NCBI RefSeq assembly: GCF_039641995.1
Contig: NZ_CP087714.1
Location: forward strand, 744,001-808,000
Length of the DNA: 64,000 nt
Direction of reading: 5' to 3'
DNA from: Geoglobus acetivorans
GTDB lineage: Archaea > Halobacteriota > Archaeoglobi > Archaeoglobales > Archaeoglobaceae
In this document: positions 1 through 64,000 of the stretch, in pieces
Numbering within the stretch: the stretch's first letter is position 1
Layout: every line of letters begins with the position of its first letter
Translations under genes and position numbers: made by a program
The notes under the pieces: generated by a model
Seen by the model: only the letters and a program-made list of their open reading frames with translations
Told to the model about the DNA's origin: nothing
Databases searched by the model: none

Positions 1-1195
1 CTTTATTGATCGGGATTAGAGTGCTGGGTATCACTGACTGCGTCGCCTCGTCGATAACTGCAACGTCGAATCTGGCATCAACTGTAAATGCGGTCGAGTT
101 TGTGGTGAGCACAACCTGCATTTTCTCAAGAATGTCTTTTTCGATTCGCTTTTCGATTTCCTCTGCTTCACTGAAAAGCTCCTTCAGCCTCTCGTTAATC
201 TCAAGCCACCTTGCCATGGACCTTATTGCGGCTCCTGAAACACCCCTGTAGGCCTTCACTCTCTTCTGGGCGAGTTCCATGATTTCTATGTCGCTCATAC
301 CCCTCCTGAATCTCGGTGTTGGCTGTATCTCCATCTCCCGTTTTTTCACCAGTTCTTCAATCTCTTTCCAGACCTCCTCCAGTTCTCTGTACCCTTCATG
401 TTCTTTCTTCATTTCCTCTAAGGAGACCCTTCTCAGCTTTTCACTGATCCTTGACGGATGCCCCACCCTGACGATTTTTGCATTGCCGGCAAGTCTCTCA
501 ACCAGGTTGTCCACTGCAGTGTTGCTTTCAGCGGTGGCGAGAACCCTGTTTCCTCTCTCAACTTCCTGGAGGATGTACTCTGCAAGTGTTCGTGTTTTCC
601 CCGTCCCGAAAGGACCATGGATGATGAAGAAGTCCTCGCTGCCCAGAGCCTTTGAAATTGCTGCTCTCTGTGAGGGATTCAGTTTATCGTCAAATGGTCT
701 GAAATCAACCGTTTCTGCTTCGCTAACAACTTCATCTTCAAAAATCAGCTTTATGGCCATCAGTCCGCCGTAAGACAGCCTGTCGAGATTTTCCTCCATC
801 CTGTTGAAGGTTGTGTCATCGTAAAACAGATCAACCCTGACACCCTCAAGCCCGATGTCCGGGAATTTTAGGAATTCCACGTCAATATACCTGCTGCCCC
901 TCTCGATAACAACACCTTCGGAGGCTTTTTTAAGCGGATCTCCATTGCTTACAAGAACCACATCTCCCGGGCCTATGTCCGTTTTGATTTCAACCCGTCT
1001 TCCGAATCGTATGACTGTCTTTTTAGGATTCTGTGAGACAACCTTGCCCTTCAGCCCTGTAATCGTCTTGCCCGATTTTTCCCTCTGTGCTGCGGAGAGA
1101 GACTTTATTTCCTCAATTGCCTTTCTTCTTTCCTCTTCTCTCTCGGACTCAATCAGGTTTTTCAGGTGCTCGAGATAATCTTTATATTCCTCCAT
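1..1195 (-). CDS. Superfamily 1 DNA/RNA helicase, UPF1/IGHMBP2-like (partial, 3' end outside window)
   Basis: The reading frame opens at an ATG whose first base is 1195 and runs open through the left edge, so at least 398 residues are present and the C-terminal helicase half is missing. It shows a Walker A motif GPFGTGKT at residues 194-201, the following SF1 stretch ATAESNTAVDNLVERL, and a Walker B motif with Asp382-Glu383 (VIDEAT). The N-terminal 150 residues look like the small beta-barrel nucleic-acid-binding part found in IGHMBP2/SMUBP-2 helicases. It would unwind nucleic acid using ATP; the substrate is not known. It is transcribed divergently from the KamA-like gene. The family call is firm; the role is inference. 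Confidence 0.88.
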   Translation of the reverse strand, partial: MEEYKDYLEHLKNLIESEREEERRKAIEEIKSLSAAQREKSGKTITGLKGKVVSQNPKKTVIRFGRRVEIKTDIGPGDVVLVSNGDPLKKASEGVVIERGSRYIDVEFLKFPDIGLEGVRVDLFYDDTTFNRMEENLDRLSYGGLMAIKLIFEDEVVSEAETVDFRPFDDKLNPSQRAAISKALGSEDFFIIHGPFGTGKTRTLAEYILQEVERGNRVLATAESNTAVDNLVERLAGNAKIVRVGHPSRISEKLRRVSLEEMKKEHEGYRELEEVWKEIEELVKKREMEIQPTPRFRRGMSDIEIMELAQKRVKAYRGVSGAAIRSMARWLEINERLKELFSEAEEIEKRIEKDILEKMQVVLTTNSTAFTVDARFDVAVIDEATQSVIPSTLIPINK

Positions 1196-1364
1196 TCAGC
1201 CACCTTGGATACCATTGCATGGCGGGTTAAATCAGTTGTGGGTTCTAACTCGTGCTTCCGGATACTAACTGTCATACTAATATTCTGGCAGAAATACATA
1301 TTGTCCTTGTCTTGTATTAGCAAGTGGGCGTAAAAAACTTGTATCCCTAAGAAAAAATAAGAAT

Positions 1365-3287
1365 ATGGAGTATGCAGACAATGTAAAAATGCCCGATAAT
1401 GAGCTTATAAATCTTGAAAAATCCCCCTGGGGATTGGAGCAGGGTGTATCTCACTCTAACTTCCTCGAAATATTTGAACCTCTTCCGGAGCTGAAAGAGT
1501 TACTGCTGAAGGCGGAGAATATTGATGAGGCCAGAAACCTTGCACAGAAATTTTCTGGAGAGCTGTTGATTAAATGCAAGAATGGTGAAATTGTCTCAAA
1601 ACCGGTGGAAAGGTGGCTGTGCGAGGAAGCGATAGGCGTTTTTATGAACCTGACCTCTGAATACATGGAGAATGTTGCGGGATTCTCGACTCTGGAATAC
1701 CTCTGGAGAGCAACAAAGGGAGACGAAAACGTTTTATCGGTCATTACGGAGGGCTTCGTGGAGGAGTTCAGACACCTTTTCAGGGCAATGGCCGGAAAGG
1801 CAGAGTATTCGAAGGGCTGGCTCGGTCAGATGCTCTCTGAAAGGGGTGTTGAATTTGTCGATTTTGACCGGATAAAGGGCAGAAAAGCAGCAGAGATACG
1901 GTCAAAACATCTTGATGAGGCATGGAGAATTATAAAAGGTTACGTGGACAGGTATCCAACCGGTCTCGATGATGCGATTATTGAAAAGAGAAAGGAACAG
2001 AAAGAAAAGCTGATTGAATTCTGGGGGATAGATGAGGACAGGTGGAACAGTTACAAATGGCAGTTTTCGCATGTTCTCAAAAGGGAAAAGGGTCTTCAGA
2101 TTCTGAAAGAACTGAACGAACTCGGGATCGTGAAGGTACCCGAGGACAATCTGAAGCTCGTGGAGCTTGCAATTGAGAATCACATTCCGTGGGGCATAAC
2201 GCCGTACTATCTGCACCTCTGGGATTTTGAGGAGCCTTACAGGCATGACATGCACGTCAGAAGACAGGTGATGCCTCCTGAATGGTACGTCATGAACATG
2301 CTCGGTCACAAGGAAGACAGAGAAATTTACTTCGACTTCATGGGGGAGCACGATACCTCGCCGGTCGACCTTGTAACGAGAAGATATGCGATGATTGCGA
2401 TTGTCAAGCCCTATGAAACCTGCCCCCAGATATGTGTGTACTGCCAGAGGAACTGGGAGGTTACCGAGCCGTTCATGGCGAACGCTTTTCCCGGATGGGA
2501 GAAAATCGAGAGGGCGATAGAGTGGTTTAGAGAGCATGACTCCATGATAGATGTCCTGATCACTGGAGGAGACCCGCTGGCTCTCAGCGATAAAACCCTT
2601 GAGAGGGTCATCAGGCGGGTTGCGGAATTCGATCATGTGGCAAACATCAGGATAGGCTCGAGAGTGATCGTCACCGTCCCGATGAGGATAACTGAAAACC
2701 TTGCAGAGATGCTCGGGAGTTACATAGAACCCGGAAAGAGGAACCTGTCAGTCTCGACCCACTTTGAAACCGCATACGAGGTAACGCCCGAAGTAAGTGA
2801 GGCAGCCTACAAGCTCAGAAAATACGGCATCATCATTTACAACCAGCACGTGTACCACAGAATGGTGAGCAGAAGGTTCGAGAATGTTGTTCTCAGAATT
2901 GCGCTGAAAAAGGCGGGCATTGAACCGTACTACACGTTCTTTCCCAAAGGCAAGATTGAGCAGAAAGATTACCTGATTCCAATTGCGAGGATCGTGCAGG
3001 AAAGGAAAGAGGAGGCAAGGCTTTTGCCAGGGGTGTTCAGAGGAGATGAGCCAGTTTTCAACGTCCCGAGAATGGGCAAAAATCACCTCCGGGCATGGCA
3101 GGACAGGGAACTCATAGCTGTAAAGCCGGATGGAAGCAGGGTGTACCTCATGCACCCTTGGGAGAAGGGCATAAGTGAAACCAAGCCTTACACGTATTCT
3201 GACGTTCCAATAAAAGAGTATCTTGATTTTCTGGAAAGTATGGGTGAGAGTCTGGAGGATTACAGGACCATCTGGTACTACTACTGA
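1365..3287 (+). CDS. KamA-family radical SAM protein (lysine 2,3-aminomutase-like, long archaeal form)
   Basis: Protein of 640 residues. The radical SAM cluster motif is CX3CX2C with Cys353, Cys357 and Cys360, followed by a GGDPL segment for SAM binding. In lysine 2,3-aminomutase the PLP lysine lies in a glycine-rich PGGGGK motif; here the matching place reads NVPRMGK, with Lys572 as the likely PLP lysine. The protein is about 200 residues longer than bacterial KamA or methanogen AblA, mostly from an N-terminal helical extension, so the substrate may not be lysine. No partner acetyltransferase (AblB) lies next to it. It stands alone between a divergent helicase and a convergent sugar kinase. 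Confidence 0.82.
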   Translation: MEYADNVKMPDNELINLEKSPWGLEQGVSHSNFLEIFEPLPELKELLLKAENIDEARNLAQKFSGELLIKCKNGEIVSKPVERWLCEEAIGVFMNLTSEYMENVAGFSTLEYLWRATKGDENVLSVITEGFVEEFRHLFRAMAGKAEYSKGWLGQMLSERGVEFVDFDRIKGRKAAEIRSKHLDEAWRIIKGYVDRYPTGLDDAIIEKRKEQKEKLIEFWGIDEDRWNSYKWQFSHVLKREKGLQILKELNELGIVKVPEDNLKLVELAIENHIPWGITPYYLHLWDFEEPYRHDMHVRRQVMPPEWYVMNMLGHKEDREIYFDFMGEHDTSPVDLVTRRYAMIAIVKPYETCPQICVYCQRNWEVTEPFMANAFPGWEKIERAIEWFREHDSMIDVLITGGDPLALSDKTLERVIRRVAEFDHVANIRIGSRVIVTVPMRITENLAEMLGSYIEPGKRNLSVSTHFETAYEVTPEVSEAAYKLRKYGIIIYNQHVYHRMVSRRFENVVLRIALKKAGIEPYYTFFPKGKIEQKDYLIPIARIVQERKEEARLLPGVFRGDEPVFNVPRMGKNHLRAWQDRELIAVKPDGSRVYLMHPWEKGISETKPYTYSDVPIKEYLDFLESMGESLEDYRTIWYYY

Positions 3288-3348
3288 TCAGAAAGTACAG
3301 CCTTCATCATCGCTTTCGCTCAGGTCCTGCCAAATTCATCATCCCAGA

Positions 3349-3356
3349 TTTTTTTT
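3349..3356 (+). terminator. Oligo-T terminator after the KamA-like gene
   Basis: A run of eight T residues lies about 60 bases past the stop codon in the short convergent gap before the FGGY kinase. Oligo-T runs end transcription in archaea. No stable hairpin is evident just before it, so the call rests on the T run and its position. Confidence 0.4.
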
Positions 3357-3398
3357 GGCGGGATGTGTAATAAGCTTTTCTGCAATCGAGGGTCGGGT

Positions 3399-4910
3399 TT
3401 AAAGGATATCTCTGTTGAGCCTTTTGAAAATCCCGGTTATCCTCCTATAGTATTCTTTTAAGATTTCAAGCCTGTTCTGGAGATTTCTGTGCTGCCATGC
3501 GTCTGGATGGAATTCTCTTTCATACTCAAACCTTTTAACTGCTTCCTGACAACTTTCTCCGTTCACTGCGGTGTTTACTATTGTGGCCAGACCCCTCAAC
3601 CCTGCATGCTCCGGTTTTGCCGTTCTCACAACTTTTCTGTTTATTGCCGAGGCGATGATTGAGCACAGGGAGTTAAATCTTGCACCCCCTCCCGTAATTC
3701 TTACAGACTCATTGGTTCCAGTCATCTTTTCCACGAAGTGGTAAGCCCATGCTATGTTCATTGCAACACCCTCAAACAATGCCCTGAGCATCTCTTCTTT
3801 TCCGGTTTTCAGGCTCAGGTTGAAGATGCTCGCCCTGATGTAGTGGTCGTCAATTGGGGCCCGCTCTCCGAAAAACCATGGTGTGAATATGAGGTCGGTC
3901 TCAGTCATTTCAACGATTTCATCGACCTTTACGTAATCCTCCAAATTCAGAACATTCATCACCCAGTCAATTGCCCCGCCTGCAATTTCCTGCTCAGCAA
4001 CAAGCAGGTACTTTTCCGGAATCCCGCTCAGTATTGTGCCTATGTAATGCTTCACGTCAGCCTTTCTTTTCTCCACATGTGCTCCAACCCAGTCGCTTGT
4101 CCCTATGTAGATATGGATCCTGTTGTTCTCAACCGCTCCCGAACCGATTGCCGTTGTGCACATGTCTCCAGCACCAACAACCACCGGAACGCTTTCTATA
4201 CCAAGTTCATTTGAAACGTCTTCATTGAGAAATCCGGCCACATCTGTGCTGTTCATTATCTTCGGAAAAAGGTCAGATTTCAGACCATAGTCTCTCATGA
4301 GGCCCTCATGCCATTCTGCTCTGTTTCTTCTCGTGTCGGCAAGCCATGTGAGGTGTGCCTCGTCATGGCTTGTTACTGCCTTTCCCGTGCATCTGTAGAT
4401 CAGGTATCCCTTGATGTCGAGGAATTTCCGGGTTCTGGAGAATACTTCCGGTTCGTTGTTCTTCATCCAGAGGATCTTTGGCAGAACATCCTTGCCCGTT
4501 TTGCTCGGAGCGCCGCCCGTAATCCTCAGGAATCTGAGCAACCTCAACGGACTGTATCCCGATACGGATGGAAAGTTTCTGAAAAGGTCTTCGGGATATC
4601 CCCTACCTCTCTCGTCCAGCCATATAATCATGTTGGACAGCGGGTCGCCGTTCCTGTCCACAGGGACGAAACCAGCCATGTGGGCCGTGAATGAGATTGC
4701 TCTGATCTCATAACCCTCTACAATTTCGGCTAAGAGAGATTTCACCTGTTCCCACAGAAATTCAGGGTCCTTTTCGGCGTAGCCCTCCTTTGGATGAACG
4801 ACCTTTGTTTTATCAGATTTCTCCCTGACCACTCTGAATCTCTGGTTCTCAACGATTCCCGCCTTGATTGATGTTGTGCCAACATCCACAAGAGCGAAGT
4901 AATCGGGCAT
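3399..4910 (-). CDS. FGGY-family carbohydrate kinase
   Basis: Protein of 503 residues, the usual length for the family. The N terminus carries the phosphate-binding strand-turn DVGTTSIKAG (residues 8-17) and the C-terminal half has the adenosine-site loop ITGGGARFNSL. WLDERGRG near residue 90 and GAGDMC near residue 245 fit the sugar-site loops. It phosphorylates a sugar or polyol with ATP; xylulose, gluconate and glycerol are all possible and the sequence by eye does not decide. No sugar transporter or isomerase is adjacent. Start chosen at the ATG of MPDYFALVD, which places the first strand correctly. Confidence 0.85.
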   Translation of the reverse strand: MPDYFALVDVGTTSIKAGIVENQRFRVVREKSDKTKVVHPKEGYAEKDPEFLWEQVKSLLAEIVEGYEIRAISFTAHMAGFVPVDRNGDPLSNMIIWLDERGRGYPEDLFRNFPSVSGYSPLRLLRFLRITGGAPSKTGKDVLPKILWMKNNEPEVFSRTRKFLDIKGYLIYRCTGKAVTSHDEAHLTWLADTRRNRAEWHEGLMRDYGLKSDLFPKIMNSTDVAGFLNEDVSNELGIESVPVVVGAGDMCTTAIGSGAVENNRIHIYIGTSDWVGAHVEKRKADVKHYIGTILSGIPEKYLLVAEQEIAGGAIDWVMNVLNLEDYVKVDEIVEMTETDLIFTPWFFGERAPIDDHYIRASIFNLSLKTGKEEMLRALFEGVAMNIAWAYHFVEKMTGTNESVRITGGGARFNSLCSIIASAINRKVVRTAKPEHAGLRGLATIVNTAVNGESCQEAVKRFEYEREFHPDAWQHRNLQNRLEILKEYYRRITGIFKRLNRDIL

Positions 4911-5074
4911 GCAGATGTGTTGTATTTGAAATTATTTATAATTGACTTTATGAAACCATCCACGGTATTGCGGACAGGATGTGGTAATTCATTAAGGGTA
5001 TTTGACGTGCCGAGTGTGCGCGAATCCGGTGTAATTTTCAAAAATTTGATATATGCAGGATTTCACTCTGAATC

Positions 5075-5830
5075 ATGAATACTGTTGATCTTCAGGATAT
5101 GGATGGTGTTGCAGTTGTCAGACTTAACAGAGGAAAAAAGAATCCAATAAATCCGGAGTTTGTTGATGACCTTTCTGGGGTTGTTGAGCAGGTTAAAGAG
5201 GATGAACAGATAACCTCTGCAGTTCTAACAAGCTCAAACGACAGATTTTTCTCAATAGGGCTTGATGTGCCGGAGCTGATCGATTATGACAAAGCAGAAT
5301 TCAGGGAATTCATAATGGATTTCAACCTCCTCTGCCTGGATATCTACACTCTGCCAAAGCCCACTGCTGCCGCAATAAACGGACATGCGATAGCGGGAGG
5401 GTGCATCCTTGCTCTGTGCTGCGATTTCAGATATATTGGCGAAGGAAAAAAGCTGTTTGGCCTGAACGAGGTCAGGCTTGGTGTGCCTGTGCCTTACCTT
5501 CCACAGAGGATCCTCCAGCAAATTGCGGGAGACCGGGTTGCAACTGAAATGGTGTATGGGGGAGATTTCTATCCTCCGGAAAAGGTCCTTGAGATGGGAG
5601 TGGTGGACGGCGTGTTTGCTCCGGAAGAGCTGCTTCAGAAGTCCGTTGAGAGTGTAAAGAGGATTGGAGAGCTACCTGGTAGAGCATTTGCAGCTGTTAA
5701 GGCAAACAGGACTGAAAGGATAAAGGAAGACATCTTAAAACGCCTGGAAAAAGATGTTGACGTATTTGTCGAGCTGTGGTTCAGTGATGACGCCCAGCAG
5801 AGGTTAAAAGAGGCAGCAAAGAATTTTTAA
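5075..5830 (+). CDS. Enoyl-CoA hydratase/isomerase family protein
   Basis: Crotonase-fold protein of 251 residues. The two oxyanion-hole segments are visible: FFSIGLD (residues 58-64) and NGHAIAGGC (102-110). Glu132 in GLNEVRLGVPVP is in the position of the single catalytic glutamate of delta3-delta2-enoyl-CoA isomerases. The second glutamate expected of classical hydratases near residue 112 is absent (the segment reads ILALCCDFRY), so isomerase activity is more likely than hydration. It acts on acyl-CoA in the cytoplasm, probably in beta-oxidation. No operon partner. A TATA-like AAAAATTTGATATATG lies just before the start. Confidence 0.86.
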   Translation: MNTVDLQDMDGVAVVRLNRGKKNPINPEFVDDLSGVVEQVKEDEQITSAVLTSSNDRFFSIGLDVPELIDYDKAEFREFIMDFNLLCLDIYTLPKPTAAAINGHAIAGGCILALCCDFRYIGEGKKLFGLNEVRLGVPVPYLPQRILQQIAGDRVATEMVYGGDFYPPEKVLEMGVVDGVFAPEELLQKSVESVKRIGELPGRAFAAVKANRTERIKEDILKRLEKDVDVFVELWFSDDAQQRLKEAAKNF

Positions 5831-5883
5831 TCCTTTGTTTTATTTTGTATAACTCGTTTAATGCAGATATTTTGGAAGAGTTA

Positions 5884-6381
5884 TTATCCCTTCCTCTGGA
5901 GTCTCCTGACTGCACCCAGTCTCACGAGTTCTATGGCATTTGCAATTTTAACGAGCCCATCATGTTCTCTGCTTCTTATTTTAACTTCCTTGCCAAAATC
6001 CGTGAATATTGAAAGCCTGTATGACCTGGTTACTTTCCACCAGTATAACATCAAAAAACTCGTAAAGAGAAATGCAGCCGGAGAAACAATAAATGCTATG
6101 GCTGATCCAAAGGATCCTATCCCGTAGATATATCCTAAACTGTAGAGTATTATCGACGACACCAGAAATACAAGGCCTGATATCAGGTGGCCCCACCTAT
6201 TTTCTTTCTTTAGCTGTATCATCTTAACTCCGGACAGATACAGGATTTTGAGGTCTTCATTGCCATCCACAATGAGCCTGCTCTCTGTAATCCTTATCTT
6301 TCCGCGTTTAATCCTCAGATCATCGTCAATTTCATAGATTTCAGTCTCAAAAAGAACTTTTTCGGGCAACTCAACTTCCAC
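5884..6381 (-). CDS. Small membrane protein with PH-like domain, function unknown
   Basis: Protein of 165 residues. An N-terminal soluble part (about 1-65) reads like a short PH-type beta domain (ESRLIVDGNEDLKILYLSGVKMIQL). Two hydrophobic segments follow, about residues 66-85 and 92-113, and then a second soluble strand-rich tail ending in basic residues. This architecture is shared by many archaeal PH-domain membrane proteins of unknown role. It is a single gene, convergent with the enoyl-CoA hydratase gene and upstream of tRNA-Trp. Confidence 0.62.
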   Translation of the reverse strand: MEVELPEKVLFETEIYEIDDDLRIKRGKIRITESRLIVDGNEDLKILYLSGVKMIQLKKENRWGHLISGLVFLVSSIILYSLGYIYGIGSFGSAIAFIVSPAAFLFTSFLMLYWWKVTRSYRLSIFTDFGKEVKIRSREHDGLVKIANAIELVRLGAVRRLQRKG

Positions 6382-6479
6382 GGATTATATTGTTGTACAG
6401 GATTTTAAAAGATTTTCTGGCAGGTTTGGAATTTCAGAGTTACAAGCTATTTGCAACTTTTTACGGAATTGAGATTAAA

Positions 6480-6615
6480 TGGGGCCGGTGGGATTTGAAC
6501 CCACGACTGGCGGGTCTCCCCGGGTCAGCACTCCAGCGGATCATCACCGCTCAGCAGACCCATCAGTCATCACACCGCTGGAGCCCGCCGCGCTTCCTGG
6601 CTACGCCACGACCCC
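6480..6615 (-). tRNA. tRNA-Trp (anticodon CCA) with a 62-nt intron
   Basis: Read on the minus strand, the acceptor stem GGGGTCG pairs with CGGCCCC (one G-U pair). The D arm has A14, G18-G19 and A21, the anticodon stem is GCGGG/CCCGC, and the T arm is GTGGG-TTCAAAT-CCCAC. The loop reads CTCCAG|A with anticodon CCA, and the intron sits at the canonical archaeal site between positions 37 and 38. Exon 1 is 6615-6578, the intron 6577-6516 and exon 2 6515-6480, giving a 74-nt mature tRNA with discriminator A73; CCA is not encoded. Exact splice sites depend on the bulge-helix-bulge fold, which I placed by position and not by folding. Confidence 0.95.
6516..6577 (-). ncRNA. Box C/D guide RNA inside the tRNA-Trp intron
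   Basis: The intron contains, in order, box C (GTGATGA), box D' (CTGA), box C' (GTGATGA) and box D (CTGA). The guide before box D (GCTGGAG) pairs with CTCCAGC of the precursor, and the base five positions before the box faces C34 of the anticodon. The guide before D' (GGGTCT) pairs with AGACCC across the 3' splice site, and its fifth base faces C39. This matches the known archaeal pre-tRNA-Trp guide, which directs 2'-O-methylation at positions 34 and 39. The partner proteins Nop5 and fibrillarin are encoded at 42.9-44.3 kb. Confidence 0.93.
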
Positions 6616-6664
6616 TGTTTTCAGCATTATCGCGATTTGAATATAACTGTTGCGTTTGAGTGAA

Positions 6665-7468
6665 TCAGACCATGGGGGGATATTCTGCAATAATTCTGTC
6701 GGCAAGATGCAGGAATGCGTTTCTGCTCGGGTAAAGGAAGCTGAGCCATGAGTGGAATATTGTCTTTCCTGAGGAGAACATACTTTTGAGCTTACCGTCA
6801 TAGGGTATTATTCCGAATATGTTTTTGTTGTAGAAGTATTTGATCCCGGATTTTGTAACCATGTTTATGATGTATCCTTCCAGGCTCACACCGAGCCTGC
6901 TGAGGACCGATTCAACCTTGATTGCGTCAATGTATGCCGGCTTCAGCTCGGCGGAGACTATAAATGTGGTATCAGAGATCATGGCGGGGTACAGTGCGTA
7001 TTTTGATAATCCCGGTGAAGAATCTATCAGGATGTACTCATAATCCGGTTTCAGAGCCAGTATCAGATCTCTCATTTTTTCAATTTCGATTCCCCTTTCC
7101 ACGTCAACGAGAGACCTTGCCGGAATAACGTCAAAGCCAGTATTTCTCACCCTCATCCTGGATTTTATCTCGTCAACGCCAGCGTTTCCCGTAAGGTATT
7201 CCGTCAGAGTTTTTTCTGGCACCTCTTCGATGAATGTGTGAACATTTGGAAGTGCGAGGTTTGCATCCACCACAATCACGTTCTTTTTTCTCAGAGCGAG
7301 AGCAGATGCCAGATTCATTGTTACCGTGGTTTTACCAACTCCCCCCTTGCCAGAGGGAAAAGCCAAAACCCTTGCACCGGCTGTCTTCAATCTGAAGTAG
7401 TCTCTCACAATCCTTCTGAGCTTCCGCTCGAATTTTGTGAGCTCGATCAGCGTGTCTGCAGTATTCAT
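6665..7468 (-). CDS. MinD/ParA-family P-loop ATPase
   Basis: Protein of 267 residues with a deviant Walker A motif KGGVGKTT (residues 41-48), the following strand VIVVDANLALPN and the later ILIDSSPGLS segment, all typical of MinD/ParA/SIMIBI ATPases. A basic N-terminal helix of about 30 residues precedes the P loop. Such proteins dimerise on ATP and place other complexes in the cell. The gene overlaps the coiled-coil gene before it by four bases (ATGA), and that gene follows an actin-like gene by 12 bases. The three therefore look co-transcribed, and this protein probably positions or controls the same structure. Confidence 0.88.
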   Translation of the reverse strand: MNTADTLIELTKFERKLRRIVRDYFRLKTAGARVLAFPSGKGGVGKTTVTMNLASALALRKKNVIVVDANLALPNVHTFIEEVPEKTLTEYLTGNAGVDEIKSRMRVRNTGFDVIPARSLVDVERGIEIEKMRDLILALKPDYEYILIDSSPGLSKYALYPAMISDTTFIVSAELKPAYIDAIKVESVLSRLGVSLEGYIINMVTKSGIKYFYNKNIFGIIPYDGKLKSMFSSGKTIFHSWLSFLYPSRNAFLHLADRIIAEYPPMV

Positions 7469-8085
7469 AGGATCCTCGGGGATTTACTCTCTGTCTTCTT
7501 TTCCTTACTCACCCAGTACCTCTCACTGACGCTGTTTTTCAGCTGACCGATTTCCATGTTTATCTGGGCGATGGTGTTTTTGAGTTCGGCTATTTCGGTT
7601 GATAATTTTTCAAGTTCTTTTGCAGAGACCTCATCAGAAGAGGTATCGGCCAGATCAAGGGATTCCGATAGTCGTGATATCTCTGCTTTCATCTGGCTTA
7701 TTTCGTTGAAAACACTACTCGCATTGATCTCTTCTATTTTATTCTCGAGGTCTGAAATCAGCTCCTTGAGGTTCTCCAGATCTTCTCTGTATTTTTTCTG
7801 GAAAGAAATTGATGAAAGCACCTGTTTGATTAGTTCACTGATTTTTGAACTGTCTACCAGTTTTTCAAGGTTTTCGACTCTCTCTGCGATCTCTTTTATC
7901 TGCTCATCTCTTTTTTCAAGCTCTTCAAGGAGTTCTGACCTCAGTTCTTCGGTTTTGGAATCTATATGTTTTATCTGTTCTGTAGACTGTACTATTGCTT
8001 CTTCAAGGGCAGGTAAATCCTCTTCAACGAATTTTTTCAGCTGTTCAAACAGATGATCCCACTTTTTCAGGATTTCAGCAGACAT
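7465..8085 (-). CDS. Coiled-coil protein of the actin-like/MinD-like operon
   Basis: Protein of 206 residues, nearly all heptad-like and rich in Glu, Lys, Leu and Ile, with no cysteine or catalytic motif visible. The long coil is broken into three parts, about 10-70, 75-125 and 130-190. The ATG at 8085 is chosen because AAGGTG directly precedes it. It is flanked within a few bases by an actin-like gene upstream and a MinD-like gene downstream, so it may be the adaptor or cross-linker between the two. That role is inference; no homologue is recognised. Confidence 0.75.
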   Translation of the reverse strand: MSAEILKKWDHLFEQLKKFVEEDLPALEEAIVQSTEQIKHIDSKTEELRSELLEELEKRDEQIKEIAERVENLEKLVDSSKISELIKQVLSSISFQKKYREDLENLKELISDLENKIEEINASSVFNEISQMKAEISRLSESLDLADTSSDEVSAKELEKLSTEIAELKNTIAQINMEIGQLKNSVSERYWVSKEKKTESKSPRIL

Positions 8086-8097
8086 CACCTTTCACGC

Positions 8098-9141
8098 TCA
8101 CTTTTTAATTCTCAGAGTGCTTATCGTGAGTGCGCCTTTTGCCGATGCTGTGAGCGGGTCATCCGGAACTCTGATTTTTATGGCGCTTCCCAGAGCATCC
8201 GACAGTTTCGTTTCGAACTTCTCCTTGAGTCCTGGGATTCTCGCCATACCACCGGTTAGCACGAATTCCGAACCTGTTACCAGCCTGTAAATCTTGAAAT
8301 TGAACTCTGCGAGGGATGGAAGGACTTCAAGGGTTACGAAGTCTATCAGTCCATCAAGGTATCTCTCCACAGGTCTGTTCACAGCCTCGTCAAGTCTGAA
8401 TGTGAACTGGCCCTTTTCGAAGAGCTGAACGGTCTCCTTTATGTTTTTCCACTCGAGCAGATTTGCATACTTCTCCTTGTATTCTCTTGCAGTTGACAGG
8501 TCAACGTTAACTGCACCTCTCGTGAGGTTCATGATTTCGTTCTTTATCCACCTGTCAACCACGTCTCCCGAAACCTCTCCGGTAACCATGCTGAATACGA
8601 TTTCGCCTTTTCTCACGGCAACAAATTCCGTGGTTGTGGATCCGAGGTTTATAACGGCGTATGTCCTGTCGAGAATTCCCAGACCCTCTGGAAGAGCGAG
8701 TGAAGCCAGAAATGAGTCATTCCAGACTTCTTTCCCTGACCATCCGATTGGAACCTGACTCACAACCTTTTTGAAAAGTCCGATGCCCTCTTCCAGCTCT
8801 GTAGATGGGATGGCATACGTGACGTAGGAGTTTTCAGGAATGCCATACTTCTTGGCCACCTCTCCGAGAAAGATTCTCAGCAGTTCGGCCTCCTCTTCTG
8901 TTGCCGGCAGGCCCCCTCTGAGCATGTATGTAACATCATCTCCATAAAGCTCGGAAGCATCGTTACCGATGATGTAGTCCTTTGTTCCGGTAACGGGATT
9001 CTCCTTTTCTCTAATGCAGGTCTCCTCAACATGTATTTCGTCTCCCATCGCAATAACGGTTTTCTGAGAACCGACCTTTATACCCACGGGAATAACGCCT
9101 GGCTTTTTGTTTGTTTCGTTGCCACCATTACCTTCTGCCAT
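8098..9141 (-). CDS. Actin-like (MreB/ParM/FtsA superfamily) protein with altered nucleotide-site residues
   Basis: Protein of 347 residues, the length of MreB or ParM. It shows a phosphate-1 loop GIKVGSQKT (20-28), a phosphate-2 loop INLGSTTTEF (164-173), an MreB-like segment VSGDVVDRWIKNEIMNL (190-206) and an adenosine loop LTGGMARIPG (295-304). In actins the first two loops carry Asp residues that hold magnesium. Here those places are Lys22 and Asn165, so ATP hydrolysis may be weak or absent. A strong ribosome site GGAGGTAAT precedes the ATG. It heads the operon with the coiled-coil and MinD-like genes. A filament-forming role in shape, division or DNA partition is inferred from fold and context. 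Confidence 0.8.
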   Translation of the reverse strand: MAEGNGGNETNKKPGVIPVGIKVGSQKTVIAMGDEIHVEETCIREKENPVTGTKDYIIGNDASELYGDDVTYMLRGGLPATEEEAELLRIFLGEVAKKYGIPENSYVTYAIPSTELEEGIGLFKKVVSQVPIGWSGKEVWNDSFLASLALPEGLGILDRTYAVINLGSTTTEFVAVRKGEIVFSMVTGEVSGDVVDRWIKNEIMNLTRGAVNVDLSTAREYKEKYANLLEWKNIKETVQLFEKGQFTFRLDEAVNRPVERYLDGLIDFVTLEVLPSLAEFNFKIYRLVTGSEFVLTGGMARIPGLKEKFETKLSDALGSAIKIRVPDDPLTASAKGALTISTLRIKK

Positions 9142-9282
9142 AATAATTACCTCCGTATAATTGCTATGGTTATGCGTTTTTAAAATTTACCAATCAACCA
9201 GCATGGGTTTTTTGAATTACAGCGGAGCATTATAGAGAAAATCGATTCATCAAGTTTTTAAATATGAAGAGAGGTTAATCTT

Positions 9283-10314
9283 GTGGAGCTCAGCATTTTC
9301 CATGCAGAAGAGCTGGAAGACGTTCTGAATAGCATACCCGGTTTAAAACCGAGTTTCAAAAAACTGGGTGACGTGGAGGTTATTGCAGAAAGTGAATACG
9401 TCAGAGTTGGGAAGTACAGGAACTATGTTATTGTGCTTTCATCCGAAAAGCTGGATTTTGAGAATGCTCCGATCGAGACTTTCAGGATCGTTCTGACAGA
9501 GCTTGAGAACGGCAGGGAATTTCAGTTCGGAACCTACCGTTTTGAAGAAAATACTGTGGAGATTCAGCCTGGAAGGGAAGTGGATTTTTTCGAGCTGTCT
9601 CCAATATTCTCGGAGCTTGCAGCCCTGAAGACACTTTCACTGGATGCGGGCAACAGGGGTGAATTTCTTTCAAAGGAAGAGACGAAGATCATAGACAGAA
9701 CCGTGAAAATTCTGGAAAATGCGGGAACAATGGACATTTCGGTGCTGGAAGACCTGGCGTTTGAGCTGTCATCTCTGAAGGGGAAGTTCATTTCAAGATA
9801 CATGAAATTCAAGGACGAAATAGAGGAGATCGGTCAGTCTCTGATAAGGTTCAAGAGTCTCTCAAGGAAGTATGGGCATTTTCTGTATGAACTGGCGGCC
9901 GAATATGAGGACGTGCTCTCCAATCTCAGGTACTATGAAACGAGCTTTGATCAGACGCTCAGATCGGTGAGGGATTCACTGGAAACGATACATCTTAAGC
10001 TTGAGTCAATACAGAGGAGGGAGACTCTGGAATTGCAGAAGAGAACCTCTGCGCTTCAAGTTGCAGCAGCAGTAATTGAGTTCATTGTGGTGTTTTACTA
10101 TACAATGGGCATCTGGAGCAAATACGCCGATCTGAGCATGCTGCCGAAATGGCTGTCACTCCTGACACTTACGGTGCTTTCGGCGACAGTCCCGCTCTTA
10201 ACTGAGGCGTTTGGAGAGTATCTCCTTGAAAGAAGGGTTGGAAAGAAGCTGGTAGTGTATTCTATGCTTATGGGTTTGTGCATTGCGATAATCCTTTACA
10301 CTATTTTCTTTTGA
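9283..10314 (+). CDS. Coiled-coil membrane protein, function unknown (divergent from the actin-like gene)
   Basis: Protein of 343 residues starting at GTG 9283, with GAGG nine bases upstream and a TTTTTAAATATG TATA element before that. Residues 1-115 are a soluble alpha/beta region, residues about 120-265 are helical with coiled-coil stretches, and the C-terminal 75 residues hold three hydrophobic segments (about 266-285, 291-312 and 322-343). The layout of helical bundle then C-terminal membrane hairpin recalls CorA-like or Rmd1-like proteins, but no diagnostic motif such as GMN is present. It shares its upstream region with the actin-like operon, so it may be a membrane anchor for it (inference). 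Confidence 0.68.
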   Translation: MELSIFHAEELEDVLNSIPGLKPSFKKLGDVEVIAESEYVRVGKYRNYVIVLSSEKLDFENAPIETFRIVLTELENGREFQFGTYRFEENTVEIQPGREVDFFELSPIFSELAALKTLSLDAGNRGEFLSKEETKIIDRTVKILENAGTMDISVLEDLAFELSSLKGKFISRYMKFKDEIEEIGQSLIRFKSLSRKYGHFLYELAAEYEDVLSNLRYYETSFDQTLRSVRDSLETIHLKLESIQRRETLELQKRTSALQVAAAVIEFIVVFYYTMGIWSKYADLSMLPKWLSLLTLTVLSATVPLLTEAFGEYLLERRVGKKLVVYSMLMGLCIAIILYTIFF

Positions 10315-10495
10315 TAATCTTGATGGCCTTCAATCTCTCAGAAATCATTCGAAGGTGTTCCTTTTCCTGATTGATTAGGTAATCCAGAAGTTCGATGGTT
10401 TCGTGGTCTGCACTCTTTTTCATTTCGGTGTATATTTTGATTGCATCCCTCTCCATTTCTCTTGCTTTCTCCAGTATCTCCTCCGGATCCATCAT
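10301..10495 (-). CDS. Small ferritin-like (rubrerythrin-type) helical protein
   Basis: Protein of 64 residues forming one helical hairpin: an N-terminal helix with AREMERDAIKIYTEM and a second helix with NQEKEHLRMI. The Glu and EXXH arrangement is that of half a ferritin/rubrerythrin metal site, so a dimer could build a full site. It may bind iron or another metal in oxidative defence, which is a family-level inference. The 3' end overlaps the convergent membrane-protein gene by 14 bases. The second Met (10492) is an equally good start. Confidence 0.66.
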   Translation of the reverse strand: MMDPEEILEKAREMERDAIKIYTEMKKSADHETIELLDYLINQEKEHLRMISERLKAIKIIKRK

Positions 10496-10535
10496 CCTGA
10501 ATTGGAATGTTTAAAGATATAAAATTTGGGTAATA

Positions 10536-11546
10536 TCAGAGTTTCAGTGCCACATGGGTCAGGAGATCGACCAGAGCTTCTATGTCTTTAAGGTTCATCA
10601 TCTCAACCTCGCTGTGCAGGTACCTTATCGGTGCGCTCAGGGTCAGAATCTCGCTTTTATGTTCGAACGCGGAGGAATCCGTACCCCCTCCTGTGGTACC
10701 TATCTGTACGGGGATGTCTGCCTTTAGGGCAATGTCCCTGACCTTCAATGCGAGTTTCCGTGAGTATATTGCTGAGTTGTCCACCGCTCGTATCACTGGC
10801 CCCTGTCCAAGTCTGACATCTCCGGTGAGAAGGTTGCAGCAGCCGAAAGAGTCTATCGCAATGGCATAGTCTGGAGAATAGCTGTTTGCGAGAAATCTGG
10901 CTCCTTTCAGTCCGTTCTCTTCCTGAACCGTGAATGCGAAGACAATTTTGCCGTCCAGCTCGGGTTCGAGGTTTTCAGTGAAAATTCTCCGGATAACCTC
11001 GAAAAGCACAACCGCACCGAACCTATCGTCAAGGGATCTGCAGGAAACGTATCTGCCATTCAGGATTGAGAAGTGCTTTTTGAATACTGCAAAATCGAGT
11101 GGTTTGACTCCGAGGTCCACAGCTTCGTCCCTGTTTTCCGCACCTATGTCGATGGTGAGCTGATGCCAGGGGACAGTATCTGTTCTGCCCTCTATGTTGA
11201 GGTGGGGTGGTACTGCTCCAATTACACCATCGATTTTTCCATTTTCGGTTATGACATCAACGTGTCGTCCGTACAGCAGTCGATCGTCAATTCCTCCAAT
11301 CTTTCTGAACGTGAGCTTTCCATCAGGTGTTATTCCTGTTATCAGAAGACCGATCTCATCAACATGCGCCATAAAAACGATTCTTTCATCACCACTACCT
11401 GCTTCAACTATGAGATTTCCTATTCTGTCTTCTTTAACGTCTGTGTACGGTCTGAGCCAATCCCTGAGCTTCTCTTTGACCTGACCCTCATATCCGGATA
11501 TTCCAGGTATTGATGTCAGTTCTTTCAGCTTTTTTACAAGCTCCAT
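10536..11546 (-). CDS. M42-family metallo-aminopeptidase (tetrahedral aminopeptidase type)
   Basis: Protein of 336 residues, typical for M42 peptidases. Expected zinc and catalytic residues are visible: His61 and Asp63 in MAHVDEIG, Asp173 in SLDDRFG, Glu209-Glu210 in VQEENG, Asp232 in AIDSFG and the late His in RYLHSEVE. These enzymes form large dodecameric shells and trim N-terminal residues from peptides released by the proteasome. The N-terminal SIPGISGYEG start is characteristic, which supports the chosen ATG. It lies 20 bases after the ThDP enzyme gene on the same strand and could be co-transcribed with it, with no obvious shared pathway. Confidence 0.9.
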   Translation of the reverse strand: MELVKKLKELTSIPGISGYEGQVKEKLRDWLRPYTDVKEDRIGNLIVEAGSGDERIVFMAHVDEIGLLITGITPDGKLTFRKIGGIDDRLLYGRHVDVITENGKIDGVIGAVPPHLNIEGRTDTVPWHQLTIDIGAENRDEAVDLGVKPLDFAVFKKHFSILNGRYVSCRSLDDRFGAVVLFEVIRRIFTENLEPELDGKIVFAFTVQEENGLKGARFLANSYSPDYAIAIDSFGCCNLLTGDVRLGQGPVIRAVDNSAIYSRKLALKVRDIALKADIPVQIGTTGGGTDSSAFEHKSEILTLSAPIRYLHSEVEMMNLKDIEALVDLLTHVALKL

Positions 11547-11566
11547 TTTTTCTCACCTCGTGCGTG

Positions 11567-13240
11567 TCAGACTGAACCCATCTTCAGCGTTGCATTCAGG
11601 TTGAGGGGAGGTATCTCATCTCTGTCTATGACCAGTTCAACAAGTCTTGCCCCATCCTGTATTATAAACTCTACTCCCTCTTCGATCTGATCGTTGCCGT
11701 CAATCCTCATCGCCGGAATTCCGAACGATTCCGAGAGCGTGACAAAGTCAGGATTTTCCAGGATGGTCTGGAAGACTCTTCCCTGCTTTTGAAGCAGCTG
11801 CTTTATGTAAAGCACCCTGTACGAATTATCGTTGACTATCACAATTTTCAGGTTCAGATTCTCTCTTTTTACTGTCTCAAGCTCCTGAATGGTCATCATT
11901 ATCTCTCCATCACCAGCAACAACCACGACATCTCTTTCTGGATTTGCCTTTTTGGCGCCTATTCCTGCGGGCAGGGCATAGCTCATGGCTCCGAGGTTCG
12001 TGGCTGCGAGGTATGAGCCGGGGCTGAAAACCTTCAGATTGTTGTTGGCGAATATAACGTGTGTCCCCTGGCCACCCACAACGATCCTGTCTCTGTCGAG
12101 CTTTTCGTTGAGAACATCGAAGAATCTTGCCGGGTTTACAAGCTTCGTTTCCTTGGAACTGAAGCTCGAAAGCGTTGAACTCCAGATATCTGTGTAGGAT
12201 CTGACCCTTTTTACCCACTCCTCTCTGTCTCCCGTTTCAGCATGCCGGGCTTTCTTGGCAAGCTCGTTGAGAACGTGTGCCGGGTCGGCCCTTATTTGGG
12301 TGTAATACAGGGGTCGCACATCTGCAGAGGGGTCCTCCGAGATGACAACAACGTCACCTCTGGGTATGAGGGTGTAGCCGTATGTCGTTACATCATCAAG
12401 CTCGTTGCCCAGCACAAGCAGAAAATCACAGTCTTCCAGTATCCTGTCAGCTGTCAGCGACCCTCCTCCGAATCCCACCCTTCCGGCGCACATCGCATCA
12501 TCTTCAGGAATTGCTCCCCTGCCGTTTCCCGATGTTATCACGTATGCTGAGAATCTTTCACTCAGAACCTTCAGGTTCTCGGGGTTGAAGTCTGGTCTTC
12601 TGACGAGCTCCCCACATGCAAGAATTGCAGGCTGCTCGGCATTCTTCATTTTTTCAATAAGGTTGTCTGTTTCCTGAACATCTCCAAGAGCCTGCGGCTG
12701 CGGCGGTTCAACCTGTTTGACGAGCGATAGCTCGGCACCCCACAGGTCTTCTGGAATCTCTATCACTCCCGGCCCGTACGGCCAGGTAAGCATGCTTTCA
12801 TAAACCTTTGAGAGTACCTCAGGAAGGTCATTTTCGTCGTTTACAACTTCATAAACCTTAACCAGACCATCTGCAACGCTCTTCTGCTCGACCTCAAGCC
12901 ACGCATCTGTTCCTCTGAGCCTCCTCTTTACACCTCCGGAAATCAGGAGGAGAGGGACCCTGTCCTTCATTGCTATGCCCAGAGAAATTGCAGAATTGAG
13001 AAATCCCGGACCGGCATGTACTATCGCACATGAAAGCTTCCCCGAACTTCTGAACTCAGCATCAGCTGCAGAGACTGCTGTCTGTTCATGCCTTACCGTT
13101 ATAACCTCGAGTTTACCGGAATGGGCAGATAGAGCGTCATAAAAATCGAGGACTGAGGTCCCAACGATGCCATAAGCCCTCTCAACCCCCGCGGCAATCA
13201 GCGCCTCTGCGAGATATTCTGCTACCGTTTTCATAACCAT
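11567..13240 (-). CDS. Thiamine-diphosphate-dependent enzyme, acetolactate synthase/2-oxoacid decarboxylase family
   Basis: Three-domain ThDP enzyme of 557 residues. The activating glutamate is Glu52 in VRHEQTAVSAAD, the central domain has ACGELVRRPD and LVLGNELDD, and the C-terminal domain has the GDG...N cofactor motif (AGDGEIMMT then VNDNS). Both acetolactate synthase and benzoylformate/pyruvate decarboxylase-type enzymes fit, and no regulatory small subunit is adjacent. The gene overlaps the 2-hydroxyacid dehydrogenase gene upstream. That pairing suggests a two-step route in which the dehydrogenase links a 2-hydroxyacid and a 2-oxoacid that this enzyme decarboxylates or condenses. The substrate is unknown. 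Confidence 0.82.
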   Translation of the reverse strand: MVMKTVAEYLAEALIAAGVERAYGIVGTSVLDFYDALSAHSGKLEVITVRHEQTAVSAADAEFRSSGKLSCAIVHAGPGFLNSAISLGIAMKDRVPLLLISGGVKRRLRGTDAWLEVEQKSVADGLVKVYEVVNDENDLPEVLSKVYESMLTWPYGPGVIEIPEDLWGAELSLVKQVEPPQPQALGDVQETDNLIEKMKNAEQPAILACGELVRRPDFNPENLKVLSERFSAYVITSGNGRGAIPEDDAMCAGRVGFGGGSLTADRILEDCDFLLVLGNELDDVTTYGYTLIPRGDVVVISEDPSADVRPLYYTQIRADPAHVLNELAKKARHAETGDREEWVKRVRSYTDIWSSTLSSFSSKETKLVNPARFFDVLNEKLDRDRIVVGGQGTHVIFANNNLKVFSPGSYLAATNLGAMSYALPAGIGAKKANPERDVVVVAGDGEIMMTIQELETVKRENLNLKIVIVNDNSYRVLYIKQLLQKQGRVFQTILENPDFVTLSESFGIPAMRIDGNDQIEEGVEFIIQDGARLVELVIDRDEIPPLNLNATLKMGSV

Positions 13241-14247
13241 CACATGTTCACGACCGATTCAGCCTGACCACCGGCAAGCACCCTCAGTATGTTCTGAACG
13301 CTGTGCTGAATGATTCTCGCCCTCGCATCCGCATTTGCTCCGGCTATGTGGGGTGTCAGGAGCAGGTTAGCCTTTGCCTCCCTCGCAAGTTTCAGCAGCG
13401 GGTGGTCCTCGTCTGGAGGCTCCTTAGAATACACGTCAATTGCAGCACCCATGATCCACTTCTCCTTCAATGCTCTGGCAAGAGCTCCTTCATCCACAAG
13501 CTCGCCTCTCGATGGGTTTATGAAAATGGCCGTTGGTTTCATCATTCTGAGCTCCTTCTGGCCGATCATTTCCCTGGTTTCGGGAGTCAGGGGAACGTGG
13601 ATGGAAATGACGTCGCTCATTCTCAAAAGCTTTCCGAGGTCTGAGAACTCGGCCTCAAGCTCGCTCTCGGCCTGCTCGTTTCTGAATTTGTCGTGGTATA
13701 CGATTCTTGCACCGAAAGCCCTTGCCCTTCTGGCAGTCTCTCTCCCAATCCGTCCGAAACCAATGATCCCCCATGTTTTGCCCAAGAGGTCAAACGTGCC
13801 CATGTCCATGAGCTTCCACTGCGCCCATTCTCCATTTTTCGTTGTTTCGTGAGCGTAGAGAATTCTCTTCATAAGCATTAGGGCTGCCATGACTGACCAC
13901 TCGGCAACACTTGCTGTGTTTGCGCCACCTGCATTTGCGACGGGAATCCCACGCTTTCTGCATGCCTCGAGATCTATGTGGTCAAAACCCGTGCTCGGCT
14001 GCTGAATCAGCCTGACTTTTTTCATGTGTTCGACCATCTCCCCGTCAATTTTCATCTGAAAACTGTAGTCCCCAAGCACAACATCTGCGCTTTCGAGAAT
14101 TTCGAGCACCTCGTCTCTCGGCTTCCCGAACACCCCTATGATTTTCAGGCCTCCTTCCAGCTGGCTTTTAAATGGTGCAAATAGGCTCTCCACAAAAGAC
14201 TCCGGCAGCGGACTCATGGAAACGACAACATACTCTTCCTGTGTCAT
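13240..14247 (-). CDS. D-2-hydroxyacid dehydrogenase (NAD-dependent)
   Basis: Protein of 335 residues of the D-isomer-specific 2-hydroxyacid dehydrogenase family. The NAD-binding loop is GFGRIG (163-168). Catalytic residues are visible as Arg247 (NPSRGELVDE), Glu276 (DVYSKEPP) and His300 (LTPHIAG). It reversibly oxidises a D-2-hydroxyacid such as glycerate, lactate or a phosphorylated analogue; the substrate is not decided. The ATG at 14247 lies about 27 bases from a TATA element shared with the divergent sensor kinase gene, so translation is probably leaderless. It is the first gene of an operon with the ThDP enzyme. Confidence 0.88.
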   Translation of the reverse strand: MTQEEYVVVSMSPLPESFVESLFAPFKSQLEGGLKIIGVFGKPRDEVLEILESADVVLGDYSFQMKIDGEMVEHMKKVRLIQQPSTGFDHIDLEACRKRGIPVANAGGANTASVAEWSVMAALMLMKRILYAHETTKNGEWAQWKLMDMGTFDLLGKTWGIIGFGRIGRETARRARAFGARIVYHDKFRNEQAESELEAEFSDLGKLLRMSDVISIHVPLTPETREMIGQKELRMMKPTAIFINPSRGELVDEGALARALKEKWIMGAAIDVYSKEPPDEDHPLLKLAREAKANLLLTPHIAGANADARARIIQHSVQNILRVLAGGQAESVVNM

Positions 14248-14270
14248 GATTAATGCTGATGATTTGCATG

Positions 14271-14278
14271 TATAAATA
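14271..14278. promoter_or_regulatory. Bidirectional TATA element between the dehydrogenase and sensor kinase genes
   Basis: The octamer TATAAATA reads TATTTATA on the other strand. Its centre is about 27 bases from the dehydrogenase ATG (14247) and about 30 bases from the kinase ATG (14304), the spacing expected for leaderless archaeal transcripts. It therefore appears to serve both directions. It also argues against the upstream kinase start at 14253, which would precede the transcript. Confidence 0.6.
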
Positions 14279-14303
14279 TCCTTCTTCTATTGAACGTCAC
14301 CTC

Positions 14304-16148
14304 ATGAAGCATGAAATAAAAAGATTTATTTGCTCACTGAAAAATCTGAGTTCAATGGACAAAGTTACTCTCGCATTTTTGATCACCGCCATTCTCATAT
14401 CCTCCGTAATTTCGGCTGCAATTACGGTTGCTTACATCAATCTGGATACATATACCACACATTTCAGCAATCAGATTGAAGAAAAGATGAAGACCAAGGT
14501 GAACTCTATTGAGAAACTTCTCAACAGCAAAATAGATGCTCAGAAGAAGGAGTTCATGTTTGTCGCATCACACCGGGAGGTTTCTTCTTTTTTCGACAGG
14601 TTCGCCAGAGCCAAAATGTCCGGAAGTTTGAACCCTCCGTATCCTTCCGAATTCGGTAACGATTCCAAATACCGTCGATTAATCGAACTTTTCCTGTCGG
14701 TGGGCAATTCGAGTGATGACATTGAAATGCTGAGGATTTTCTGGAAGGATGGCTATGTGGTTGCAGGGACTGTTTACGAGCGGGAGGATTTTTTTGATTA
14801 CAAGGGCGATAAAAAGTGGTTTGAGGAAACTATTTCCGGCAACGTGTCTGACATCTACATATCTCCGATAAACATTGCGAGACACACGAAAACACCGGCT
14901 ATAAGGTACACAATGCCCCTCTACTATGATGGTCAGGTAAGTGGTCTGTTGATTGCAAATTACAACTTTGAAAAGTCTTTTTCGATTATTAAGGAGCTTT
15001 ACAAGAACGGGTCTGAACATATTTTCATTGTCGATCCGCATTATGAAAATGCCGAGGGTGAAATTCTCGGGCCGAGGTTCATTGTGAATACTGTCGATCC
15101 GTCCAGAGAATTCAACGAATCCTGTCCGGTGTGTCCTCTGCTGAACCTCGCTGATTTTCAGGATAAAGAGGGTTTCGTTAAATTCTCTTACGGCAATGAG
15201 ACCGAGTTTTACGGGTATTACAAGTGGGCCAGACTCAAGAACGGAAGGGACTATCTCATTATCAGCGCCGTGAAGTCGGATGTTCTTACCGGGCTTCTCT
15301 ACGAGTCCTACAGAGGTGCGATGATAAGCGCAATTGGTATAGCGGGAATATTTGGTATACTGGGACTTGTTCTCTCGAACTTCATTTTAAGGCCTATCGA
15401 AGACCTCATTCAGAAATCCAGGCTAATATCCAAGGGACTGTATGAAATGAAAATCGGTCCGAGAAGAGATTACAAGGAAGCGAGGCTGCTTTCGGAGGCC
15501 ATTGGTGAAATGAAAGAAAACCTGTACAAGTATTCCAAAAGGCTTGAGGAGTATGGGGACGGAGTCAGGCTTGTTAATTCCATAATCAGGCACGACATAG
15601 CAAACCACCTCACCTCGGCACTGATATATCTTGAGATGTACGAGGAGACTGGAGAGAAAGACTATCTCACAAAGCTTGAGGCGTCACTTGAAAGGCTGAA
15701 AAGGGTGCTGGACGTATCGAGGGTTCTGGAAGCGGTTCTCAGGGAGGGCGAGAAAAGAGAGGTTAATCTCAGAGATGTGCTGACGAAGGTGGGCCGCCTT
15801 TATCCTGAAATTGAAATCAATGTGGAGGGCGATTGCAGGGTTAATGTTGATAGCGGAATAGAGGTCGTGTTTGACAACCTCATACAGAACTCCATAAAAC
15901 ATGGAAATGCTTCCAGAGTGGACATACGGATTGAGGAAACGCCAGATTACTGCATAATCGAGTATCACGACAATGGAAGAGGTATACCTGATGAAATCGC
16001 AGATAAAATCTTTGAACCTGGTTTCAGCACGTCTGGAGGCGGGTTTGGACTGTACATTGTGAAGCTCATGCTCACGAGGTATGATGGTGAAATTACCATT
16101 GAGAGATCAGAGCAGGGGGCAAGATTTGTCATCAGAATTAAAAAATAA
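14304..16148 (+). CDS. Membrane sensor histidine kinase with extracellular Cache-like domain
   Basis: With the ATG at 14304 the protein has 614 residues. A first membrane helix lies at about 24-45, a large outside domain of Cache type at about 50-335 (with a FFDYKGDKKWFEE segment), and a second membrane helix at about 340-365. The cytoplasmic part has the H box SIIRHDIANHLTSAL with His430, the N box DNLIQNSIKHG and the G boxes DNGRGIPD and GGGFGLYIV, so it is a complete kinase. It senses an external small molecule, unknown. No response regulator is adjacent. The start is chosen from the TATA spacing; 14253 and 14355 are alternatives. Confidence 0.87.
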   Translation: MKHEIKRFICSLKNLSSMDKVTLAFLITAILISSVISAAITVAYINLDTYTTHFSNQIEEKMKTKVNSIEKLLNSKIDAQKKEFMFVASHREVSSFFDRFARAKMSGSLNPPYPSEFGNDSKYRRLIELFLSVGNSSDDIEMLRIFWKDGYVVAGTVYEREDFFDYKGDKKWFEETISGNVSDIYISPINIARHTKTPAIRYTMPLYYDGQVSGLLIANYNFEKSFSIIKELYKNGSEHIFIVDPHYENAEGEILGPRFIVNTVDPSREFNESCPVCPLLNLADFQDKEGFVKFSYGNETEFYGYYKWARLKNGRDYLIISAVKSDVLTGLLYESYRGAMISAIGIAGIFGILGLVLSNFILRPIEDLIQKSRLISKGLYEMKIGPRRDYKEARLLSEAIGEMKENLYKYSKRLEEYGDGVRLVNSIIRHDIANHLTSALIYLEMYEETGEKDYLTKLEASLERLKRVLDVSRVLEAVLREGEKREVNLRDVLTKVGRLYPEIEINVEGDCRVNVDSGIEVVFDNLIQNSIKHGNASRVDIRIEETPDYCIIEYHDNGRGIPDEIADKIFEPGFSTSGGGFGLYIVKLMLTRYDGEITIERSEQGARFVIRIKK

Positions 16149-16172
16149 TGCTGAAAAATTAAGAAAGGTCTT

Positions 16173-16907
16173 TCACTTGCCTGCCAGGTAGTCGTAAAGG
16201 AATGCTGCAGCAACTGCCCCCAGTATCGGACCGATGATGTATATCGGGAAGTACTGCCAGAGGTTTATGCCATACATTGAATCCACGAGGTAAGGCCCGA
16301 AGGTTCTCGCAGGGTTCAGTGATGAGCCTGTTATGTTTCCGATTGTTACGATTATTCCTCCGACTGTCAGTCCTATTATAAGCCCTGCAAATCCTGGTGG
16401 GGCACGTTCATCCACGGCGACACCCATTATGACCATCATCAGCACGAATGTTCCAATGGCCTCTGTAATGATGGCCTGGCCATAACTTATCCCCGGAAAC
16501 GGTGCGGTGGCACCCATACCCCCGATAAGGGCTGCGTTGCTCCCGACACTTGCCAGGAAGAGAATGCTGCCAAGGCTCGCACCAATCAGCTGCGCAACGA
16601 TGTACGGTGCAACTTCAGAGCTCGGAAATCTTTTCGTTGCCCAGAGCGCAATGGTTACGGCAGGGTTGATGTGGGCACCACTAACCCTCCCCAGCGAGTA
16701 TATGACGGCAGATATTATCAGCGCGAAGGCCATCCCTATGGCGAGCCAGTCCCCAAGTCCACCCAGGGCACCAATCCCTATGTTGAATTCGTTTGGCGTC
16801 TGGGCTTTGTTGGAGATCATGAGTGTGATTACTGCTGAACCTGCACCGAAATAAACGAGCAAAGCGGTTCCCACAAGCTCGGAGACACACTTCTTTACAA
16901 GCGTCAT
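16173..16907 (-). CDS. aqpM: Aquaporin / MIP-family channel (AqpM-like)
   Basis: Membrane channel of 244 residues with six hydrophobic helices and both half-helix motifs: HINPAVT (Asn81-Ala83) and SLNPARTF (Asn198-Ala200, then Arg201 of the selectivity filter). It passes water and possibly glycerol or small gases through the cell membrane. The long first loop with KAQTPNEFNIG resembles archaeal AqpM. The gene follows a DUF2180 gene by two bases and a DUF2193 gene, all on the minus strand, so it ends a three-gene operon probably driven by the promoter at about 18.68 kb. Symbol given from family resemblance. Confidence 0.9.
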   Translation of the reverse strand: MTLVKKCVSELVGTALLVYFGAGSAVITLMISNKAQTPNEFNIGIGALGGLGDWLAIGMAFALIISAVIYSLGRVSGAHINPAVTIALWATKRFPSSEVAPYIVAQLIGASLGSILFLASVGSNAALIGGMGATAPFPGISYGQAIITEAIGTFVLMMVIMGVAVDERAPPGFAGLIIGLTVGGIIVTIGNITGSSLNPARTFGPYLVDSMYGINLWQYFPIYIIGPILGAVAAAFLYDYLAGK

Positions 16908-16909
16908 CC

Positions 16910-17119
16910 TCAGCCCTCCTCGTACGCTTCATTGCAGATGGAGCACAGAATTCTTGGCACGGTCTTTTTCAGCTTTCTTGATGGGAAGGGGTAGTCTCCT
17001 TTCCAGAGTTCAACGTCCTTCCTGACAAGATGCTCCATGCAGACTCCCATTCCGCAAACAATGCAGATAGCAACAGCCTCGGTATCTTTCCCCTGCTCTT
17101 TACAAATATAACATTTCAT
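16910..17119 (-). CDS. Small DUF2180-type zinc-binding protein
   Basis: Protein of 69 residues with paired cysteines MKCYICKE, AICIVCGMGVCMEH and RILCSICNEAY, arranged like a small B-box/zinc-ribbon fold binding one or two zinc ions. I recognise it as the archaeal DUF2180 family, whose function is unknown. It sits 29 bases after the DUF2193 gene and two bases before the aquaporin gene. Its place in this operon suggests it works with one or both neighbours, possibly as a metal-dependent adaptor (inference). Confidence 0.74.
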   Translation of the reverse strand: MKCYICKEQGKDTEAVAICIVCGMGVCMEHLVRKDVELWKGDYPFPSRKLKKTVPRILCSICNEAYEEG

Positions 17120-17148
17120 AAGCGCTCACCTAAAAAAAGGGGAAAAAG

Positions 17149-18648
17149 TTAAACTGCTTCTCTCCACTGGCAATATGCGTGTCTGGAGTCCACGAGCGCT
17201 GCCGTGGCACAGTCCTTACAGACTCTTGCCGGTGATGCCGGGGTATCCTTGTGCAGCGCAATGATGTTGGTCATCATTGTTGCCGTAACAGGCTCGCTCG
17301 TGAGCAGGCATGGATAGTCAGCCAGTCTCATCAGGGCAGAGAACCTCACGCTGATGGCACATCCGGGATACGCATAGCGCTGCGGATTCATCAGGACCTC
17401 GTTCTCGTGGATTGGATCGAGATTCACCTCAAAGCCTGAGACCTTTGGCACGAGTTTGTCTGAAAGACCGTTCCTGTCTCTCCTCGCCTTGTCGAGGTAC
17501 TTCCATCCCCTGTATATCATGTCCATGAAGTCGTGGTTGTGCAGCTCAGCAGCACCGCTTCTCGTCGGATACAGCTGGACGTAGTTGTGGTACCTCTTCG
17601 TCAACAGATCGACGATCATGGGGGCGTTGAACCCATCAAGCTCCAGGATGTACTCCGTTGCGACTGCTGTTGAGCCTGTCGCCAGAGTCAGTGGCTGGTA
17701 CTCGCTCGTGAATCTGTCGAGATTTGCCCTGAGAGTCGATTCCATGACGTTGCTAACAGCTTCGATTACTGCCATGACGACATCATCCTTGCACATGTTG
17801 AATGTTGACTGGGCAATGTGGTGGGCGGCATCTCCAACACAGTAAGCCGGCACGGTTACAATGTTGCCGTAATGCACACCGTCATCCATCGCCTCTTTAA
17901 CTGCCCCTCTCATTCTGTTCTTGTATTCGCTCATGTATTTTCTCACATCGAAGCTCTCATGACCGTGCTCGTCCATCAGCCTTGCCTGAGCTTCAATTGG
18001 CTGATCGTAAACAAGCTTGATCATCTCAATTTCCTTCTTTATCGCATCGCTCAGTGTTGCGCCCTTTTCGATCTCGTTTGTGAAAACCCCTCCAAAGCCG
18101 TAGGAGGTGTTCATGCCCCACGACTTCGAGGCAAGGATTGCCTGGGCATGCTCCTTCGGTATGTCCACCGTTTTTAAAATTCTGTTCACGATGTTGCTTG
18201 TGCTTCCCGGTATGAGGGCGAAGTCCACAACACAGGTTGGGCCGTAGAACCCGCCATATCTCCTGACGACCTCCAGCCCTATCAGGGCTTCGGCTTTCCC
18301 TATGGCCTCAATAAACTTATCGACACTCTTTCTGAAGCTCTCATCTTCCTCGTACAGGATTTCGAGAATTGCCGGCGTCTGATAATGCTCCACGAACGGA
18401 TCGTCTTCCGGCCTTACGGTCTTTGTCAGACTTCTCAAAATTTCGAAGTGGGCATTCACGCTGTCCACGTGCAGTCTTATTACTGCCTTGCTCTGGTTTC
18501 CGACAGCCTTCATGTTGTTTACCGCATCTACATACGGCTTTACATCGTCTATAACAAACTCTCCTCCTCTCTTCTCCTTAATCACGTTCACATCCGCCCA
18601 CTGGGCGGCGATGGCCTCTTCGACCATCTTTTCAATGACTTCCTTCAT
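17149..18648 (-). CDS. DUF2193 family protein, function unknown, conserved in methanogens and relatives
   Basis: Protein of 499 residues resembling the archaeal DUF2193 family, best known from methanogens. No membrane helices or nucleotide motif are evident. Conserved-looking blocks include TVRPEDDPFVEHYQTPA, RRYGGFYGPTCVVDF, KSWGMNTSYG and VGDAAHHIAQSTFNMCKDD, and the C-terminal part has a cysteine cluster (VCKDCATAAL...YCQW). The many His, Asp and Cys residues in conserved blocks suggest a metalloenzyme, which is inference. The ATG is preceded by GGTGAT, and a TATA-like ATATATTTATC lies near 18.68 kb. It heads the operon with DUF2180 and aquaporin genes. Confidence 0.8.
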   Translation of the reverse strand: MKEVIEKMVEEAIAAQWADVNVIKEKRGGEFVIDDVKPYVDAVNNMKAVGNQSKAVIRLHVDSVNAHFEILRSLTKTVRPEDDPFVEHYQTPAILEILYEEDESFRKSVDKFIEAIGKAEALIGLEVVRRYGGFYGPTCVVDFALIPGSTSNIVNRILKTVDIPKEHAQAILASKSWGMNTSYGFGGVFTNEIEKGATLSDAIKKEIEMIKLVYDQPIEAQARLMDEHGHESFDVRKYMSEYKNRMRGAVKEAMDDGVHYGNIVTVPAYCVGDAAHHIAQSTFNMCKDDVVMAVIEAVSNVMESTLRANLDRFTSEYQPLTLATGSTAVATEYILELDGFNAPMIVDLLTKRYHNYVQLYPTRSGAAELHNHDFMDMIYRGWKYLDKARRDRNGLSDKLVPKVSGFEVNLDPIHENEVLMNPQRYAYPGCAISVRFSALMRLADYPCLLTSEPVTATMMTNIIALHKDTPASPARVCKDCATAALVDSRHAYCQWREAV

Positions 18649-18694
18649 CTAATCACCGAAATAATATAATCATTAATGATAAATATATACTCTG

Positions 18695-18760
18695 GTTGAC
18701 AAATCTACCCTTTGTGCGTGGAAATGTCAACGCTCATTGTTAAATATGATTAAGTTGACA
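18695..18760. promoter_or_regulatory. Three GTTGACA/TGTCAAC motifs in the divergent DUF2193/regulator promoter
   Basis: GTTGACA occurs at 18695-18701, its inverse TGTCAAC at 18725-18731 and GTTGACA again at 18754-18760. The first lies just upstream of the TATA-like element for the DUF2193 operon. The third lies between the TATA-like TTAAATATG and the ATG at 18769 of the regulator, where binding would block its transcription. The layout suits an activator of the operon that represses itself, most simply the Bat-type protein encoded next door (inference). Confidence 0.6.
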
Positions 18761-18768
18761 TATACACC

Positions 18769-19404
18769 ATGTATCTCGCAAAAATCAGGGTGAATCAGCA
18801 CACCTGTTCTCTCGCAGTTGCCACGTCAATGGGCAACGCAACAATTGAACTTCTTGAATATATTCTTTTGAATGACGATGAGGCTCTGTTTCTCGGAAGG
18901 ATAACGAGAATGGACGGAGATCCGAGCAAGTGCTTCAATGCGATAGAAAATCACCCCAGCACAAGATTTTTTCAGATTCTTGAAAAGACCAAGACGAACC
19001 TGGACTTCCTTGCAGTTATACGGGATACAACCGGCATCAAAGCATTTGAAGAATCATACTGCTTCATAAAGCCACCCATCATCGTTGAAGGGGGTTCAAA
19101 ACTGTACACGGTTTACGCTCCTGAACTCAAGTTTCTCAGGAATGCCTATGAAAAGCTGAGGAAAGTCGGCAACTGGGAAGTCCTCGAGGTCAGGAGCATA
19201 ATCGGTGAAAAGGGTGAGACTCTTACTGAAAGACAGTATGCGGTGCTGAAGGCAGCGTATGAAATGGGATATTTCGACAGAAAGCGAAAGGTAACACTTG
19301 AGGATATTGCCACCGCCTTAAACGTATCCAAGAGTGCAGTGCACAAGCACATCCAGGAGGGGCTTTGTAAGATAATTTCAAGATATTTTGCGGAGACTGA
19401 GTAA
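18769..19404 (+). CDS. Bat-type transcriptional regulator (HTH_10 domain)
   Basis: Protein of 211 residues. The C-terminal segment from about residue 150 reads LTERQYAVLKAAYEMGYFDRKRKVTLEDIATALNVS, characteristic of the bacterio-opsin-activator HTH_10 domain, followed by a recognition-helix-like KSAVHKHIQ. The N-terminal 145 residues are a sensor-like region with no cofactor motif recognised. It probably controls the divergent DUF2193-DUF2180-aquaporin operon through the three GTTGACA sites between them. The ATG lies about 27 bases after a TTAAATATG element, so translation is probably leaderless. Confidence 0.82.
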   Translation: MYLAKIRVNQHTCSLAVATSMGNATIELLEYILLNDDEALFLGRITRMDGDPSKCFNAIENHPSTRFFQILEKTKTNLDFLAVIRDTTGIKAFEESYCFIKPPIIVEGGSKLYTVYAPELKFLRNAYEKLRKVGNWEVLEVRSIIGEKGETLTERQYAVLKAAYEMGYFDRKRKVTLEDIATALNVSKSAVHKHIQEGLCKIISRYFAETE

Positions 19405-19440
19405 ACGTTAAAAATTCCGAGCATTAAGCGGTTAATCTGG

Positions 19441-22128
19441 ATGAACAGCAGGTTAAAAGAAGTACTTGAAAAGCTCGGTATCAGGGAACTGAACGAACTG
19501 CAGAGAATGTCCTATTCTGAGATAACTGGTGGTAAAAACTGCCTGATTATTGCACCAACCGGGAGCGGGAAGACTGAAGCTGCTGTGATACCCCTCATTG
19601 AAAAGATCTATGAGGAAAATCTTCCGGGTATGGCCCTACTTTACATCACTCCCCTCAGAGCTCTGAACAGGGACATGCTCAGGAGGATTGAACAGATTGC
19701 AAGAGAGCTTGGAATAAGCATAGCCGTAAGACATGGTGATACTGGGGAGGGAGAGAGGCGGAGGCAGTCCCTCAAGCCGCCTCAGATTCTCATAACCACA
19801 CCGGAGACGTTTCAGCTACTGTTTCTCGGAAAAAATTTGAGGAAAGCCCTGAAGAACGTAAAATTTGTAGTTCTTGATGAGGTTCACGAGTTTGCTGACA
19901 GCGAGAGGGGAGTTCAGCTATCTGTCGCTCTTGAAAGGCTGCGGGAATATTCTGATTTTCAGACTGTTGCTCTTTCGGCCACGGTTGGGGACAGGGAAAC
20001 GATTGCGGAATACTTCGGCTGTGAGGAGGTAATTGAATTCTACGGGCAGAAGCGCTACGAGTTCAGCGTTGTGAAGGCTGAAGCATGTGGTGCTGGTGAG
20101 CTGCCGGAAGCAGATGCCAGTTTTTCTGCAGAACTGATGAAAATAAAAGAGATCTCGGAAAATCATCGCTCCACACTTATTTTCGTCAACACCAGGCAAA
20201 CTGCTGAAGCTCTCGCCCTCCACCTGAAGAAGGTGATGGATGTTGAGGTGCATCACGGTTCGCTTTCAAAGGACGTGAGGATCGAGAACGAGAGGAAGTT
20301 CATGGAAGGCGAGGTCAGGGCACTGATATGCACCTCTTCCCTTGAGCTTGGGATCGATATTGGTCATGTGGACTGCGTTATTCAGTACAACAGCCCGAGG
20401 GAGGTCAAGAGACTCATTCAGAGAGTGGGAAGAGCAGGACACAGGCTTGAAAAAGTTTCGAAGGGATACATTATTGCAAATACGTTTGACGACCTCCTCG
20501 AGTCCATCGTGATCGTGAGAAGGGCGGAGGAAAGGAAGGTAGAAAAAACAGATGTGCATGAGAGCAGTCTCGACACCCTTGCGAATCAGATTTCTGCCAT
20601 TGCTCTGGAATATGGAACGATAGAGGAGGTGAAGCTGTATCGGATCATTACAAGAGCGTATCCATTCAGGAATCTGGATTATGAGTTTTTCATCCAGTTC
20701 CTGAATTTTCTGGCTGGAATGGGACTTGTGTTTTATGGTGACGGAGTGGTGAGGGCGAGGAGGAGAACGAGGAGGTATTTTTACGACAACATATCCATGA
20801 TCCCTGACGAGCGACACTATCCCGTAAAGGAGATCACCACCGGGAGGATCATAGGAGTTCTTGATGAGTCCTTCCTTCAGACGTTTTCAGGTGAGCTTTT
20901 TGCAATGAAGGGTGAGGTGTGGAGAGTAATATCTGTTGACGAGTTTGTCCGGGTTTTGCCAGCGGGCGTCGATGCAGAGGTGCCTTCGTGGACGGGAGAG
21001 GAAATTCCCGTTCCGTATGAGGTAGCCCAGGATGTCGGAAGGGTCAGAAGAATCATTGGAGACCTGCTGATGGGAGAGGGCGAGGAAAGCGCTGTGAAAT
21101 ACCTTATGGAGAACTACAGGATAAACGAGGATGGTGCGAGATATGTTGTGGGAATTATAAAGGAACACGTCGAGAAGGGTTTCAAACTGCCGACAGACAG
21201 CCGGCTCGTGATTGAGTGCAGTGATGATGCCACAATCCTCAACGCCTGTTTTGGTCACAAGGTGAACGAAGGGCTTGGAAGAGTCCTTGCCTTGCTGATT
21301 TCAAACAGGAAGGGCAGAAACATTGGGGTGGAGATTGACCCTTACAGGATAAGGCTCATTCCCGCCACCTGTGAGGACGTTCTGAATGCTCTCGAGTATC
21401 TGCGCAATCTGAACAGGGATGAGCTGGTGAAGCTTCTCGAGCTTTCCCTTGCAGACACCAGGCTGTTTCACTGGAAGATCATAAATGTGGCGAGAAAAAC
21501 GGGCTATCTCAGCAAGGATGTGGAGATGAACAGGGTAAACGTTAAAAAGCTGGTTCAGAGGCTCTATGAGACGCCCATATTCAGGGAGGCGATGAGGGAA
21601 ATTCTCGTTGAGAAAATCGACTTCGAAAAAATTTATGATATTCTTGCGAACTTCGATGATTTTGAGGTTGTAACATATCACACAATAACCCCCGTGGGCA
21701 GTGCATCATCAAAACAGAGTTTCGACGTTCTCTTCACGTCTAAACCAATACGTGCTGTCATTGAAACCTTCAGAAAAAGGATAGAGAATGAGAACTGCCA
21801 CTTTCACTGCCTTAACTGTGGCTATACGATAACACTGAAGGTCAGGATGATCGACTCCCTGCAGTGTCCCAGATGCAAATCGAGAATGGTTGCGGTTGTG
21901 AGCGGGAGGAGAGACCTGAGCAAAATTGACAGGGGAGAGCTTTACAGAATTGCAAATCTTGTCATGGTACACGGCATGAAGGCCGTTTACGCCCTGAACA
22001 CGTATGGCATTGGGGTTGAGACTGCAACCAGAATTTTGCTCAATTTTTACCCCGATGAGGAAAGCTTTCTTAAAGCTCTGCTTGAGGCGGAAAAGAATTA
22101 CATAAAATCAAGAGCATTCTGGGACTGA
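19441..22128 (+). CDS. Lhr-type DEAD/DEAH-box helicase with C-terminal zinc ribbon
   Basis: Protein of 895 residues. Motif I is APTGSGKTE (38-46), motif II DEVH (146-149), motif III SAT in ALSATVGD, and motif VI QRVGRAGHR. Downstream are the winged-helix and beta-barrel regions of Lhr-family helicases, and near residues 780-805 a zinc ribbon with HCLNCGY and QCPRCKSR. Such archaeal Lhr proteins unwind or anneal DNA or DNA-RNA hybrids during repair. The stop codon overlaps the ATG of an OB-fold protein, so the two are co-translated and may act together on single-stranded nucleic acid. Confidence 0.88.
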   Translation: MNSRLKEVLEKLGIRELNELQRMSYSEITGGKNCLIIAPTGSGKTEAAVIPLIEKIYEENLPGMALLYITPLRALNRDMLRRIEQIARELGISIAVRHGDTGEGERRRQSLKPPQILITTPETFQLLFLGKNLRKALKNVKFVVLDEVHEFADSERGVQLSVALERLREYSDFQTVALSATVGDRETIAEYFGCEEVIEFYGQKRYEFSVVKAEACGAGELPEADASFSAELMKIKEISENHRSTLIFVNTRQTAEALALHLKKVMDVEVHHGSLSKDVRIENERKFMEGEVRALICTSSLELGIDIGHVDCVIQYNSPREVKRLIQRVGRAGHRLEKVSKGYIIANTFDDLLESIVIVRRAEERKVEKTDVHESSLDTLANQISAIALEYGTIEEVKLYRIITRAYPFRNLDYEFFIQFLNFLAGMGLVFYGDGVVRARRRTRRYFYDNISMIPDERHYPVKEITTGRIIGVLDESFLQTFSGELFAMKGEVWRVISVDEFVRVLPAGVDAEVPSWTGEEIPVPYEVAQDVGRVRRIIGDLLMGEGEESAVKYLMENYRINEDGARYVVGIIKEHVEKGFKLPTDSRLVIECSDDATILNACFGHKVNEGLGRVLALLISNRKGRNIGVEIDPYRIRLIPATCEDVLNALEYLRNLNRDELVKLLELSLADTRLFHWKIINVARKTGYLSKDVEMNRVNVKKLVQRLYETPIFREAMREILVEKIDFEKIYDILANFDDFEVVTYHTITPVGSASSKQSFDVLFTSKPIRAVIETFRKRIENENCHFHCLNCGYTITLKVRMIDSLQCPRCKSRMVAVVSGRRDLSKIDRGELYRIANLVMVHGMKAVYALNTYGIGVETATRILLNFYPDEESFLKALLEAEKNYIKSRAFWD

Positions 22129-22781
22129 TGGGTATGGATGTTGAGGAAAGGCTGAGAGAAATTAAGGAGCATTTCGGAGAGCTTATCGATGACGATACTG
22201 CGAGGTTGCTTGCAGAATACAGTCTCGGGAAGTTCGTACCGGATGCCCGTACCGGCAGGATAAGGGGTCTTGTTAAGGACAAGAGAATTTACAGGGATAG
22301 AGGATACTGCAGACTCGTGGTGGAGACCGAGGATGGTGATGTTAACCTGTACTTCTGGGATGAGGCCTATGAGGTTGCGCTGAATGACATCTTTCCTGGA
22401 ATGAATGTGGAGGTTGAGGCGTCAAGGGGTGAGAGCGGATACCACGTCAGAAATGGTGAGGTTGTCAGGGTGGAGGTTGACGAGAGCCGGATAAAGACCG
22501 TGTCCGAAATAGAGAATGGCACTGTGAATGTAAAAGGGCGTATTGCAGGAATTGAAGGAATCCGGGAGACAAGGGATGGGAAGAAGCTTGCCTCTTTCGT
22601 GATAACTGATGGTAAGGTGTTCACACCACTCGTTCTGTGGGACGACAAGGTGGAGTTTGCGGAGATTCTGTCGCCGGGTGATGAGGTGATAATCTTCAAT
22701 GCCTATGTGAATGAATTCAGGGGGAAGAAGAACATTCATGCCGGCAGGAATTCGTACATTGACGTCAGACGCTTTTCATGA
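22128..22781 (+). CDS. Two-OB-fold nucleic-acid-binding protein (RPA-like)
   Basis: Protein of 217 residues with two strand-rich OB-like repeats, about 40-110 and 122-215. Both show the typical GRIRGLVKDKRIYRDRG and VKGRIAGIEGIRETRDGKK openings followed by CRLVVET or ASFVITD strands. This resembles archaeal RPA subunits and other single-strand-binding proteins. No zinc motif is seen. It overlaps the Lhr-type helicase gene by one base and probably binds the strands that the helicase exposes (inference). It overlaps the convergent hydrolase gene by 17 bases at its 3' end. Confidence 0.78.
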   Translation: MGMDVEERLREIKEHFGELIDDDTARLLAEYSLGKFVPDARTGRIRGLVKDKRIYRDRGYCRLVVETEDGDVNLYFWDEAYEVALNDIFPGMNVEVEASRGESGYHVRNGEVVRVEVDESRIKTVSEIENGTVNVKGRIAGIEGIRETRDGKKLASFVITDGKVFTPLVLWDDKVEFAEILSPGDEVIIFNAYVNEFRGKKNIHAGRNSYIDVRRFS

Positions 22782-23319
22782 ATTCCACAACAGAGTCCAC
22801 GAGCTGATCCATCGTTCCCGTATAGAAGTGATCTGTGTCAAGCTCGGTAATCTTTTTTGGTTCGCTCATCATCTCGATTATCTCTCTGCTTTCGCTGTAG
22901 GGTACAAATTCATCTTTTATAGCATAAACAATGAGCTTTGGGACTGTGCTGTCTTTGAGTGATATGCTGTTGATTTTTTTCAGGGGCGAGATCAGTATAA
23001 GGGCTTTTGCTTCCCCGGCAACATTGCTTGCAACCACAGATCCAAACGAGTAGCCCAGGACTGCAACACCGTCATGCCTTTCTCTGAGGTAGTCAAGCAT
23101 GATTTTTGCATCTTCTATTTCCCCCACTCCCATTCTGAACGGCTGTTTGTAGTCAAACGACAGCGTGGAGATGTTCATCTCATTCAGAGCCTCTGAGATT
23201 CTTTCCAGACGGATGTCGAATCTGTTGCCCCCCATCAGAGGATGCGGAGGACAGAGAAGGACAGCGTCATTTCCTGCTTCTCTGTAACTTGCCCGTATGC
23301 CACCGTGAATGATTTCCAT
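22765..23319 (-). CDS. Alpha/beta hydrolase, small archaeal type
   Basis: Protein of 184 residues with the nucleophile elbow GYSFGS (Ser91), an acid at Asp136 in AIKDEFVP and a histidine at His164 in DTDHFY, giving a complete catalytic triad in the right order. The oxyanion-side segment CPPHPLMGG near residue 25 is typical of the YcjY/dienelactone-hydrolase-like group. The substrate is unknown, probably a small ester. It is shorter than most alpha/beta hydrolases because it lacks a lid domain. Single gene, divergent from gatE. Confidence 0.85.
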   Translation of the reverse strand: MEIIHGGIRASYREAGNDAVLLCPPHPLMGGNRFDIRLERISEALNEMNISTLSFDYKQPFRMGVGEIEDAKIMLDYLRERHDGVAVLGYSFGSVVASNVAGEAKALILISPLKKINSISLKDSTVPKLIVYAIKDEFVPYSESREIIEMMSEPKKITELDTDHFYTGTMDQLVDSVVEFMKSV

Positions 23320-23377
23320 GTTGCATTATTCACACCATCAGTTAAAAATTAATACCCTCCTGACAAAATTGCCAGCA

Positions 23378-25225
23378 ATGAATTACGCTGACATTGGTCT
23401 CAGGGTTGGGATTGAGATTCACCAGCAGCTTGACACGAGACACAAGCTCTTCTGCAACTGTCCAACCGAGCTGAGAGAGGTGGAAGAATCGAATTTCGAG
23501 TTCATCAGGTTTTTGAGGTCGAAACGGAGCGAGCTTGGAGATGTGGACCGAGCGGCAAGAGAAGAAGTGATGAGGAAAAAGAGGTTCGTCTACAAATTTT
23601 ACGATACAACGTGTCTTGTTGAGGCGGACGAGGAGCCGCCGAGGGAAATAAACAGAGAAGCAATAAAGATAGGGATTCAGATTGCAAGGATGCTGAACAT
23701 GGAGCTTGTTGATGAGCTTCATGTCATGAGGAAAATAGTGATCGATGGCAGCAACACGACAGGGTTCCAGCGAACGGCCCTTCTCGCCTTCGGTGGTCAT
23801 GTCGATGTTGACGGTAAGAGAATAGGCATAGCAACACTCTGCATTGAGGAGGAGGCTGCCAGAAAGGTGGAGGAGAGGGGCAGTGAAACCGTGTACTCTC
23901 TGGACAGACTCGGCATACCTCTCGTCGAGATAGGGACTGAGCCGGACATTGACAGTCCTGAACTTGCCAGGAAAGCTGCATGGAGGCTGGGAATGATTCT
24001 CCGGAGTACAGGGAAGGTTAAAAGAGGTCTCGGGACAATAAGGCAGGATGTGAACATTTCAATCAGGGATGGTGCGAGGGTTGAGATCAAGGGTGTTCAG
24101 AATCTGGACATTCTTGACAAAATCGTTGAGTATGAGGTGCAGAGACAGCTGAACCTCCTGAAAATAAGGGACGAACTCAGAGAAAGGGGGGCCGAGGTCT
24201 TTAATGAAATATATGATGTTAAAGAGGTCTTTGCAGAAACAAAATCCAAGATTTTGAGGAGAGCAGAGTCCATAATGGCAGTCAGGCTATCAGGATTTGC
24301 TGGACTTGTTGGCATGGAGATACAGCCTGGTAGGAGGCTCGGTACTGAATTTGCAGACATTGCAAAAACCTTTGGCCTTGGAGGCATATTTCATACGGAT
24401 GAGCTTCCCGCCTATGGCATAAGTGAGGTGGAGGTTGCGAGGCTGAGAGAGGCGGTTGGAGCCGGAGATGGCGATGCAGTAATCATCGCTTCGGGCGAAA
24501 GGGGGAAGGTCAGGAGCGCCCTCGAAAGAATCATCGAACGGGCAAGGTACTGTCTTGTGGGAGTCCCTGAGGAAACAAGAAGGGCAAACGAGGATGGAAC
24601 AACTTCATACATGCGTCCTCTTCCTGGATCAGCGAGAATGTATCCGGAGACGGATGTGCCACCAGTTTCAATCGATGAAAAACTGAGGTCAGTGGAGATT
24701 CCAGAGCTTATAGAGGAAAGGGCCAAGAGGTTTGTCCGGGATTACGCTCTTCCGGAAGACCTTGCGGTTATTATGGCAGAACCATCAAATGCGAAAATCT
24801 TCGAGGAATTTGCGGGGCAGGTTGAGCCAAAGGTTGTTGCGAGGGTTCTGCACATCCTGCCGTCTCAGCTCAGGAGAGAGGGCTATGATGTTGAAAGGCT
24901 GAGTGAGGACGACTTCAGACTCACACTTTCCATGATCAGGGACGGGAAGATTGCGAAGGAGGGAGCTGAGGAGGTGCTCAAGATTCTGACACAGGAAAAG
25001 CTTGGGGAAGACGAGATTATTGCAAGGCTCTCTCCTGCTGAAGACCTGGATGGGTTCATCGCAAAGCTTGTGGAAGAGAAAAGAGATTTTATAGCAGAGA
25101 GGGGCGAACATGCATTCAAACCTCTTATGGGGCTCGTGATGAAGGAATTCAGGGGTAAGGTCGATGGAAAGATCATCGCGGAGAGGCTCAGAAATGCAAT
25201 AAAACAGGCACTGGATAGCTCATAA
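23378..25225 (+). CDS. gatE: Glutamyl-tRNA(Gln) amidotransferase subunit E
   Basis: With the ATG at 23378 the protein has 615 residues and begins MNYADIGLRVGIEIHQQL, the conserved GatB/E N terminus; the open frame before this ATG is not typical and is left out. The body carries GatB/E blocks such as QRTALLAFGG and SLDRLGIPLVEIGTEPDI, and the GatE-specific insert and YqeY-like tail are present. With GatD it converts Glu-tRNA(Gln) to Gln-tRNA(Gln) in archaea. GatD is not in the window. A TATA-like TTAAAAATTAATA lies about 30 bases before the chosen start. Confidence 0.93.
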   Translation: MNYADIGLRVGIEIHQQLDTRHKLFCNCPTELREVEESNFEFIRFLRSKRSELGDVDRAAREEVMRKKRFVYKFYDTTCLVEADEEPPREINREAIKIGIQIARMLNMELVDELHVMRKIVIDGSNTTGFQRTALLAFGGHVDVDGKRIGIATLCIEEEAARKVEERGSETVYSLDRLGIPLVEIGTEPDIDSPELARKAAWRLGMILRSTGKVKRGLGTIRQDVNISIRDGARVEIKGVQNLDILDKIVEYEVQRQLNLLKIRDELRERGAEVFNEIYDVKEVFAETKSKILRRAESIMAVRLSGFAGLVGMEIQPGRRLGTEFADIAKTFGLGGIFHTDELPAYGISEVEVARLREAVGAGDGDAVIIASGERGKVRSALERIIERARYCLVGVPEETRRANEDGTTSYMRPLPGSARMYPETDVPPVSIDEKLRSVEIPELIEERAKRFVRDYALPEDLAVIMAEPSNAKIFEEFAGQVEPKVVARVLHILPSQLRREGYDVERLSEDDFRLTLSMIRDGKIAKEGAEEVLKILTQEKLGEDEIIARLSPAEDLDGFIAKLVEEKRDFIAERGEHAFKPLMGLVMKEFRGKVDGKIIAERLRNAIKQALDSS

Positions 25226-25365
25226 ATTGTGCTATCTTTCTTTTTCTGATCTGGATTTCTCTGTCAGATTGTGGCTTTTATCTCCGGTTTCGTCATCTCT
25301 CCGGAACTCAAACCGAAATTTTTATAAATTATTGCTACTGTGTCTCATACTAACAAGGTGGTGAC

Positions 25366-26160
25366 ATGGAGATTGGGAAGAGGATCAGGATTGAGAGAAT
25401 AATGAGCAGGGACAGCGGAAATACGGTGATAGTCCCTCTGGATCATGGCGTGAGCATGGGGCCAATTGAGGGCATTGTTGATCTCCGAAAGACAATAAAT
25501 GAAGTGGCGGAGGGAGGAGCAAATGCAGTTGTTGTGCATAAGGGCATTGTGGCTGAAGGTCATAGAGGGTACGGCAAGGACGTTGGACTGATACTTCACC
25601 TTTCAGCCTCTACCATGCTCTCCCCTGACCCCGACGAAAAGGTGCTTGTGGCGACTGTAGAGGAGGCGATAAAGCTTGGAGCGGATGCGGTGAGCGTTCA
25701 CATAAACATCGGGAGTAACACTGAAGCGGAACAGCTCATGAAGCTGGGCAGGATAAGCCGGGATTGCAGGGAGTGGGGTGTGCCTCTGCTTGCAATGATG
25801 TATCCGAGGGGCAACGGAATAAACCAGTTTGACGAAAAAACCGTGTCCCTTGCGGTCAGAGTTGGGGCTGAGCTTGGAGCTGATATAATCAAGACAAACT
25901 TCACTGGCAGTGTGGAATCTTTCAGGAGGGTGGTTGAAGGCTGTCCAGCGCCTGTAGTGGTTGCCGGAGGTCCAAAAATGAATTCAACCGAGGAGATACT
26001 GAAGATGATAGATATGGCGATGGATGCTGGGGCAAGAGGTGTGGCCATAGGCAGAAACGTGTTTCAGGCGGAAAACCCCAGAAGGATGACTGAAGCCATC
26101 TCAATAATCGTTCATGAAAATAGGGGCTGGAGAGAGGCAATAAAACATCTGCAAGGTTAA
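25366..26160 (+). CDS. 2-amino-3,7-dideoxy-D-threo-hept-6-ulosonate synthase (ADHS), first copy
   Basis: Class I aldolase-fold protein of 264 residues with the likely Schiff-base lysine Lys176 (IIKTNFTG), Tyr146 (MMYPRG) and Asp26 ([10 protein letters not shown]). The segments [11 protein letters not shown] and [11 protein letters not shown] closely match methanogen ADHS (MJ0400 type), which makes the first C7 intermediate of the archaeal shikimate route. A GGTGGTGA ribosome site lies just before the ATG. Unlike the second copy at 46.9 kb it is not in the aromatic operon and is followed by siroheme genes. A role as fructose-bisphosphate aldolase is possible but less likely from these motifs. 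Confidence 0.82.
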
Positions 26161-26202
26161 TTTTATCAATCCCTCTTTCTCTCTGTTTTTCAGGTGGTGA
26201 GT

Positions 26203-26895
26203 TTGAGAATACCTCTTTACATTGAGTTTGAGGGTAAAAACGTCCTGGTAATCGGTGGAGGTGGAGTTGGGACAAGCAGGGTCAGGAAGTTTCTGAACGC
26301 CGGAGCAAACGTGAGGGTTTTGAGCCTCGACTTCAGTGATGAGCTTAGAGGGATTGAGGGGGTTGAGCTTGTTGCAGGGGATGCAAGGGATGCAGATGTT
26401 CTTGAGGAGAACATTATGTGGTGTGATCTGGTGACTGTCGCAATTCCAGACATTGGCATAAATGATACGGTCATTGAGCTTGCGAGAAAGCACAAAGCTC
26501 TTGTCAATCTCGCAAATGATGCTGATAAAACAGAGGTGGTTGTTCCTTTTGACGGAGAGGTGGATGGAATCAGGTTTGCGGTTACGACCGAGGGTAAGAG
26601 CGGAGTGGTTGCCAGGGCTGTGAGAGACAAGTTTTTGAAACTGCTTCAGGAGGATGAGGAGATTCTGAACCTGCTGAAGGCGATGGATTTCCTCAAGAAA
26701 TACATGAAGGAGAACGATGTCCCTGTTAGCGTGAGAATGAAGATGTATTTTGCCGTGAGCAGTGATGAACATTTCAGAAAACTTGTCAGGGATGGAAAGG
26801 TCGAGGAGGCAAAGGATTTTGCGGTGAGGTTCATTAAGGAGTATATGGAAGGCAGAAGGGAAATCGACGAGAGTGTCGTTAAGATAAGATTCTGA
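26203..26895 (+). CDS. Precorrin-2 dehydrogenase / sirohydrochlorin ferrochelatase-like protein
   Basis: The chosen TTG start at 26203 follows a GGTGGTGA ribosome site and gives 230 residues; GTG codons at 26194 and 26197 overlap that site. The N terminus is a Rossmann fold with the NAD loop VIGGGGVG, followed by the VVVPFDGEVDGIRFAVTTEG region and a helical C-terminal domain as in Met8p and the CysG N-terminal part. It oxidises precorrin-2 to sirohydrochlorin and may insert iron. The next gene, ten bases on, is a siroheme decarboxylase, so both act on the siroheme-to-haem route in the cytoplasm. Confidence 0.86.
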   Translation: MRIPLYIEFEGKNVLVIGGGGVGTSRVRKFLNAGANVRVLSLDFSDELRGIEGVELVAGDARDADVLEENIMWCDLVTVAIPDIGINDTVIELARKHKALVNLANDADKTEVVVPFDGEVDGIRFAVTTEGKSGVVARAVRDKFLKLLQEDEEILNLLKAMDFLKKYMKENDVPVSVRMKMYFAVSSDEHFRKLVRDGKVEEAKDFAVRFIKEYMEGRREIDESVVKIRF

Positions 26896-26905
26896 GGTGG
26901 TTTTC

Positions 26906-27844
26906 TTGGACAGAGAGCTTCTGATGAAGGCACAGTACGAAATGCCCGTCAGCGAAACTCCGTTTGTTGATCTGGCCGACAGCCTTGGTAAACCTGCAGA
27001 TTATGTGGTCGAGGCTCTGAAAGAATATCTGAAAAATGGCATCGTGAAAAAAATCGGTCCCCAGCTCAACTATAAAGCCTTCCGGGGTATAAGCCACGCC
27101 GCTCTTGTGGGTGCAGAGGTCAGGGATGTTGATAGAGCTGTCAGAATAATAAATGCTGAAAAGAAGGTGAAGCATAACTTTCTGAGAGAGCATGGAGTAT
27201 ACAACATCTGGTTCACGATCAAGGCTCCCACAAAAGAGGAGCTTTTTGAGAGGACTAAAGAATTAATGGAGAGGTGTGGGGTCGAAAATTACGTGGTTCT
27301 GCCGAGTGTCCGGGTTTACAAGATGGATGTCAAGTACGATCTGTTCAGAGGGGTTTCATTCAGCACGAGGGTGGAGGAAAGGGCAAATGTACCGAGGGTC
27401 GAGGAGCTTGGCGTTGATGGAAAAATGCTCAGAGACATGGAGCGAAACTTCAGCGTAGAGGAAAGACCATTCAGGAAGTTTGCAGAGAAGTATGGCTATT
27501 CAGAGGCTGAGCTTGCCGATCTGGTTTCGGAGCTTATCGAGAAGAGGGTTGTTAGAGATTTCTATGCGGTGCTGAACGGGCACAATGCGGGTTTCAGGGA
27601 GAACGGCATGAATCTGATAAAGACGGACGAGCCGGAAAAAGTTGCGAAGAAGCTCCTGAGGGACATTCCCGAAATAACTCACCTCGTCCAGAGGGAGGTA
27701 CCAGAGAACTGGAACTATCCGGTGTACTTTATGATTCATGCTGTAAACAGAGAAATTATAGAGCAGGTAGCAGACCGGGCAAGAAGAGCTGAAGGTGTTG
27801 AGGAGCTTGAGATTCTGTACAGCCTGAAGAGCTTCAAGGATTAA
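26906..27844 (+). CDS. Siroheme decarboxylase, AhbA-AhbB-type fusion
   Basis: With TTG 26906 behind a GAGGTGG site the protein has 312 residues, twice the length of a single Ahb subunit. It holds two Lrp/AsnC-like halves: about 1-155 with HNFLREHGVYNIWFTI, and about 165-312 with RDFYAVLNGHNAGFRENG and NWNYPVYFMIHA. Both halves keep the N- or G-rich substrate loop seen in AhbA and AhbB (NirD/L/G/H). It removes two carboxyl groups from siroheme in the alternative haem pathway. The gene follows precorrin-2 dehydrogenase directly, which supports the function. Confidence 0.85.
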   Translation: MDRELLMKAQYEMPVSETPFVDLADSLGKPADYVVEALKEYLKNGIVKKIGPQLNYKAFRGISHAALVGAEVRDVDRAVRIINAEKKVKHNFLREHGVYNIWFTIKAPTKEELFERTKELMERCGVENYVVLPSVRVYKMDVKYDLFRGVSFSTRVEERANVPRVEELGVDGKMLRDMERNFSVEERPFRKFAEKYGYSEAELADLVSELIEKRVVRDFYAVLNGHNAGFRENGMNLIKTDEPEKVAKKLLRDIPEITHLVQREVPENWNYPVYFMIHAVNREIIEQVADRARRAEGVEELEILYSLKSFKD

Positions 27845-28144
27845 TCATTTTACCTTGAACCTTCTGACATTTCCGCAGTTCAGGCATGTTACCCTGACGA
27901 CACCCTTGCTCACCCTCACCCTGACCCTGTCGCTTCTGTACGGATACAGGCACTTTTTGCAGAACCTGAGCTTTTTCTTTCTCAGCCTTATTCTGTACTT
28001 TCTTGCAATTCTTGTTGCAAGCTCAACATACCGTCTGGAGAGATCGTAGTCCTCGAGCTTTACCCTGTCTGCAAGATCGAGCAGGTAGTTTATCCTCTCT
28101 CGGGCTATCTTCCTTTCGAGACCCTTCTTTCTTTTAACAGCCAT
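27845..28144 (-). CDS. rnp4: Ribonuclease P protein component 4 (Rpp21/Rpr2)
   Basis: Protein of 99 residues beginning MAVKRKKGLERKIARERI at ATG 28144, which has AGGTG just upstream. The C-terminal half is a zinc ribbon with FCKKCLYPY and VTCLNCGNVRRF, preceded by the basic helix RKYRIRLRKKKLR. It binds the RNase P RNA with Rpp29 and helps process pre-tRNA 5' ends. A longer frame reaching upstream is rejected because it would run well into the DUF134 gene. The gene overlaps that neighbour by 11 bases and ends one base from the siroheme decarboxylase gene. Confidence 0.92.
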   Translation of the reverse strand: MAVKRKKGLERKIARERINYLLDLADRVKLEDYDLSRRYVELATRIARKYRIRLRKKKLRFCKKCLYPYRSDRVRVRVSKGVVRVTCLNCGNVRRFKVK

Positions 28145-28454
28145 TTTCACACCTGCATTTCTCAACCGGTTTAAAGCACTTCCCACACCTTCTGACCTCG
28201 ATAAAGCTGTCATCAAACACAATTCTTATCTTTCTGGATTCGAGCATCGCAATGCCCAGTTTTTTTCTGGCGGATTCAAGCAACCTGCTTATCGTTGGCT
28301 GCGAAATGCCCATAAGCTCAGCCGCCTCCTTCTGGCTGAATCCCATAATATCAACAAGTCTGACAGCTTCTGCCTCGTCCGGATAAATTGCCACTTCTCC
28401 TCCTTTTTCGTGAAAGCTGAACTCAACGAATCTCTTTCTTTTCCTCCTAGGCAT
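28134..28454 (-). CDS. DUF134 (UPF0251) family helix-turn-helix protein
   Basis: Protein of 106 residues. After a basic N terminus (PRRKRKRFV) it has a sigma-70-region-4-like helix-turn-helix, residues about 35-75, with GFSQKEAAELMGISQPTISRLL. The C terminus has a small cysteine cluster RRCGKCFKPVEKCRC, probably zinc-binding. This is the DUF134 family of presumed DNA-binding proteins with no known target. It overlaps and precedes the RNase P component gene, so the two are co-transcribed. Confidence 0.85.
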   Translation of the reverse strand: MPRRKRKRFVEFSFHEKGGEVAIYPDEAEAVRLVDIMGFSQKEAAELMGISQPTISRLLESARKKLGIAMLESRKIRIVFDDSFIEVRRCGKCFKPVEKCRCENGC

Positions 28455-28587
28455 TTGAATATTTATTCATTAATTGGTATTTAACTGTTTTTTCACCTGT
28501 GTGGTTCTCACAGACTTTAAATCTCGTCCCCTCCAGAATGCCTCGCCACCATAAAAATCATAAACCCTACCGTTTCCCAATTTTTGA

Positions 28588-28660
28588 GGGTCCGTGGTCT
28601 AGTGGTTATGACGCCTGCCTCACACGCAGGAGGTCCCCGGTTCGAATCCGGGCGGACCCA
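28588..28660 (+). tRNA. tRNA-Val (anticodon CAC)
   Basis: A 73-base cloverleaf: acceptor GGGTCCG/CGGACCC, anticodon stem CCTGC/GCAGG with loop CTCACAC (anticodon CAC), T arm CCCGG-TTCGAAT-CCGGG, discriminator A. CCA is not encoded. There is no intron. It stands at the left border of an accessory region running to about 32.7 kb, and tRNA genes are common integration sites. I did not see a copied 3' end that would mark an attachment site. Confidence 0.96.
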
Positions 28661-28822
28661 TCCTAATTTTCGGGTGAGTCCTGCTTTTGATTCTGGTTTC
28701 GCAGCTTCTCCATCCTCCAAAGGGCCAATGGAGATCTGTTATGATAAATCATGAGATTATTTAATTTCGTGCAAAATATATATCACCGAAAATATTTATA
28801 AGCCGAGAGATAAGATTAAGAT

Positions 28823-29014
28823 ATGCGAGAGGACAGTTATGTAAAACTGCACGAGCTGAAAGAGTTCGTCAAGACATTACCTGAAGATGCAGTATCGAGA
28901 GAGATAATCCTTGGTGAGAGGGATAAATTGTCTTTTAAGGAGTGCATGAGCAAAATAGACCTCTGGATCAGGTTGATAGAAAGGGATTTGAAGAGAATTG
29001 AGAATGAAAAATGA
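28823..29014 (+). CDS. Small charged helical protein, unknown
   Basis: Protein of 63 residues rich in Glu, Lys and Arg, predicted mostly helical, with no recognised domain. The TATA-like AATATTTATAAG (28791-28802) is centred about 26 bases before the ATG, matching a leaderless archaeal promoter and supporting a real gene. It may be an antitoxin-like or regulatory protein given the neighbouring toxin-antitoxin genes, but nothing in the sequence proves this. Confidence 0.5.
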   Translation: MREDSYVKLHELKEFVKTLPEDAVSREIILGERDKLSFKECMSKIDLWIRLIERDLKRIENEK

Positions 29015-29309
29015 ATTAAGTCCGTTTAACTGGAAAATTGTCTGTTTTGTGAGATAAATAAATCAAATTAAGGATCGGCTTTATTTTCGCAATGGAATAC
29101 GGTCTGAACTGCCTCCAAAGACGGGAATATCCAGAGCGAGAATCATGAATTAATCTGCGGGAGGATACTTGAGAAAGGCAGGAAAGAAGCGCAGGGGGAT
29201 GATCAGGTACATTCTCAGGAGATGCGATAGAGGGCTGATGCTGAAGGCTCTGATGGAGGGATAAAGTGCACAAAAACATTTAAAAAGCAATTCCCTTACC
29301 CACAGTGCC
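29015..29309. other. Non-coding or decayed stretch in the accessory island
   Basis: No open frame with a credible start is seen across these 295 bases. Short protein-like stretches appear in different frames (for example GYLRKAGKKRRGMIRYILRR on the plus strand near 29160-29220), each ended by stops, which suggests remains of a former gene too decayed to name. The last 32 bases hold the TATA element ATTTAAAAAGC (29278-29288) of the next gene. Confidence 0.35.
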
Positions 29310-29486
29310 ATGTCTCAGAAACCGGTTGAGGAAATCAGAACTGAGTTGAAAGAAGAGTATCCTGATATTGACTTTGACGATGATCTTCTAGCAATTGTCG
29401 GAAGCATCCCGCCAAATCCACCTGAAATGGACAGGGTGGTTTTGAGGAGGGCTGTGGAGAAGGTTATGGGATGGGGTGGATTATGA
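29310..29486 (+). CDS. Small acidic protein, likely antitoxin of the following PIN toxin
   Basis: Protein of 58 residues, acidic, with a DIDFDDDLLAIVGSIPPNPP centre. ATTTAAAAAGC lies about 27 bases before the ATG, so a leaderless transcript is likely. Its stop overlaps the ATG of a PIN-domain gene by four bases, the usual arrangement of antitoxin then toxin. No DNA-binding motif is recognised. The antitoxin role is inferred from size and position only. Confidence 0.6.
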   Translation: MSQKPVEEIRTELKEEYPDIDFDDDLLAIVGSIPPNPPEMDRVVLRRAVEKVMGWGGL

Positions 29487-29953
29487 GACTCGTTTTCGAC
29501 TCTGATGCGCTGATCAAGCTAACAAAGGCAGGATTGAAGGAGCTGATTGTAACCAATCTGGATATTGCCATCCCCAAAAGGGTCTACGAAGAGACTGTGA
29601 AAATTCCCAGGGGTAGAAGGTTTCCAGATGCAGAGGAGATAGAGGGAAACGTGAACTCCGGAAAAATACAGGTCAATGAAACTCAAAGAGAGAAAAAAGG
29701 AGGAATTTGAAGCAGTAAATCTTTTCAAATCGGGAGATTTTGATGCTATTGTCAGCGATGACAGGAAATTCCTCAAACAGCTTGGCAGAATGGGAATTCC
29801 ATTCTCACACCATCTTCATTGATAGTTCTACTCCTCTACAGAGGAAAGCTCTCCAAGGAAGAAGCACTGTCATGCATAGAAAGGCTGAGAAAGTATATAT
29901 CGAATGAGGAGTATTTAGTCAATATTGTAGAGGTGGAAAAATGGGGGAGGTAA
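29483..29953 (+). pseudogene. PIN-domain (DUF3368/VapC-like) toxin gene broken by two frameshifts
   Basis: The first frame begins MRLVFDSDALIKLTKAGL, a PIN-domain N terminus with its first acidic residue, and stops at 29710. The similarity continues in a second frame (EAVNLFKSGDFDAIVSDDRKF), which has the second acidic cluster, and then near 29806 returns to a third frame reading PSSLIVLLLYRGKLSKEEA to TAA at 29953. Both breaks are explained by loss of one base, at about 29695-29705 (GGAGGAA) and in TTCTCACA near 29806. An intact gene would encode about 157 residues. It lies between two small antitoxin-like genes. Sequencing error is an alternative. Confidence 0.78.
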
Positions 29954-30234
29954 TTATCATCCGTGACTCGTCTCTCAAAAACGTCCTTGACCTGATGAAG
30001 AAGGAAGGGCTTGATGAAGAGGGGGCGATAAAAAAGATACTCCGTCTTGGCATAACAGATTACGTTCTCGAACTCTATCAGAAGGGCGAACTCACAGTCA
30101 GAGAGGTTGCTGATATTCTTGACATCAGTTTGAGAGAAGCAATCGAACTCATAGAGGAGAGAGCTGGTGGTGGGAATGTTTCTGCTGAAGAGCAGATAAA
30201 GGCTTTAGAGCTGGCAAAAAAGCTGTCAGAGTGA
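29941..30234 (+). CDS. UPF0175-family protein, antitoxin-like
   Basis: Protein of 97 residues with a helix-turn-helix-like core: ALELAKKLSE tail, YQKGELTVREVADILDISLREAIELIEE in the middle. This is the UPF0175 family, often found next to PIN DUF3368 toxins and thought to neutralise them. A good ribosome site AGGTGG precedes the ATG. It overlaps the end of the broken PIN gene, so it appears to be an antitoxin left without a working partner. Confidence 0.75.
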   Translation: MGEVIIIRDSSLKNVLDLMKKEGLDEEGAIKKILRLGITDYVLELYQKGELTVREVADILDISLREAIELIEERAGGGNVSAEEQIKALELAKKLSE

Positions 30235-30249
30235 AAAGTGGTTGGAGTT

Positions 30250-30393
30250 ATGAATGTCATATATGACAGAAAAGCGAACATCCTGTATCTGAAGTTTTCA
30301 GATTCAAAGCTAGTCGACTCTGACATGGTAAATGAGGACGTTGTCGTATCTTTTGATAAGGATGGTGAGATAGTGAACATCGATTTCTGCTAA
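30250..30393 (+). CDS. Short DUF2283-like protein
   Basis: Protein of 47 residues starting MNVIYDRKANILYLKFSD, the typical opening of the DUF2283 family, with VVVSFDKDGEIVNID near the end. Family members usually run about 15-20 residues further, so this copy may be clipped at its C terminus. It follows the UPF0175 gene by 15 bases on the same strand. Its function is unknown; the family is often seen with small toxin-antitoxin-like genes. Confidence 0.55.
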   Translation: MNVIYDRKANILYLKFSDSKLVDSDMVNEDVVVSFDKDGEIVNIDFC

Positions 30394-30530
30394 CCTGCAG
30401 ATCAAGCTTCTATGGATTCTACAATAATCTCCAAAATTTTTCAAAAAGTTAATAAATATATTCTGAGCTTAAAGAGAATATGAAATACAATATGTTTGAA
30501 ACACTAATAGAGTTTACCTGAACTGTTAAA

Positions 30531-31133
30531 ATGAAAAATGAATTTACCAAAACTCCATACTCGCTGTTGTGGGATGAAGTTGGAATTCAGACACTTTTGT
30601 TCTATCATCTGAGAAATTCTATGAGGGGATGCGTTGATACCAGTCTGGTGATACCAGAATATAGTCCCAAAGTTCCCGAAAACGCTAAATGTACATTGCA
30701 TCAGGATGTTATGCAAAAATACGCAGGAAAAGAATGGAATGGGAAAATTGATCTGTGTATTGTAGAATTTGGCGAAGATGTACTTAATCTGTTCAAAAAT
30801 CCGAAAAAGTACAATAACTGCAGTTTCTGGTGTTTTGAGCCAAGACCGGTCATCGCGATGGAAATTAAATTCACGTGGAAGAATGAGATTGTAAACCATA
30901 TCAAACACGACATAAAGAAACTCTACAAAATGATTGAAGATTGGGGGACTGAGCTGGTATACCTATGCCTCGTTACTGATATTGAAAATGAAAGGGACTA
31001 TACGGATTTTTTAAGTTTAGTAAAGGATAAAATAGTTGATCACAGAGAAAAATTCAGAATTGCAGTGGGAACATGGTATGACAATCCCGAGACGTCGGAA
31101 TTATGGAAAATTGAAAAAGTTGTAGATCGATAG
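30531..31133 (+). CDS. Possible PD-(D/E)XK nuclease-like protein, unknown
   Basis: Protein of 200 residues with no close family recognised. GKIDLCIVEF near residue 82 and VIAMEIKFTW near residue 110 give the spaced Asp then Glu-X-Lys of a PD-(D/E)XK nuclease core, and the hydrophobic strand around each fits. The gene and its surroundings are clearly more AT-rich than the neighbouring operons, suggesting recent transfer. No methylase or partner gene is adjacent, so a restriction role cannot be claimed. Start at the ATG of MKNEFTKTPYS. Confidence 0.5.
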   Translation: MKNEFTKTPYSLLWDEVGIQTLLFYHLRNSMRGCVDTSLVIPEYSPKVPENAKCTLHQDVMQKYAGKEWNGKIDLCIVEFGEDVLNLFKNPKKYNNCSFWCFEPRPVIAMEIKFTWKNEIVNHIKHDIKKLYKMIEDWGTELVYLCLVTDIENERDYTDFLSLVKDKIVDHREKFRIAVGTWYDNPETSELWKIEKVVDR

Positions 31134-31142
31134 GGGCTTAGT

Positions 31143-31313
31143 TCATGAGTACTTCCCTGGGTGATCTGCTGCAAGATCATCTGAAAAGCAAAATGGACAC
31201 AACATTAATACCAGTTTACTTCCGCAACCACACGGACATGAAAATTCAGTTTCTCTTTCCACGGCTGCACTTTCAGAAAATACTGCGCCACACGATTTAC
31301 AGAGCAATTTCAT
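31143..31313 (-). CDS. Small zinc-ribbon protein, unknown
   Basis: Protein of 56 residues from ATG 31313. Cysteines are arranged CKSCG, then CPCGCG and CPFC, so two zinc knuckles are likely. An AATATATTAT element near 31335 on the minus strand lies roughly 25 bases before this ATG, which favours it over the ATG at 31331. It may bind nucleic acid or protein. It ends next to the convergent PD-(D/E)XK-like gene. Confidence 0.5.
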   Translation of the reverse strand: MKLLCKSCGAVFSESAAVERETEFSCPCGCGSKLVLMLCPFCFSDDLAADHPGKYS

Positions 31314-31366
31314 AATAATTGGGTTTGTCAATAATATATTAAATTACTCTTTTCAACTGATTGTTT

Positions 31367-31546
31367 TCAAGGTCTCCATTTAACTTGCATTTCCGTTCTC
31401 CATTTGATATATTCATTTACTGCATATTTTATCTTGTCCTTTGGTACATGGGTAAATTTCAGGAATGAGCTGATTTCTTCTATCAATTCCTTCTCCGGAG
31501 TTAATCCAAGTTCTATGAGGATTTCCTCAATTTTTTGGTAACACAT
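31367..31546 (-). CDS. Small helical protein, unknown
   Basis: Protein of 59 residues beginning MCYQKIEEILIELGLTPEKE, with GGTGAGAG immediately upstream of the chosen ATG at 31546. The frame stays open upstream to 31642 but without a ribosome site. It is basic at the C terminus and helical throughout. Size and setting resemble an antitoxin, but no family is recognised. Confidence 0.45.
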   Translation of the reverse strand: MCYQKIEEILIELGLTPEKELIEEISSFLKFTHVPKDKIKYAVNEYIKWRTEMQVKWRP

Positions 31547-31638
31547 ATCTCTCACCAATGTATGAGTATCTATAAAGTTGTATATAGAGATTGTCTGGTA
31601 TTTGTACCCAGCTTTTGCATAACACATATTTATCAGGG

Positions 31639-31734
31639 TCACTCTGTCGAAAGTTCAGGTCGAACATATTCTTCATAAGCCTCTTCTATCATCCTCTCGA
31701 TTCCCTCCCAGTACATTAGATCTTCTTCAGACAA
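31639..31734 (-). CDS. Possible 31-residue reading frame after the HEPN gene
   Basis: A TTG-started frame of 31 residues overlaps the end of the HEPN-like gene by eight bases and reads LSEEDLMYWEGIERMIEEAY, an acidic amphipathic helix. It may be a tiny protein or the remnant of a longer antitoxin. No ribosome site other than the overlapping gene supports it. Confidence 0.22.
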   Translation of the reverse strand: MSEEDLMYWEGIERMIEEAYEEYVRPELSTE

Positions 31735-32182
31735 CGTCTATGTTGTCAAGCATCTTCATCAGGTTCCTTTCCGGACTCCCGCCCTTCAGACTCTTCCCGC
31801 TGCTGTGCTCGCACTCAGCAATGCAGTACCTGCAGCTGGGATTTGGTATGATCTCCTCTCCTCTAATCTCCTTTATGTCCTTTAACAGCCCAAGAAACTC
31901 CTCCATGAGCCTGCTTGCGATTCCGGGCGAGAGCCTCGTCACCTTCCCGGTTCTCAGTTCGGCAACACGATTCCATGGTATTTCAGAGTATTTCGATCTT
32001 ATCTCTCCGGGAATATTTCCGGCGGCCTCGCCTGTGCTCTCAAGGTTCCTGAGAACAGCATCAGCAACAATATCCTTTCCCTTGAAATCTTCAGAATCTT
32101 CGATGGATTCCGTGTACCTTTCTATCTTCTCAATTGCTTCGAGCATATCCTGAATGAAAAGCTCCGGGCTCCTCTTAGACAT
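31727..32182 (-). CDS. HEPN (DUF86/HepT-like) protein with altered C-terminal half
   Basis: Protein of 151 residues from ATG 32182, with GGAGAT upstream. Residues 8-77 match DUF86 HEPN toxins (ADAVLRNLESTGEAAGNIPGEIR, then EIPWNRVAELR). The active RX4-6H motif expected right after residue 77 is missing: the sequence turns into TGKVTRLSPGIASRLMEE and ends with a cysteine/histidine cluster (Cys117, Cys120, Cys124, His126). It overlaps the MNT nucleotidyltransferase gene by eight bases, as in standard MNT-HEPN pairs. It is probably not an active RNase. It could be a neutralised toxin or one given a metal-binding tail. Confidence 0.72.
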   Translation of the reverse strand: MSKRSPELFIQDMLEAIEKIERYTESIEDSEDFKGKDIVADAVLRNLESTGEAAGNIPGEIRSKYSEIPWNRVAELRTGKVTRLSPGIASRLMEEFLGLLKDIKEIRGEEIIPNPSCRYCIAECEHSSGKSLKGGSPERNLMKMLDNIDVV

Positions 32183-32465
32183 ACACGATCTCCCTTTCAA
32201 TTGACTTCCAGAGTAGAGGTTTGCTCATGGCTGCCTTTTTGGTGAGGATGTCAACCCTCACTCCGAGCAGATCCTCAAGAAACTCTTTCAGATCCACAAT
32301 CTCCCACCCAACCGGTTCGCTGAACTCCACTATTATGTCCACATCGTGGACTACTTCCTCCTCTCTTGCGAGAGAGCCAAAAAGGCCAATACTCTTGATT
32401 TTGAACCTCTCTTTCAGAATGCTCTCGTTTTCTCTTATTTTTTGAATAACTTCTTCGAGCTTCAT
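32175..32465 (-). CDS. MNT-type minimal nucleotidyltransferase (antitoxin partner)
   Basis: Protein of 96 residues. The nucleotidyltransferase signature is GSLAR (30-34) followed by Asp41 and Asp43 in HDVDIIVEF, so the metal-binding pair is present. In MNT-HEPN systems this enzyme adds AMP to the HEPN toxin and inactivates it. ATG 32465 is preceded directly by GGGGTGAT. The gene is followed, with an eight-base overlap, by the HEPN-like gene whose own catalytic motif is missing. Confidence 0.8.
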   Translation of the reverse strand: MKLEEVIQKIRENESILKERFKIKSIGLFGSLAREEEVVHDVDIIVEFSEPVGWEIVDLKEFLEDLLGVRVDILTKKAAMSKPLLWKSIEREIVYV

Positions 32466-32471
32466 AATCAC

Positions 32472-32679
32472 CCCAGCCTATAACCTAATGAATCCAGAAC
32501 TTCTTTAATTTTTCCCGTCAGCCCTTCCCATCCCATCGAAAAGACTGTTCCTCCCACAGACATCCAACAAAACCGGAATTCTGGAGTGGATGACTTTTCG
32601 AGAGGTTGTGGGATGTGGGCTGATGAAAATCCGAGATCAGAATTTACACTTCTGAATCGGCCTCTGCTCACGGAATGCT
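32472..32679. other. Intergenic stretch at the right end of the accessory island
   Basis: About 200 bases separate the MNT gene from the coiled-coil gene. A minus-strand frame (32468-32671) is open but composed mostly of unlikely sequence; only its last 20 residues (MGWEGLTGKIKEVLDSLGY) look protein-like and could be the tail of a lost gene. No RNA gene or repeat is seen here. Confidence 0.3.
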
Positions 32680-33828
32680 TTACAGGTCCCCGATCTGCAA
32701 TCTGACTTCACAGCTCCACAGCATCGATAATGTATTCTCAAGACTCTCCTCAGACTTCGCCACCTCATCATCCAACAGGCTTATCGTTTCTTCAAGCGAT
32801 GCTATCCTTCTCTCAAGCACCCTCTGCCTTTCAGCAGGATTGCGTCTCTCACACTGCGACTCGAGCTTTCTGACCTCAGATTCTAGAGCCTTAAGCCTTC
32901 TTTTGAGCTCCTGGATTTTTTCAACTTCAAGCTCGAGACTCCCATTCAGGATTTCTTCAAGGAATCTGAGGGTTGTATCCAGCTTTTTCTCCTTCAGCTT
33001 TATGTTCCCCTTCCTGACCTCGGAAAGTGCACCCGAGGCGAGGTTCTTCAGATCATCCATGTTGAGCAGAAGGTGGCGGGTGTCAGTGTTGACCTTCACA
33101 CCTATTGCATGGGCGTAAAGCCTGAGGGGCTTTTTTACGCGGGCAATTTTTCTGTGCACCTCGTCTTCCATTGTCCTCATCTCATGTCCTATCGCCTCCA
33201 TTTCTGCCCTCAGGTTTGTGAGAATTTCACCGGCTCCTTTATCATCCTCTGATTCCACTTCCGCCCTGACACACTCAATTTCCAACAGTAGTTCAGAGAG
33301 CTCACGACTCGCCCTGTTTCTTTCTTCAATTAGGATTCTTGTCTTTTCGATCAGCCGGAGCGCGTCCTCAAGATCTCCGAGTCCAGCCTCTTTCCTCTTC
33401 TCTTCAACATCCGAGATGATGCCCGCAATGCTTCTGAGGTGGCTGTCAATCTGTTCGATCTCCGGGGCATTTACCGCAAAAAGCATTCTGAAATACTTCA
33501 CCTTCATAGATGCCACTTTTTCAAGCTTTTTCGATGCTTCGAGGAACACGTCACCCGAGCTGTCCCCTGGCTCGTTTTTCCACAGTGTCAGCATGGCTGA
33601 AACAAAGTTACGGGCCTGATTCCTCAGCCTCGGGTGCACCGGATCCACGTCAAACATCTCGAGAGCCGAGACCAGGTTGACAATTTCTGCACGCATTTCT
33701 GCTTCCTTTTCCGAGATGAAAGTTTCAATACTTTTTTTGGCAGAGCCTATCATGTTCAGGACTCTGATTTCAGCCTCCTCCAGTGTTAGCTCCTCAATCT
33801 TTTTTCTTTTGAAAAATCCGAATCCCAT
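32680..33828 (-). CDS. Long coiled-coil protein, function unknown
   Basis: Protein of 382 residues from ATG 33828. A CTATAAAG element lies about 28 bases before that ATG, while the upstream frame lacks any signal. An N-terminal globular helical region (about 1-115) is followed by long charged heptad stretches (about 120-210 and 280-375). The pattern with KKIEELTLEEAEIRVL and SLEETISLLDDEV recalls archaeal Snf7/ESCRT-III-like or SMC-like helpers, but no family can be assigned. No membrane segment. It is a single gene at the island's right border. Confidence 0.65.
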   Translation of the reverse strand: MGFGFFKRKKIEELTLEEAEIRVLNMIGSAKKSIETFISEKEAEMRAEIVNLVSALEMFDVDPVHPRLRNQARNFVSAMLTLWKNEPGDSSGDVFLEASKKLEKVASMKVKYFRMLFAVNAPEIEQIDSHLRSIAGIISDVEEKRKEAGLGDLEDALRLIEKTRILIEERNRASRELSELLLEIECVRAEVESEDDKGAGEILTNLRAEMEAIGHEMRTMEDEVHRKIARVKKPLRLYAHAIGVKVNTDTRHLLLNMDDLKNLASGALSEVRKGNIKLKEKKLDTTLRFLEEILNGSLELEVEKIQELKRRLKALESEVRKLESQCERRNPAERQRVLERRIASLEETISLLDDEVAKSEESLENTLSMLWSCEVRLQIGDL

Positions 33829-33978
33829 CAACTGAAATATTCCAGAGTTCTTTATAGCCATTACTGCCAACATGGCTGAAAAAGAGTCAGTGCACAAACC
33901 CGCTCACCAAGACCCTCAGCCCACCCGGTTTACACAGTCACCAATGTTTAAATATTTTGGAAATAAACAGTAAAATCG

Positions 33979-34443
33979 ATGAATCGGGAGCCTCTTTATT
34001 TTGAAGCAATCAATGTTGGAGATGCTGTGGAATCGATTCCGAGAACGATTGTCGAGTCTGACATCTGGATGTTTGCATACCTGACGGGCGATTTCTTTCC
34101 ACTTCACACGGATGTGGAATTCTCCAGGAACACAGTTTTTGGAGAGAGGATTGCTCAGGGGATGCTTGTTCTCTCAGTTGCGCTCGGGATGATTGATCAG
34201 GTGCTACTGTCCAGGTATGATGTCAGCTCCGTTGTGGCTTTTTACGGAATAGAAGATGTGAGATTTCTCGAACCTGTTTTCATCGGAGATACGATAAGAG
34301 CGAGAGCAGAGGTTGTGGAGAAGAGAGATGCGGGAGAGAAATCAGGGGTTGTAACCTACAGGCTTGAGGTGATAAATCAAAAAAATGAGGTGGTGCTAAT
34401 CGCCAGATATTCTGCACTCATCAGGAAATCTCCTGTAAAATGA
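33979..34443 (+). CDS. MaoC-like hot-dog dehydratase
   Basis: Protein of 154 residues with the MaoC hydratase-2 signature region AYLTGDFFPLHTDVEFSRNT (catalytic Asp and His) followed by FGERIAQGMLVLSVALGM. It hydrates or dehydrates an acyl-CoA. TTTAAATATT (33946-33955) is centred about 29 bases before the ATG, so the start is probably leaderless. It overlaps the convergent acyl-CoA ligase gene by 23 bases, and both proteins act on acyl-CoA compounds. Confidence 0.87.
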   Translation: MNREPLYFEAINVGDAVESIPRTIVESDIWMFAYLTGDFFPLHTDVEFSRNTVFGERIAQGMLVLSVALGMIDQVLLSRYDVSSVVAFYGIEDVRFLEPVFIGDTIRARAEVVEKRDAGEKSGVVTYRLEVINQKNEVVLIARYSALIRKSPVK

Positions 34444-35968
34444 TCTCCTTCAATTTTATCCTGTCTGCCTTGCCGAGACGTGTGAGGGGAATCGAATCTC
34501 TTACCAGTATTTTTTTCGGAACTTTAAAGTCGGCAAGCTCTCTTTTACACGCTCCGAGAATCTCCTCGGCATCAATCTCAGCACCCGGCTTTGGAACAAC
34601 TGCAAGCCATACAACCTCGCCATAAACTTCGTGCGGAGCTCCAAATGCTGCAGCAATAGCCACCTTTGGGTTTTTCATTGCAACCTCTTCAACCTCTGAT
34701 GGCAGCACCGTGTAGCTTCCAACCCTTATGACTTCCTTTTTTCTGCCGACTATGTACAGCTCGCCACCCTTCATATATCCGAGATCTCCACTTACCCAGT
34801 ATCCGTCTTCGAACCCCTTTTCAGTTTCTTCCGGCTGGTTGAAATAGCCCTTGCTCACCATTGGCCCCTTAACAAGGATCTCCCCAATCTCGCCGTCTTC
34901 CAGTTCTTCTCCGCTGTCATTCACGATTTTCACTTCGACGCCCTCAAAAGGCACGCCAACGTATCCCTCCGTGAATTTGTCCGGGTCATCTTCAGGTCGG
35001 GAAAATGTCGCAAACCCTGACGTCTCTGTCGAGCCATACCCTATGCCTATTTTATCGCACCAGTCCATCATGCGCCTGAGCATTTCGGGATTCAGCTTCT
35101 CACCGGCGGTTACGAGCATCTCAACCGGAGGCAGAGGTATTTTGTTCTGGGCTGCGAAGGAAAACACCAGTGCGAACATTGTTGGAACTGCACCGAAAAA
35201 CGGTATCCTCTCATCTGAAAGCTCCTTAATGACCACGTCGGGTCTCCAGTGGTCAATCAGAATCATTTTTGACCCGTTGATGATTCCAACGGCAAGAAGC
35301 TCAGTAGTTCCCCCAACGTGGCTCGGTGGGAGGTGAATCAGTGAATTCAGCCTTTCCTCCCTCCCCAGATATCCAAGTATGCTCCTCAGCTCGCCAACCG
35401 CCATCGAAATGACGTTTCTGTGGGACAGCAGCGTGGCTTTTGGGACACCTGTCGTGCCTCCCGTGAAGATTATCAGAATATCATCATCGGGAGATTGTTC
35501 CACCGACTTTTTCAGAGGTTTTTCTTCCAGCAGCTCGTAGAAGGATGGTTCGGAATTGAGGAAAAACATCTCTGGACTTCCAATTTCGTTTTTGATCTCT
35601 TCAAGAATCGCCCTTACGTTATTGTCCTGGAAAATGTCGATCGATACCACCACTTTTGGCATTGCATGGCCGAGAAATCGCCTCAGTTCAGCTATTCTGT
35701 ATCTCACATCCATGGGAACGCATATAGCTCCTATTTTTGTGCATGCGAGGAATGTGTAAACGTACTCCGGACTCATGGGAAGGACTGTCGCAATCCGATC
35801 CCCCTTTTCAACCCCGAGAGATAGAAAAGCTGATGCCAGAGCGTCAACGGAATCTTTCAGCTCTCCATAGCTGATTGTCTTGTCCCCAAATTTTATGGCC
35901 GTGTAATCTCTGTCGACTCCGGCCCAGTATTCTAGGTATTCCCAGAGAAAATCAAACTCCTTAACCAT
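34421..35968 (-). CDS. Acyl-CoA synthetase (AMP-forming)
   Basis: With ATG 35968 the protein has 515 residues; the longer open frame is rejected because a TTATATATGA element lies about 27 bases before 35968. Motifs of adenylate-forming enzymes are present: FTGGTTGVPKATLLS, the YGSTETSG adenine loop, SGDLGYM and GRKKEVIRVG with the late lysine in TRLGKADRIK. It activates a carboxylic acid to its CoA ester. Length and motifs fit medium- or long-chain fatty acid or aromatic acid ligases. It lies opposite a MaoC-like gene. Confidence 0.9.
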   Translation of the reverse strand: MVKEFDFLWEYLEYWAGVDRDYTAIKFGDKTISYGELKDSVDALASAFLSLGVEKGDRIATVLPMSPEYVYTFLACTKIGAICVPMDVRYRIAELRRFLGHAMPKVVVSIDIFQDNNVRAILEEIKNEIGSPEMFFLNSEPSFYELLEEKPLKKSVEQSPDDDILIIFTGGTTGVPKATLLSHRNVISMAVGELRSILGYLGREERLNSLIHLPPSHVGGTTELLAVGIINGSKMILIDHWRPDVVIKELSDERIPFFGAVPTMFALVFSFAAQNKIPLPPVEMLVTAGEKLNPEMLRRMMDWCDKIGIGYGSTETSGFATFSRPEDDPDKFTEGYVGVPFEGVEVKIVNDSGEELEDGEIGEILVKGPMVSKGYFNQPEETEKGFEDGYWVSGDLGYMKGGELYIVGRKKEVIRVGSYTVLPSEVEEVAMKNPKVAIAAAFGAPHEVYGEVVWLAVVPKPGAEIDAEEILGACKRELADFKVPKKILVRDSIPLTRLGKADRIKLKEIILQEIS

Positions 35969-36115
35969 ACCCCACTTTGTCTGAAGGTCATATATAATCA
36001 TTTGGTATTGAAATCTGCCGGGTGATTTGTTTTTGCGAATTATTGACTGTGCTCGTGAACAATTCTTTCCAAACAAAAATGGCACTTTTTTCGGGCTATG
36101 CAGCAGCTATGACGT

Positions 36116-36904
36116 TCAGATCCTGAAAACGATTCCTGCATATCCAACAACGAAGCTCTTGTCTGCCACGTCTCCACTTGTGGAGTAATGCACGAGCTCG
36201 GCACTTGCATCAAAATAATCCGCAACAAGCATCGCCACGGCTATTGGGCCATACCCGCACACACTTGCCTGCGTGTCGTATATCGTTCTGTAAAACGACC
36301 TCACGTCCATGCTCTCCACGGCCTCGATGATAATCTCGTCCCTTCTCCTGCACTCCTCATCGGGTATGTAGTGGTGCATGTCGCTGGAAGCAACAACGGC
36401 AATCTTTTTACCCGTCTCCTCATAAGCCTGGATTATTTCTCTGGCCACCTCCCTTGCACTCTCCTCATCCTGCAAACCCATGCATATTGGGACTATCTCA
36501 AAATCTGAATGGAGGAACTGCAAAAAAGGAAGCTGGACTTCAAGACTATGCTCTTCGGCAAAAGCCATCTCGTCAGGTACAACAGTAGCCTTTGGCATAG
36601 CATCTACAAACTCCGAATCCGGTTTTGAAACCCCAATCGGCGTTCCCCATTCGTCCGATGACACGGCTACGGGCATCCCCAGCCCGGTATGGTTTGGGCC
36701 TATGATGATGTATGTTTCGGCATCCCTCAGCAGGGAGTGAACCCTTCCCGCGGTTCTTCCTGAATACATGTATCCTGCGTGAGGAGAAACAATCGCAACA
36801 ACGTCATCGTCCTTTCTACCCCTGTCGGTAAAATCGCTGAGCATGGCAAGCAGGGACTCCGGGTTGGATGGGTAAAAGGAGCCTGCAAATCTGGGGTATC
36901 TCAT
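36116..36904 (-). CDS. MEMO1 family protein (AmmeMemoRadiSam system protein B)
   Basis: Protein of 262 residues beginning MRYPRFAGSFYPSNPESL, the conserved MEMO1 opening, with SPHAGYMYSGRTAG, GPNHTGLG, DEMAFAEEHSLEVQLPFL and ASSDMHHY blocks that supply the His and Cys-like metal site. MEMO proteins resemble class III dioxygenases; the archaeal role is unknown. The related AMMECR1 and radical SAM genes are not adjacent. The ATG is about 28 bases from an ATATTTATTAG element, so leaderless translation is likely. Confidence 0.92.
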   Translation of the reverse strand: MRYPRFAGSFYPSNPESLLAMLSDFTDRGRKDDDVVAIVSPHAGYMYSGRTAGRVHSLLRDAETYIIIGPNHTGLGMPVAVSSDEWGTPIGVSKPDSEFVDAMPKATVVPDEMAFAEEHSLEVQLPFLQFLHSDFEIVPICMGLQDEESAREVAREIIQAYEETGKKIAVVASSDMHHYIPDEECRRRDEIIIEAVESMDVRSFYRTIYDTQASVCGYGPIAVAMLVADYFDASAELVHYSTSGDVADKSFVVGYAGIVFRI

Positions 36905-36906
36905 GG

Positions 36907-36940
36907 TTTTAAATATGTGTATGCAACCTAATAAATATTG
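36907..36940. promoter_or_regulatory. Interleaved divergent promoters in a 38-base gap
   Basis: Between the two ATGs (36904 minus, 36943 plus) lie TTTTAAATATG (36907-36917) on the plus strand and ATATTTATTAG (about 36938-36928) on the minus strand. Each is about 28-32 bases from the ATG it would serve and sits at the start site of the other gene. The two transcripts would therefore exclude each other at a single moment. Confidence 0.5.
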
Positions 36941-36942
36941 TC

Positions 36943-37821
36943 ATGAAACTCGGCGTGGTCGTGAACCCAAAGGCGGGTGATGGGCCTGATCCGGAACTTA
37001 TCCGGAACGTGGTATTGAGGCTTGAGCCTGAAGGTGTGGTTACCGGACAGGATGATCTTGGGCAGGATTACCTTGGTAGCGCAGACGTCGTCGAGATACC
37101 TCGCAGTTTCGACAGGAATGATACAATCAGGCTTGTCAAGGAGCTTGACAGTGTTGTGGATGTCATAGCTGTTTTTGGGGGAGATGGCACGGCGAGCGAT
37201 GCAGCATCAGCATTTCCCGAAAAACCGCTGCTCTGCATACCCATGGGAACAACGAATGCAGGGCCATTAATGTGCAATCCGGACTTCAGAACTCTCACTG
37301 CTGTTGATGTGGACGGGCTTTACATCCCTGAATATGGGAGGGTTGCTTTCAACGATGTTGTTGCCGGTCCCACGATTCTTGGAACTGTAGATGGCGAAAT
37401 TGTTGAGCTCGATGCTCTGGGCTACATGAGGGGGGAGATAAAAAAGGGCAATCCGGACAAGTTCTATGCGAGAGTTTCGGAAGGCGAGAGGATTATCGAG
37501 GGTGTGTATGGCAATGTCTTCGTTTCGATGCTTGATCAGAGGTATCTGGCAAAGGGAATCTCCGGAGGTGCATCAATTTCAGCGTTTGCTGGCTTTAACT
37601 GTCTCGTTGCCTGTTTGAGCCACACGATCGTTCTCGGCTCGATAACAAAGGAGATTCTGAAGAACATGGAGCCGGTCAGGACCGAAACCATGAGCTTTGA
37701 CAGCTCGATCAGTCTTTATGCGGAGACAGTTATCTCTGCAGATGGCAATCCCTTTGCCTTCAAAGAAAACGTGACGGTTGAATTCAGGAAAAATCTTGTA
37801 CGGGTTCTGAAGCAGGGCTGA
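36943..37821 (+). CDS. ATP-NAD kinase-like protein
   Basis: Protein of 292 residues with the kinase opening GVVVNPKAGDGPDP and the loop FGGDGTASDAASAF, followed by IPMGTTNAGPL, as in NAD kinase and diacylglycerol-kinase-like folds. It belongs to the AcoX/NAD-kinase-like group and probably phosphorylates NAD or a related cofactor or lipid; the substrate is not decided. A promoter is packed into the 38 bases shared with the MEMO1 gene. Confidence 0.8.
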   Translation: MKLGVVVNPKAGDGPDPELIRNVVLRLEPEGVVTGQDDLGQDYLGSADVVEIPRSFDRNDTIRLVKELDSVVDVIAVFGGDGTASDAASAFPEKPLLCIPMGTTNAGPLMCNPDFRTLTAVDVDGLYIPEYGRVAFNDVVAGPTILGTVDGEIVELDALGYMRGEIKKGNPDKFYARVSEGERIIEGVYGNVFVSMLDQRYLAKGISGGASISAFAGFNCLVACLSHTIVLGSITKEILKNMEPVRTETMSFDSSISLYAETVISADGNPFAFKENVTVEFRKNLVRVLKQG

Positions 37822-37905
37822 AATCTGGTCTCCATCTGTCTGTATTTTTGATAGCCCGTCTTTTTTGCTTTCGACCGGACCTCATTCTCACAACCATTAT
37901 TTCTC

Positions 37906-39390
37906 ATGGAAAACTTTTTATTGTGGGAGCGCACGCTGAACTGGATGGCTGAAGAATCTGTCGAAGGAGATGAATTTCGTTCTGAACACATGATGGAGCC
38001 ACTGAGTCAGGTGTTTGAGGACTTTCCCCTGTACACGATGCTTGTTGATGAGGACCATTCTCTGATTTACATGAACCGGATTCTCAGAAATGACCTCGGT
38101 GGAAAGCTGAAGGGCGTGCTTTCCAGGTACTGTTCCGGTACTTCAGATGGTGCACCTCACCCCCGGGACTGTCCGTTGTGCGAATCCATCAGAAAAGGAT
38201 ATGTTCCAGTTAAATTTGAATTGCGCGATTTTTCCAGAAATCTCTGGCTGGCAACAGCTGTGTGTCCGCTGCATACAAAAAATCAGAATGAAAAGAGGCT
38301 GTTTCTCTGCATTTTCTGGGATCCCCATGAGGCAAAGCTGAATGAACTTCTTAAAGACGAGCTGAAAAGAAATGAGGAAATCTACAGTGCGATATTCGAT
38401 AACACCCCCAACATGGTCGGTATATTCACGGGCGAGGGCGTAATTGTCGATGCCAACGCTGTAATGGCTGAGTGCTTCGGCTCTGATCTGGCCGGCAGGA
38501 ACGTAAAGGATGTGCTTCCCGGGGAAGTTTCGGAGAAATGGATGGGCTATATCGCAAATGTGATCGAGGGGGGAAGGAGACTCGCATTTGAATTCAGCTG
38601 CAGCAACAGGCACTATCTTATGAGCATGGTCCCCGTCGATCTCGCAGGTGAAAGACACTGCCTTTTAATTGGCAGAGATGTTACAGAGATGAAACACAGA
38701 GAAATGCTTCTCAGAACTCTTATCAGAATAGAGAAGCTGGTTGATAGTGAAAAAGATAGGAAAAAACTGGTTGAGGAAATATGCAGTGAACTGTCTTCTT
38801 TTCCGAATTACCTCCTTGTTCGCATTGACCTTGTAGGGAAGGATCGACTGAGTGTCGTTTCTGGAAACCTTGCGGATGCTGCTGGCGACATGCACTGCAG
38901 GGTGATGGAAAGGGCAATCAGGCACGGAGTATCTGTCAGCATGAAGGTTGATGTTTGTGACGAAAACTGCACTCTGAGGAATCTGTCTGGGAGTGATGAG
39001 ATCTGGATAACCTCTCTGCCTCTCAGAGCAGAGGGGGTCTCTGGAGCCCTCACCGTATTTCATTCAGGCAGCCTGAGTCAGGAGGAACTGGCAATACTCG
39101 AGACACTGTCTGCGGACATATCCTTCGCTCTGCGGGCGTTTGAACTTGAGGAGATCAGAGTAATGGCACATAAGAAGATAGAGGACAACATCCGTCATTT
39201 CGCCGTCCTCACTGATGAAATCAAGAACGCCCTCACGGTCATATCCGGGATAGCCGAGTTGAGAATCACTGGAGAAGAGTCTACAAAAATACTTGATCAG
39301 GTTGATAGGATTAAAAAGATCCTGAAAGAGATTGATAGGGAGTGGATTGAGTCAGAGAAGCTCAGAAAATTCCTGAAAAAATATGTGTAG
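37906..39390 (+). CDS. PAS/GAF sensor protein with degenerate kinase helix and no ATPase domain
   Basis: Protein of 494 residues. Two PAS-like domains (about 30-135 and 150-265) and a GAF-like domain (about 275-425) are followed by a DHp-like helix reading RHFAVLTDEIKNALTVISGIAEL. Where archaeal kinases have the phospho-histidine (DHI.NPL), this protein has Glu438, and it ends without a HATPase domain. Cysteine-rich stretches (CSGTSDGAPHPRDCPLC) in the first PAS could bind a metal or haem. A receiver protein follows 80 bases on. It may be a phosphorylation-independent sensor. ATG 37945 is an alternative start. Confidence 0.8.
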   Translation: MENFLLWERTLNWMAEESVEGDEFRSEHMMEPLSQVFEDFPLYTMLVDEDHSLIYMNRILRNDLGGKLKGVLSRYCSGTSDGAPHPRDCPLCESIRKGYVPVKFELRDFSRNLWLATAVCPLHTKNQNEKRLFLCIFWDPHEAKLNELLKDELKRNEEIYSAIFDNTPNMVGIFTGEGVIVDANAVMAECFGSDLAGRNVKDVLPGEVSEKWMGYIANVIEGGRRLAFEFSCSNRHYLMSMVPVDLAGERHCLLIGRDVTEMKHREMLLRTLIRIEKLVDSEKDRKKLVEEICSELSSFPNYLLVRIDLVGKDRLSVVSGNLADAAGDMHCRVMERAIRHGVSVSMKVDVCDENCTLRNLSGSDEIWITSLPLRAEGVSGALTVFHSGSLSQEELAILETLSADISFALRAFELEEIRVMAHKKIEDNIRHFAVLTDEIKNALTVISGIAELRITGEESTKILDQVDRIKKILKEIDREWIESEKLRKFLKKYV

Positions 39391-39469
39391 TTTAGTTTTT
39401 CTTTGATTTCTTTTTCTGTTTCCTGACTTTTCGAAAATCTTATATTTAATGATTACAATTTCCATTATC

Positions 39470-39820
39470 ATGAGAAAAGTTCTGATTGTCGACGACGATC
39501 CCATGGTTCGAGAGGTTCTTGGGATTATGCTGTCAGGTTACTGTAGGGTTATCTCCGCATCAAATGGGAAAGAGGCAGTAGCTGCCTACAAGAAGTCGAA
39601 GCCTGATATTGTTCTTATGGATATACTCATGCCGGAAATGGACGGCATAACCGCAACCAAGGAGATCAAAGCTTTCGATCCTGATGCAAAGATCATAGCA
39701 ATCACAGCTTATGCATCAACCAAAGGCGAGGATATGCTGAAAGTGGGTGCCATCGATGTGGTCGGGAAGCCCATAAGAAAAACGGAACTCATAGCAAAAA
39801 TTGAAGAGTATCTTGAATAA
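39470..39820 (+). CDS. Single-domain response regulator (CheY-like receiver)
   Basis: Protein of 116 residues from ATG 39470, placed about 27 bases after CTTATATTTAA. The receiver signatures are the acidic pair in VDDDP (8-10), the phospho-acceptor Asp51 in VLMDILMPEMDG, and the late Thr/Lys segment ITAYAST and VGKPIRK. It has no output domain. It follows the PAS sensor that lacks a kinase domain, so its phosphate must come from another kinase, or it works through the sensor in some other way. Confidence 0.92.
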   Translation: MRKVLIVDDDPMVREVLGIMLSGYCRVISASNGKEAVAAYKKSKPDIVLMDILMPEMDGITATKEIKAFDPDAKIIAITAYASTKGEDMLKVGAIDVVGKPIRKTELIAKIEEYLE

Positions 39821-39902
39821 TTCTTACCGTTTTCATTTTGATTTCAATTCTAAATTAAAATATTGAATTGAAGTTTTAAAGACATGTCTGGGTCGCTTTG
39901 CT

Positions 39903-40112
39903 TCACTCTGTTGCGACGACCTTTGCCGAATACCCGAATTTTTCAATGGCCTTCAGGTATTTCTCGACATCACCATCGACTTCTATCTCAGCAGACTTCA
40001 GGTCTATGGACAGTACTTTGGCGCCCTCCTTTGTGAGAACGTTCCTGACTGTCATAACACATCCGTGGCAGGTCAGTCCAGAAAGCTCAAGTTTCACCTT
40101 AATTTCAACCAC
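39903..40112 (-). CDS. HMA-domain metal chaperone (CopZ-like)
   Basis: Protein of 69 residues of heavy-metal-associated type, with the copper-binding motif GLTCHGC and the beta-alpha-beta repeat that follows. It carries copper(I) between proteins. A strong ribosome site GGAGGTGG overlaps the GTG at 40112, so the GTG at 40097 is an equally possible start. It is divergent from a TRASH-domain regulator, the normal partner arrangement in archaeal copper resistance. The copper ATPase is not in the window. Confidence 0.85.
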   Translation of the reverse strand: MVEIKVKLELSGLTCHGCVMTVRNVLTKEGAKVLSIDLKSAEIEVDGDVEKYLKAIEKFGYSAKVVATE

Positions 40113-40201
40113 CTCCGATTTTGCTATTGCCTTAATTGATTTAACTGGTAATATAGTTCACTTCTAACAGCATGTAAGGTAAGATTTAAGTATTTGTAAA
40201 C

Positions 40202-40738
40202 ATGGTGTTATGTGTGCGGCTTGACGAATATGACCTGAAAATACTTGAACTGCTCAGGGAGAACTCAAGGCTATCCTACAGCGATATTGGAAAGGCTCTG
40301 GGTATGACAAGACAGACCGTAAAATCGAGGATTGAGAAACTTGAGCAGGAGGGGATAATCAGAAAGTACACGATCGAAATAGAGATAAGTGCTGGCAAGG
40401 GCAATGAATTTCTTGCAATTTTAAGCGATGTGCCTGATGAGAAGGACTTTGCAGAGATTTTCAGGATAGGCAAGAGGAAATACCTTGTGAGGGCGCTGGT
40501 GGAGAAGGCAGATGAACTTGCAAAGCTCTGTGAGAAATACGAGTTCGAGCAGATTTTTCCAGTGATTGAGAGGCGCAGAGGTAATGAGCTGTCGAAAATA
40601 CCTCTGAGCTTCAGGTGCGATTACTGTGGAAAGGAGGCTTTCGAGAGACCTCTCATGTACAAGAGACATAACCGGGTTTACGTGTTCTGCTGTCCAACAT
40701 GTCTTGATATGTTCAGGGAATCAAATTACGATAGTTAA
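40202..40738 (+). CDS. Lrp/AsnC-type regulator with C-terminal TRASH metal-sensing domain (CopR-like)
   Basis: Protein of 178 residues. The N-terminal winged helix has LRENSRLSYSDIGKALGMTRQTVKSRIEKLEQEG (about 18-50). The C-terminal TRASH domain has FRCDYCGKEAFERP and VYVFCCPTCLDMF (about 135-175), which binds a metal ion. The arrangement matches CopR/CopT-type regulators, which respond to copper and control the copper pump and chaperone. It is divergent from the CopZ-like gene over 89 bases that include the TATA-like GATTTAAGTATTTG. Confidence 0.88.
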   Translation: MVLCVRLDEYDLKILELLRENSRLSYSDIGKALGMTRQTVKSRIEKLEQEGIIRKYTIEIEISAGKGNEFLAILSDVPDEKDFAEIFRIGKRKYLVRALVEKADELAKLCEKYEFEQIFPVIERRRGNELSKIPLSFRCDYCGKEAFERPLMYKRHNRVYVFCCPTCLDMFRESNYDS

Positions 40739-40770
40739 TAATTTAAATGGACCCGGTACATAGTTGTATC

Positions 40771-41328
40771 ATGTTTTATGAAATTGAGGAGATCAAGCGA
40801 AGACGAAAAAAGCTTGGCATCACTCAGAAAAAACTCGCCGAACTTGTGGGCGTCAGTCAGCCGCTCATAGCCAGGATTGAAAGCGGCGATCTCGATCCAA
40901 AACTGTCTCTCGTGAAAAAAATTTTTGAGGTTCTCGGGGAGCTTGAGGGCAGAGGAATAACAGCGAGAAAGATTATGACGACCGACATAGTTTTCGCAAG
41001 TCCCGATGAACTGATTGTCGACACAATTGACGTTATGCGGGAGAAGGGAATCTCCCAGCTACCTGTAGTGAAGGATGGGGCGAATCTCGGATGCATCACC
41101 GAAAGCTCGATTCTCAGAGTTATCATGATGAAGGGGCTTGATGGCTGTGAAGATATGCGTGTCAGGGATGTGATGGAAGAACCCCTGCCGGAAATATCAC
41201 CAAATGAATCCTTAGACAGCATCTCAAAAATGCTTTTAAATAACCCCGCTCTCCTTGTGGTTGAAGAGGGCAGGATAGTGGGGATAGTTACCAAACACGA
41301 TGTCATGAAGGCCATGAGGGAGAAATGA
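40771..41328 (+). CDS. XRE helix-turn-helix protein with paired CBS domains
   Basis: With ATG 40771 the protein has 185 residues; ATTTAAAT about 27 bases upstream supports this start over the one at 40747. Residues 1-60 form an XRE-type helix-turn-helix (GITQKKLAELVGVSQPLIARIESGDLDPK), and residues about 70-185 hold two CBS motifs (ARKIMTTDIVFASPDE and MRVRDVMEEPLPEISPNE) that bind adenine nucleotides. It looks like an energy-sensing transcription factor. It heads a run of seven overlapping genes ending at hisS. Confidence 0.88.
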   Translation: MFYEIEEIKRRRKKLGITQKKLAELVGVSQPLIARIESGDLDPKLSLVKKIFEVLGELEGRGITARKIMTTDIVFASPDELIVDTIDVMREKGISQLPVVKDGANLGCITESSILRVIMMKGLDGCEDMRVRDVMEEPLPEISPNESLDSISKMLLNNPALLVVEEGRIVGIVTKHDVMKAMREK

Positions 41329-41936
41329 TGAACTTTCCGCAAATTTTTTGGCACGGGATGGCGGAGGAGGAGAAGATTGACTACCTCAGGAAGTTCAGCG
41401 TAGCGGTAATCGGAAGCAGAATGCTCATGGAGCTTCTCTGGAGGGGTGGAGTAGGCTGTGTGAGGTACATCGGCGATTTCGTGACTCCAAACGATTCGAG
41501 GATTGACTGCACCGTGCATCCTCTTGAGGCGAATGATTATGACGCAGTCCACCCGATGAGCAGCGACTCCTGCGTGATAAGCTACCCGTATCCTGACGAC
41601 TACGACGAGCTTAAAAGACAGCTGAAGGGAATAGACGTTATTGTAGCCCACAAACACATTGATGTTGCCGCAAGAATAGCTGAAGAGCTTGGATCGCCCT
41701 TCATACCTAACCTGATTACAACCTTCCTGCCCGATGGGGTGAAATTCTGGGAAGTGGAGATGCCGAGGGTTAAGTTTGATCCGATTTCGTATGCTCTCAC
41801 ATGTTCTCTCCAGGCTGGAGAGATACTCAGAATATTTACGGGCTACCACATGCCGACAATAGCTCCGGATGCGTACATCGTAGATACCCGCTCCCAGTAT
41901 TACCTCAAGAAAATCCGGCTGAGGGTGAAAGAATGA
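41325..41936 (+). CDS. ThiF/E1-like Rossmann protein, degenerate, unknown role
   Basis: Protein of 203 residues. VAVIGSRMLMELLWRGGVGCVRYIGDF resembles the nucleotide loop of ThiF/MoeB enzymes, and ALTCSLQAGEILRIFTG near the end matches their conserved C-terminal helix. The glycine loop is incomplete (GSRMLM in place of GXGXXG), and no catalytic cysteine or CXXC zinc pair is obvious. It overlaps the CBS gene before it and the beta-RFAP synthase gene after it by four bases each, hinting at a methanopterin-related role (inference). Confidence 0.58.
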   Translation: MMNFPQIFWHGMAEEEKIDYLRKFSVAVIGSRMLMELLWRGGVGCVRYIGDFVTPNDSRIDCTVHPLEANDYDAVHPMSSDSCVISYPYPDDYDELKRQLKGIDVIVAHKHIDVAARIAEELGSPFIPNLITTFLPDGVKFWEVEMPRVKFDPISYALTCSLQAGEILRIFTGYHMPTIAPDAYIVDTRSQYYLKKIRLRVKE

Positions 41937-42871
41937 GGATTAAAGCCCCGTCAAGGATTCACATAACGCTTGTAGACCTCAACGGAGCTGTTGGAAGGGT
42001 CGATGGTGGCGTCGGTCTGACCTTGGAAAGTCCCGGATTTGTTATCAGAGCCCGAAAAAACGATGAGATTCGGGTAGAGGGTGAAGCAGAATTTGCTGAA
42101 AGGGGCAAGGCCGTTCTTGAGAAATTTCAGAAAAAATTCGGCTACGGGCTTGAGGTGGTAATTGAGAGAGCCTATCCATCTCACATCGGTCTGGGGAGTG
42201 GAACCCAGCTTGCCCTTTCGGTTGGGAAGGCATACTGCCTGATTAACGGAATCGGGCTTAGCGTAAGGGAGATTGCTGAGCTTGCTGGCAGAGGCGGGAC
42301 ATCCGGTATAGGTGTTGCAGCATTTGAGTATGGAGGCTTCATTGTCGATGGCGGACACACGATGAAGGAGAAGAAGAGTTTTCTTCCGTCATCGTTCAGC
42401 AGGGCAAAGCCGGCTCCCGTTATTGCGAGGCACGATTTTCCCGATTGGGACGTGTATCTGATTATCCCTGACGAAAAGGGCTTTGCAGGTATGCGGGAAA
42501 GACATCTGTTTGAAAAGAACACACCCGTCTCCCTGCATGACGTGAGGGAGCTTGCCCATATAATTCTCATGAAGCTTCTTCCGGCTGTGGCTGAACATGA
42601 CCTCGATGAATTCGCCAACGCAATTCATGCAATTCAGTACCTGGGATTCAAAAGAGCAGAGGTCAGCCAGTATGGCACGCTTATTTTTGACCTCATAGAG
42701 GTTTTGAGGGACTATGGAGCGGCAGGAATGTCGTCAACTGGACCGACGGTTTATTTCGTGGGAGACAGAGGTGGCATTGACGCTGCAAAAAGTTATTTCA
42801 AGGAAAGGGAAATAGGAGTTGAAATTGTAAAAACAAAAGCGAGAAACAGGGGGGCTGAAGTTGAAATATAA
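41933..42871 (+). CDS. mptG: Beta-ribofuranosylaminobenzene 5'-phosphate synthase (beta-RFAP synthase)
   Basis: With ATG 41933 the protein has 312 residues. It belongs to the GHMP-kinase-like fold, with RIHITLVDLNGAVGRVDGGVGL near the N terminus, HIGLGSGTQLALSVGKA as the phosphate loop and SSTGPTVYFV near the C terminus. It couples 4-hydroxybenzoate (or pABA) and PRPP in the first committed step of methanopterin synthesis. The ATGA overlap with the ThiF-like gene and the start of nop5 11 bases before its stop place it in one operon. MptE, another methanopterin gene, is at 59.1 kb. Confidence 0.88.
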   Translation: MRIKAPSRIHITLVDLNGAVGRVDGGVGLTLESPGFVIRARKNDEIRVEGEAEFAERGKAVLEKFQKKFGYGLEVVIERAYPSHIGLGSGTQLALSVGKAYCLINGIGLSVREIAELAGRGGTSGIGVAAFEYGGFIVDGGHTMKEKKSFLPSSFSRAKPAPVIARHDFPDWDVYLIIPDEKGFAGMRERHLFEKNTPVSLHDVRELAHIILMKLLPAVAEHDLDEFANAIHAIQYLGFKRAEVSQYGTLIFDLIEVLRDYGAAGMSSTGPTVYFVGDRGGIDAAKSYFKEREIGVEIVKTKARNRGAEVEI

Positions 42872-43637
42872 TCTATGGTTTGGGATTTACAAGGACGGAA
42901 AGGTCAGAAAGTCTGAAAATCTGAAAAAATCATTTATCACGGCACACAATCCTGAGCCTCTGCCGTTTTCTCCTGCCGATGCTGGCAGGGAAGTTTTCGG
43001 AGATGATTATTACGGGATTCTGAGAAAAACTGCCATTGAGGTGTGCAGAGAGCTTGTTGAGAAAGAGCTGAGACGGGAGGATAGATACGTCATCGCTCTC
43101 GTAAGAACTCTGGACGAGCTGAACAGCTCGATAAATCTCCTCATGGAGAAGCTCAGGGATCTGAAAGAGATAAGGGAAAGTGAGGTTGTGGAGGTTTTCG
43201 AGCAGAGAATCGGGGAGCTTGAAAAATTTAAAGCAGAGATAGAAAAGGAAATCGAGGAGGTTATGAGGAAGATTGCGCCAAACGTGAGCGAAATTGTTGG
43301 AGAGAAAATTGGGGCAAGACTTCTTGAGAAGGCAGGAAGCCTTGAAAGGCTGGCAGAATTTCCAGCAAGCACGATACAGGTTATAGGGGCTGAAAAATCT
43401 CTTTTCAAAGCTCTTTCAAGGATAAGGAGGGGGAAGAAAGCCAAAGTGCCAAAGCACGGCGTGATATTCCAGCATCCATTCATAAGGAACCTTCCGAAAA
43501 AGAAAAGAGGGAAGATGGCAAGGTTCATTGCAAATAAAATTGCCATAGCCGCGAGGATAGACTACTTTAAGGGTGAGCTTGATGAAAAACTTTCTGAGGA
43601 GGTAAGGAAGAAGTATGAGCAGCTTTCAAGGAAGTGA
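42861..43637 (+). CDS. nop5: Nop5 (Nop56/58-like) box C/D RNP core protein
   Basis: Protein of 258 residues from TTG 42861. After an N-terminal domain of about 95 residues comes a coiled-coil region (about 90-130) and the Nop domain with IAPNVSEIVGEKIGARLLEKAGSLERLAEFPASTIQ and GAEKSLFKALS. It binds L7Ae and fibrillarin on box C/D RNA to guide 2'-O-methylation. It overlaps the next gene, fibrillarin, by 23 bases. The C-terminal basic tail common to longer Nop5 proteins is absent. The tRNA-Trp intron at 6.5 kb is a likely target RNA. Confidence 0.93.
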   Translation: MKYNLWFGIYKDGKVRKSENLKKSFITAHNPEPLPFSPADAGREVFGDDYYGILRKTAIEVCRELVEKELRREDRYVIALVRTLDELNSSINLLMEKLRDLKEIRESEVVEVFEQRIGELEKFKAEIEKEIEEVMRKIAPNVSEIVGEKIGARLLEKAGSLERLAEFPASTIQVIGAEKSLFKALSRIRRGKKAKVPKHGVIFQHPFIRNLPKKKRGKMARFIANKIAIAARIDYFKGELDEKLSEEVRKKYEQLSRK

Positions 43638-44277
43638 GATTGCACATAATGTGTTCATGGCAGAAATTGAAGGAAGAAAGAGGATTTTCACGAAGTCAGC
43701 ATATCCTCCGCACTACGGGGAAAGGAAAGTGGGCGAATACCGGGAGTGGATACCCCAGCGGAGCAAGCTTGGCGCACTTTTCATGAAAGGGTATGTGATT
43801 GATCTTGGGGAAAATACCAGGCTCCTGTACCTCGGAGCTGCAAGCGGAACGACTGTTAGCCACCTTTCGGATATACTCGATTCCGGAATTATCTATGCAG
43901 TGGAGTATTCTGCAAAGCCGTTTCAGAAGTTTCTGAAGCTTGCGATGGAGAGGAAAAACATAATCCCAATTCTCGGAGATGCTTCCCGGCCAGAGAGGTA
44001 CAGCGGAATTGTCGAGAAGGTTGATTTCATCTACCAGGACATAGCTCAAAGGAATCAAGTTGAAATTTTCAGAAAGAATTTCGAGTTTTTTGCTGCGGAA
44101 AATGCTGAGGGTTTGATTTTTGTGAAGGCAAGGAGCATTGACTCGACAAAAGAGCCAAAAGAAATTTACGGGGAAGTTATCCGCAAACTTGAGGGTGATT
44201 TTGAGATAATAAAGCATGCGAGCCTTGAGCCGTACCACAGGGATCACATATTCATTCACGTGAGGTGGAGGGGTTGA
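43615..44277 (+). CDS. flpA: Fibrillarin-like rRNA/tRNA 2'-O-methyltransferase
   Basis: Protein of 220 residues. The SAM-binding region is YLGAASGTTVSHLSDIL, with the FIYQDIAQ motif and the conserved VKARSIDSTK segment toward the C terminus, all typical of fibrillarin. It transfers the methyl group to the 2'-OH chosen by box C/D guides. It is encoded directly after nop5, a widely conserved pair in archaea, and its stop overlaps the TTG start of the HARP gene. Confidence 0.95.
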   Translation: MSSFQGSEIAHNVFMAEIEGRKRIFTKSAYPPHYGERKVGEYREWIPQRSKLGALFMKGYVIDLGENTRLLYLGAASGTTVSHLSDILDSGIIYAVEYSAKPFQKFLKLAMERKNIIPILGDASRPERYSGIVEKVDFIYQDIAQRNQVEIFRKNFEFFAAENAEGLIFVKARSIDSTKEPKEIYGEVIRKLEGDFEIIKHASLEPYHRDHIFIHVRWRG

Positions 44278-44996
44278 AGCAGCGCTTTGTTCTGGATACG
44301 ACTGCCATCACGGATACCGGGATGAGGTCGAAAGAAGGTTTTGAAAATATATGCGTATCCGCAAATACGATTCTCGATTTAATAGCAAAGGCGAGGCTGA
44401 AACTTGAAATTAGCTGCTACGTCCCGTACCCATCCGTTTATTCTGAGCTTGTGAGCTTCATGAAGAGATACGGCTGTGAAAAAGAGGTGTTCGTGAAGCT
44501 TGACACCTGGCTCATCAAAAAGACTCCCAACAGGTTCGAGGTCAAGATACCTGCCGAAATCTTTCATGAGTACATCACCACCGTACGGCAGAAAATAAAC
44601 AAGGCCATGAGGGTGGCCGAGGAGCATATCTGGGAGAGTTCTGCAGTTGGATTGAAGTATGAGCGGAAAGACGAGGTGAGGGATGAGGTTGGCGACATCA
44701 TCTCCCGATTCAGGGACAAGTTCAGGGAGGTTACGAGACACGGGGTTCTGGATTCCTCTCCTGATCTTGATGTACTCCTTCTTGCGAAGGAACTTGATGC
44801 CGCTGTCGTTTCGAGCGACGAGGGCATAAAGAAGTGGGCTGAAAAAATGGGCCTCAGGTTTGTTGAGGCGAAAATGTTTCCGAGAATGCTGAGGGAATAT
44901 CTGAGGCTTGTGGAGGGTGAATTTGATGAAAATCGAAAAACCGAGGGGGACAAGGGATTTTTTACCTCAGGAGATGGAGAAGAGGAGACATATTGA
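44274..44996 (+). CDS. HARP, protein-only RNase P homologue (UPF0278, PIN domain)
   Basis: Protein of 240 residues from TTG 44274, whose ribosome site GAGGTGG lies a few bases upstream. It opens FVLDTTAITDTGMR with Asp8 and later has SSPDLDVLLLAKELDAAVVSSDEGIKKW with Asp164, Asp166, Asp182 and Glu183, the acidic PIN-type active site. This is the HARP/UPF0278 family related to Aquifex RNase P, also called RNA ligase partner. Its 3' end overlaps hisS by 71 bases, unusually long. It sits in an operon with box C/D RNP genes. The organism also has Rpp21, so this is not the only RNase P-type component. Confidence 0.86.
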   Translation: MKQRFVLDTTAITDTGMRSKEGFENICVSANTILDLIAKARLKLEISCYVPYPSVYSELVSFMKRYGCEKEVFVKLDTWLIKKTPNRFEVKIPAEIFHEYITTVRQKINKAMRVAEEHIWESSAVGLKYERKDEVRDEVGDIISRFRDKFREVTRHGVLDSSPDLDVLLLAKELDAAVVSSDEGIKKWAEKMGLRFVEAKMFPRMLREYLRLVEGEFDENRKTEGDKGFFTSGDGEEETY

Positions 44997-46143
44997 AAAC
45001 CTGATGCGAAAAGTGGCCGAGAGTTTCGGATACAGGGAAATTCAGACTCCGACCTTTGAACATCTGGAGCTTTTCACCCTGAAGTCTGGAGAAGGTATTG
45101 TGGAGGAAATTTACGCATTCAAGGACAAGGGAGGCAGGGATCTCGCTCTGAGGCCTGAGCTTACCGCCCCGGTTATGAGAATGTTCGTTAACGAATGCTC
45201 GGTTATGCCGAGACCCCTCAGGTTTTACTATTTCGGAAACTGCTTCAGGTATGAAAGGCCACAGAGAGGAAGATACAGGGAATTCTGGCAGTTCGGAGTT
45301 GAGCTGATAGGGAGCGATAAACCTGAAAGCGATGCTGAGGTCATTTATCTGGCATACAGGATTTTAAAAGAACTTGGCGTAGATTTCAGGCTGCACGTTG
45401 GACACGTGGGGTTGCTGAGAAAGGTGCTTCAGGACCTTGACAGCGCTGACGCCGCAATGAGGCTGATCGATAAAAAGGATTTCGATGGGCTGAAGGTTTT
45501 GCTGAATGAGTGTGGGAAATCAGATCTGTTCGAAACTGTGGTTCGGCTTTCAGAATGCGGCACTGTAGAGGAGGCTAAAGAAGTCTATCCAGAATTTGAC
45601 TATTCCCATGTTGAAAAAGTTTCTGAAATTCTCACAGAACTGGGAGTTGAATTCAGTCTGGATTTCGGTATAGCGAGGGGTCTGGACTACTACACGGGGA
45701 TAGTCTTTGAAGTTTATGCTGAAGGTCTCGGGGCACAGAAGCAGATATGCGGTGGAGGGTCTTACAGACTCGCAAGACTTTTTGGTGGAGAGGATGTGCC
45801 TTCAACTGGGTTTGCCATAGGATTTGACAGGGTGGTAGAGGTATGCAGTGCTGAAATGCAGAAAAGGCCAGTGGCTGTGGTTGTGAGTTTCGGGGACTTC
45901 GTCAGGGGTCAGAAGGTTGCCGAGCTTTTGAGAGCTGCTGGGATTGATGCGGTTGTTGATGTCATGGGTCGAAACGTCAGAAAGCAGCTGAGCTTTGCAA
46001 ATTCAATCAATGCGGATTACGCAATCTTTGCCGGAGAGGAGTTTGAAAAGGGAATTGTGAGAATCAAGGATTTAAGGACGGAAGAACAGATTGATGTTGA
46101 TGTCGGGGAACTTGAGAGCTTCTTTGAAAATGGGAAGACCTGA
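44926..46143 (+). CDS. hisS: Histidyl-tRNA synthetase
   Basis: Class II synthetase of 405 residues from ATG 44926, which follows GGAGGGTGA. Motif 1 region is MRKVAESFGYREIQTPTFEHLELF, motif 2 is FYYFGNCFRYERPQRGRYREFWQFGVE, and the His-specific ARGLDYYTGIVFE and motif 3 GGSYRLARLFGGEDVPSTGFAIGFDR are all clear. It charges tRNA-His. Its start lies inside the HARP gene, so the two may be coupled in translation. Its 3' end overlaps the convergent membrane protein gene by 72 bases. Confidence 0.95.
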   Translation: MKIEKPRGTRDFLPQEMEKRRHIENLMRKVAESFGYREIQTPTFEHLELFTLKSGEGIVEEIYAFKDKGGRDLALRPELTAPVMRMFVNECSVMPRPLRFYYFGNCFRYERPQRGRYREFWQFGVELIGSDKPESDAEVIYLAYRILKELGVDFRLHVGHVGLLRKVLQDLDSADAAMRLIDKKDFDGLKVLLNECGKSDLFETVVRLSECGTVEEAKEVYPEFDYSHVEKVSEILTELGVEFSLDFGIARGLDYYTGIVFEVYAEGLGAQKQICGGGSYRLARLFGGEDVPSTGFAIGFDRVVEVCSAEMQKRPVAVVVSFGDFVRGQKVAELLRAAGIDAVVDVMGRNVRKQLSFANSINADYAIFAGEEFEKGIVRIKDLRTEEQIDVDVGELESFFENGKT

Positions 46144-46548
46144 AATCACTCCTATTTTTTCTGCCGAGTAGTAATACAGTGCCAGTATGCAGGCGAGAAT
46201 TATCAGGTAATTTGGGACGACACTGTTGTATGAAAATCTGGATATCCTGACCCTTCTTTTAAGGGGCCAGTAAAGCTCGACTCCGGATTTTGTGAGCATG
46301 TCAAGAATTATGTGGCTCAGGATTCCGTAAAGGGCAAGAACTCCGTATGCCGGGTTAATGATTCCTGAAAGCAGTGGAACCAGTATTGCAAAGAGTAGTG
46401 AGTGCGTGACTGTTCTGTGTTTCATTCCAAGAGCCAGGTCCAGATCGCTGATAACTCCAAATGTCGATGCCACGAGTGCGTATTCTAAGTTCCCGGTGAA
46501 TATGAACACTGGTGTAAACGATGCAATCAGGTGTGTTTTTTTGAGCAT
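46072..46548 (-). CDS. Membrane-bound metal-dependent hydrolase family protein (DUF457/YdjM-like)
   Basis: Protein of 158 residues. It begins MLKKTHLIASF and has DLDLALGMKHRTVTHSLLFA and ILSHIILDMLTKSGVELYWPL, giving the conserved His and Asp residues of the YdjM/DUF457 family among four hydrophobic segments. It probably binds a metal at the membrane; the substrate is unknown. Its last 72 bases overlap hisS on the other strand, which is a long overlap. Single gene. Confidence 0.85.
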   Translation of the reverse strand: MLKKTHLIASFTPVFIFTGNLEYALVASTFGVISDLDLALGMKHRTVTHSLLFAILVPLLSGIINPAYGVLALYGILSHIILDMLTKSGVELYWPLKRRVRISRFSYNSVVPNYLIILACILALYYYSAEKIGVISGLPIFKEALKFPDININLFFRP

Positions 46549-46604
46549 GACAGATATAATTTTGTGCTGATTTTAATTTTATCGCCAGAAAATCCTCTAT
46601 GAAT

Positions 46605-46863
46605 TCAGATTTCAATTTCCACCTCAATTGTAGCTCTCCTGAGTCCTTCCGGATTGAGGGCATCCGGTATTTTCGTCCGTGTTGGGGTTGTTGTGATCGG
46701 TGCTTTCACAATGTTCGCAATCTTTAAATACTGATATGCCAACCTTATTCTGAAATGTCGCTGTCCTTTTGCAGAGGCTGGGAATCTGGATTCTTTGGCT
46801 TTTTCTCGTATAGCTTTAGCTACTGATCGGTTCTGGGAGGTGTTCTGGTGTGGTTGCTGCCAT
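46605..46863 (-). pseudogene. Possible frameshifted small gene, unknown family
   Basis: From ATG 46863 the frame reads MAATTPEHLPEPISS and stops. An overlapping frame continues with QNRSVAKAIREKAKESRF and runs about 75 residues in a protein-like way to a stop at 46605. A CTTATATATA element lies roughly 25 bases before ATG 46863, so a gene probably started there. One base lost or gained within codons 11-14 would join both parts into an 86-residue protein. No family is recognised. The case is weaker than for the PIN gene. Confidence 0.4.
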
Positions 46864-46914
46864 GGTCTGTGCGTCAGTATATATAAGCAATTTGAATATA
46901 AGAGGTGAATAAAA

Positions 46915-47682
46915 TTGCAGGGAAAAAAACGAAGGTTGAAGAGGATAATGAAAAACGGTAGAGCCATAATAATACCTATGGATCACGGAATGACTAAACC
47001 TGAGAACGGGCTTGAAGATGTGGATAGAATTATGGCGATGCTCGACGGCATAGCAGATGCGTTCATTCTTCACAAGGGTATGGCAAAAAACTCCAGCATG
47101 GTGGAGGAGCTTGAATCAGCCCTCATTATCCACCTCTCCGCATCCACATATCTCAGCCCCGACCCCTTAGACAAGAGGGTGATCACGAGCGTTGAAAAGG
47201 CCATACAGCTTGGGGCAGATGCGGTGAGCGTTCACGTAAACATCGGGTGTGAGAGAGATATAGAGCAGATACGGGAAGCCTCACTCATCTCCGAAAAATG
47301 CGACGATTATGGGATACCGCTGCTTGTGATGGCTTACCCGAGAGGCGTGGGGATAAACGAGTTCGGTGCTGATGAAATCAAGCTTGCTGTGAGGGTTGCA
47401 AATGAAATCGGCGCGGACATCGTTAAAACCAACTATACAGGTGATGCTGAATCCTTCAAGGATGTGCTGAAGTTTTCAAAGGCCCCCGTAGTCATTGCCG
47501 GTGGAAGCAAGACCGATGAGACCTCTCTGCTGAAGACGATTGAGGAAGCGATATCTGCAGGTGCTGGAGGGGTTGCAATAGGCAGAAATGTTTTTCAAAG
47601 CAGAAATCCAAGAAATCTTGTGCTGAAAATCTCTGAAATAGTTCATGGTGTGATATATGAAAGAGGTATGGTTAATCGATGA
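46915..47682 (+). CDS. ADHS-like class I aldolase, second copy, in the aromatic operon
   Basis: Protein of 255 residues from TTG 46915 with GAGGTGA upstream. The Schiff-base lysine is Lys171 (IVKTNYTG), with Tyr141 (MAYPRG) and Asp23 (PMDHGMTKP). It is clearly related to the copy at 25.4 kb but differs in the substrate loops: DHGMTKPENG in place of [11 protein letters not shown], and no GHRGYGKD segment. Its place before DHQ synthase II, DHQ dehydratase and the prephenate fusion argues that it makes the C7 precursor of shikimate. It overlaps the next gene by 26 bases. Confidence 0.84.
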   Translation: MQGKKRRLKRIMKNGRAIIIPMDHGMTKPENGLEDVDRIMAMLDGIADAFILHKGMAKNSSMVEELESALIIHLSASTYLSPDPLDKRVITSVEKAIQLGADAVSVHVNIGCERDIEQIREASLISEKCDDYGIPLLVMAYPRGVGINEFGADEIKLAVRVANEIGADIVKTNYTGDAESFKDVLKFSKAPVVIAGGSKTDETSLLKTIEEAISAGAGGVAIGRNVFQSRNPRNLVLKISEIVHGVIYERGMVNR

Positions 47683-48634
47683 TGGCGTTAGCTGGGAGGA
47701 TGTAAGGGATCACGTGATAGATGCCATAGAAACAGGATTTACGGGCGTGGCTGTGAGAAGGGATTTCATTGAGCTTGCCAGAAAGCTCGGAAATATCGAG
47801 GTCGAAGAATATGCGATTGAAACGATTTCAGATGCAGATGATCAAAACCGGATTGCCGAGATGCTTGAAGCAGGTAGGAGAATCTTCATTGAATTCGAAA
47901 ACTGGAAAATAATCCCCCTTGAAAACCTGATAGCCATGAGGAGGAAGGGAAAGATAATTCCAATTGTGGAGACACCTGATGAGGCTGAGGTGGTTCTCAC
48001 AACTCTTGAGAGGGGTGCGGATGGTTTCGCCATAAGGCCGAAAATCAGGGAACTAATGAAGGAGTTCGCCGGAATAGTGGAAAGGACTGAAGATCTCAAT
48101 CTTGTTGAGGCGGAGATTTTTGAAATAAGAAAGCTTGGAGTGGGGGACAGGGTCTGTGTGGACACCATCACACTAATGTCACCCGGAGAAGGTATGCTCG
48201 TTGGAAACTCGGCGGAGTTCATGTTTCTTGTTGCAAGTGAAAGTGAGGAAAGCGAATACGTTGCTTCCAGACCGTTTCGGGTCAACGCCGGAAGTGTGAA
48301 TGCCTACATCAGGGTTGGGGCAAGGACGAGGTATCTGGCAGAGCTTAGGGCTGGGGACGAAGTCGAAATAGTGAGGTTTGATGGAAAAACGAGGAAAAGC
48401 TTTGTTGGGAGGGTCAAAATAGAGAAGAGGCCAATGATTCTTCTCAGGGCGAGATTTGACGGTGTTTCAGGCTCGGTAATCCTGCAAAACGCCGAAACGA
48501 TAAAGCTGGTAACTCCTGAAGGGAAACACGTCAGTGTCGCAGAGCTGAAGGTGGGAGACAGGGTGCTTGCGTACATAGGCGAGAAGGCCAGACATTTTGG
48601 CATGGCGGTGGAGGAGAGCATAATTGAAGGGTAG
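47657..48634 (+). CDS. 3-dehydroquinate synthase II
   Basis: Protein of 325 residues of the archaeal DHQ synthase type, which oxidatively deaminates the ADHS product and closes the ring with NAD, and is unrelated to AroB. It opens KEVWLIDDGVSWEDVRDHV and has SPGEGMLVGNSAEFMFLVASE, the family's conserved block, followed by PFRVNAGSVNAYI and a beta-rich C-terminal domain. It overlaps the ADHS-like gene by 26 bases and the DHQ dehydratase gene by 11, so the three are clearly one transcript. Confidence 0.93.
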   Translation: MKEVWLIDDGVSWEDVRDHVIDAIETGFTGVAVRRDFIELARKLGNIEVEEYAIETISDADDQNRIAEMLEAGRRIFIEFENWKIIPLENLIAMRRKGKIIPIVETPDEAEVVLTTLERGADGFAIRPKIRELMKEFAGIVERTEDLNLVEAEIFEIRKLGVGDRVCVDTITLMSPGEGMLVGNSAEFMFLVASESEESEYVASRPFRVNAGSVNAYIRVGARTRYLAELRAGDEVEIVRFDGKTRKSFVGRVKIEKRPMILLRARFDGVSGSVILQNAETIKLVTPEGKHVSVAELKVGDRVLAYIGEKARHFGMAVEESIIEG

Positions 48635-49232
48635 GTTTGTTGTGACCGTCAGAAACTTTGCGGAAGCTTCGCAGGCATTGAGGGTTGCCGACATCATTGA
48701 GTTCAGACTTGATCTGTTTCCGTCCTATCCAGAGTACGATAGAATTCAGACCGAGAAGGACAACATAGTTACCATCAGAAGGAAAGAAGACGGCGGTCAG
48801 TTTGATGGTGAGGAAGAGGACAGACTCGAGCTTCTCAGAAAGTACTCTAAATACGCCAGCTACGTGGACCTTGAACACGAGCTTGATGATGAGGTTTTCC
48901 TGAAGTTCGAGAAAAACAACATTGTGGAGTCGTATCACAACTTTGCAGAGACGCCAGATTATGACGTCCTTAAGGACATAGTCGAGGGCAGGAGAGGGGA
49001 CATAATCAAGATAGCGACAATGGGCAGGAGTAAGGAGGACGTGATTAAAATAATGAAACTTCTCACAGAATACGACAACGTTGTTGCGTTTCTCATGGGC
49101 AGGAAGTATTCATTCACCAGAATTATATCCCTGCTTATGGGTTCTCCGCTAATTTACTGCTCGTTATACAATGCAGTAGCTCCCGGACAGTACGACATTT
49201 ATACGGCGAGAAAAATACTGAAAATGATCTGA
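48624..49232 (+). CDS. aroD: 3-dehydroquinate dehydratase, type I
   Basis: Protein of 202 residues from TTG 48624. Type I features are the (D/E)FRLDLF strand (IIEFRLDLFPSY), His in the NIVESYHNFAETPD segment, the Schiff-base lysine in DIIKIATMGRSKED, and MGRKYSFTRIIS near the C terminus. It dehydrates 3-dehydroquinate to 3-dehydroshikimate. It is slightly shorter than bacterial AroD. The prephenate fusion gene starts six bases after its stop. Confidence 0.93.
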   Translation: MKGRFVVTVRNFAEASQALRVADIIEFRLDLFPSYPEYDRIQTEKDNIVTIRRKEDGGQFDGEEEDRLELLRKYSKYASYVDLEHELDDEVFLKFEKNNIVESYHNFAETPDYDVLKDIVEGRRGDIIKIATMGRSKEDVIKIMKLLTEYDNVVAFLMGRKYSFTRIISLLMGSPLIYCSLYNAVAPGQYDIYTARKILKMI

Positions 49233-49238
49233 AGGGCT

Positions 49239-51146
49239 ATGAGGATCCTTGTATTTGGCCATGGCGGGATGGGTAAGATTTTCAGAGATTTCTTTGAGGC
49301 GAGAGGATATTACGTCAGAAGCTATGATGTCGATGAATCTAAGGCTGACGTGCGTCTTGAGGAGACTGGAAATTTCGATATCGTGTTTCTATGCGTCCCC
49401 ATGGACAGGATTGAAGAGGCGGTGAGGATAGTTATCAGTGTTTCCGCTCCAAAGCTTGTGGTTGATATATCGAGCGTTAAGAAAAATGCTATAGACATTC
49501 TGGAAAAATACGGGCTGAGGTATCTGAGCATCCATCCGATGTTCGGTCCTGGCAGTGATCTGGGGCTGTCGAACATAATAGTTGTGAGGAAAAGCGGAGC
49601 TCCCGAGGAAAAAATTATCCTCGAAGAATTCAGGAAGTCAGGAGCAGTGCTGACGGAAATGTCGGTTGAGGAGCATGACAGAAAGATGGCTGAAATACAG
49701 GGTGTTGCTCATTTCGTTCTGTTCCTTTTCGCCCTCTCTCTGAAGAACAGATTCCATGATGATTTTGAAATTGCCAGTCCCGTGTTTCTCGTTCTTCACA
49801 AGCTTGCAAGCAGGATCATCAATCAGAACTGGGAGATGTATTACCTCATCCAGAAAAACGCTGAAGAGCTGAGAAGAGAGGTAGCTGAGAATGCAAAAAT
49901 TCTTGATGAAGCTCTCAGCGACAGGGACAGGTTCAGAGAGCTGGTTTACAGCCTGAGGAAATCGTTCAGGAACTACAGAGACTCCACACTCATTCTCGAG
50001 TCGTACAAGGCCACGGTGGATGCACGGGGAATAGATGAACTCAGGGGTTACATCAGGGCGCTGGACTCGCTCATTCTGGAGCTGATTGAGAGAAGGGTCA
50101 ATGCCGGTAAAAAGGTCGCCATGGAAAAAATTAAGCTGAACGAACCGATAGAGATATCCCGCGTTGAGGACGTCAAGATGAGGGAGATTCTGAAGAGGAC
50201 AGGTCTGAATCCTGTGCGGGTATCCGAGATATTCGAGAAAATCATGGAACTCACCAAGGAGGAGGAATACAGGGTTCTCGGCATCGGCAGAAAGGTTGCG
50301 GTCCTCGGGCCAATGGGCAGCTTTTCGGAGGAGGCTGCACTTAAGCTTACGGGTTCGAGGCTGCCGTTAATCTACAAGAACAGCGTGGATGATATTTTCA
50401 GGGCAGTTGAGAGCGGTGAGGTGGAATGCGGTATCGTGCCTATAGAGAATTCAACTTATGGCACTGTGCTGAACACCTTGGATGCGCTTTTGAAATACGA
50501 CGTTCAGGTTTTCGGAGAGTATGAGCATGATATCAGGCACAATCTGGCTGCGAGGAGGGATCTGCCTCTCAAGGAGATAAAGACCATATACTCGCATCCC
50601 CAGGCAATAGCACAGTGTTCGGAATTCATCAACAACTATCTCCCCCATGCTGAAATCAGGTACACGAGAAGCACCAGTGAAGCTGTGGAGATGCTCGATG
50701 ACAGCTCCGCAGCCATAGTTTCCGAGCTTGCAGCAAGGCTCTACAGACTGCATGTGATAAAGAGGGGCATTCAGACCGCAAATAATAACAGGACGAGGTT
50801 TTACCTGATTCGAAAATCGGGTGAAAACGGAGATGGAGACATAACAAGCCTTTTCTTTGGAGTAGAGGATGAACCCGGAGCTCTCTTCAGAGTTCTTGAG
50901 GTGTTTTACAGGCATGGCATCAATCTGAGAAAACTCGAGAGCCGGCCTGCAGGTACAAAACTCGGAGATTACGTGTTTTTCGCAGAAGCTGAAAGAAAGC
51001 TCGATGATAGCATTCTATCTGAACTGAAAGAAAAAACCTCATTTTGCAGGATTGCGGGCATCTTCAGAAAAATAGATAGGCTTGAAGTCTTCAGCGAGCG
51101 GAGAACATCATCAGGAACAGAATTCCAAACAGCATGGCAAACATGA
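49239..51146 (+). CDS. Trifunctional prephenate dehydrogenase-chorismate mutase-prephenate dehydratase
   Basis: Protein of 635 residues joining three enzymes. Residues 1-250 are a prephenate dehydrogenase with the NAD loop FGHGGMGKIF and SIHPMFGPGS. Residues about 261-345 are an AroQ-type chorismate mutase (IRALDSLILELIERRVNAGKKV). Residues about 353-525 are a prephenate dehydratase (VAVLGPMGSFSEEA) and about 533-610 an ACT domain (EDEPGALFRVLEVF). It turns chorismate into both 4-hydroxyphenylpyruvate and phenylpyruvate, with feedback likely through ACT. The same fusion is known from Archaeoglobus. Its 3' end overlaps a convergent gene by 56 bases. Confidence 0.94.
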   Translation: MRILVFGHGGMGKIFRDFFEARGYYVRSYDVDESKADVRLEETGNFDIVFLCVPMDRIEEAVRIVISVSAPKLVVDISSVKKNAIDILEKYGLRYLSIHPMFGPGSDLGLSNIIVVRKSGAPEEKIILEEFRKSGAVLTEMSVEEHDRKMAEIQGVAHFVLFLFALSLKNRFHDDFEIASPVFLVLHKLASRIINQNWEMYYLIQKNAEELRREVAENAKILDEALSDRDRFRELVYSLRKSFRNYRDSTLILESYKATVDARGIDELRGYIRALDSLILELIERRVNAGKKVAMEKIKLNEPIEISRVEDVKMREILKRTGLNPVRVSEIFEKIMELTKEEEYRVLGIGRKVAVLGPMGSFSEEAALKLTGSRLPLIYKNSVDDIFRAVESGEVECGIVPIENSTYGTVLNTLDALLKYDVQVFGEYEHDIRHNLAARRDLPLKEIKTIYSHPQAIAQCSEFINNYLPHAEIRYTRSTSEAVEMLDDSSAAIVSELAARLYRLHVIKRGIQTANNNRTRFYLIRKSGENGDGDITSLFFGVEDEPGALFRVLEVFYRHGINLRKLESRPAGTKLGDYVFFAEAERKLDDSILSELKEKTSFCRIAGIFRKIDRLEVFSERRTSSGTEFQTAWQT

Positions 51147-51279
51147 ATATCATGTAGTTTCTCTGTCTTTTCTTATCCTCTTCGTACTTCTGCTGACAAT
51201 CTTTGCCGCAGAAGACATCTTCTGGCTCAATGGCCTTTCCGCAAACAATACAGTGTCTGTGGGGTATTATACCGGGCAT
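51091..51279 (-). CDS. Small zinc-ribbon membrane protein (DUF2116-like)
   Basis: Protein of 62 residues: a zinc ribbon with HCIVCGKAIEPEDVFCGKDCQQKYEE, then a basic linker, then one membrane helix (NYMIFMFAMLFGILFLMMF). This matches the DUF2116 family of unknown function, probably tethered at the membrane with the zinc part inside. The last 56 bases overlap the prephenate fusion gene on the other strand. Confidence 0.8.
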   Translation of the reverse strand: MPGIIPHRHCIVCGKAIEPEDVFCGKDCQQKYEEDKKRQRNYMIFMFAMLFGILFLMMFSAR

Positions 51280-51310
51280 ATCTTTTCCACTGCCATGTCA
51301 TTATTAAACT

Positions 51311-51991
51311 TTACCTTCTTTTTCCCCACGGGCACACCTTTATGCATATCCCGCAGACCATTGCCCCTATGTTTCTGTCCGAGGCAAACTCCTTCAGTAT
51401 TCCGGCACACCTGTCAACATCGAAGACCTCCTCCCTTTCAGGATAGTCCTCAAACTCTGAATCTCTGAGCGCTCCGACTATGCAGTTTTCAATGCACTCT
51501 CTGCATCTGCCGCATCTTCTCTTAACGGGTTCTCCGGCTTCAAGTGGCATATCTGTCAGGATGCTTGCCATTCTTATTCTCGGGCCATGCTCCTTTGTAA
51601 CCAGCAGTAGATTTTTCCCGATCCATCCCACGCCTGCGGCTCTGGCTATGGCCTTGTGGGATATGTAGCTCCTCCAGTGCAGCCCCTCTATTATCCTTGA
51701 GGCCGGAATGGGCATTGCCTTATAGCCGTGTTTTTCAATCTCTCTTGAGATTTCAAATGCAGCATGGTCAAGCCTGTCGTTGGCAATCTGGTACTGTCTT
51801 GCGTAGATTGATCTGCTTTCAGGCAACCCATCGAAAACAGCATCGTTCAGCCTCACACCTATAACCATTCCTCTTGTGAACCTTTCAAGGAGGTTTTCAG
51901 GGTAGGTGGGGTAATTCCTGAGAGGATCGAGATCTGCAACGCCGATAACATCAATAGCGAGCTTCTCCTTGATCTCTTCGAGATTCAGCAT
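51311..51991 (-). CDS. 4Fe-4S protein of the QueG-like (epoxyqueuosine reductase) type
   Basis: Protein of 226 residues. Its C-terminal half has two ferredoxin-like cysteine sets, CGRCRECIENCIVGAL and ICGICIKVCPWGK, for two 4Fe-4S clusters, plus a lone Cys between (RCAGI). The N-terminal half resembles the cobalamin-binding domain of QueG (ISHKAIARAAGVGWIGKNLLLV). It lacks the long C-terminal HEAT domain of bacterial QueG, so epoxyqueuosine reduction is not proven; an electron-transfer or corrinoid-reducing role is possible. Single gene. Confidence 0.8.
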   Translation of the reverse strand: MLNLEEIKEKLAIDVIGVADLDPLRNYPTYPENLLERFTRGMVIGVRLNDAVFDGLPESRSIYARQYQIANDRLDHAAFEISREIEKHGYKAMPIPASRIIEGLHWRSYISHKAIARAAGVGWIGKNLLLVTKEHGPRIRMASILTDMPLEAGEPVKRRCGRCRECIENCIVGALRDSEFEDYPEREEVFDVDRCAGILKEFASDRNIGAMVCGICIKVCPWGKRR

Positions 51992-52038
51992 AGAGGTTTA
52001 CCTGATTGAACAAATATAAAACTTGTCATGAAAAAATC

Positions 52039-53073
52039 TCAGAATATGTGTATTGCAGTTGCCTTAAAACTGACATAAATCTCTTCATCTCTCTTTATCC
52101 CCATTTCGAGCAGTGACGATCTGGTGATGTATGCTCTCAGCTCGACATCCTCCGCATCGAGTGTGAGCTTAACCAGGGCACCGGTCTCCTCGATGCTCTT
52201 CACCTTTGCTCTCAGCACGTTTCTGGCAGACGTTCTGATCGCATCGCGTGAGATGATTATGTCTTCAGGCCTTATCCCAACCCTTATGCGACCGTCTGCC
52301 TCAAATGGCAGCTCAATCTCGGTGCCATTTATCTTGAGGGCCTTTCCAGAGGCATGCCCCTCGATTATGTTCTCAAAACCGAGAAATCTGGCAATCCTTT
52401 CGTTCTTGGGCCTGGAAAAGACCTCCTTGACATCACCTACCTGTTCGAGCCGTCCATCAACCATCACTCCGATTTTGTCTCCGAGGCTGATCGCCTCCTC
52501 GAACGAATGGGTTACGTGCAGTGCCGTGAATTCGAGTTCCCTCTTCCACTCCTTCATTTCCGCAATCAGCCTGTTTCTTGTTTCCACGTCGAGATTTGAG
52601 AATGGTTCATCGAGCAAAAGTATCTCTGGCCTTAACACAAGCGCTCTCGCTATTGCAACTCTCTGCTGTTCTCCGCCGCTCAGAGTTTTTGGATTCCTCT
52701 TCAGCAGGTGAGATATTCCAAGCACTTCCGATATCTCTGAGATTTTTCGCTCCATTTCATTTCTGGACGTTTTTCTCAGCTTCAGTCCGAAGGCTATGTT
52801 ATCATGAACATTGAGGTGAGGGAAAAGGGCGTAATTCTGGGGGATGTACGCAATTCCCCTCTTCTCCGGAGGAAGTGCAGTTATGTCCTCTCCGCTGAGA
52901 AATATTCTTCCCTGATCTGGAACGAATATACCGGCTATGGTCTCGAGCAGCAGCGTTTTCCCTGCACCACTCGGACCCAGAATCACGAAATATTCTTGCC
53001 TTTCAACCTTCAGACATATATCTCTGAGCTCGAATTCCATCCAGCTCTTGCTCAGGTTTTTCACTTCAAGCAT
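52039..53073 (-). CDS. wtpC: Tungstate/molybdate ABC transporter, ATP-binding protein
   Basis: Protein of 344 residues. Walker A is GPSGAGKT, the ABC signature [15 protein letters not shown] and Walker [13 protein letters not shown]. From about residue 250 a C-terminal TOBE-type domain ([12 protein letters not shown]) follows, which in this family can bind oxyanion and regulate transport. It drives uptake with the permease that ends eight bases into its start. The operon has the WtpA binding protein. Tungstate is favoured over molybdate because of WtpA resemblance, not proven. Confidence 0.9.
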
Positions 53074-53809
53074 TGTTTGACCTCCCTATGAGCCATCTCA
53101 GAGAGATGAAGACACCGAGACTGATGATGATCAGAATTACGGACACCGGCTGTGAGGCCTTCAGACCGTAATTGTTGAAGTACTCCATGACCAGTATCTG
53201 GGCAGTTTTCGGGTAGTATGCAACTATCAGTATCGCACCGACCTCACTTATAGCTCTGGCCCACGTCATTATTGCTCCGCTCAGTATTGCGGGCATGGCG
53301 ATTGGGAGCGAGACGGTGAAAAACGATTTCAGCTTGCTCGCCCCGAGCGTTCTCGCCACATGTTCAAGCTTCTCGTCAACGGCCCTGAATCCATCTCTCG
53401 CAGAGTTTATTGTGAATGAGGCCGAGACGAACAGCATCACCATCACTATTCCGAGATAGCTGTCGAGAATTTTGCTGGAAAAGGTTACGAGGAGCATGAT
53501 TCCAACGACGGAGTGGGGTATGACGATGGGAACATCCACAACGCCCTGGATGATACTTTTCCCCCTGAAATCTTTTCTGGCAAGAATGTATCCGAGGGGA
53601 ACTCCCAGCAGGAGTGCGATAACTGCCGTGATGGTCGATGTCATCAGCGAGTTTCTCAGAGCTTCGAGAACCGTTTCATCCTGCAGAGCCTTTAAAAGCG
53701 CTCCGAAATTAAGCATCTGTTTTCCAATGAGCGTACCGATCGGTAGGGCAATGTAGATTACTATGAAGCTTCCTATGAGGGCGAAGAATGAATTTACGTA
53801 ATCCCTCAT
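53066..53809 (-). CDS. wtpB: Tungstate/molybdate ABC transporter, permease
   Basis: Integral membrane protein of 247 residues with six predicted helices and the EAA loop ([30 protein letters not shown]), which docks on the ATPase. The architecture matches ModB/WtpB. It overlaps the ATPase gene by eight bases and follows the binding-protein gene by 34 bases. The N terminus [21 protein letters not shown] begins directly with the first helix, supporting the start. Confidence 0.92.
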
Positions 53810-53843
53810 GCTACCACTGTTCAGCTGGTTAAAAAATAAAAAA

Positions 53844-54941
<1,098 letters not shown>

Positions 54942-54968
54942 TTAAAAAATCCGGTGATAGAACAGGTC

Positions 54969-56006
54969 ATGGACTTTGGGACAGTTACGCCGAGAATTGA
55001 GATTTTTCTTGAATATGATGGGAAAAAGGTTGCTGACAGCAGTGCGGCTGAGCTTTTGAGGGCCATAAAGGAGAAAGGTTCAATTCTGTCAGCCTCACAC
55101 TCGCTTGGTATTCCCTATTCAAAGGCATGGGAAATACTCTCAAGAATCGAAAGAATCTCTGGAAGAAAGGTGGTTGAGACCAAAAGAGGAGGAAAAAGGG
55201 GCGGAGGTGCGCACCTTACGGCTTTTGGTGACAGGCTGCTTGCAGTCTACATGAAGGCAAAAATGGACCTTGAAAAAAGAACCGCCATGGCTGAAAGAAA
55301 CTCTGAGTCGGTTTTCATCGCATACAGCAACGACCCTCTGTTTGCGATGGTTGTTGACAGGCTTTCCGGTGAGGAGAACGTGGAAAGCATTTCACCGGGG
55401 TCAGGGATGGCGCTTGCTATGCTGACCCTGAATGAGGCAGATGTGGCGTGCTGCCATCTGTATGATGCTGAGAGCGGAGAATACAACGTACCTTTCCTCA
55501 AGAAGTTCTGGCTTCATGACAGGGTCGTCAGACTGGGCGGGTTTGAGAGAGAACTCGTTTTTGCATTCCGGCGAGATTCAGGTGTTGAAGGACTGGAAGA
55601 TGGCATAAGAAAGATTCTTGAAGGTAAACTCAGGTTTGCGGCGAGAAACCTTGGCTCTGGAACGAGAGAACTTGCCCGGTCTCTGTTTGAAAGGTATGCC
55701 AGAGCTTTTGGAATTCGTGAAGCGTCGATTAGGGGTCTTGAATACGAGTGCAGAACTCATGAGGATGTGGCTTACCGGATTGCGAATGGCGATGCGGATG
55801 CGGGCATACTGCTCAGGTATGTGGCAGAAAAATACGGATTGCAGGCATATCATCTGAAATGGGAGAGATACGAATGCTTTGCTCTCAGAGATTGCCTGTA
55901 CAAAAACGGGGTGAAAAAATTGCAGGAACTGCTGAACTCAAGATGGTTTGTGGGTATGCTTGAGTTCCTTCCTGGCTACAAGCTGGCTGAGGGCGAGAAC
56001 CAATAA
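54969..56006 (+). CDS. ModE-like regulator with a C-terminal periplasmic-binding-protein-like domain
   Basis: With ATG 54969 the protein has 345 residues; the frame also allows GTG 54954, but a TTTTAAAA element about 27 bases before 54969 favours it. The N-terminal part (about 15-85) is a LysR-like winged helix with ELLRAIKEKGSILSASHSLGIPYSKAWEILSRIE and GGAHLTAFGDRLL, as in ModE. The rest (about 110-330) resembles a periplasmic oxyanion-binding domain (SPGSGMALAMLTLNEADVACCHLYD, NLGSGTRELA), in place of the TOBE domains of bacterial ModE. It likely senses tungstate or molybdate and represses wtpABC. Confidence 0.88.
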   Translation: MDFGTVTPRIEIFLEYDGKKVADSSAAELLRAIKEKGSILSASHSLGIPYSKAWEILSRIERISGRKVVETKRGGKRGGGAHLTAFGDRLLAVYMKAKMDLEKRTAMAERNSESVFIAYSNDPLFAMVVDRLSGEENVESISPGSGMALAMLTLNEADVACCHLYDAESGEYNVPFLKKFWLHDRVVRLGGFERELVFAFRRDSGVEGLEDGIRKILEGKLRFAARNLGSGTRELARSLFERYARAFGIREASIRGLEYECRTHEDVAYRIANGDADAGILLRYVAEKYGLQAYHLKWERYECFALRDCLYKNGVKKLQELLNSRWFVGMLEFLPGYKLAEGENQ

Positions 56007-56038
56007 ATTATTTTAATCAAGCAACCAGTCATTCCAAC

Positions 56039-59000
56039 ATGACGCTCTTCACTAATGTTTACTCCTTCAGGGATGTGGAGAACTGGGTGAATGATTTCTG
56101 GAATGAACATAAGATTTATCAGAAGGCTAAGGAGAGAGGAGAAAAGCTGTTTTTCTTTGTTGATGGTCCTCCATACACGACTGGAAGGATTCACCTTGGA
56201 ACTGCCTGGAATAAGGTAATAAAGGATACTGTGCTGAGGTTCAGGAGGATGCAGGGATACAGGGTTACCGATAAGCCCGGATGGGACATGCACGGTTTGC
56301 CTATCGAGGTTAAGGTTGAGCAGGAGCTTGGAATCAGGGAGAAAAAGGAGATTGAGAGCTATGGAATAGAGAAGTTCGTTGAGAAGTGCATGAAATATGC
56401 CATAGAGAACAAAAATGCCATGACAGAGCAGTTCAAAAGGCTGGGTGTCTGGATGGACTGGGAAAATCCATACATGACAATCAAAGCCGAGTACATCAAT
56501 TCTGCCTGGTGGACTGTCAAAAAAGCCCACGAAAAGGGTCTCCTCGAGAGAAAGCAGATGGTCGTGAACTGGTGTCCGAGGTGTGAAACTGCCTTGGCTG
56601 ATGCTGAGGTGGAGTACTGGGAGGAGACCGACCCGTCCATATACGTCAAATTCCCCATCAGGGGTGAGGATAACACATTCATCGTCATCTGGACAACAAC
56701 TCCCTGGACTCTGCCGGCAAACATGGCCGTTGCCGTCCATCCTTCCCTCGAATACGCCCTCATCAAGGCCTACAGGGAGGGGAAGATAGAGTATCTCATC
56801 ATGGCAAAGGAGCTTGCAGAGGACATTCTCCAGAAGGGAGGTTACGAACTCTGGGAGATTGTTGAGACCAAGCTCGGAGAGGACCTCGTTGGGCTGGAAT
56901 ACGAACATCCTCTGGCTGATGAGGTGCCTGTGCAGAAGGAGAAGAGACATCAGGTCTTCATGGCCGATTTCGTCTCAGCTGAAAATACGGGATGCGTCCA
57001 CATCGCCCCCGGACACGGTCTTGAGGATTACGAGCTTGGCACGAAGCAGGGGCTTGAGGTGTTCAATCCCGTTGATGATCGGGGTGCTTATCGGGAGGAA
57101 GCCGGCAAATACGCCGGGTTGAATGTGAAAGAGGCCAACAGAGTTATAATCGATGATCTGAAGAATAAAGGTCTCCTGCTCGCCGAGGAAAAGATCACGC
57201 ACCGCTATGGACACTGCTGGAGGTGCAAGACCCCAATAATTTACAGAGCCACCGAACAGTGGTTTTTGAAGGTCAGTGAGGTCAGGGACAGAATGCTTGA
57301 GGAAGTAGATGGTGTGAGGTGGATCCCGGACTGGGCGGGAATGGCGAGGTTCAGGGACTGGGTCAGCAACGCAAGGGACTGGTGTATAAGCAGGCAGAGA
57401 TACTGGGGAATTCCGATTCCTGTATGGGTCTGTGAAGAGTGCGGCAAGGAAAAGGTTGTTGGAGATATAAACGAGATTGGCTGGAAGGAGGACCTCGACC
57501 TCCACAGGCCCAGAATAGATGCAGTTACGTTTGAGTGCGAATGTGGAGGGACGATGAAAAGGGTCGAGGACGTGTTTGACGTCTGGTTCGACAGCGGTGT
57601 GGCGAGCTGGGGAACCCTGAGTTATCCATACAGAAAAGAGGAATTTGAAAAGCTCTGGCCCGCTGACTTCATAACGGAAGGACACGATCAGACGAGAGGC
57701 TGGTTCTATTCACAGCTTGGCACAAGCGTTATTGCCTTCGAAAAAGCTCCGTACAAGACGGTACTGATGCACGGTTTCACCCTCGATGAGAAGGGCAGGA
57801 AGATGAGCAAGAGTCTGGGCAACGTGGTTGAACCGGAGAAGGTTGTCGAAAAAATAGGCGTTGACGGCTTCAGATTGTACGTCCTGTCGTCTGCACTCTG
57901 GGAGGACCTGAAGTTCAGCTGGAATGAAGCTGAGAATTACCTCAGGGTGCTGAACATCTTCTGGAATGCTGTGAGGTTTGCCCACACATACATGGAGCTT
58001 GACGATTTCAGGGAGGTTGATGTGGAAAGCACCGAGCTGAGGGTGGAGGACAGGTGGATCCTTTCAAGGCTGGAAAGATTCGTGAAAACTGCTCGGGATG
58101 CGCTCGAAAATTACCAGCTCCACAAGCTCGTCAAGGAGTTCTCAAGATTCGTTGTCGAGGACTTCAGCAGATGGTACGTGCAGCTCGTCAGAAGAAGGGT
58201 CTGGGAAGAAAAGGACAGTCCCGCGAAGATTTCTGCCTATGCAACGATGTTCAGGGTCGTTAAAAGGACCACTCTTGCGGTATCTCCTGTTGCGCCCTTC
58301 ATTTCCGAATACGTTTATCAGAACTTTGTCAGGAAGTTCGGCAAAGGCGAGGAGTCCGTTTTCTTCGAAGAGTATCCACAGGCAGAGGAGGACTGGATAA
58401 ACGATGAGCTGGATGAGATGATGGCCATCGTAAGGGACATAAGTGAGGCGAGCTACAACGCAAGGCAGAAAGCCGGGATCAAACTCAGGTGGCCACTGAG
58501 GAAGCTGGTCGTTGAGGGTGATGAGAGTGTCAGAAAAGCCGTTGAAGCACTGAGGGAGATAATACTCAACCAGTGCAACGTCAAGGAAGTTGAGCATGTG
58601 GAGGAATTCGAAAAGATTATCGTCGCAAAGCCCAATTTCAGAAAACTCGGACCGGTACTTAAGGATAAGGTGGGTGAATTTGCAAAATATGTAAGCACTC
58701 TGTCCCAGGACGAGCTGAGGGAGATTGTCGAAAACGGCGAGATTCAGTTTGATGGAACCCGGTTGAAGGTGAGTGAGGCCCTTGAGGTATCCTACAAATC
58801 CCAGGAAGGTTACGAGGTGGCCGAGTTTGGAAAGGGAACAGTTTATCTCTACACCGTAATTGACGAGGAGCTGAAGAGAGAGGCTTTCGCCAGGGAAGTG
58901 GTCAGAAGAATCCAGGAAATGAGGAAGGAGATGGACCTCGAGGTGGATGAGTTCATCAGGACGTATATTGAATTGAACCCGGACGAGCTTGAGGGATGGA

Positions 59001-59125
59001 TCGATTACGTTAAGGAGGAAACGAGATCCAGGGAAATGGTCTTTGGCAGGGCAGAGGGCTATGTCAGAGAGTGGGACATTGATGGAAGAACGATAAAGAT
59101 GGGCATTGAGAGATATGAGGCTTGA
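56039..59125 (+). CDS. ileS: Isoleucyl-tRNA synthetase
   Basis: Class I synthetase of 1028 residues. The HIGH motif is HLGT (52-55) after GPPYTTGRI, and KMSKS is at 588-592. Two zinc sites are seen (CPRCETA and CWRCKTP, then CEECGKE and CECGG). The CP1 editing domain and a long C-terminal anticodon-binding region are present. It charges tRNA-Ile and edits valine. It begins a run of genes including mptE, two glycosyltransferases and a flippase-like protein. MptE starts 11 bases before its stop. Confidence 0.96.
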   Translation: MTLFTNVYSFRDVENWVNDFWNEHKIYQKAKERGEKLFFFVDGPPYTTGRIHLGTAWNKVIKDTVLRFRRMQGYRVTDKPGWDMHGLPIEVKVEQELGIREKKEIESYGIEKFVEKCMKYAIENKNAMTEQFKRLGVWMDWENPYMTIKAEYINSAWWTVKKAHEKGLLERKQMVVNWCPRCETALADAEVEYWEETDPSIYVKFPIRGEDNTFIVIWTTTPWTLPANMAVAVHPSLEYALIKAYREGKIEYLIMAKELAEDILQKGGYELWEIVETKLGEDLVGLEYEHPLADEVPVQKEKRHQVFMADFVSAENTGCVHIAPGHGLEDYELGTKQGLEVFNPVDDRGAYREEAGKYAGLNVKEANRVIIDDLKNKGLLLAEEKITHRYGHCWRCKTPIIYRATEQWFLKVSEVRDRMLEEVDGVRWIPDWAGMARFRDWVSNARDWCISRQRYWGIPIPVWVCEECGKEKVVGDINEIGWKEDLDLHRPRIDAVTFECECGGTMKRVEDVFDVWFDSGVASWGTLSYPYRKEEFEKLWPADFITEGHDQTRGWFYSQLGTSVIAFEKAPYKTVLMHGFTLDEKGRKMSKSLGNVVEPEKVVEKIGVDGFRLYVLSSALWEDLKFSWNEAENYLRVLNIFWNAVRFAHTYMELDDFREVDVESTELRVEDRWILSRLERFVKTARDALENYQLHKLVKEFSRFVVEDFSRWYVQLVRRRVWEEKDSPAKISAYATMFRVVKRTTLAVSPVAPFISEYVYQNFVRKFGKGEESVFFEEYPQAEEDWINDELDEMMAIVRDISEASYNARQKAGIKLRWPLRKLVVEGDESVRKAVEALREIILNQCNVKEVEHVEEFEKIIVAKPNFRKLGPVLKDKVGEFAKYVSTLSQDELREIVENGEIQFDGTRLKVSEALEVSYKSQEGYEVAEFGKGTVYLYTVIDEELKREAFAREVVRRIQEMRKEMDLEVDEFIRTYIELNPDELEGWIDYVKEETRSREMVFGRAEGYVREWDIDGRTIKMGIERYEA

Positions 59126-59717
59126 GGAATGGTTTGAACTGTACAGGCAAATCCTGTCTGACTTTAATTTTTCTGCTGAGGATGATGTGAAATCTGCAAG
59201 GCTAATGCACGGGCTTGGGAAGGACAAGTTGCTTGACGCAGAGGCTCTCAGAGAGAAAATTGAAGGCAGAGATGTTGTGGTTGTTGGAGGGGCGGTGAAC
59301 AGCGAGGCAGACGGCGAGGTAATTATAACGGCGGGAAAGGCCATTGTGAAGTGGATGAAGCTGTCGGACAGAACTCCGGATGTTCACGTAACTGACATGG
59401 AAGAATCTGCTGATCTGCTGGTTTCTCTTGAGGAAAACGGTACGCTGCTCGTTCTTCATGCACACGGAGATAACATGGATCGAGTCAGAGAGGTGGTTCC
59501 GAGAGTGAAGAGTTTCGTCGGCACAACCCAGAATACTCCATTTGACAGAATCTATAACTTTGGGGGATTTACAGACGGAGACAGGGCTGCAATAATCGCA
59601 AAAAGGTTTGGGGCGAAAAAAATAACCCTGCACGGCTTCGACTTCAGGGCCGGGGGGATCAAGGGTAAGAAACTCTCCTGGGCCAGAAAAATCCTTGAAA
59701 AAGAGGGTCTGATTTGA
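59115..59717 (+). CDS. mptE: MptE-like 6-hydroxymethyl-7,8-dihydropterin pyrophosphokinase (DUF115)
   Basis: Protein of 200 residues from ATG 59115 (TTG 59106 is in frame but adds nothing conserved). It has the DUF115 blocks VVVVGGAVNSEADGEVIITAGKA, TPDVHVTDMEES, LHAHGDNMDRV and NFGGFTDGDRAAIIAKRFGAKKITLHGFDF. In methanogens this family activates the pterin with ATP during methanopterin synthesis. The overlap with ileS is only translational coupling as far as can be seen. Beta-RFAP synthase at 41.9 kb acts in the same pathway. Confidence 0.88.
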   Translation: MRLEEWFELYRQILSDFNFSAEDDVKSARLMHGLGKDKLLDAEALREKIEGRDVVVVGGAVNSEADGEVIITAGKAIVKWMKLSDRTPDVHVTDMEESADLLVSLEENGTLLVLHAHGDNMDRVREVVPRVKSFVGTTQNTPFDRIYNFGGFTDGDRAAIIAKRFGAKKITLHGFDFRAGGIKGKKLSWARKILEKEGLI

Positions 59718-60730
59718 AAATCGCTCAGATCACTCCCTATGCATATCCTCACATTGGGGGGGTTGAAATCCATGTGAAAAACCTCTCAAAGGCGCTGAGG
59801 CTCAGGCATGATGTAGTAACGATTTCATCAAACTCGGGAGAGGTCGTTCTGAGGAGCATCCCTGTGCCGTATTCACCCATTCCCATTCAGAAGGTGAGTG
59901 TTGAGGCGGACGTGTATCATGCCCACGTTCCAAGCCCCTTTTTTGCCCGCATGTATGTCGATGAGGGTCCTTTTGTTGTGACCTACCACAACGATGTTGA
60001 GGTCCCGGAGAGGGTTTCCGGTTACACGATGCCCCGATTTTTTGCATCACTGAGCGAGAGTGTAAACTGGAAGATAACGAGGGAAATTCTTGATAAAGCT
60101 GATGCGGTAATTGCAACAACACTTGATTATGCCCTGACCTCGCCTGTCCTGAAGGAATATGCTGGAAAGCTGCATGTCATCCCGAACGGTATCTGGGTGG
60201 ACGACTTTGCTTACTCGAAGGAGAAGGAGGACTTCATACTCTATACCGGAAGACTTGTGGAGTACAAGGGTCTCGGAACACTGCTGAATGCTCTTGAAGG
60301 TTTGGGAGAAAAGCTGGTTGTTGCGGGAGATGGAGAGGACAGGCAGTATTTCGAATCGCTTGCAAGGAAGAAGAACGTCGATGCAAGCTTCCTTGGAAGG
60401 ATTGCCTATTCGGAACTGGTAGAGTTGATGAGAAGAGCAAAGGCTCTGGTTTTGCCATCAAAAACCAGGCTCGAGGCGTTTGGAATAGTCCTCCTCGAAG
60501 CAATGGCATCCGGCACTCCAGTAATAGCGTACAACACTCCTGGGGTTAGATATGTTGCCGGTCATGGTGGATTTGTTTTTCGCAATGAGAGGGAACTCAG
60601 AGAGATAATCGAAAATCTGGATGAGAGGACTGTCATTAAGGCTGGTAAGCGGGGCAGAAAATTTGCGGAGAGGCACGACTGGAGCATAATAGCCAGAATG
60701 GTGGAGAAACTGTACATGTCACTCGTGTAG
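59714..60730 (+). CDS. Family 4 glycosyltransferase
   Basis: Protein of 338 residues from TTG 59714, overlapping mptE by four bases. The N-terminal glycine loop is YAYPHIGGVEIHVKNLSKAL, and the C-terminal domain has LVVAGDGEDRQYFESLA and the EX7E motif EAFGIVLLEAMASGTPVI of GT4 enzymes. It moves a sugar from a nucleotide sugar to an acceptor, perhaps a lipid or glycan. The GT2 and flippase-like genes that follow suggest a shared role in cell-surface glycan or glycolipid assembly (inference). Confidence 0.9.
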   Translation: MKIAQITPYAYPHIGGVEIHVKNLSKALRLRHDVVTISSNSGEVVLRSIPVPYSPIPIQKVSVEADVYHAHVPSPFFARMYVDEGPFVVTYHNDVEVPERVSGYTMPRFFASLSESVNWKITREILDKADAVIATTLDYALTSPVLKEYAGKLHVIPNGIWVDDFAYSKEKEDFILYTGRLVEYKGLGTLLNALEGLGEKLVVAGDGEDRQYFESLARKKNVDASFLGRIAYSELVELMRRAKALVLPSKTRLEAFGIVLLEAMASGTPVIAYNTPGVRYVAGHGGFVFRNERELREIIENLDERTVIKAGKRGRKFAERHDWSIIARMVEKLYMSLV

Positions 60731-60774
60731 TCTTCTGCGGAACATGCCCGCGATTTAGGCGATTTTACCTGTTT

Positions 60775-61794
60775 ATGAAACAGGAGAACATTCGAAACAC
60801 TAAAATTCCGAAAAATTCAGCATCAGATGTGAGGAAAAGAATAGCCGTAATCATCCCTGTTTCGGTGTTTGAGCCGGCTGAAACTCTGCGGGACTGTGCC
60901 GAATACCTTAATAACCTCGACTTTGGAGAAATGGAGTGCAGGATTGTTTTCTCTTTCGATGGCGATGAGAGCGATGACAGGGTAAGGATGCTCAGAAAAT
61001 ACGGTTTCCTGGTTCTTGCCAGGAATACCCGGAGGGGTAAGAGGGCGGGGGCGATAAACGACGCTCTCGACCATCTGGTGAAATTTAAGCCTGATTTTGT
61101 GGCCATACTCGACGTGGATTCCCGGCCTGAAAGGGGAGTCATTCCAAGGTGTGCTGAGGCTGTTGGGGATGGCATCTTTATCGCCTCTGCCAGGCGGCGG
61201 ATATCCAATCCCGTAAACAGCACTACAAGAGCTGTTGAGTTTGAATACCGGTTAATCGGCTATCTTCTCAAACATTCGGGTTTCAGGCAGTTCAACGGGC
61301 TGATAGGCGTTCTTGATGGAAGTATCCTTTTCAGACACAGGTTAAATGAGGATGCACTGACGGAGGATGCTGACTTCTCAACGAGGATGCACTGTCTCGG
61401 TCTTAAGGCGGAGCTTGTGGACGGGTTTTTTTACGAGCAATCTCCTCTGACCTGGAGAGACTTTTTTGAACAGAGAAAGAGGTGGTATTACGGTGGACTT
61501 GAACTCTGGAAGTACCTTCCAGACGTGCTAAAATCCGGAAATGTTGGGTTTATCACGTCCTGGATTTCGGCGCTGACCCTGACATTCTTCCCCTCTCTGT
61601 TCATCCCGTTCATCCTGCTGTCTCTCCCTTCCCTGCTCGTGTATTACGGGAAAGATGGATTTGAGACTTTTTCCGGGTTCATTGTTTATTCACTTGTGCT
61701 TCAGGCAGCATCAATTTCCGCAATTTTTAACTTCCTGAGGAACAAGGGTGTCGAGTGGAAGGCAGTGAAAAGAATGGAACAGCTAAAAAGCTGA
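60775..61794 (+). CDS. Family 2 glycosyltransferase with C-terminal membrane helices
   Basis: Protein of 339 residues. The GT-A core has VIIPVSVFEPAETL, DVDSRP as the DXD metal motif, TEDADFSTRMH and the QRKRWYYGG block (QXXRW), as in cellulose- and hyaluronan-synthase-like processive enzymes. Two hydrophobic segments near the C terminus (about 262-290 and 301-322) place it at the membrane. The next gene, UPF0104-like, overlaps it by 40 bases, so both likely work together on a membrane-linked glycan. Confidence 0.9.
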   Translation: MKQENIRNTKIPKNSASDVRKRIAVIIPVSVFEPAETLRDCAEYLNNLDFGEMECRIVFSFDGDESDDRVRMLRKYGFLVLARNTRRGKRAGAINDALDHLVKFKPDFVAILDVDSRPERGVIPRCAEAVGDGIFIASARRRISNPVNSTTRAVEFEYRLIGYLLKHSGFRQFNGLIGVLDGSILFRHRLNEDALTEDADFSTRMHCLGLKAELVDGFFYEQSPLTWRDFFEQRKRWYYGGLELWKYLPDVLKSGNVGFITSWISALTLTFFPSLFIPFILLSLPSLLVYYGKDGFETFSGFIVYSLVLQAASISAIFNFLRNKGVEWKAVKRMEQLKS

Positions 61795-62726
61795 TACTTG
61801 CGGTAACCATAACCGTACTCTCCATTGCAGCAATCACGAAAATCGGAAACGTCAGCGTGGAGGATTTTGCCGGGGCGAAGCTCAGCTTCATTGTTATTGC
61901 GCTAATTCTTCACGCATTTTTCTGGATCTTCTGGACAATCCGACTGTGGGTCATCGTGAGGGTTCTGGAGCATAAGGCCAAAATCTCCAGCCTCTTTGCA
62001 GGTGTTCTCTCAAGCAACTTTGTGGCAGCGATAACTCCCTCTTCTGCAGGCGGGGAGCCGGTGAGGATCAAGGTTCTTGTGGACTCTGGAATGAGTGCAG
62101 GTTCCGCCACTGCCTGCATAATGGTCGAGAGGTTCCTTGATGCTCTCTTCTTTTCTGTGTTTCTTCTTGCGATGATATCTATTTCGGGATTCGCTGTGGG
62201 GCTTGGGCTGAAGGTGGGCATAGTATTCACCGCTCTGCTCATCCTCTTCTTTATATTCCTTTACGAGCTTTTCAAATCTCCTGAACGCATAGGTAGACTT
62301 CTTGGCTTTCTCGAAAAAAGATTCAGGGGAGATTTAATCGAGAGGCTGGAAAGAGAAATCTGGAGCTTCAGGAACGCAATTTCAGAGATGCTGAAAAACA
62401 GACGGATGGCGTTTGTTCTTTTCCTTCTGACCGGCCTTGTGTGGCTGTCTGAGTTTCTGATTCCCTCTGTTCTTTTAATGGCGTTCTCGTGCGAGCCTCA
62501 CTGGATTCTGTCTCTGACTTCCCAGGCGATTCTTGTCATTGTGTCTCTCGTCCCTCTGACGCCCGGGAGCAGCGGTATAGCTGAGTTCGGCTTTTTCTAC
62601 CTCTACTCGAGCTTTGCATCGTGCAGGATAGGGGCGGTTGCAGGGCTGTGGAGGATAATAACCTACGTGTCCAACATTCTGGCGGGTCTGGTATCGACGG
62701 TGTATTATTTAAAAAATAAGCTCTGA
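61755..62726 (+). CDS. UPF0104/LPG-synthase-TM-like flippase-type membrane protein
   Basis: Integral membrane protein of 323 residues from GTG 61755, with about eight hydrophobic helices. Segments NFVAAITPSSAGGEPVR and SLVPLTPGSSGIAEFGF are the paired conserved loops of the UPF0104/AglD/MprF N-terminal family, which moves or transfers lipids. It overlaps the GT2 gene by 40 bases, so it may flip or extend the product of the two glycosyltransferases. The lipid is unknown. Confidence 0.88.
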   Translation: MEGSEKNGTAKKLILAVTITVLSIAAITKIGNVSVEDFAGAKLSFIVIALILHAFFWIFWTIRLWVIVRVLEHKAKISSLFAGVLSSNFVAAITPSSAGGEPVRIKVLVDSGMSAGSATACIMVERFLDALFFSVFLLAMISISGFAVGLGLKVGIVFTALLILFFIFLYELFKSPERIGRLLGFLEKRFRGDLIERLEREIWSFRNAISEMLKNRRMAFVLFLLTGLVWLSEFLIPSVLLMAFSCEPHWILSLTSQAILVIVSLVPLTPGSSGIAEFGFFYLYSSFASCRIGAVAGLWRIITYVSNILAGLVSTVYYLKNKL

Positions 62727-63122
62727 CAGCAGTTCCTCAGCATCAAATCCCATTTCTTCGAGCTTCTTTTTGGCTCTGCTGAACGCAGAATAGTTATACT
62801 GTTCCCCAAGCCTTTTCGCCATGAGTGCTTCATACTCTGAGCTGGATAGCAGCTCTGAAAGCAGGTCTTTCAGCTCGTTTCTCTTGAATACCTTTACCTC
62901 GCACCTTTCGACAAACTGTCTGTCTCTGAAAACAATGGCTTCAGTTTTCCAGCAGGTTTCACATTCTGCGATCAGTATTCTTATGTCCTGATCACTGTGC
63001 CAGGTTATCTGCTGCATTTCTCCACCGCAGGAGCAGAAACCACCGAACCCACTGCCCTCTTCGCCTTTCAAAGCCTTTCCGCCGTAAATAAGAACCTTCA
63101 GAGGTTCAATGTATGCTATCAT
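62709..63122 (-). CDS. Zinc-binding protein, unknown
   Basis: Protein of 137 residues. The N-terminal half is strand-rich and contains CSCGGEM and CETCWKTE, a rubredoxin/zinc-ribbon-like pair of knuckles. The C-terminal half is helical (FKRNELKDLLSELLSSSEYEAL and YSAFSRAKKKLEEMGFDAEELL). No family is recognised with certainty. It ends inside the convergent flippase-like gene by 18 bases. Start ATG 63122 lies just after an AT-rich stretch. Confidence 0.6.
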   Translation of the reverse strand: MIAYIEPLKVLIYGGKALKGEEGSGFGGFCSCGGEMQQITWHSDQDIRILIAECETCWKTEAIVFRDRQFVERCEVKVFKRNELKDLLSELLSSSEYEALMAKRLGEQYNYSAFSRAKKKLEEMGFDAEELLSELIF

Positions 63123-63153
63123 TGGGGAAAATTAAAGGCAGAGATTAAAAAGT

Positions 63154-63387
63154 TTACACCGGGGTTACTTTTTTCACTTCGGGTATTCTGCTCCTGAGGT
63201 GCTGTTCGACGAACATTGTCAGTGTGAGCTGGGACATGGGACAGCCGTGGCATGAGCCGAGAAGCTTCACCTTGACCTCTCCACTCTCCTCGTCAACATC
63301 GATGACTGCAATATTGCCTCCATCCCTGATCAGTGCCGGACGAATTTCCTTTTCGATAACCTCTTCAACCTTCTCCTTCAGACTCAT
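63154..63387 (-). CDS. Nfu-type iron-sulfur scaffold protein (NifU C-terminal domain)
   Basis: Protein of 77 residues with the NifU C-terminal domain: EIRPALIRDGGNIAVIDVD, then the cluster motif GSCHGCPMSQLTL (CX2C). Two such proteins bridge one 4Fe-4S cluster and pass it to target proteins. Full length for a stand-alone Nfu domain in archaea. Single gene between a zinc protein and DUF151 on the same strand. Confidence 0.92.
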   Translation of the reverse strand: MSLKEKVEEVIEKEIRPALIRDGGNIAVIDVDEESGEVKVKLLGSCHGCPMSQLTLTMFVEQHLRSRIPEVKKVTPV

Positions 63388-63423
63388 AGAAACATGGTCT
63401 TTTAGGCATGTTAAAAAGTTTTC

Positions 63424-63870
63424 TCACTCTATGGTGAGCTGCTCGAAGGGGACGTAATCTTCAGGCACATCCTGGATGTATCCGGCCTCATCGAATACCT
63501 TTTCCTCCACAAACACCTCTGCGTCGAACCTCAAAGCGAGAGCTATGCTGTCGCTCGGCCTTGCATCTATCTCATGCTCCATCTCATCCATCCTTATGAA
63601 TATCCTTGCATAGAATGTGTTTTCGATGAGGTCGTCGATAACGACTTTCTCGATTCTGGCGTTCAGTCTCTCCAGTATTTCGGCCGTCAGATCATGGGTC
63701 ATGGGTCTGGGGGGAGTTATGCCCTGTATGGCAGAATGGATTGCAAGGGCCTCAGGAGCCCCTATGAATATCTGGAGAATCCTTCCGGTATCTTCCTTGA
63801 GCAGCACCACAGGAGTTCCTCCGAATATGCTCGGGGCGAGATACACCCCCACGATTTCAACTTTTTTCAT
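63424..63870 (-). CDS. DUF151 (bifunctional nuclease-like) protein
   Basis: Protein of 148 residues of the DUF151 family. It has VVLLKEDTGRILQIFIGAPEALAI, PRPMTHDLTAEILERL and DARPSDSIALALRF, the conserved blocks that carry the Asp and Arg residues. Some plant members have RNase and DNase activity; the archaeal role is untested. Length is normal for archaeal members. It lies divergent from the partial gene at the right edge. Confidence 0.92.
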   Translation of the reverse strand: MKKVEIVGVYLAPSIFGGTPVVLLKEDTGRILQIFIGAPEALAIHSAIQGITPPRPMTHDLTAEILERLNARIEKVVIDDLIENTFYARIFIRMDEMEHEIDARPSDSIALALRFDAEVFVEEKVFDEAGYIQDVPEDYVPFEQLTIE

Positions 63871-63943
63871 TTAAGGAATTTCGGTTTTTGAAGTATTAAA
63901 AACTTCCTGCGTTATTTTTTTTAATTCGCATAAAACCTTCTCC

Positions 63944-64000
63944 ATGGATCTGGTTGAGCTTATTGCAGAAATGGCAGAGAGGAAGGGAATCAGGGTTGAT
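63944..64000 (+). CDS. Start of an unknown gene (cut by the right edge)
   Basis: The frame opens MDLVELIAEMAERKGIRVD from ATG 63944 and is open to the last base, giving 19 codons. A run of T and TTTTAATTCGCATAAAA lies 15-35 bases upstream and could be its TATA region. Too little remains to name it. Confidence 0.5.
   Translation, partial: MDLVELIAEMAERKGIRVD

Follow-up and report, generated by a model that had tools for sequence, protein, structure and literature searches.

The closest described systems are the Bat, DmsR, and NarO regulators of haloarchaea, which, like the archaeal regulator studied here, carry a C-terminal HTH_10 domain and are encoded beside their target genes; NarO and DmsR have a short architecture without PAS or GAF domains (PMC11218638), and the present regulator is alike in this respect. 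In Halobacterium, the bop promoter is preceded on its 5' side by a regulatory UAS linked to a Bat-type protein (PMC1447603), and in Haloferax, the denitrification semi-palindrome CGAAYATDKTYG (CGAACATGTTCG) lies 66–79 nt before the ATG in three promoters, with lower promoter activity when it is mutated (PMC10062603) and with a Bat-like protein as its suspected reader (PMC11218638). A sequence-only reading of the DNA analysed here had called Bat-type operators little defined, which overlooked these two precedents but holds insofar as the protein that binds CGAACATGTTCG is not proven. In archaea, activator sites are usually located upstream of BRE/TATA (PMC5937170); for TrmBL1, a position upstream of BRE/TATA gives activation and a downstream one repression (PMC4706686).

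We report here that, in the window (the whole 64,000-nt stretch of Geoglobus acetivorans DNA that was analysed, numbered from its first letter), a gene for an HTH_10 regulator and a divergent DUF2193 gene are separated by a 120-base gap (18649–18768) with three conserved dyad sites, which, judged from sequence, this neighbouring regulator almost certainly binds. The regulator gene (18769–19404, + strand, 211 aa, likely leaderless) had been taken for an HTH_10 protein, and this is confirmed by its match to PF04967 (E = 7.8e-20). On the opposite strand, DUF2193 (17149–18648, −, 499 aa; PF09959, E = 9e-277) is the first gene of the operon and an aquaporin of the MIP family, AqpM type (16173–16907, −; PF00230, E = 7.5e-49), is the last of the cassette. 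The operon had been described as a two-gene DUF2193–aquaporin unit, but it has three genes, since the 241-bp space between these two is no true gap and encodes the overlooked DUF2180 (16910–17119, −), a small cysteine-rich protein of 69 aa, probably zinc-binding (PF09947, E = 1.2e-38). In 72 of 74 loci, DUF2180 separates DUF2193 from the aquaporin, the aquaporin is downstream of DUF2193 in most loci, and a search of the DUF2193–aquaporin space found no operator there, which is consistent with a single transcript.

As for the cassette proteins, the AF2 model of DUF2193 is all-helical and a fold search found no PDB relative for it. A gene that we take to resemble the formaldehyde-activating enzyme (Fae) is located near the DUF2193–aquaporin cassette in the methanogen genus discussed below (L160, 3610–4113). 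In Methanococcus voltae grown on pyrite, DUF2193 has been found at higher abundance, and it has a conserved cysteine cluster (PMC9431491), and a close aquaporin of A. fulgidus showed no H2S conduction (PMC8963490). In several Archaeoglobi, a more divergent DUF2193 paralog comes directly after a gene for an MtrH-family methyltransferase (PF02007; L145 3649–5938, that is, G000:C1:687.6–689.9 kb, and also L146, L149, and L151), a pairing that hints at a possible role of DUF2193 in methyl-group metabolism; a further HTH_10 gene lies near this pair in one of these loci (L151, 2172–2843).

Three copies of GTTGACA had been noticed in the divergent gap, and both their positions and strands are exact (18695–18701 and 18754–18760 on the + strand, 18725–18731 on the − strand). 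Alignment of the gaps shows the element to be a 14-bp dyad, GTGGACA-TGTCCAC (operator consensus GTGGACATGTCCAC, core GGACATGTCC), of which GTTGACA, taken before for the element itself, is the better half in the window species and its sister. The matrix is informative across all 14 positions; symmetry was imposed on the matrix but not on the single sites. Site 1 (GTTGACA-AATCTAC, 18695–18708, +, centre 18701.5) abuts the BRE/TATA of the operon promoter and is the weakest, with 11.8 bits against 14–16 for the other sites of the window; site 2 (GTGGAAA-TGTCAAC, 18718–18731, +, centre 18724.5) lies between the two promoters; and site 3 (GTTGACA-TATACAC, 18754–18767, +, centre 18760.5) lies between the TATA box and the start codon of the regulator. 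Both putative TATA boxes were recognised by eye from the sequence and the gap alignment. The operon box, TATATATT (18682–18689, −), directly follows site 1, which stops at the BRE edge and does not cover the TATA; from the usual TATA spacing of ~25 nt, the operon would be transcribed from near 18660, and a Shine-Dalgarno-like GGTGAT (18652–18657, −), kept in nearly all aligned gaps, precedes DUF2193. The regulator box, TTAAATAT (18740–18747, +), lies ~25 bp before the ATG, and therefore the regulator message is probably leaderless, starting presumably at or next to the ATG, which is what places site 3 between TATA and start. With the boxes drawn in this way, the same operator stands upstream of one BRE/TATA (site 1) and downstream of the other TATA (site 3), both in the window and in most of the divergent genomes.

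The conservation of this arrangement was followed in a sample of 59 genomes of the class Archaeoglobi. At a threshold of E ≤ 1e-10, the regulator was matched in 33 of them, comprising 26 full-length intact orthologs, one broken gene, and further matches mainly in the C-terminal part. All 26 intact orthologs adjoin DUF2193, 20 divergently and six in tandem, the latter all in a single genus (g2), and, of the 59 genomes, the 26 with the full-type DUF2193 are exactly those with the intact full-length regulator. The broken gene, in another g2 genome (G007:C80; L027, L165), has decayed to a pseudogene interrupted by six in-frame stops, and this genome has no DUF2193, an apparent joint loss of both. 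The divergent gaps measure 119–134 bp in 18 of 20 cases, with exceptions of 151 and 483 bp, and together these 20 gaps, which are not all independent since some of the genomes are close relatives, contain 37 dyads matching at least 10 of 14 positions, against a mean of 0.65 and a maximum of 4 in shuffled gaps. Upstream of DUF2193, a dyad matching at least 11 of 14 positions was found in 13 of 14 regions with the regulator versus none of 64 without it, and these 64 regulator-less loci mostly retain DUF2193 and the aquaporin. Kinship could account for part of this contrast, and this is why an independent clade of methanogens matters.

In orthologous gaps, the previously described layout is kept, with one site beside the operon promoter, one between, and one over the regulator start. 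The constant member of the set is site 2, which is present in all 20 divergent gaps, strongest in many genomes, and 76–78 bp from the DUF2193 ATG in most; site 1 is 53–55 bp from that ATG and, wherever detected in a divergent genome, 22–23 bp from site 2, the dyad search finding no site 1 in several genomes. Site 3 lies mostly 7–11 bp from the regulator ATG in divergent genomes, at a variable 33–38 bp from site 2, and is absent or weak in five of them (L012, L014, L017, L018, and L020). In the tandem genomes, the DUF2193 promoter carries an array at about −112/−68/−46 or −91/−46, that is, at multiples of ~22–23 bp, with the strongest site 91–113 bp upstream of the start, and the region upstream of the regulator is without a strong dyad.

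The conservation first claimed for GTTGACA thus stands for the 14-bp palindrome and fails for the literal heptamer, which is common only to the window species and its sister (L002), the next relatives having GTGGACA in the corresponding half at each of the three sites. The better halves of all three operators therefore changed from G to T together in one lineage. A paired change in the recognition helix was considered and rejected, the helix core SKSAVHKH being identical in the window and in L003–L005, whose regulators differ only by L195I and by less specific neighbours; because the core is unchanged, operator–helix covariation is not demonstrated.

Outside the class, two genomes of one methanogen genus encode a 40%-identical regulator (the gene of one being apparently frameshifted) with a recognition helix reading STAHHH against STAHKH, again divergent from DUF2193, and both gaps contain the identical perfect TAGGACATGTCCTA. 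A second DUF2193 copy, away from the regulator in one of these methanogen genomes, has no dyad. A methanogen homolog of the regulator (L161, 4844 onward; G140) is split by an apparent frameshift, and a diverged homolog in the same genus (G410, L177) has an in-frame TAG stop, with neither DUF2193 in the flank examined nor a dyad. Further regulon members were sought among perfect or near-perfect dyads elsewhere (G000:1592846, G030:C2:3790, G031:C13:40793, G025:910587, and others), but a wider regulon is not supported because these are single sites, mostly within coding sequences. About seven GTGGACATGTCCAC-like repeats in G019 (L169–L175), a genome without the regulator, were likewise set aside, several of them bordering the repeated element TTAACACAAACACCACC; these copies are probably the end of a mobile element.

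The regulator itself scores 70.9 bits for its C-terminal HTH_10 domain, against a curated cut-off of 23.1. Its AF2 model (pLDDT 87.5, from 15 sequences) shows two beta-alpha-beta-beta-alpha-beta repeats ahead of the HTH_10 domain, with a weak likeness of the N-terminal domain to HVO_A0563_N and, in a fold search, Ta1207 as the sole and weak relative. Since the N-terminus consists of these two modelled repeats and no PAS or GAF match was found in the protein, it does not qualify as a Bat proper. Two cysteines, C13 and C98, are invariant in all 26 orthologs, which hints at thiol or metal sensing.

Most likely, in our judgement, the regulator binds all three sites, activating the operon and repressing itself, the direction of each effect being read from site position; direct binding to these sites is, taken separately, highly probable. 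What the sequence evidence covers is the dyad, its conservation and spacing, its co-occurrence with the regulator, and its position relative to TATA and start. The 14-bp dyad would be bound by a regulator dimer, and sites 1 and 2, 23 bp or about two helical turns apart, would act as a phased pair; bound there, just upstream of BRE/TATA, the regulator may recruit TBP/TFB and switch on DUF2193–DUF2180–aquaporin. On site 3, in turn, it would block RNA polymerase, giving negative autoregulation, with the signal probably sensed by the two-repeat N-terminal domain bearing C13 and C98. Site spacing and the layout of the tandem genomes are why we attribute sites 1–2 to control of the operon and site 3 to autoregulation, and activation of the one with self-repression of the other is the best guess given the archaeal positional rule, that is, upstream of BRE/TATA versus downstream of TATA. 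Some genomes may lack activation from site 1, as this site is the weakest and goes undetected in several genomes, and site 2, whose centre is ~19 bp from that of the regulator TATA, could also serve the regulator promoter. Against activation speaks the strong-looking operon TATA of the window, which would not require an activator.

A rival reading is pure repression, in which the regulator would bind all three sites and silence both promoters, sites 1–2 hindering TFB/TBP and site 3 the polymerase, until released by an inducer. We consider this improbable but a serious rival because site 1 is in contact with the BRE, and repression by TrmB works through occupation of BRE/TATA (PMC4706686); the lone methanogen palindrome, lying between back-to-back AT-rich promoter-like stretches, could cover both, and NarO of the same family can act as activator or repressor according to a passage of PMC10062603 citing Koyanagi 2021. 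But site 1 of the window ends at the BRE edge and leaves the TATA itself uncovered, phased second sites farther upstream are characteristic of activators, the strongest site of the tandem genomes is too far from the start to block initiation directly, and the characterised Bat-type proteins (Bat, DmsR, and NarO) were found as activators.

If another factor bound the dyads, the neighbouring regulator would be a bystander, and the genome does hold four further HTH_10 domains. We regard this as very unlikely, given that the sites track the regulator and not the operon, as the DUF2193 upstream regions show, a distant genus included; that one of the sites lies at the start of the regulator gene itself; and that no 14-bp near-palindrome was found before three of the other HTH_10 genes of the genome.

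As for the heptamer by itself, GTTGACA occurs nine times in the window against 8.1 expected, which is chance frequency, and 282 times in the 1.9 Mb genome against roughly 240 extrapolated from window shuffles. Dinucleotide-shuffling the gap 3000 times never produced three copies of it, but a triple of some 7-mer arose in 295 of the shuffles (~10%) and in 18 of 1065 120-bp tiles of the window, and the GTTGACA triple alone is therefore weak evidence. A second GTTGACA pair of the window (8492/8553) was rejected as lying inside an actin-like coding gene. When sites are read as the 14-bp dyad with up to two mismatches, no other part of the genome has at least two within 1 kb. Applied to the literal letters, whose conservation stops at the sister species, the refutation test proposed by the sequence-only reading would have discarded a real feature; it is conservation, not word counting, that makes the feature real as judged from the sequences. 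Chance repetition of a functionless 7-mer, which the near-chance word frequency and the ~10% of shuffles would allow, is refuted by the dyad, position, and spacing conserved across genera and has a negligible probability.

In comparison with known systems, TrmBL1 and SurR of Thermococcales also use one palindrome that activates upstream of BRE/TATA and represses downstream of TATA, even in a single divergent region (PMC4706686), whereas their proteins and operators are unrelated to those of the window and they are global regulators, the window regulator looking local. From Bat, DmsR, and NarO, this regulator differs in clade and target, in having GTGGACATGTCCAC as its operator versus CGAACATGTTCG, and in showing no genome-wide regulon; a palindromic site, a trait expected of HTH_10 regulators of the Bat/NarO type, lies at the promoters of the neighbouring genes. 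The bop UAS differs in sequence from the dyad. Haloferax CGAACATGTTCG and GGACATGTCC of the window share an ACATGT centre and dyad symmetry, whereas the outer bases of the Haloferax motif are unlike, it precedes some 83 promoters versus one, and its cognate protein is not proven. Because of its HTH_10 domain and this common centre, we place the regulator among the Bat/NarO kind, with a newly defined operator. It is conceivable, as a rather doubtful extension, that it represents a distinct HTH_10 branch, probably cysteine-based through C13 and C98 and dedicated to DUF2193–DUF2180–aquaporin, in which the same dyad activates or self-represses by position and the G-to-T change reflects concerted drift of the operators and their reader. 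This is a sequence-defined predicted operator for an HTH_10 regulator outside haloarchaea, it links regulation to a cassette of three genes that methanogens and Archaeoglobi have both retained, and it offers an experimental route to the inducing signal and, by way of that signal, to what DUF2193 does. Given that Archaeoglobi, one methanogen genus, and haloarchaea all have an ACATGT-centred dyad, the operators of other HTH_10 regulators may be predictable as well.
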